Positions 1 through 14,165 of a stretch of 14,165 nt of DNA are shown piece after piece; position 1 is the stretch's first letter; every line of letters starts with the position of its first letter. Where the stretch lies: positions 1 through 14,165 of the forward strand of contig JAGAIK010000104.1 of NCBI GenBank assembly GCA_017626625.1, given 5' to 3'. The notes beneath the pieces were generated by a model. That model was not told the origin of the DNA. It worked only from the letters and a program-made list of their open reading frames with translations, and did not search any database. This stretch comes from Roseburia sp. GTDB lineage: Bacteria > Bacillota > Clostridia > Lachnospirales > Lachnospiraceae. The translations under genes and the position numbers were made by a program.

Positions 1-379
1 ATCCTTTTCTCGTGTCAGTGTTAATGACAATGGGGGCTTTTAAATTTACTGTGGCTTCCTTTGGCTCCGCCGCTGCGGTCACGGTTACCAGCACGTACGT
101 ATTTTCATCGTTCAATTCGCCTAAGGGCGCTAACATCTCGTCGTTCACCGTCGGATTGTAATCCGGATTGATTTCATTAGGGTGCATCACCGGAAATGCC
201 ACTTCTCCCTCGTCCATGGACTGCAGCCACATAATGGACGCTGCTTTTTTCTCTTTCTCTTCATCAAAAATCAGCGTAAATTTCTGCAGAAAAGGAAAAC
301 CTATCATGCCGCCCTCTAATGTGATGACCTTTTCATCCTCTATGTCAATCGTCCCAAACAGTCTTGTATTTGCCTTCAT
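1..379 (-). CDS. fliW: Flagellar assembly factor FliW (3' end cut by window edge)
   Basis: FliW is a cytoplasmic protein that binds flagellin and the RNA-binding regulator CsrA. It relieves CsrA repression of flagellin translation, coupling flagellin synthesis to export. The 126 visible residues open with MKANTRLFGTIDIEDEKV and continue through an EGGMIGFP segment, a WLQSMDEGEVAFPV segment and a TYVLVTVT strand, the usual order of the family. FliW proteins are normally about 145-150 residues, so roughly 20 are missing off the left edge. The ATG at 377-379 has GGGAGGA a suitable distance upstream. It follows flgL by 27 bases and is the last visible gene of the flagellar operon. In many Firmicutes csrA comes next, which would lie outside the window. 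Family assignment is secure from the sequence pattern; partnership with CsrA is inferred from the family. Confidence 0.93.
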   Translation of the reverse strand, partial: MKANTRLFGTIDIEDEKVITLEGGMIGFPFLQKFTLIFDEEKEKKAASIMWLQSMDEGEVAFPVMHPNEINPDYNPTVNDEMLAPLGELNDENTYVLVTVTAAAEPKEATVNLKAPIVINTDTRKG

Positions 380-406
380 GCTGTTTTCCTCCCATTTTGT
401 CTGATT

Positions 407-1948
407 TTACAGATAGCTTAACAGAGTCACCTGATTTACCATAGACGCCGCCTGCAGTGACGCCTGGTATGCGGTGTATGCCGAAGTATAGTCGATAATG
501 ATATCGGACAGCTCCCGATCCTCATTCTTAGACATCAGCTCTTCCATGGTGGTCTGCTGGTTTGCCATACGGTTTTTCGTCAGGTCTAAACTCTGTCCCT
601 TGCTTCCCACATCCGTCTGCGCCAGAATTACCTTCTCCATATAGCCGTCAAAGTTTCCGATATAGGTATTGTAAAGCTTCTGCAGATTGTCGTCTGCATA
701 GTCAGCTTCTTTTTTAGCCGCCGCAAGCCAGTCCTCTAATTTTGCCTGGCACTCATCCGACGCATATTCCTCCATACCCATCATTTCCTTGATGTCCTCT
801 ACCTTCTGATTTGCGTCCTGGGCGCGTTTTACGGCATCAATCATCTCGTCCACATCACGTGCGATGGAAGTATCAAATACATCCGCTGCCAATGTATTTA
901 CCGTAAGGGTCTGATTTGCCGCCACCATATATTCAATATCCTGATAAATGCGGTTTCCCTCATCGTCAAACTGCTTAAATTCCAGTGTATTCGCCGGGTC
1001 TGTTATATTTTTACAGTCATAATAATATTCCGGACGAACCTCGCCCTTGTCAAAGCCCGTTTTCGTATATTCGATTTCAAACTGAGCCTCATCTGTCTTG
1101 ACCGTGGCAGCCGCAGAAGCACTGAAAATCACTTCGCCGCTGTTGCGGATTACCACCGCTTCCCCGTCGGTAATTTCATAGGTGCCGTTGCCGCTGGCGG
1201 CAAGCCAGTCCTCATAAGTATCATACACTGTCGCATTGATGGTTTTGTCCGCCCCTGCTTTATCTGTGTAGGCAAGTTCCACCGTTGCCGGAGTTCCTGC
1301 AACTTCTCCTGTAAGGCCGTCAATCTCACCGTATGCAAAGCGGATACGCTGGAATGCAGCGTCTGTCGGATCCTCAATCGGATTGTTTAAGATGTCGGAC
1401 TCTGTCTGCGGCATTGTCACCTCGTTGCCGTAATACCTGTGTTCCTCCAAATCCGAGTAGGAGAATTTCTGGGTAATCTCATAACTGGTATCCGCTTCAT
1501 TTTCTGTAAACGTCAGATTTTTATTGGTACGGTATCCGGTAAATACGGTTCTTCCCGCATAGTCTGCGTTTCCTTCCGCATAAACCTGATCCCGCAGCTT
1601 CTCTAACGTGTTTAAAATCGTCTTTCTGTCATCTGCGGTTATCTGGTCGCTGGCGCCGTATTCACACTGGGTACGGATGTCTTTCAAAATATTCTTCATA
1701 TTATCAAGAGCAGTCTCCGTCACCTCTAACCAGGACTCCGCATCGGGAATGTTCCTCTCATAGTACTGTTCAATCTCGCTTAAGTTGCTGCGCAGCCTTA
1801 AGGCACGGATTGCCACCACCGGGTCCTCAGAAGGACGCTGTATCTTCTTCTGGGAGGACATCTGCTGGTTTAGCTTGTCTACATTTACTTTATTTCCATT
1901 AATATTGCTGGATGTATTATGCAAAATTATATTATTGGTAATACGCAT
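407..1948 (-). CDS. flgL: Flagellar hook-filament junction protein FlgL (HAP3), long form
   Basis: FlgL forms the second junction ring between hook and filament and is secreted through the flagellar type III system. The N-terminus is diagnostic: MRITNNIILHN, then an SSQKKIQRPSEDP segment and a SWLEVTETALDNM helix. The C-terminal helix has DYTSAYTAYQASLQAAS and ends VTLLSYL. Both ends form the coiled-coil D0/D1 core. The protein has 513 residues against about 300 for the Bacillus or enteric protein. The extra length is a beta-rich central region at about residues 150-380, which would form a surface-exposed domain. The ATG at 1946-1948 follows a GGGGGAAG ribosome binding site. It lies 12 bases after flgK, so it is cotranscribed and perhaps translationally coupled. 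The central insertion is the part least certain in fold. Confidence 0.95.
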   Translation of the reverse strand: MRITNNIILHNTSSNINGNKVNVDKLNQQMSSQKKIQRPSEDPVVAIRALRLRSNLSEIEQYYERNIPDAESWLEVTETALDNMKNILKDIRTQCEYGASDQITADDRKTILNTLEKLRDQVYAEGNADYAGRTVFTGYRTNKNLTFTENEADTSYEITQKFSYSDLEEHRYYGNEVTMPQTESDILNNPIEDPTDAAFQRIRFAYGEIDGLTGEVAGTPATVELAYTDKAGADKTINATVYDTYEDWLAASGNGTYEITDGEAVVIRNSGEVIFSASAAATVKTDEAQFEIEYTKTGFDKGEVRPEYYYDCKNITDPANTLEFKQFDDEGNRIYQDIEYMVAANQTLTVNTLAADVFDTSIARDVDEMIDAVKRAQDANQKVEDIKEMMGMEEYASDECQAKLEDWLAAAKKEADYADDNLQKLYNTYIGNFDGYMEKVILAQTDVGSKGQSLDLTKNRMANQQTTMEELMSKNEDRELSDIIIDYTSAYTAYQASLQAASMVNQVTLLSYL

Positions 1949-1960
1949 TTATCTTCCCCC

Positions 1961-3799
1961 TTATACACCGGTTTCCTGAATCAGTTTGTCATAGATTTCC
2001 GCCATGACGGAAATCATTTTTGATGAAAGATTGTAAGCATTCTGGAACTTAATCAAATCCAAGGCTTCCTCATCCTCATCCACGCCGGAAATGGACATTC
2101 TCTGTGTCTCAAGCTGGCTCTGGATATTCAGGAAATTATTCTGGAAAATTTCCGCTTTCTGTGCGTCAATGGAGACATCGGAAATCATACATTTTAAGAA
2201 GCCGTCTGCAGAGCCTCCGCGGAAAACCACGGTATCGCTCTTTAATTTGGCAAGTTCTTCCATAATATCATAATCATCTACACCGCTCTCCGTCGTCTGG
2301 AACGTCTGGGTCGCTATTTTCTCCGGCTGCTTTACACAGAGATTAGAAGCACAGAGATTGGCGGCTGTCAGCTTATAATAGCTGCTGTCGGTGCAGCTTA
2401 CCGTTCCTCCGTATTGTGCATCGCTCTTGCCAAAGAAGAAATCGTCCCCGTTTAAATCTGTTCCCGTAATAAACGAATAATAATCTGTGGCATCTCCGTT
2501 TAAATCCTCTCCCTTTAGCATAATGTCATTAAACATGGAGCCAAAGGAGCGGAGGAACTGATTCATCTGGGCAATATAGTAAGGGATTCCCATGGAATCT
2601 ACCGAGGAGCCGATGGATGCTTTCATACCGTCTACCTTCAGCCTTTCCTCTGTGCTCAGAGCATTTTCCAGATGAAAGGTATAGGAGGTAACATTCCCTT
2701 CGTCATCTAATTCAAAGGAGAAATCCGTATAGCTGTAACTTTTTCCGTTAATCGTCAAAACTCCCGTCTCCGGAACGGTCATTGCCTCTATCGATGTAAT
2801 GGAGGGGCTGATAACCTGTACCTCCCTGCTGCTTATTACTTTTGCCGCTCCGGTAAAGTTCTCCCCGTTATTTCCGTCACGGACGTCAAACAGTGCCTTC
2901 AGGGAACCGTTCATAGAAGACGCTCCTGCTGCAAAGGTGTTGCCTGTGGTGGTCCATTTGATATCGTACAGTCCCTCATTATCGCACTGGTTTACCTTGT
3001 GTTCCCTCGCCACACAGGTTAAAGTCTCATACTCATAGCCGTCCACTAAGGTCTGCCCGCCGATTCTTACAATATAGTTGTTCGCTCCCGTCTCCATCTC
3101 CGGATAATTGGAATTTCTCACCGGAATCTCAGAAACCTCCGTGGGTACAATAGAAGATAATTCATCAATCAGCAGCGCTCTCTGGTCGCGGAGCTCATTG
3201 GCGTATCCGCCCTGTACCTCAATAACGTTAATCTGTTTATTTAAGTTTGATATTTTCTCTGCAATGGCATTGATGTTTGCCACAGTGTTTTTAATCTCTT
3301 CGTTGGCATTGTTCTGTATCTCGGATAACCCCTGATAGGTGGCATTGAAGAAAGTGGCAAAATTCTGGACGCTTCCCACAAACTCCTGCCTTGCGTCCAT
3401 GGTACCGGACTGGCTCTTTAAGGTATCTAACGCATTAAACATGGTATTGAGTATGGTAGAGAAGCCCTTTGCAGAATCATCATCAATATAATAATTCTCA
3501 ATCTGCTGCATATAATTTAACTTCGTCTCGTAAAGTCCCACAGACGCCTGATTATACCAGTACTTTGTATCGTAGTAGATGTTCCGCAGCTGTGTAATGG
3601 AGGTCGTGGTAACACCGGTTCCCACGGAACCATATCTCTGATATACCCTGAGAGGGTCGGACGCCACCCGGTTTGCCACCTGCTTGCTGTAGCCGTCCGT
3701 CTGTACATTTGAAATATTGTTTGCAGTTGTATTTAACGCAACCTGGTAAGCGCTCAAACCAGACGATGCGATGGTTAATCCAAAAAATGTTGATGGCAT
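1961..3799 (-). CDS. flgK: Flagellar hook-associated protein FlgK (HAP1), second copy in operon
   Basis: FlgK is the first junction protein on the distal end of the hook. The 612-residue protein starts MPSTFFGLTIASSGLSAYQ, continues ALNTTANNISNVQTDGYSKQ (the flagellar rod/hook N-terminal signature), and ends with the matching C-terminal helix FQNAYNLSSKMISVMAEIYDKLIQ. The coiled-coil D1 regions lie at about residues 100-230 and 540-612, with a variable middle. The ATG at 3797-3799 has AGGGG seven bases upstream. It is the downstream member of a tandem pair; the other flgK ends 76 bases upstream. The two share the terminal signatures but have quite different middles, so this is an old paralogue pair rather than a recent duplication. 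Which copy caps the main hook cannot be decided from sequence. Confidence 0.94.
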   Translation of the reverse strand: MPSTFFGLTIASSGLSAYQVALNTTANNISNVQTDGYSKQVANRVASDPLRVYQRYGSVGTGVTTTSITQLRNIYYDTKYWYNQASVGLYETKLNYMQQIENYYIDDDSAKGFSTILNTMFNALDTLKSQSGTMDARQEFVGSVQNFATFFNATYQGLSEIQNNANEEIKNTVANINAIAEKISNLNKQINVIEVQGGYANELRDQRALLIDELSSIVPTEVSEIPVRNSNYPEMETGANNYIVRIGGQTLVDGYEYETLTCVAREHKVNQCDNEGLYDIKWTTTGNTFAAGASSMNGSLKALFDVRDGNNGENFTGAAKVISSREVQVISPSITSIEAMTVPETGVLTINGKSYSYTDFSFELDDEGNVTSYTFHLENALSTEERLKVDGMKASIGSSVDSMGIPYYIAQMNQFLRSFGSMFNDIMLKGEDLNGDATDYYSFITGTDLNGDDFFFGKSDAQYGGTVSCTDSSYYKLTAANLCASNLCVKQPEKIATQTFQTTESGVDDYDIMEELAKLKSDTVVFRGGSADGFLKCMISDVSIDAQKAEIFQNNFLNIQSQLETQRMSISGVDEDEEALDLIKFQNAYNLSSKMISVMAEIYDKLIQETGV

Positions 3800-3829
3800 A
3801 AAGCACCCCTTTTCTTTCTGTTTGCTTAT

Positions 3830-3874
3830 GTGCCGGTATATTCATCCTTCGCTGTCATACCGACGCATCGGCAC
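3830..3874 (-). promoter_or_regulatory. Inverted repeat between the two flgK genes
   Basis: The plus-strand segment GTGCCGGTAT (3830-3839) is complementary to ATACCG (3857-3862) plus GCAC (3871-3874), with an eight-base bulge between the two right-hand blocks. In the operon mRNA this gives a bulged stem of 10 pairs ending two bases before the stop codon region of the upstream flgK. There is no U-run after it, so it does not look like a full intrinsic terminator. It could be an RNA processing or stability element that sets the ratio of the two FlgK proteins, but that is inference. Confidence 0.35.
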
Positions 3875-3875
3875 A

Positions 3876-5639
3876 CTAGCCTAATTGTGTAATCAGATGT
3901 TCAATCATTTCGTTGATGACATTGATGAAACGGCTGGAGGCATTGTAAGCATTCTGATATTTAATCATATAGGTCAGCTCCTCATCAGAGGATACGCCAA
4001 TGACATTCTGTCTTTGATTATCCACCGTCAGAAGCGATTGCTGCAGCCCTGACGCATGTTCTCCGTAAACGTCCCCGTATGTGGCATATTCTCCCGTCAT
4101 TGCCGTGTAATAATCCTGAAAAGAATAGGGCTTTGTGTCGTTGGGGCTTAAGGTCAGACCTTCCTTTTCCCATGCCGCTGCAAGGGCTGCTCCCAACGCC
4201 TGATTCACGTCCCCGTTCTGCACCAGATGCGGTATCACTGTCTCATCTAAGACAACTGCCTCATTGACGCTGACGCTCCGTATGGTATACTGCTTGGTTC
4301 CGTCTGACGGGTCTTCCTCATTATAGATATAATAAGTCTTTGCCTCGCCGGTCGCAGGGTCGGTATAGGACACCTCGGTGTAACGCTCTGTTCCGATACG
4401 GGTAAACAACTCCTGAGGCGGCAGTTTTCCGTCTGCTCCCACAGAACAGTTATCCATATCTAAAATCAATGTATTTTCATCTACGGTGTAGGTCACTCCG
4501 CCCTGTCCTGTCATGGTGACGGTATTTCCTCCCGTCAGTCCCGGAAGATACTCGGAAGCCGCCACATTGGGGCAGAAAATGTCATTTAATGCTGTCACAA
4601 TACCGTGGAACATCTGGTCGAACTGTGCCTCCACCCGAAGCATAACCGACATATCCGTGGTATCGTTGTAGATGTCCTTATTCACTCCCAGAACGTCCGT
4701 GTAGTCCGCCACCTTATCGCCTCTTGCCAAAAGCAGCGCCTTAATCTCACCTAAATCATTCTGGTTCTCCGTGGAAATATCTTTATTAAAATTAAATACA
4801 TAGGTATAATCATCATTCGCCACATCTGAAAGGTGGGGCCAGTAAGGAGTCACAAACATATTGGACTTATCTGTCTTAAGCCCGATTTCGTAACAGCGCA
4901 GGTCATCAATAAACTCCTGTCCCTCGATGCTGACCTTCACCACGCCGTTTACCGTCTCCTTATAGCTGATGTCCACAAGGCTGGCGAGTTCATCTAATGC
5001 CTCGTCTCTGGCATCCCGAAGAGTCATTGCCGTCTCAATGTTTCCCGCCTCAATGTTCTGAATCTTCATGTTCAGCTCACTGATGGTCTTTCCTAACTCA
5101 TTGACACGCTTCACATCGTCCTTAATCTGCGTATTAATATTGTACTGGTAACTCTTGAGACCCGAATAAACAGCGTCAGACCTGCTGACAAAAAGCTGTG
5201 CCTTCTGCACCACAAGATTCTGATAAATGCTGTCGTCCGGCGCTTTAGAGAACTCCTGAAATGACTCCCAGAAATCCGTGAGAGCATCCTGAAATGCCTC
5301 TCCCTCTAATTCCTGAAAGTAAGTCTCCACTTCCGTAATGGCTTCATAGGTGGCTGAATAAAATGCCTCCCGCCCCGAAGTGGTACGATATAGTCTGTCT
5401 AAGAAAACGTCCCGGGTATGTACTACGTCGCCGATTTTTACACCCAGACCGGACTGCTGCTTGCTGACTGCCGCAGTCTCATTAAAGGTGACATAATCAC
5501 GGTCTGCAAATAAAACCTGCTGACGGACATACCCGGTTGTATCTACATTTGAAAGGTTGTTTGCTGTTGTGTTTAACGCATTCTGTGCGCTCTGTAAACC
5601 GGCAACGCCGATAAACATACTTCCAAAACCATTTGCCAT
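3876..5639 (-). CDS. flgK: Flagellar hook-associated protein FlgK (HAP1), first copy in operon
   Basis: This 587-residue protein has the FlgK N-terminal signature (FIGVAGLQSAQNALNTTANN, then LSNVDTTGYVRQQ), an RDVFLDRLYR segment near residue 85, a long coiled coil with NELGKTISELNMKIQNIEAG near 190, and the C-terminal helix YMIKYQNAYNASSRFINVINEMIEHLI. It forms the hook-filament junction and would be chaperoned by FlgN encoded just upstream. The ATG at 5637-5639 follows GGGAGGA at good spacing and lies 27 bases after flgN. Stop is TAG at 3876-3878. Compared with the neighbouring FlgK it keeps the same ends but has a different central domain. One possible explanation is that the two copies form a mixed junction or are used under different conditions; the sequence does not say which. 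Confidence 0.94.
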   Translation of the reverse strand: MANGFGSMFIGVAGLQSAQNALNTTANNLSNVDTTGYVRQQVLFADRDYVTFNETAAVSKQQSGLGVKIGDVVHTRDVFLDRLYRTTSGREAFYSATYEAITEVETYFQELEGEAFQDALTDFWESFQEFSKAPDDSIYQNLVVQKAQLFVSRSDAVYSGLKSYQYNINTQIKDDVKRVNELGKTISELNMKIQNIEAGNIETAMTLRDARDEALDELASLVDISYKETVNGVVKVSIEGQEFIDDLRCYEIGLKTDKSNMFVTPYWPHLSDVANDDYTYVFNFNKDISTENQNDLGEIKALLLARGDKVADYTDVLGVNKDIYNDTTDMSVMLRVEAQFDQMFHGIVTALNDIFCPNVAASEYLPGLTGGNTVTMTGQGGVTYTVDENTLILDMDNCSVGADGKLPPQELFTRIGTERYTEVSYTDPATGEAKTYYIYNEEDPSDGTKQYTIRSVSVNEAVVLDETVIPHLVQNGDVNQALGAALAAAWEKEGLTLSPNDTKPYSFQDYYTAMTGEYATYGDVYGEHASGLQQSLLTVDNQRQNVIGVSSDEELTYMIKYQNAYNASSRFINVINEMIEHLITQLG

Positions 5640-5666
5640 GGTAGTTTCCTCCCTGCTCTGCTATTG

Positions 5667-6179
5667 CTACTGTTTGGCGTCGAAGCCGCTGCTCCCTAAG
5701 ATATCGCCCGTATTGCAGGCGTTTTTATCATAGTTCGCAGTCTCAGGTGCCTGTCGCATACTCTTAAGCAAGGTAAGGTCAAATTCCACCAGTTCCAATG
5801 CCTGTTGCAAAAGTGCTTCATTCTGACGGTTCAAAAGCTGCATCTGTGTGCCCACCTCAAGCAGGCGGTCACGCTGCTTTATCAGCTTTTCCTGTTCCAC
5901 GGGCTGTTTCTCCAGATACCCTATCATCTTGGTAATGGTAATCTCCTCCGGATTTTTTCCAAGGACGGTTGCCATATCGGTGAGCACCTGGCTCCTTTTA
6001 TTGGAAAGATTAAGAAGGGCGCTTGCCGCATCCTGCTCTTTGACGGTTACCGTATCAAGGAGCTTGATATCCCCCTTGATGACCGCATCTCTTTTTTCCT
6101 CTGCAATCCCTACCAGTTTCCGGTATTCCGCTTCTTCTTTTCCTAATACCTCTAAAAGGTCTTCCATTAAACTAGCCAC
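5667..6179 (-). CDS. flgN: Flagellar protein FlgN (export chaperone for FlgK/FlgL)
   Basis: FlgN-type chaperones are small, almost wholly helical cytoplasmic proteins that bind the C-terminal helices of FlgK and FlgL and deliver them to the export gate. This 170-residue protein fits: it opens ASLMEDLLEVLGKEEAEY, and heptad-like helices run to about residue 145 (EKLIKQRDRLLEVGTQMQLLNRQNEALLQQALE), followed by a short low-complexity tail. The start appears to be a GTG at 6177-6179, which has GAGGG six bases upstream. The ATG four codons later (6165-6167) has no ribosome binding site of its own. The gene lies 15 bases after flgM and 27 before flgK, the classic Gram-positive order. Primary sequence conservation in this family is low, so the call leans on length, helicity and position. 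Confidence 0.87.
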   Translation of the reverse strand: MASLMEDLLEVLGKEEAEYRKLVGIAEEKRDAVIKGDIKLLDTVTVKEQDAASALLNLSNKRSQVLTDMATVLGKNPEEITITKMIGYLEKQPVEQEKLIKQRDRLLEVGTQMQLLNRQNEALLQQALELVEFDLTLLKSMRQAPETANYDKNACNTGDILGSSGFDAKQ

Positions 6180-6194
6180 AGTCAGCCCTCACTT

Positions 6195-6473
6195 TTACAC
6201 TAACGCATTGTACTTTTGTAATAATCTGTTCGCGAAATCATTCACATCCACATTGTAATTACCAGAGTTGACACTTTCCTTAAGCTGTGCGACTCTATCT
6301 TCCCTGATATCCGAAGCTTCTGCCACTGCCTGTTTTGCTATCTGATAATCACGTCCGAATGAAGAAATCTGTACTTCATCGCGGGCAGCACTTGCGCTGT
6401 TTGTCTTTTGTGCCTTTACTGTCTTATTCTTATTGTAAAGTTGTGCCACTTGATTATAAGCCTCTATACGCAT
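6195..6473 (-). CDS. flgM: Anti-sigma-28 factor FlgM
   Basis: FlgM binds and inhibits the flagellar sigma factor (FliA/SigD) until the hook-basal body is complete. The 92-residue product begins MRIEAYNQVAQLYNKNK. It carries the family C-terminal half: RDEVQISSFGRDYQIAKQAV, then DIREDRVAQLKESVNSGNY and a final DFANRLLQKYNALV, which are the sigma-binding helices. The reading frame is open for 37 more codons upstream, but the ATG at 6471-6473 has GGAGA eight bases before it and gives the normal family length. The upstream extension would also cross the promoter. As first gene of the operon, directly behind a sigma-28-type promoter, it forms the usual negative feedback loop. Confidence 0.93.
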   Translation of the reverse strand: MRIEAYNQVAQLYNKNKTVKAQKTNSASAARDEVQISSFGRDYQIAKQAVAEASDIREDRVAQLKESVNSGNYNVDVNDFANRLLQKYNALV

Positions 6474-6516
6474 AATGGCATCTCCTTTCTTCCTTGAAAT
6501 TCGCTTTATAGTTTCT

Positions 6517-6543
6517 ATATCGGTTGAAAAAATTTTTTCATTA
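6517..6543 (-). promoter_or_regulatory. Sigma-28 (SigD/FliA)-type promoter of the flgM operon
   Basis: Reading the minus strand, TAAT (6543-6540) is followed by a 15-base spacer and ACCGATAT (6524-6517). The Gram-positive flagellar consensus is TAAA, 14-16 bases, then GCCGATAT/A, so the match is very close, including the characteristic CCGATAT block. It would start transcription near 6510, giving a 5' leader of about 37 bases before flgM. It supports expression of flgM, flgN, both flgK genes, flgL and fliW as late flagellar genes. Confidence 0.82.
6525..6540. repeat. Perfect 16-bp palindrome filling the flgM promoter spacer
   Basis: TGAAAAAATTTTTTCA is perfectly self-complementary. It occupies the whole spacer between the -35 and -10 elements of the sigma-28-type promoter and shares one base with the -35 element. 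An A6T6 tract in the spacer is expected to bend the DNA; the flanking TG/CA extend the symmetry so that it could also be a dimeric repressor site. No regulator is identified. Confidence 0.6.
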
Positions 6544-6596
6544 GTGCGGATTTCAAAAAAGTACCCTTTCCCATACACAAGCACCTGATTTTTGCC

Positions 6597-7244
6597 TTAT
6601 ATATGGAAGCATTTCTGAAGGTCCTTATTCTTCCCCAACACCAGCATGGTCTGGTTTTCCGTAAATTTCACATCCGGGCTGATGGTGATATTTAATTCCC
6701 CATTCATCTTTGTCGCCATGATGTTAATATTGTATTTCCGCCGGATGTCAATCTCCCCGATGGTCTTTCCAATCCATTCTTTCGGCACTTCCACCTCAAA
6801 AATAGCATATTCCCCGCTCAGCTCAATGTAATCGAAGATGTGGTCGGAACTGTAGCGGATTGCCGTCCAGTCCGCCACCTGTTTTTCCGGGTATACCACT
6901 TCATCCGCTCCGTTGCGCAGCAGAAATTTTGCCTGTACGTCCCGCTCTGCCCTCGACACCACCAGCTTTGCCCCCAGCTCTTTTAACAGGGAAGTGGTCT
7001 CTAAGGAGTTCTGGAAATTCCCGCCGATGGCAACAATACAGACATCAAAATTCCTCACACCCAAAGCGCCTAAAAAGTCCTCATTGGTACAGTCTCCTAT
7101 CTGCGCATTGGTGACAAAGGGCAGCGCGGCATCCACCCGCTCCTCCTGTATATCAATCGCCATCACCTGATGCCCTAATTCATTTAATTTAATGGCAATA
7201 TGACGCCCAAATCTTCCCAGTCCGATTAATAAAATTGATTTCAT
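6597..7244 (-). CDS. ktrA: Potassium transport regulatory subunit, KtrA/TrkA family (RCK protein)
   Basis: This is a cytoplasmic RCK protein that forms an octameric ring under the membrane subunit and gates K+ uptake in response to nucleotides. From the ATG at 7242-7244 it has 215 residues: a TrkA_N Rossmann domain with GLGRFG (about residues 7-12) and the acidic end of strand 2 (AIDIQEERVD), then a TrkA_C domain from about residue 135. The size matches single-RCK KtrA (about 220 residues) rather than enteric TrkA (two tandem units). The start is not certain: an in-frame GTG at 7263-7265 has a stronger AAAGGAG at six bases and would add seven residues, while the ATG has AAAGGA and puts the Rossmann strand at the usual distance. 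It is encoded directly after ktrB, 70 bases downstream. Confidence 0.9.
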   Translation of the reverse strand: MKSILLIGLGRFGRHIAIKLNELGHQVMAIDIQEERVDAALPFVTNAQIGDCTNEDFLGALGVRNFDVCIVAIGGNFQNSLETTSLLKELGAKLVVSRAERDVQAKFLLRNGADEVVYPEKQVADWTAIRYSSDHIFDYIELSGEYAIFEVEVPKEWIGKTIGEIDIRRKYNINIMATKMNGELNITISPDVKFTENQTMLVLGKNKDLQKCFHI

Positions 7245-7278
7245 ATTTTTTCCTTTCATCTGCACTTATGTCTCCTTT

Positions 7279-7299
7279 CGACCGGAACAGAGCCGGTCG
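7279..7299 (-). promoter_or_regulatory. Stem-loop between ktrB and ktrA
   Basis: CGACCGG (7279-7285) and CCGGTCG (7293-7299) form a perfect 7-bp stem with a 7-base loop in the ktrB-ktrA intergenic RNA. In the minus-strand transcript it is followed immediately by AAAGGAG, not by U residues, so it is not an intrinsic terminator. It sits just upstream of the ribosome binding site for the alternative GTG start of ktrA. It could protect the ktrA message or tune the subunit ratio; this is inference. Confidence 0.45.
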
Positions 7300-7314
7300 T
7301 TCCTGCGTACTTTA

Positions 7315-8661
7315 TCAGCCTACCGTAATCTTTTCCTGAGGCAGTCTTGAACCGTTGGCACGGGCGCCTGCTACTGCGGCGAATACCAGCGTCAGACCGC
7401 CTACCCTGCCTAAATACATCAGTATCATCAATATCACCCTCGACGCATTGCCAAGTCCCGTGGTAATTCCCAGTGTCAGACCCACCGTACCGATGGCTGA
7501 CGCCGACTCAAACATACAGGTAAGAATCGGCAGCCCCTCTAAGCAACTGATGGCAATTCCTCCGGACAGGCACAGCACCAGATACAGGAACAGTATGGTG
7601 GCTGCATATTTCACCGTATCCTCCGCAATCCGCCGTCCGAAGCAGTTCGCATCCTCTTTCCTGCGGAATACCGATATTGCCGTGAGGAAAATCACCGCAA
7701 TGGTGGTGGTCTTTAAACCGCCCGCCGTAGAGCCGGGGGAGCCGCCGATCAGCATAAGGATAATGGTCACCAAAATCCCCGGCTCGCTTAATGCGTTTAA
7801 ATCTATGGTGTTAAAGCCCGCAGTACGGGGCGTCACTGACATAAAAAGCGCACTCCATATTTTTTCTCCGGTGGAAATGCCGTCCCATTTTTCCATGGAA
7901 AAATCATAAAAATAAAAGAACAGCGCCGGAAAAACAATCAGCATTGCCGTCACCACCAATACCACCTTACTCTGCATCCGGTATTTCCGGAAATGCAGTT
8001 TCTTCGTCTTGATATCGCTCCATGTGGTAAAGCCGATGCCTCCCACCACAATAAGCGCCATAATGGTAAGGTTAATGACCGGATTCGCCGCATAGTCCGT
8101 AAGGGAGGAAAACTTTTCCTTTACCCCCATCAGGTCGAATCCTGCGTTACAAAATGCAGAAATGGAATGAAACAGAGAATACCAAATTCCTCTTTTCATT
8201 CCAAATTCTTTCGTAAACACCGGAAGCATCGCCAACGCCCCCAACAGCTCTACAAGTGCAACCATCTTTAAAATGAAACCTGTCATCCGCACAATTCCAC
8301 CCATATACGGCGCCGAAATGGCCTCCTGCATGGTGGTTCTCTGCATAAGTCCGATTTTTCTGCCGGAAATCATGGTAATGGCAATCGTCAGCGTCACCAC
8401 ACCCATCCCCCCGATTTGAATCAAAAGGATAATGATAAACTGTCCAAACCCTGACCAGTAGGTCGCCGTATCCTGTACAATCAGTCCTGTCACACAGGAG
8501 GCGGAGGTGGCGGTAAACAGTGCCTCCAAAAAGGATGCTCCCTGTCCGTCCCTGGTGGAAAACGGGAGCATCAGCAGAAGCGCTCCAAACAGAATCAACA
8601 GCAGAAACCCGATACTGATAATCTGAAAAGTGGAGAGATGTTTCTTTCTTTTTTTCATCAT
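7315..8661 (-). CDS. ktrB: Potassium uptake membrane subunit, KtrB/TrkH family
   Basis: This is the K+-translocating subunit of a Ktr/Trk system in the cytoplasmic membrane. The 448 residues contain the four M1-P-M2 repeats of the superfamily, each with its selectivity-filter element: CVTGL (56-60), CNAGF (171-175), TAGFN (280-284) and GTVGL (391-395). The filter glycine is present in all four. The intramembrane gating stretch GGSPGSTAGGLKT (307-319) and a terminal LGRVGGLT are also seen. The length equals Bacillus-type KtrB. The N-terminus is short and basic (MMKKRKKHLS), with two adjacent ATG codons; 8659-8661 is used here. The ribosome binding site is weak (AAAGG, about 11 bases away). With the single-RCK ktrA behind it, the pair forms a complete KtrAB-like transporter. 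Whether Na+ drives it cannot be read from the sequence. Confidence 0.94.
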   Translation of the reverse strand: MMKKRKKHLSTFQIISIGFLLLILFGALLLMLPFSTRDGQGASFLEALFTATSASCVTGLIVQDTATYWSGFGQFIIILLIQIGGMGVVTLTIAITMISGRKIGLMQRTTMQEAISAPYMGGIVRMTGFILKMVALVELLGALAMLPVFTKEFGMKRGIWYSLFHSISAFCNAGFDLMGVKEKFSSLTDYAANPVINLTIMALIVVGGIGFTTWSDIKTKKLHFRKYRMQSKVVLVVTAMLIVFPALFFYFYDFSMEKWDGISTGEKIWSALFMSVTPRTAGFNTIDLNALSEPGILVTIILMLIGGSPGSTAGGLKTTTIAVIFLTAISVFRRKEDANCFGRRIAEDTVKYAATILFLYLVLCLSGGIAISCLEGLPILTCMFESASAIGTVGLTLGITTGLGNASRVILMILMYLGRVGGLTLVFAAVAGARANGSRLPQEKITVG

Positions 8662-8706
8662 CGCTTTTTATACCTTTTTCTTTTCTATATTCTTTCTGTT
8701 GCTGTC

Positions 8707-8735
8707 ATTCTAGTCTATCTGCCGTCTCATTACAA
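8707..8735 (-). promoter_or_regulatory. Candidate sigma-A promoter for ktrB-ktrA
   Basis: On the minus strand TTGTAA (8735-8730) is followed by 17 bases and TAGAAT (8712-8707), with start codons at 8661/8658. The match is 4/6 and 5/6 to TTGACA/TATAAT with ideal spacing. An 8-bp palindrome TAGCGCTA (8743-8750) lies just upstream of the -35 and might be an operator. No clear terminator for the preceding EAL gene was found here, so readthrough is also possible. Confidence 0.5.
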
Positions 8736-8761
8736 GGCAAAATAGCGCTAAAAAGCAGCCG

Positions 8762-10135
8762 CTAATCTAACAGTTGCTCAAACTCCTCCACCGGCATGGG
8801 CTTATAGTAGAGGAAGCCCTGAGCGCTGCTGCAGCCGCACTGCAGTAAAAAATCCTGCTGCGTCTTTTCCTCCACGCCCTCCGCAATAATCTTCATGTCT
8901 AATTCGTGAAGCATGTCTATCGTATGGCGCACAATACTTTTACTCTTCGCATTCTCAATATCCACGATAAAGCCCCGGTCGATTTTAATCTCATCCACCG
9001 GCTGGTTTTTCAGCATGGTCATGGTGGAGTATCCCGTGCCGAAATCGTCCATGGACAGAGTAAAGCCGTAATTTCTCAGGTATTTCATATTGTCATACAT
9101 TACCTCTTCGTTTTCCAGAAATCCGCTTTCCGTCAGTTCTAGCAGCACATACTCCGTGGGAACCCGGTACTCCTGCGCCAGTTCCACCAAGCATTTCCGG
9201 AAAGTTTTGTCGAACACATGGGAACGGGAGATATTGATGGAAATAGGCACTGCCCGCTTTCCCTCCGACAGCCGTTTCCCGATAAACTGGAATACACGGG
9301 TCCAGATATAAATGTCCACATCAATAATCAGCCCGTTTTTCTCCAACACCGGAAGGAACTGTCCCGGCGGAACTACGCCCCGCTCAGGATGGTGCCACCG
9401 CACCAGCGCTTCCCCGCCTATGATTTCTTTTGTGTTCATATTTATTTTCGGCTGTATATACAAGTGAAGCTGTTCTTCCTCCAGGGCACCCACGATGTCG
9501 TTTTCAATCATTTTATTTAGAAGCATCTGACTGCGCATTTTTTCATCAAAAAAAGCATATTTCGCATAGAATTTGCCCTTGATGGTATTTAGCGCCATCG
9601 TGGCATAATCACGCATCAGACTCACCGACATGGCAGGGCTTTCCGCAACGCAGATGCCGAAGGCGGGAAGCACCTTATAGGGTATCTTATATTCGGAAAT
9701 CCTCTTGTCAATCCGCAGTACGGTGTCCACTAACTCTTCTTCCTTTTCAAAAGGCATCACCAACGCAAAGATATCCGCCCTGAAATGGGACAGCACCACA
9801 TGCTCCCCCATCTGCTCCCGCAGAGCGTCCGCCGTGCACTTTAACAGACCGTCCCCTACATTCCGTCCGCAAAATTCATTGATGGACTTGAAATTTGCAA
9901 AATCTAAAACGATCATAGCAAATTTCAGTTGGGGATTCTCCAGCATTTCCTCTCCCGCCTTATACTGAAATGCCCGCAGATTATACAGGTCCGTCATATA
10001 GGTACGGTTGCTCTCCAGATTATTTTCCGCCATTTTGCGCAGGGAATAAATATAAAGCTCAAAATCCTTCTTATCCATTGACTCCAGGACTGTATCCGCT
10101 GTGCTGCTTCTCACTTTATCTGTTTCTCCACCCAT
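8762..10135 (-). CDS. Degenerate GGDEF plus intact EAL domain protein, probable c-di-GMP phosphodiesterase
   Basis: The 457-residue protein lacks transmembrane segments or a recognisable sensor domain. Residues about 45-200 are a GGDEF fold, but the catalytic loop reads RADIF (119-123) instead of GGDEF/GGEEF, and the metal-binding DxD region has become DFANF (78-82), so cyclase activity is unlikely. Residues about 205-457 are an EAL domain with the hydrolysis set in place: GEALVRWH (EAL at 242-244), NIS (301-303), ELTES (333-337), DDFGTGYS (363-370), KID (384-386), EGVE (419-422) and QGFLYYKPM (439-447). It should therefore hydrolyse c-di-GMP to pGpG, possibly with the GGDEF half as a GTP sensor as known for some hybrid proteins. 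The ATG at 10133-10135 has no strong ribosome binding site, so a start further in (for example codon 20) is possible. Its place near motility genes suggests control of swimming. Confidence 0.92.
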   Translation of the reverse strand: MGGETDKVRSSTADTVLESMDKKDFELYIYSLRKMAENNLESNRTYMTDLYNLRAFQYKAGEEMLENPQLKFAMIVLDFANFKSINEFCGRNVGDGLLKCTADALREQMGEHVVLSHFRADIFALVMPFEKEEELVDTVLRIDKRISEYKIPYKVLPAFGICVAESPAMSVSLMRDYATMALNTIKGKFYAKYAFFDEKMRSQMLLNKMIENDIVGALEEEQLHLYIQPKINMNTKEIIGGEALVRWHHPERGVVPPGQFLPVLEKNGLIIDVDIYIWTRVFQFIGKRLSEGKRAVPISINISRSHVFDKTFRKCLVELAQEYRVPTEYVLLELTESGFLENEEVMYDNMKYLRNYGFTLSMDDFGTGYSTMTMLKNQPVDEIKIDRGFIVDIENAKSKSIVRHTIDMLHELDMKIIAEGVEEKTQQDFLLQCGCSSAQGFLYYKPMPVEEFEQLLD

Positions 10136-10210
10136 ACTATCACACTTTCTGCCCAGGTTGTTTCCGGGTTTTATCCGCTGTGCCGGGCAATCTTGTCTGC
10201 ATTTTTCAAT

Positions 10211-10219
10211 ATTATAGCA
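10211..10219 (-). promoter_or_regulatory. Extended -10 promoter candidate for the EAL gene
   Basis: The minus strand reads TGCTATAAT here (TGC at 10219-10217, TATAAT at 10216-10211), an exact extended -10 motif. No good -35 is seen at 17 bases, which extended -10 promoters do not require. It would start transcription about 65-70 bases before the ATG at 10135, making the EAL gene a separate transcription unit from the CNNM gene. Confidence 0.5.
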
Positions 10220-10272
10220 TTATTTTCCCATTTTTCCTAGCAACAAAACGGCACTTTCCGTATTTTCTTCTT

Positions 10273-11589
10273 TCAGGCGGAAACCGCTAACCGGACGATT
10301 GCAGTCTCCACCTGGTGGTCCCTGATTTCCGTCACCTGAATGCAAAGCCCCGACGCCTCCATCTCCAAATCAGAGCCGTCTTCCGGTATGGTTCCGAGGG
10401 TATCAAAAATCAAGCCGTTAAAGGTTTCATACTCCTCGCAGGGCAGCGGCACCCCTAAGGCTTTCTGTACCTCGTCAATCGGTGCGCTGCCGTGGATTTT
10501 CCAGATTCCCTCCTCCACAGCCTCGATGAAGTTTTCCTCCTCTTTTCCCGCCGTGCCGTCACACAATTCACCCACCAACTGCTCCACTAAGTCGTTTAAG
10601 GTGACAATACCGCTCATTCCGCCGTATTCATCTAAGACAACTGCCATGGTCTGGTTGGCATTTCTCATGTTTTTGAAAAGGACATCCGCCTTCACGCTGT
10701 CTGGCACAAAATAGGCAGGAACTACCGCCTGTTCCATGACTGCTTCCCTGGTTTTATCTTCGATGCGGAAGTATTCCTCTGCATGGAGGATTCCCACGAT
10801 TTTGTCCGCCGAATCATCACAAACCGGGTATCTGCTATGTCTGCTATGTAAAATCTCCTCCTGCCAGGTTTCCATGGAATCCTGCAAATCCAGCATGACA
10901 ATATCCGTCCGGTGGGTAGCAATTTCATCTGCGGACAGGTCGTCAAACTCAAAGACATTCTTGATAAATTCCTTTTCCTCGTCATCTATGGTGCCTTTCT
11001 CGCTGCCTGCGTCCACCATCATGCAGATTTCTTCCTCTCCCACCTGTTCCTCCTGGGCGCCGGGTTCTATTCCTATCAGCCGGAGCACGCCGTTGGTGGA
11101 AACGGTCAGAAGCCAGACTAACGGAGTGAAAATTTTTGCTATGGCGCTGATTAAGCCCGACATTCCAAGCGCCATGGCCTCGGTTTTTCTCATGGCTATC
11201 TGCTTCGGCACAAGCTCACCGAAAATCAGCGTAAAATAAGATAAAATAATGGTAATGAAAATCACGGAAACCGTACTTAAGGTTTTTTCCGGGACAGGCA
11301 CTCCAAGCCCCAAAAGCCCTTCCACAATGACATCGGAAAAGTTTTCCGCCGCAAAGGCGCTTCCCAAAAATCCCGACAGGGTGATGGCAACCTGAATCGT
11401 TGCCAAAAACCTCGCCGGCTCCTCTGTCAGGCGGGCAAGGCGTATGGCGCGCTTATCCCCCTCATTCGCCAGCTTTGCCAGCTTGTTCTCATTCATAGAG
11501 ATAACTGCAATTTCTGCGCAGGCAAACACCGCATTTAAAAAGATTAATACAACCTGTAACAATATCATTAAAATAATTGAATTTTCCAT
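10273..11589 (-). CDS. CNNM/CorC-HlyC family membrane transporter-like protein (probable Mg2+ efflux type)
   Basis: The 438-residue protein has the three-part architecture of this family. First is a CNNM (DUF21) membrane domain at about 1-185 with several hydrophobic helices and the GELVPKQIA signature (124-132). Second is a CBS pair at about 200-345 (RYPVCDD, then VLDEYGGMSGIVT at 318-330). Third is a CorC_HlyC domain at about 350-436. Members such as MpfA/YhdP of Firmicutes confer Mg2+ tolerance, probably by Mg2+/Na+ exchange; older annotations call them hemolysins. The Mg2+ role here is inferred from the family. The ATG at 11587-11589 has GGAGG seven bases upstream, but that site can be paired with an anti-Shine-Dalgarno sequence in a long leader hairpin. 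It has its own promoter and a roughly 225-nt leader. The 4-bp hairpin at 10248-10261 after the stop is at best a weak terminator. Confidence 0.92.
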   Translation of the reverse strand: MENSIILMILLQVVLIFLNAVFACAEIAVISMNENKLAKLANEGDKRAIRLARLTEEPARFLATIQVAITLSGFLGSAFAAENFSDVIVEGLLGLGVPVPEKTLSTVSVIFITIILSYFTLIFGELVPKQIAMRKTEAMALGMSGLISAIAKIFTPLVWLLTVSTNGVLRLIGIEPGAQEEQVGEEEICMMVDAGSEKGTIDDEEKEFIKNVFEFDDLSADEIATHRTDIVMLDLQDSMETWQEEILHSRHSRYPVCDDSADKIVGILHAEEYFRIEDKTREAVMEQAVVPAYFVPDSVKADVLFKNMRNANQTMAVVLDEYGGMSGIVTLNDLVEQLVGELCDGTAGKEEENFIEAVEEGIWKIHGSAPIDEVQKALGVPLPCEEYETFNGLIFDTLGTIPEDGSDLEMEASGLCIQVTEIRDHQVETAIVRLAVSA

Positions 11590-11595
11590 CTTGTT

Positions 11596-11710
11596 TCCTC
11601 CAAAAATATATCATAGCTGTTTCTTAAAATGCAAAAGGACAAAGCCTGTTTCTCACTCGCGCAAGTACAGGCTTCGCCCTATCCATTTTAATCTATGATA
11701 TAACGGAGGA
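11596..11710 (-). promoter_or_regulatory. Long ribosome-site-sequestering hairpin in the CNNM gene leader
   Basis: In the minus-strand RNA three nested perfect blocks pair: UAUAUCAUAG (11702-11693) with CUAUGAUAUA (11616-11607), UUAAAAUG (11691-11684) with CAUUUUAA (11631-11624), and the 14-base block 11680-11667 with 11649-11636. The loop is 17 nt (11650-11666). The 14-bp block contains two G-U pairs that would be A-C mismatches in the plus-strand RNA, so the structure favours the CNNM transcript. At the base, UCCUCC (11710-11705) can pair with GGAGGA (11601-11596), the ribosome binding site of the CNNM gene, across a small internal loop (GU opposite five Us). The five Us after the stem could also allow some transcription termination. 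I recognise no known riboswitch class in it. Confidence 0.75.
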
Positions 11711-11742
11711 TTGGTATCACTTTCACTGTCGCCTTCGTCCAT
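11653..11742 (-). CDS. Candidate 29-residue leader peptide upstream of the CNNM gene
   Basis: An ATG (11742-11740) opens a 29-codon frame ending TGA at 11655-11653, inside the hairpin loop. The peptide starts MDEGDSESDTNPP, with five acidic residues among the first nine and then Pro-Pro at positions 12-13, followed by a basic part (YHRLKWIGR). The frame covers the entire 5' arm of the leader hairpin, and the Pro-Pro codons CCT CCG are the anti-Shine-Dalgarno segment. Acidic or proline-rich N-termini are known to destabilise translating ribosomes at low Mg2+ (MgtL of Salmonella, E. coli work on intrinsic ribosome destabilisation). The weak point is initiation: the only good ribosome binding site, AAAGGAG (11764-11758), is 15 bases from the ATG, longer than ideal. 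Other short frames overlap. Coding status is unproven. Confidence 0.35.
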   Translation of the reverse strand: MDEGDSESDTNPPLYHRLKWIGRSLYLRE

Positions 11743-11833
11743 AATGAATCGTTTTTTCTCCTTTCCACTGCATATGTCCTGTCCCGTTATCCCCGGTCAG
11801 GACACTGATTTCATGGGATTATTATAACGGAGG
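11699..11833. repeat. 11-bp direct repeat TATAACGGAGG, two copies
   Basis: The plus strand carries TATAACGGAGG at 11699-11709 and again at 11823-11833, 124 bases apart. The first copy spans the base of the leader hairpin and the anti-Shine-Dalgarno segment; the second overlaps the -10 and spacer of the CNNM promoter. On the minus strand they read CCTCCGTTATA. They could be a repeated regulator site or coincidence. Confidence 0.4.
11775..11804 (-). promoter_or_regulatory. Promoter-proximal hairpin in the CNNM gene leader
   Basis: TGTCCTG (11775-11781) and CAGGACA (11798-11804) make a 7-bp stem, with an additional CCG/CGG pairing inside the loop. In the minus-strand transcript it would fall about 10 bases after the predicted transcription start, as the first structured element of the leader. 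It may be part of a larger ligand- or protein-sensing fold or simply protect the 5' end. Confidence 0.45.
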
Positions 11834-11849
11834 CGTTAAAAATGCACAA
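11821..11849 (-). promoter_or_regulatory. Sigma-A promoter for the CNNM gene
   Basis: On the minus strand a perfect TATAAT (11826-11821) is preceded at exactly 17 bases by TTGTGC (11849-11844), a 3/6 match to TTGACA. Transcription would begin near 11814, leaving a leader of about 225 nt before the ATG at 11589. Such a long leader fits the structured elements found in it. Confidence 0.6.
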
Positions 11850-11924
11850 GAGGGGAACCCGCTAAGATTCCGCTTGGATTGTATCTGTAAAAATACCGTT
11901 CCGTTTTGTATATAAACAGGTACA

Positions 11925-11952
11925 TTGCTGACACAATAACTTTACTTATGTT
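11925..11952 (+). promoter_or_regulatory. Candidate promoter for the GltD-like oxidoreductase gene
   Basis: TTGCTG (11925-11930), a 16-base spacer and TATGTT (11947-11952) form a plausible but weak sigma-A promoter (4/6 in each box), about 85 bases before the ATG at 12039. The region 11866-12038 otherwise holds a small imperfect hairpin (11968-12003, TTGCCG...CGGCAG) and the ribosome binding site GGGAGGA (12024-12030). I see no gene in it. Confidence 0.3.
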
Positions 11953-12038
11953 AAACTACTGGTAAATTGCCGTTTCGCAGAACTTTTGTCTGTGTCCGGC
12001 AGCATTTTCTTATTCTGTATTGAGGGAGGAACTAAATT

Positions 12039-13259
12039 ATGGCATTACATGTGATGGACGAGGCAAACCGCTGCCTGAACTGCAAGCAGCCCCAGTGTCA
12101 GAAGGGCTGTCCCATCAACACCCCGATTCCGGAGGTTATCCGGCTGTTAAAGGACAACCGTTTAGACGACGCCGGGCGGATGCTCTTTGAAAACAACCCG
12201 CTGACCACGGTCTGCAGTCTGGTGTGCAACCACGAAAACCAGTGCGAGGGACACTGTGTGCTGGGCAGAAAGGGAGCGCCCGTCCACTTTTCAACCATTG
12301 AAAACTACATTTCCACCACCTACGCAAACAAAATGACCAACGGTCCTGCGCCCTCTAACGGCATAAAGGCAGCCATCATCGGCTCCGGTCCGGCAGGGCT
12401 TACCATCGCCATTCTTCTCGCCCGCTACGGCTATGACGTGACAATTTTTGAGGGCAAGGACCAAATCGGCGGGGTACTCCGCTACGGCATACCGGAATTT
12501 CGTCTGCCAAAGTCCGTGTTAGACGACATCAAGTACCGCCATTTAGACTTAAAGGGCATTAAATTCCGCCCCAACACCCATATCGGCAGCGCCATCGGCA
12601 TCGACGATTTGTTCCGCGACGGCTACAAAGCTATTTTCGTGGGAACCGGAGTCTGGAAGCCCAACGCCCTGCACATCAAGGGGGAAACCTTGGGACATGT
12701 ACATTTCGGCATCAACTACCTGAATAACCCGGACAGCTATTCCTTAGGGGAGCGGGTCATTGTCATCGGCGCCGGAAACGCCGCCATGGATGTGGCAAGA
12801 ACCGCTATCCGCAAGGGCGTCCGCTACCTGACCTGCTTTTCCATCACGAAAAAGGTTGCCGCCAGCCAGCATGAATTCAGCTATGCCAAGTTAGAGGGGG
12901 TTCAGTTTGAATACAACAAGGCTCCTGTGGAAATCACGGACGAGGGTGTTATTTTTAAAGATATTATCGAGGAGGAGGACGGCACTTTCCGGGATGTTCC
13001 GGATTCGCAGCAGCTCTATCCGGCGGACAGCATCATTATCTCCATCAGCCAGGGACCCCAGAACCGTATCGTAGACACCACTACGGGGCTGACCGCCAAC
13101 GAGCGTGGGCTTCTGATAGCGGATGAGACAGGGCACACCAGCCGTCCCGGCGTCTTTGCTTCCGGCGACGTGGTAAACGGCGCACGCACGGTGGTGGAAG
13201 CGGTGGCGCACAGCAAGATTGTGGCGGAATCCATGCACGAATATATGCAGAATCAATAA
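12039..13259 (+). CDS. Stand-alone GltD-like Fe-S/FAD NAD(P)-dependent oxidoreductase
   Basis: The 406-residue protein resembles the glutamate synthase small subunit and related dihydropyrimidine dehydrogenase-type modules. An N-terminal Fer4_20 domain carries eight cysteines in two groups: C12, C15, C20, C24 and C59, C63, C69, C73, able to hold two [4Fe-4S] clusters. Then comes an FAD-binding Rossmann motif GSGPAGL (115-121) with GGVLRYGIPEFRLP (144-157), an NAD(P)H-binding motif GAGNAAMDVAR (244-254), and a C-terminal FAD-contact segment SGDVVNGARTVVEAV. It transfers electrons from NAD(P)H through FAD to the clusters. It is about 60-70 residues shorter than typical GltD, and no gltB lies next to it in the window, so glutamate synthesis is not assured; the partner is unknown. 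The ATG at 12039 has GGAGG nine bases upstream. It is the only plus-strand gene here, and its 3' end overlaps the convergent response regulator gene. Confidence 0.9.
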   Translation: MALHVMDEANRCLNCKQPQCQKGCPINTPIPEVIRLLKDNRLDDAGRMLFENNPLTTVCSLVCNHENQCEGHCVLGRKGAPVHFSTIENYISTTYANKMTNGPAPSNGIKAAIIGSGPAGLTIAILLARYGYDVTIFEGKDQIGGVLRYGIPEFRLPKSVLDDIKYRHLDLKGIKFRPNTHIGSAIGIDDLFRDGYKAIFVGTGVWKPNALHIKGETLGHVHFGINYLNNPDSYSLGERVIVIGAGNAAMDVARTAIRKGVRYLTCFSITKKVAASQHEFSYAKLEGVQFEYNKAPVEITDEGVIFKDIIEEEDGTFRDVPDSQQLYPADSIIISISQGPQNRIVDTTTGLTANERGLLIADETGHTSRPGVFASGDVVNGARTVVEAVAHSKIVAESMHEYMQNQ

Positions 13260-13963
13260 TCCTTTGTATCAAATTTCATATATGCCAACTGGAACGCCTT
13301 CCATCTTCTGCGGGAAACCGGGATTTTCTTTCCGTTTGCAAGGGTTATGGTCTGGTGTTCCAGTTTTGCCACATGCGCCAGATTTACAAGATATTTGCTG
13401 TGACAGCGGAAAAACACCGTCTCCGGCAATCGTTTTTCCCACTGCAGCAGACTTTCCTCGCAGCAGTACATATTGGTTCCTGTCCATAGCTCGCTCCCGC
13501 CGGACTGGGCGGAAAGGTAGCAGATATCCTTAAGCAGTATTTTGTGGGGAATGCCGCGCCTCATCAGGGAAATGCTTTCCGTAAGCCGCAGCTCCTCCAT
13601 GCCGGCAGTCAGATACTCAAACAATTCTTTTTCTTCCACAGGCTTCGTCATAAAGCGGAAAGCTCTCGCTTCAAATCCTTCCTTATACCGGTTTTCATAG
13701 GCAGTAAGAATAATGAACAGTATATGGGGAAAATACTGATTTATCTTTTTCAGCCAGTAAATCCCGTCCTCTGCTGCCTCCGGAAATTCAAGGTCCATAA
13801 AAATAAGGTCCACCGTCTCTTCCTGCAAATAAGAAAACAAATCGGAAGGCTTTGAAAAATAGCATAAATCACTCTGCAGCCGCCGGGTTTCATCAAATTT
13901 TTTTATGAACCCGCCAAACTCCTCCCAAATGCTTTTCTGGTCATCACACAATGCAATTTTCAT
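13253..13963 (-). CDS. LytTR-family response regulator
   Basis: This 236-residue cytoplasmic protein is a DNA-binding response regulator of the LytR/AlgR type. The receiver domain (1-120) has the acidic pair D7 D8, phosphoacceptor D57 in FMDLEFP, T87 and K107 (MTKP), the full conserved set. The LytTR domain (about 130-230) shows the usual FRCHSKYLVNLAHVAKLE and KKIPVSRRRWKAF strands that contact DNA. The ATG at 13961-13963 has AAAGGAG six bases upstream. The gene is 25 bases downstream of the sensor kinase end, so the two are cotranscribed, kinase first. Its last 7 bases overlap the end of the convergent oxidoreductase gene. Members of this family often control peptide-signalled, bacteriocin or cell-surface genes; the target here is unknown. 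Confidence 0.93.
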   Translation of the reverse strand: MKIALCDDQKSIWEEFGGFIKKFDETRRLQSDLCYFSKPSDLFSYLQEETVDLIFMDLEFPEAAEDGIYWLKKINQYFPHILFIILTAYENRYKEGFEARAFRFMTKPVEEKELFEYLTAGMEELRLTESISLMRRGIPHKILLKDICYLSAQSGGSELWTGTNMYCCEESLLQWEKRLPETVFFRCHSKYLVNLAHVAKLEHQTITLANGKKIPVSRRRWKAFQLAYMKFDTKDY

Positions 13964-13988
13964 GTCTCTCTCCTTTGTGCCATATGCT

Positions 13989-14165
13989 TTAAATAGGCAG
14001 ATATACGGTTATGGACAGCATTTCCTGCTCTGACTTCTTTTCAAACCTTCCTCCGTATTTTTCTACCACATTTTCTATTTTGCGGATTCCAAACCCATGG
14101 TTCCGGTCTTTCTTTCTGCCCTCGTTTTCCACAGGAATGCTGTTTGCCACCTCAATGGAAAAATA
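13989..14165 (-). CDS. GHKL-type sensor histidine kinase, C-terminal fragment (cut by window edge)
   Basis: The last 58 residues of a longer protein are visible, ending SITVYLPI. They contain NHGFGIRKIENVVEKYGG, the G2-type glycine box and following helix of the ATPase domain in LytS/AgrC/ComD-like kinases (HATPase_c_5), preceded by a segment IEVANSIPVEN that matches the strand before the box. The catalytic histidine and the membrane part lie beyond the right edge. It is immediately upstream of the LytTR regulator on the same strand, making a conventional quorum- or peptide-type two-component pair. Confidence 0.85.
   Translation of the reverse strand, partial: YFSIEVANSIPVENEGRKKDRNHGFGIRKIENVVEKYGGRFEKKSEQEMLSITVYLPI

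Follow-up and report, generated by a model that had tools for sequence, protein, structure and literature searches.

The M-box and yybP-ykoY riboswitches are known examples of metal-related cis-regulation of transporters, and in translation-coupled attenuation of the pyrBI type a ribosome that reaches the terminator region permits read-through by the polymerase, the signal being polymerase pausing at low UTP. Closer to the locus described here are controls studied in enterobacteria. Acidic nascent chains near the start of a protein have been reported to destabilise ribosomes at low Mg2+, as in the MgtL leader peptide (PMC11282234). In Salmonella, the acidic codons of mgtQ are described with a dependence opposite to the one considered below, abortion there promoting mgtB (PMC8092293), while corC and mgpA are reported to be induced by high Mg2+, the N-terminal region of CorC to destabilise ribosomes, and a block of the YoaL leader start to lower MgpA (PMC12421838). 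In the open-licence PMC literature we found no description of how the bacteria studied here detect a surplus of Mg2+ or of total cation and turn their CNNM exporters on, nor of the leader class presented in this work.

The DNA analysed, referred to as the window, is a stretch of 14,165 nt from Roseburia sp. (Lachnospiraceae; contig JAGAIK010000104.1), and the features discussed are collected in Table 1. A first-pass annotation of the window had pointed to a very long hairpin in the leader of a CNNM transporter gene, behind a perfect TATAAT, and had proposed it as an undescribed cis-regulatory RNA acting in the CNNM transcript. The hairpin is real: when 11585-11716 was folded as minus-strand RNA, one long hairpin closed by the pair 11710/11596 was obtained, with a minimum free energy of -51.8 kcal/mol compared with -25.7 +/- 3.5 for shuffled sequences (z -7.43), none of 200 shuffles being equally stable. 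The plus strand of the region folds less stably (-35.8, z -4.5), as expected from the G-U pairs on the minus strand. Both promoter hexamers and their spacing are retained in L013, a 92% identical orthologue, and the probable promoter sets a leader of about 225 nt with its start near 11815, the length originally estimated. Neither this promoter nor the inner hairpin was listed by the consensus scans; the -35 box matches at just three of six positions, and the loop exceeds the limit of 8 used for terminators. The window has no Rfam match at E<=1, which bears out the earlier view that this is not an M-box, a yybP-ykoY element or another known riboswitch, and at gathering thresholds 13 related loci contained just tRNA, FMN riboswitch and T-box matches, all elsewhere in the loci. 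The proposal of a regulatory RNA stands in so far as the element is conserved and belongs to the CNNM transcript, but it was incomplete, in that an upstream reading frame (uORF) and the terminator-like look of the inner stem were overlooked and that the translating ribosome is a likelier sensor than RNA alone. Judged by comparison of related leaders, the hairpin forms, together with a tiny acid-rich peptide reading frame, a conserved control element of two halves.

Table 1. Features of the CNNM leader and gene in the window
Feature	Position	Strand	Basis
Probable promoter: TTGTGC (11849-11844), 17 nt, TATAAT (11826-11821)	11821..11849	-	inferred from sequence; kept in L013
uORF Shine-Dalgarno AAAGGAG, 15 nt before the ATG (unusually far)	11758..11764	-	sequence
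uORF, 29 codons and stop, MDEGDSESDTNPPLYHRLKWIGRSLYLRE	11653..11742 (opens 11742)	-	translation; conservation in L013
Whole hairpin	11596..11710	-	sequence and folding
Outer stem P1	11710-11693 (3' part of uORF, with UCCUCC) paired with 11616-11596 (up to the CNNM Shine-Dalgarno)	-	folding
Second stem	11691-11684 paired with 11631-11624	-	folding
Inner hairpin P2, conserved sequence, terminator-like	11626..11683	-	model R1, 52.4 bits
CNNM gene Shine-Dalgarno GGAGG	11597..11601	-	sequence; paired in P1
CNNM-CBS-CorC protein gene (PF01595, PF00571, PF03471), controlled gene, 438 aa	10273..11589	-	domain search

Two further observations concern the surroundings of the promoter. Between TATAAT and the uORF the window carries an extra stem (GTGTCCTGAC...) that is absent from the otherwise closely similar L013. 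On the opposite strand, a 7-codon ORF, MHKRGTR (11842-11862, plus strand), with GGAGG in front of it, lies across the promoter and upstream of the pyridine-nucleotide oxidoreductase gene at 12039; this is a reading of the sequence alone.

The 5' side of the window hairpin appears to be coding, being the 3' part of the 29-codon ORF, whose residues 2-10 are acidic and whose stop lies in the apical part of P2. The peptide is identical in L013, where all four nucleotide differences are synonymous. CNNM orthologues were gathered from 40 relatives, from named-species genomes (the best 80 of 565 confirmed) and from 397 genomes of the family, giving 157 loci and, after omission of four duplicate leaders and one with less than 200 nt upstream, 152 distinct leaders. 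An acidic uORF, defined as an ATG frame of 10-60 codons with at least three Asp or Glu in residues 2-7 at most 400 nt upstream, was present in 69 of these 152 leaders, a set that draws partly on the best 80 of 565, compared with one in the reverse complements and a mean of 5.15 (range 2-9) in 20 rounds of dinucleotide shuffling. In the named-species loci, again the best 80 of 565, it preceded 37/79 CNNM genes and 16/450 other genes; when the other genes were restricted to those preceded by 150 nt or more of free sequence, the figure was 4/244. Spacings of 13-15 nt between Shine-Dalgarno and ATG, longer than usual, were seen for the uORF in 35 of 77 leaders.

Acidity is limited to about residues 2-10 of the uORFs and is followed by a more hydrophobic part. 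Of 75 distinct uORFs, 89% have Asp or Glu at residue 2 and 71% have it at residue 3, and Lys or Arg reaches at most 5% at residues 2-10; these uORFs were preselected for Asp or Glu in residues 2-8, so that the controls are the reverse complements, the shuffles and the other genes. Up to 10 nt before P2, stop codons are absent from the uORF frame in 76 of 77 distinct leaders and from the other two frames in 39 and 12, and the conserved ORF together with its open frame can be taken as evidence of coding. Codon changes over 14 close uORF pairs amounted to 23 synonymous and 78 non-synonymous, and the peptide beyond the acidic part (the uORF C-terminus) is not conserved. The case for coding rests on acidity, openness of the frame and stop position, because the signal of synonymous change is clean only for the window compared with L013.

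The inner hairpin P2 has the consensus GGYATAGYCTG, a variable loop, CAGRCTRTRCCTTTTTG and then UUUUGCAUUUU, so that the inner stem and the T-rich stretch behind it resemble an intrinsic terminator. A covariance model, R1, was built from 54 hairpins (alignment A2) chosen by score from the 152 leaders, with L057, L120, L133 and L163 omitted by hand; it finds P2 in 78 of the 152, 54 of those loci having helped to build it (in L142 the match is on the other strand), and no P2 in the other 74. Over the 78 leaders the median folding energy is -24.4 kcal/mol, and the closing 16 nt of the match contain a median of 10 T. P2 thus has the GC-containing hairpin and U-run of a transcription attenuator placed between leader ORF and gene, and termination at this point is predicted. 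The exact P2 pattern gave eight matches in 50 genomes, all eight in CNNM leaders, and none in the reversed control, and the consensus, which was derived from the same leaders, scores 67 of the 152 above the best of 152 shuffled leaders. Two-sided changes were seen in 16 of 17 pairs, with a covariation score of 0.556 versus 0.324 for shuffled and at most 0.235 for slid alignments, inflated because the hairpins were picked partly for complementarity; the excess of G-U (142) over A-C (28) wobbles is likewise weak, because G-U was allowed in picking them.

The two halves occur together. All 78 P2 leaders have a uORF with at least two Asp or Glu in residues 2-8, and 63 have at least three (3 with a GTG start). 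The uORF begins 46-130 nt before P2, mostly 50-81, and its stop falls from -8 to +106 of P2, in none of the 78 more than 8 nt before the foot of the hairpin; the stops cluster at 0 to +5, at +31 (the class of the window) and at +64 to +106, beyond P2. When the pattern of the uORF start was searched alone in 200 genomes, 10 matches were found, 10/10 of them at an R1 hairpin, equivalent to about 7 to 8 independent matches as G085 and G188 contain near-identical copies. These comparisons indicate that what the relatives share is P2 together with an acid-rich uORF that ends at, inside or beyond it, and not the arm that pairs with the Shine-Dalgarno sequence.

Model R1 also led to genes other than the CNNM type of the window. 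In 397 family genomes it gave 40 hits, in 38 genomes, at E<=1e-5, a cut-off set after inspecting the hits. By place, 25 were CNNM leaders already in the family set; none of the other 15 had been used for the model, and six of them lie before a second type of CNNM gene, whose protein shares 26-29% identity with that of the window, six before a P-type ATPase, two before UppP and one before a remnant of the window's own CNNM type. At one locus, L199, the acidic leader and hairpin look complete, and the CNNM frame behind them matches only residues 9-62 of the window's protein. The ATPase was searched against families in L195 alone; L201 and L204, which contig ends interrupt, were judged from the first codons. 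It comes closest to the type IIA Ca2+ pumps, with Listeria lmo0841 as the best solved relative, but scores below the NCBIfam cut-offs. In both UppP loci a DUF368/PopT-like gene follows; UppP is above its NCBIfam cut-off and the PopT-like protein below. Fourteen of these 15 hits, which correspond to about 13 independent ones given near-identical copies in G085 and G188, have an ORF with at least three Asp or Glu in residues 2-8 (in L206 only from a GTG or TTG start), and the remaining one, L205, has the uORF MDDSGSMPRR... with two. As judged from their sequences, both CNNM types and the ATPase are concerned with cation transport, to which UppP is the exception. The best NCBIfam match of the window's CNNM protein is the polyamine exporter PaeA (NF052568), and membership of that family was rejected as its 240.4 bits are below the required 500.

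Beyond the cut-off the element fades. Among five hits at 1.2e-5 to 1.5e-5 a uORF was found only in L210, before a P-type ATPase, and not in L207, L208, L209 or L211; of 20 further hits (1.5e-5 to 0.002) only L226 was convincing, the rest resembling ordinary terminators, including L222, the second R1 hit in the window's own genome. The element is also rare: in a class-wide sample, R1 hits at E<=1e-5 occur in 4 of 391 genomes, among them that of the window. L243 proved to be the same CNNM leader as L049, L244 is a P-type ATPase with the uORF MDDGDRSNTYY..., and L245 showed no convincing uORF. Cultured carriers include Ructibacterium gallinarum DSM 107454 (L049) and [Clostridium] viride DSM 6836 (L114).

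Some weaker candidates, with genes named by eye from sequence reading, were seen along the way. L226 (1951-1998, minus strand) has a P2-like hairpin and the uORF MDSSEDNDGICDICRGRLGQKP (MDSSEDNDG...) before a TrkH-like K+ transporter gene; trkH and trkA are present in the window, where this leader was not noticed. In L072 (3179-3234, minus strand) a P2-like hairpin and an acidic uORF, MDTADSSNTARIDMDN... (MDTADSS...), precede an AI-2E-like permease gene, and P2-like hairpins, for which no acidic uORF was found, also precede such genes in L225 and L230.

Some of the loci lacking P2 may have a related arrangement in which the acidic stretch belongs to the exporter itself. At least two Asp or Glu in the protein's own residues 2-10 were found in 25 of 74 CNNM proteins without P2 versus 5 of 78 with it (Fisher 2.6e-5), start codons having been chosen by rule, so that some will be wrong. 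In L058 (MDDGDSNTGDEPPTNY...) and L042 (MDEGDST...) a uORF-like peptide is fused to the transporter, and in a distant CNNM clade eight of nine loci (L183-L185 and L187-L191, the exception being L186) start with an acidic stretch containing DP or DPD. These eight starts, MDxDPDG or similar, were seen right behind a good Shine-Dalgarno sequence and without P2. The EPDP motif of MgtL resembles them. The split-or-fused pattern is suggestive; acidic outside-facing N-termini could also be a feature of topology. By the start rule, non-ATG starts amount to 30/78 CNNM genes with P2 and 37/74 without, and an apparent TTG start behind a good Shine-Dalgarno sequence was noticed in many loci of both kinds, e.g. 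L046, L051, L053 and L059.

The element formed by uORF and hairpin probably lets the ribosome sense an excess of magnesium or similar cations, and the reading that we hold, with a little more than even confidence, is that the leader is a ribosome-sensed attenuator of a cation exporter, in which drop-off on the acidic chain at low Mg2+ or low cation leaves the exporter off and completion of the uORF turns it on. Ribosomes would initiate on the uORF and have to pass the Asp/Glu-rich stretch within the first ten or so residues. At low Mg2+, or at a low total of ribosome-stabilising cations, the acidic nascent chain would destabilise the ribosome and translation would be aborted; because the acidic stretch lies well upstream of P2, the aborting ribosome would leave P2 free to fold, transcription would be terminated and the exporter would stay off. 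In the clade of the window, the P1 stem may in addition hide the exporter's Shine-Dalgarno sequence after drop-off. With plentiful cations, the ribosome would complete the uORF, arriving at the foot of P2, in its loop or past it, and by keeping P2 and P1 open would allow the exporter to be expressed. Several observations weigh against this reading: the uORF peptide varies past its acidic part, R1 finds no P2 in 74 of the 152 CNNM leaders, the element is rare class-wide, and some of the proteins encoded behind it point to other cations or to polyamines as much as to Mg2+.

A ribosome-sensed attenuator could also answer a different natural signal, such as polyamines, Ca2+ or alkaline pH, or respond to a factor recognising the conserved P2 sequence. 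The Ca2+-type ATPase, together with the UppP and DUF368/PopT-like genes, would suggest Ca2+ or alkali as much as Mg2+, DUF368 mutants are reported to be alkaline-sensitive (PMC9876793), PaeA is the best match, below cut-off, of the window's CNNM protein, and the sequence of P2 is kept, which a plain terminator need not do. We consider this rather unlikely, in view of how directly the acidic N-terminus fits the Mg2+-dependent precedent.

The same parts might work with the opposite sign, abortion at the acidic codons turning the gene on and completion turning it off. MgtL (PMC11282234) and MgtQ (PMC8092293) are reported to behave in this way, and the mgtQ precedent would count against the sign that we propose. 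Yet a completing ribosome always reaches P2 and would disrupt the hairpin rather than allow it, the uORF showed no antiterminator pairing with P2 (mean z 0.2, -0.1 and 0.1), and the downstream genes look like exporters, whose expected activity at high cation agrees with the proposed sign; reversal is therefore unlikely in our opinion.

That the long hairpin alone hides the Shine-Dalgarno sequence and answers Mg2+ or a ligand, with no part for translation of the uORF, is the reading closest to the original annotation, and what that annotation described does hold in the window's clade. In the window, UCCUCC at one foot of the hairpin, formed by the Pro-Pro codons CCU-CCG of the uORF, pairs with GGAGGA of the CNNM gene at the other, and the probability of pairing between the Shine-Dalgarno sequence and the uORF arm is 1.00, falling to 0.28 with that arm shuffled; 4 of 20 shuffles of the uORF part match the real number of pairs between the uORF and the sequence behind P2. 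Across relatives the hairpin is conserved, but the pairing that hides the ribosome binding site is so only in part: it exceeds 0.5 in just 26 of the 73 P2 leaders used for this calculation (the remainder of the 78 being without a clear Shine-Dalgarno sequence or too long), with a mean of 0.36 versus 0.23 with the arm shuffled, and the alignment of the P1 region (A3) was too gapped to count P1. The anti-Shine-Dalgarno arm is strong in the window but is a clade-specific layer, and on these numbers an RNA-only switch was rejected as the general mechanism. With an acidic uORF in every P2 leader and its frame kept open, we find such a switch improbable in any form.

An amino acid attenuator sensing charged tRNA-Asp might be imagined, Asp being the commonest residue at positions 2, 3 and 5 of the uORFs, but Glu takes its place (60 Asp and 10 Glu at position 2, 49 and 7 at position 3) and the control falls on cation transporters and UppP rather than on genes of Asp metabolism, which makes this idea hardly tenable. 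Long near-perfect inverted repeats are often mobile elements, and a chance or mobile palindrome free of any regulatory role is just as implausible here, given that the repeat is single-copy in its own genome (the next DNA match has E 1.23; genome 81% complete), where the first-pass annotation had named copies at many unrelated sites as grounds for refutation, that the P2 pattern was found only at CNNM leaders in the 50 genomes searched and that the uORF differences from L013 are all synonymous.

Returning to the attenuator that is on at high cation, a wider proposal can be made, tentatively and with rather less than even confidence: that in the family of the window and in some other Clostridia the ribosome serves as a cytosolic cation gauge for exporter and envelope-lipid genes, an acidic chain, encoded in a uORF with P2 or fused to the exporter's N-terminus, switching export on when it is translated through, as a mirror image of MgtL, with the sequence of P2 perhaps adding a second input. 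Were this so, acidic nascent chains that destabilise the ribosome would recur as a sensor beyond the enterobacteria, a function could be assigned to dozens of small leader ORFs, and sequence alone would link two CNNM types, a IIA P-type ATPase and UppP with its PopT-like gene to one signal. The element is small enough for a direct and cheap test, with a few Asp codons, one hairpin and one reporter.

The pyrBI-type leaders share with the proposed mechanism the read-through permitted by a ribosome at the terminator region; the signal in the window's element would instead be drop-off on acidic residues. The M-box and yybP-ykoY riboswitches differ from it in that the window gave no match to them in Rfam and in that its element includes an ORF. 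The MgtL leader of enterobacterial mgtA is, like the uORF, a short leader ORF; its early acidic residues are reported to make the ribosome unstable when Mg2+ is low and in this way to govern how much of a Mg2+ transporter is made (PMC11282234). Abortion there turns an importer on through a Rho-dependent site, while the element described here would follow the reverse logic, with exporters and a hairpin that resembles a terminator and keeps its sequence. MgtQ of the Salmonella mgtCBR operon is an acidic-codon uORF as well, whose translation is reported to open an inhibitory stem-loop that sequesters the ribosome binding site; it has 8 codons, its destabilisation promotes an importer, and the abstract mentions no hairpin like P2 (PMC8092293). 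Similar in the kind of gene are CorC (YbeX), whose N-terminus is reported to destabilise ribosomes, and YoaL-MgpA (YoaE) of Salmonella and E. coli, where CorC-class genes are induced by high Mg2+ and loss of the YoaL start lowers translation of MgpA; the proteins are different, the CorC sequence lies within the gene itself, as in the fused CNNM forms, and no conserved hairpin is mentioned in the part of the report consulted (PMC12421838). The uORFs, as translated here, carry acidic residues within the first codons, as leader peptides of intrinsic ribosome destabilisation do with acidic or acidic/Pro residues, and by this analogy the window's element would work like the MgtL, MgtQ and CorC controls of enterobacteria and yet be a separate element.
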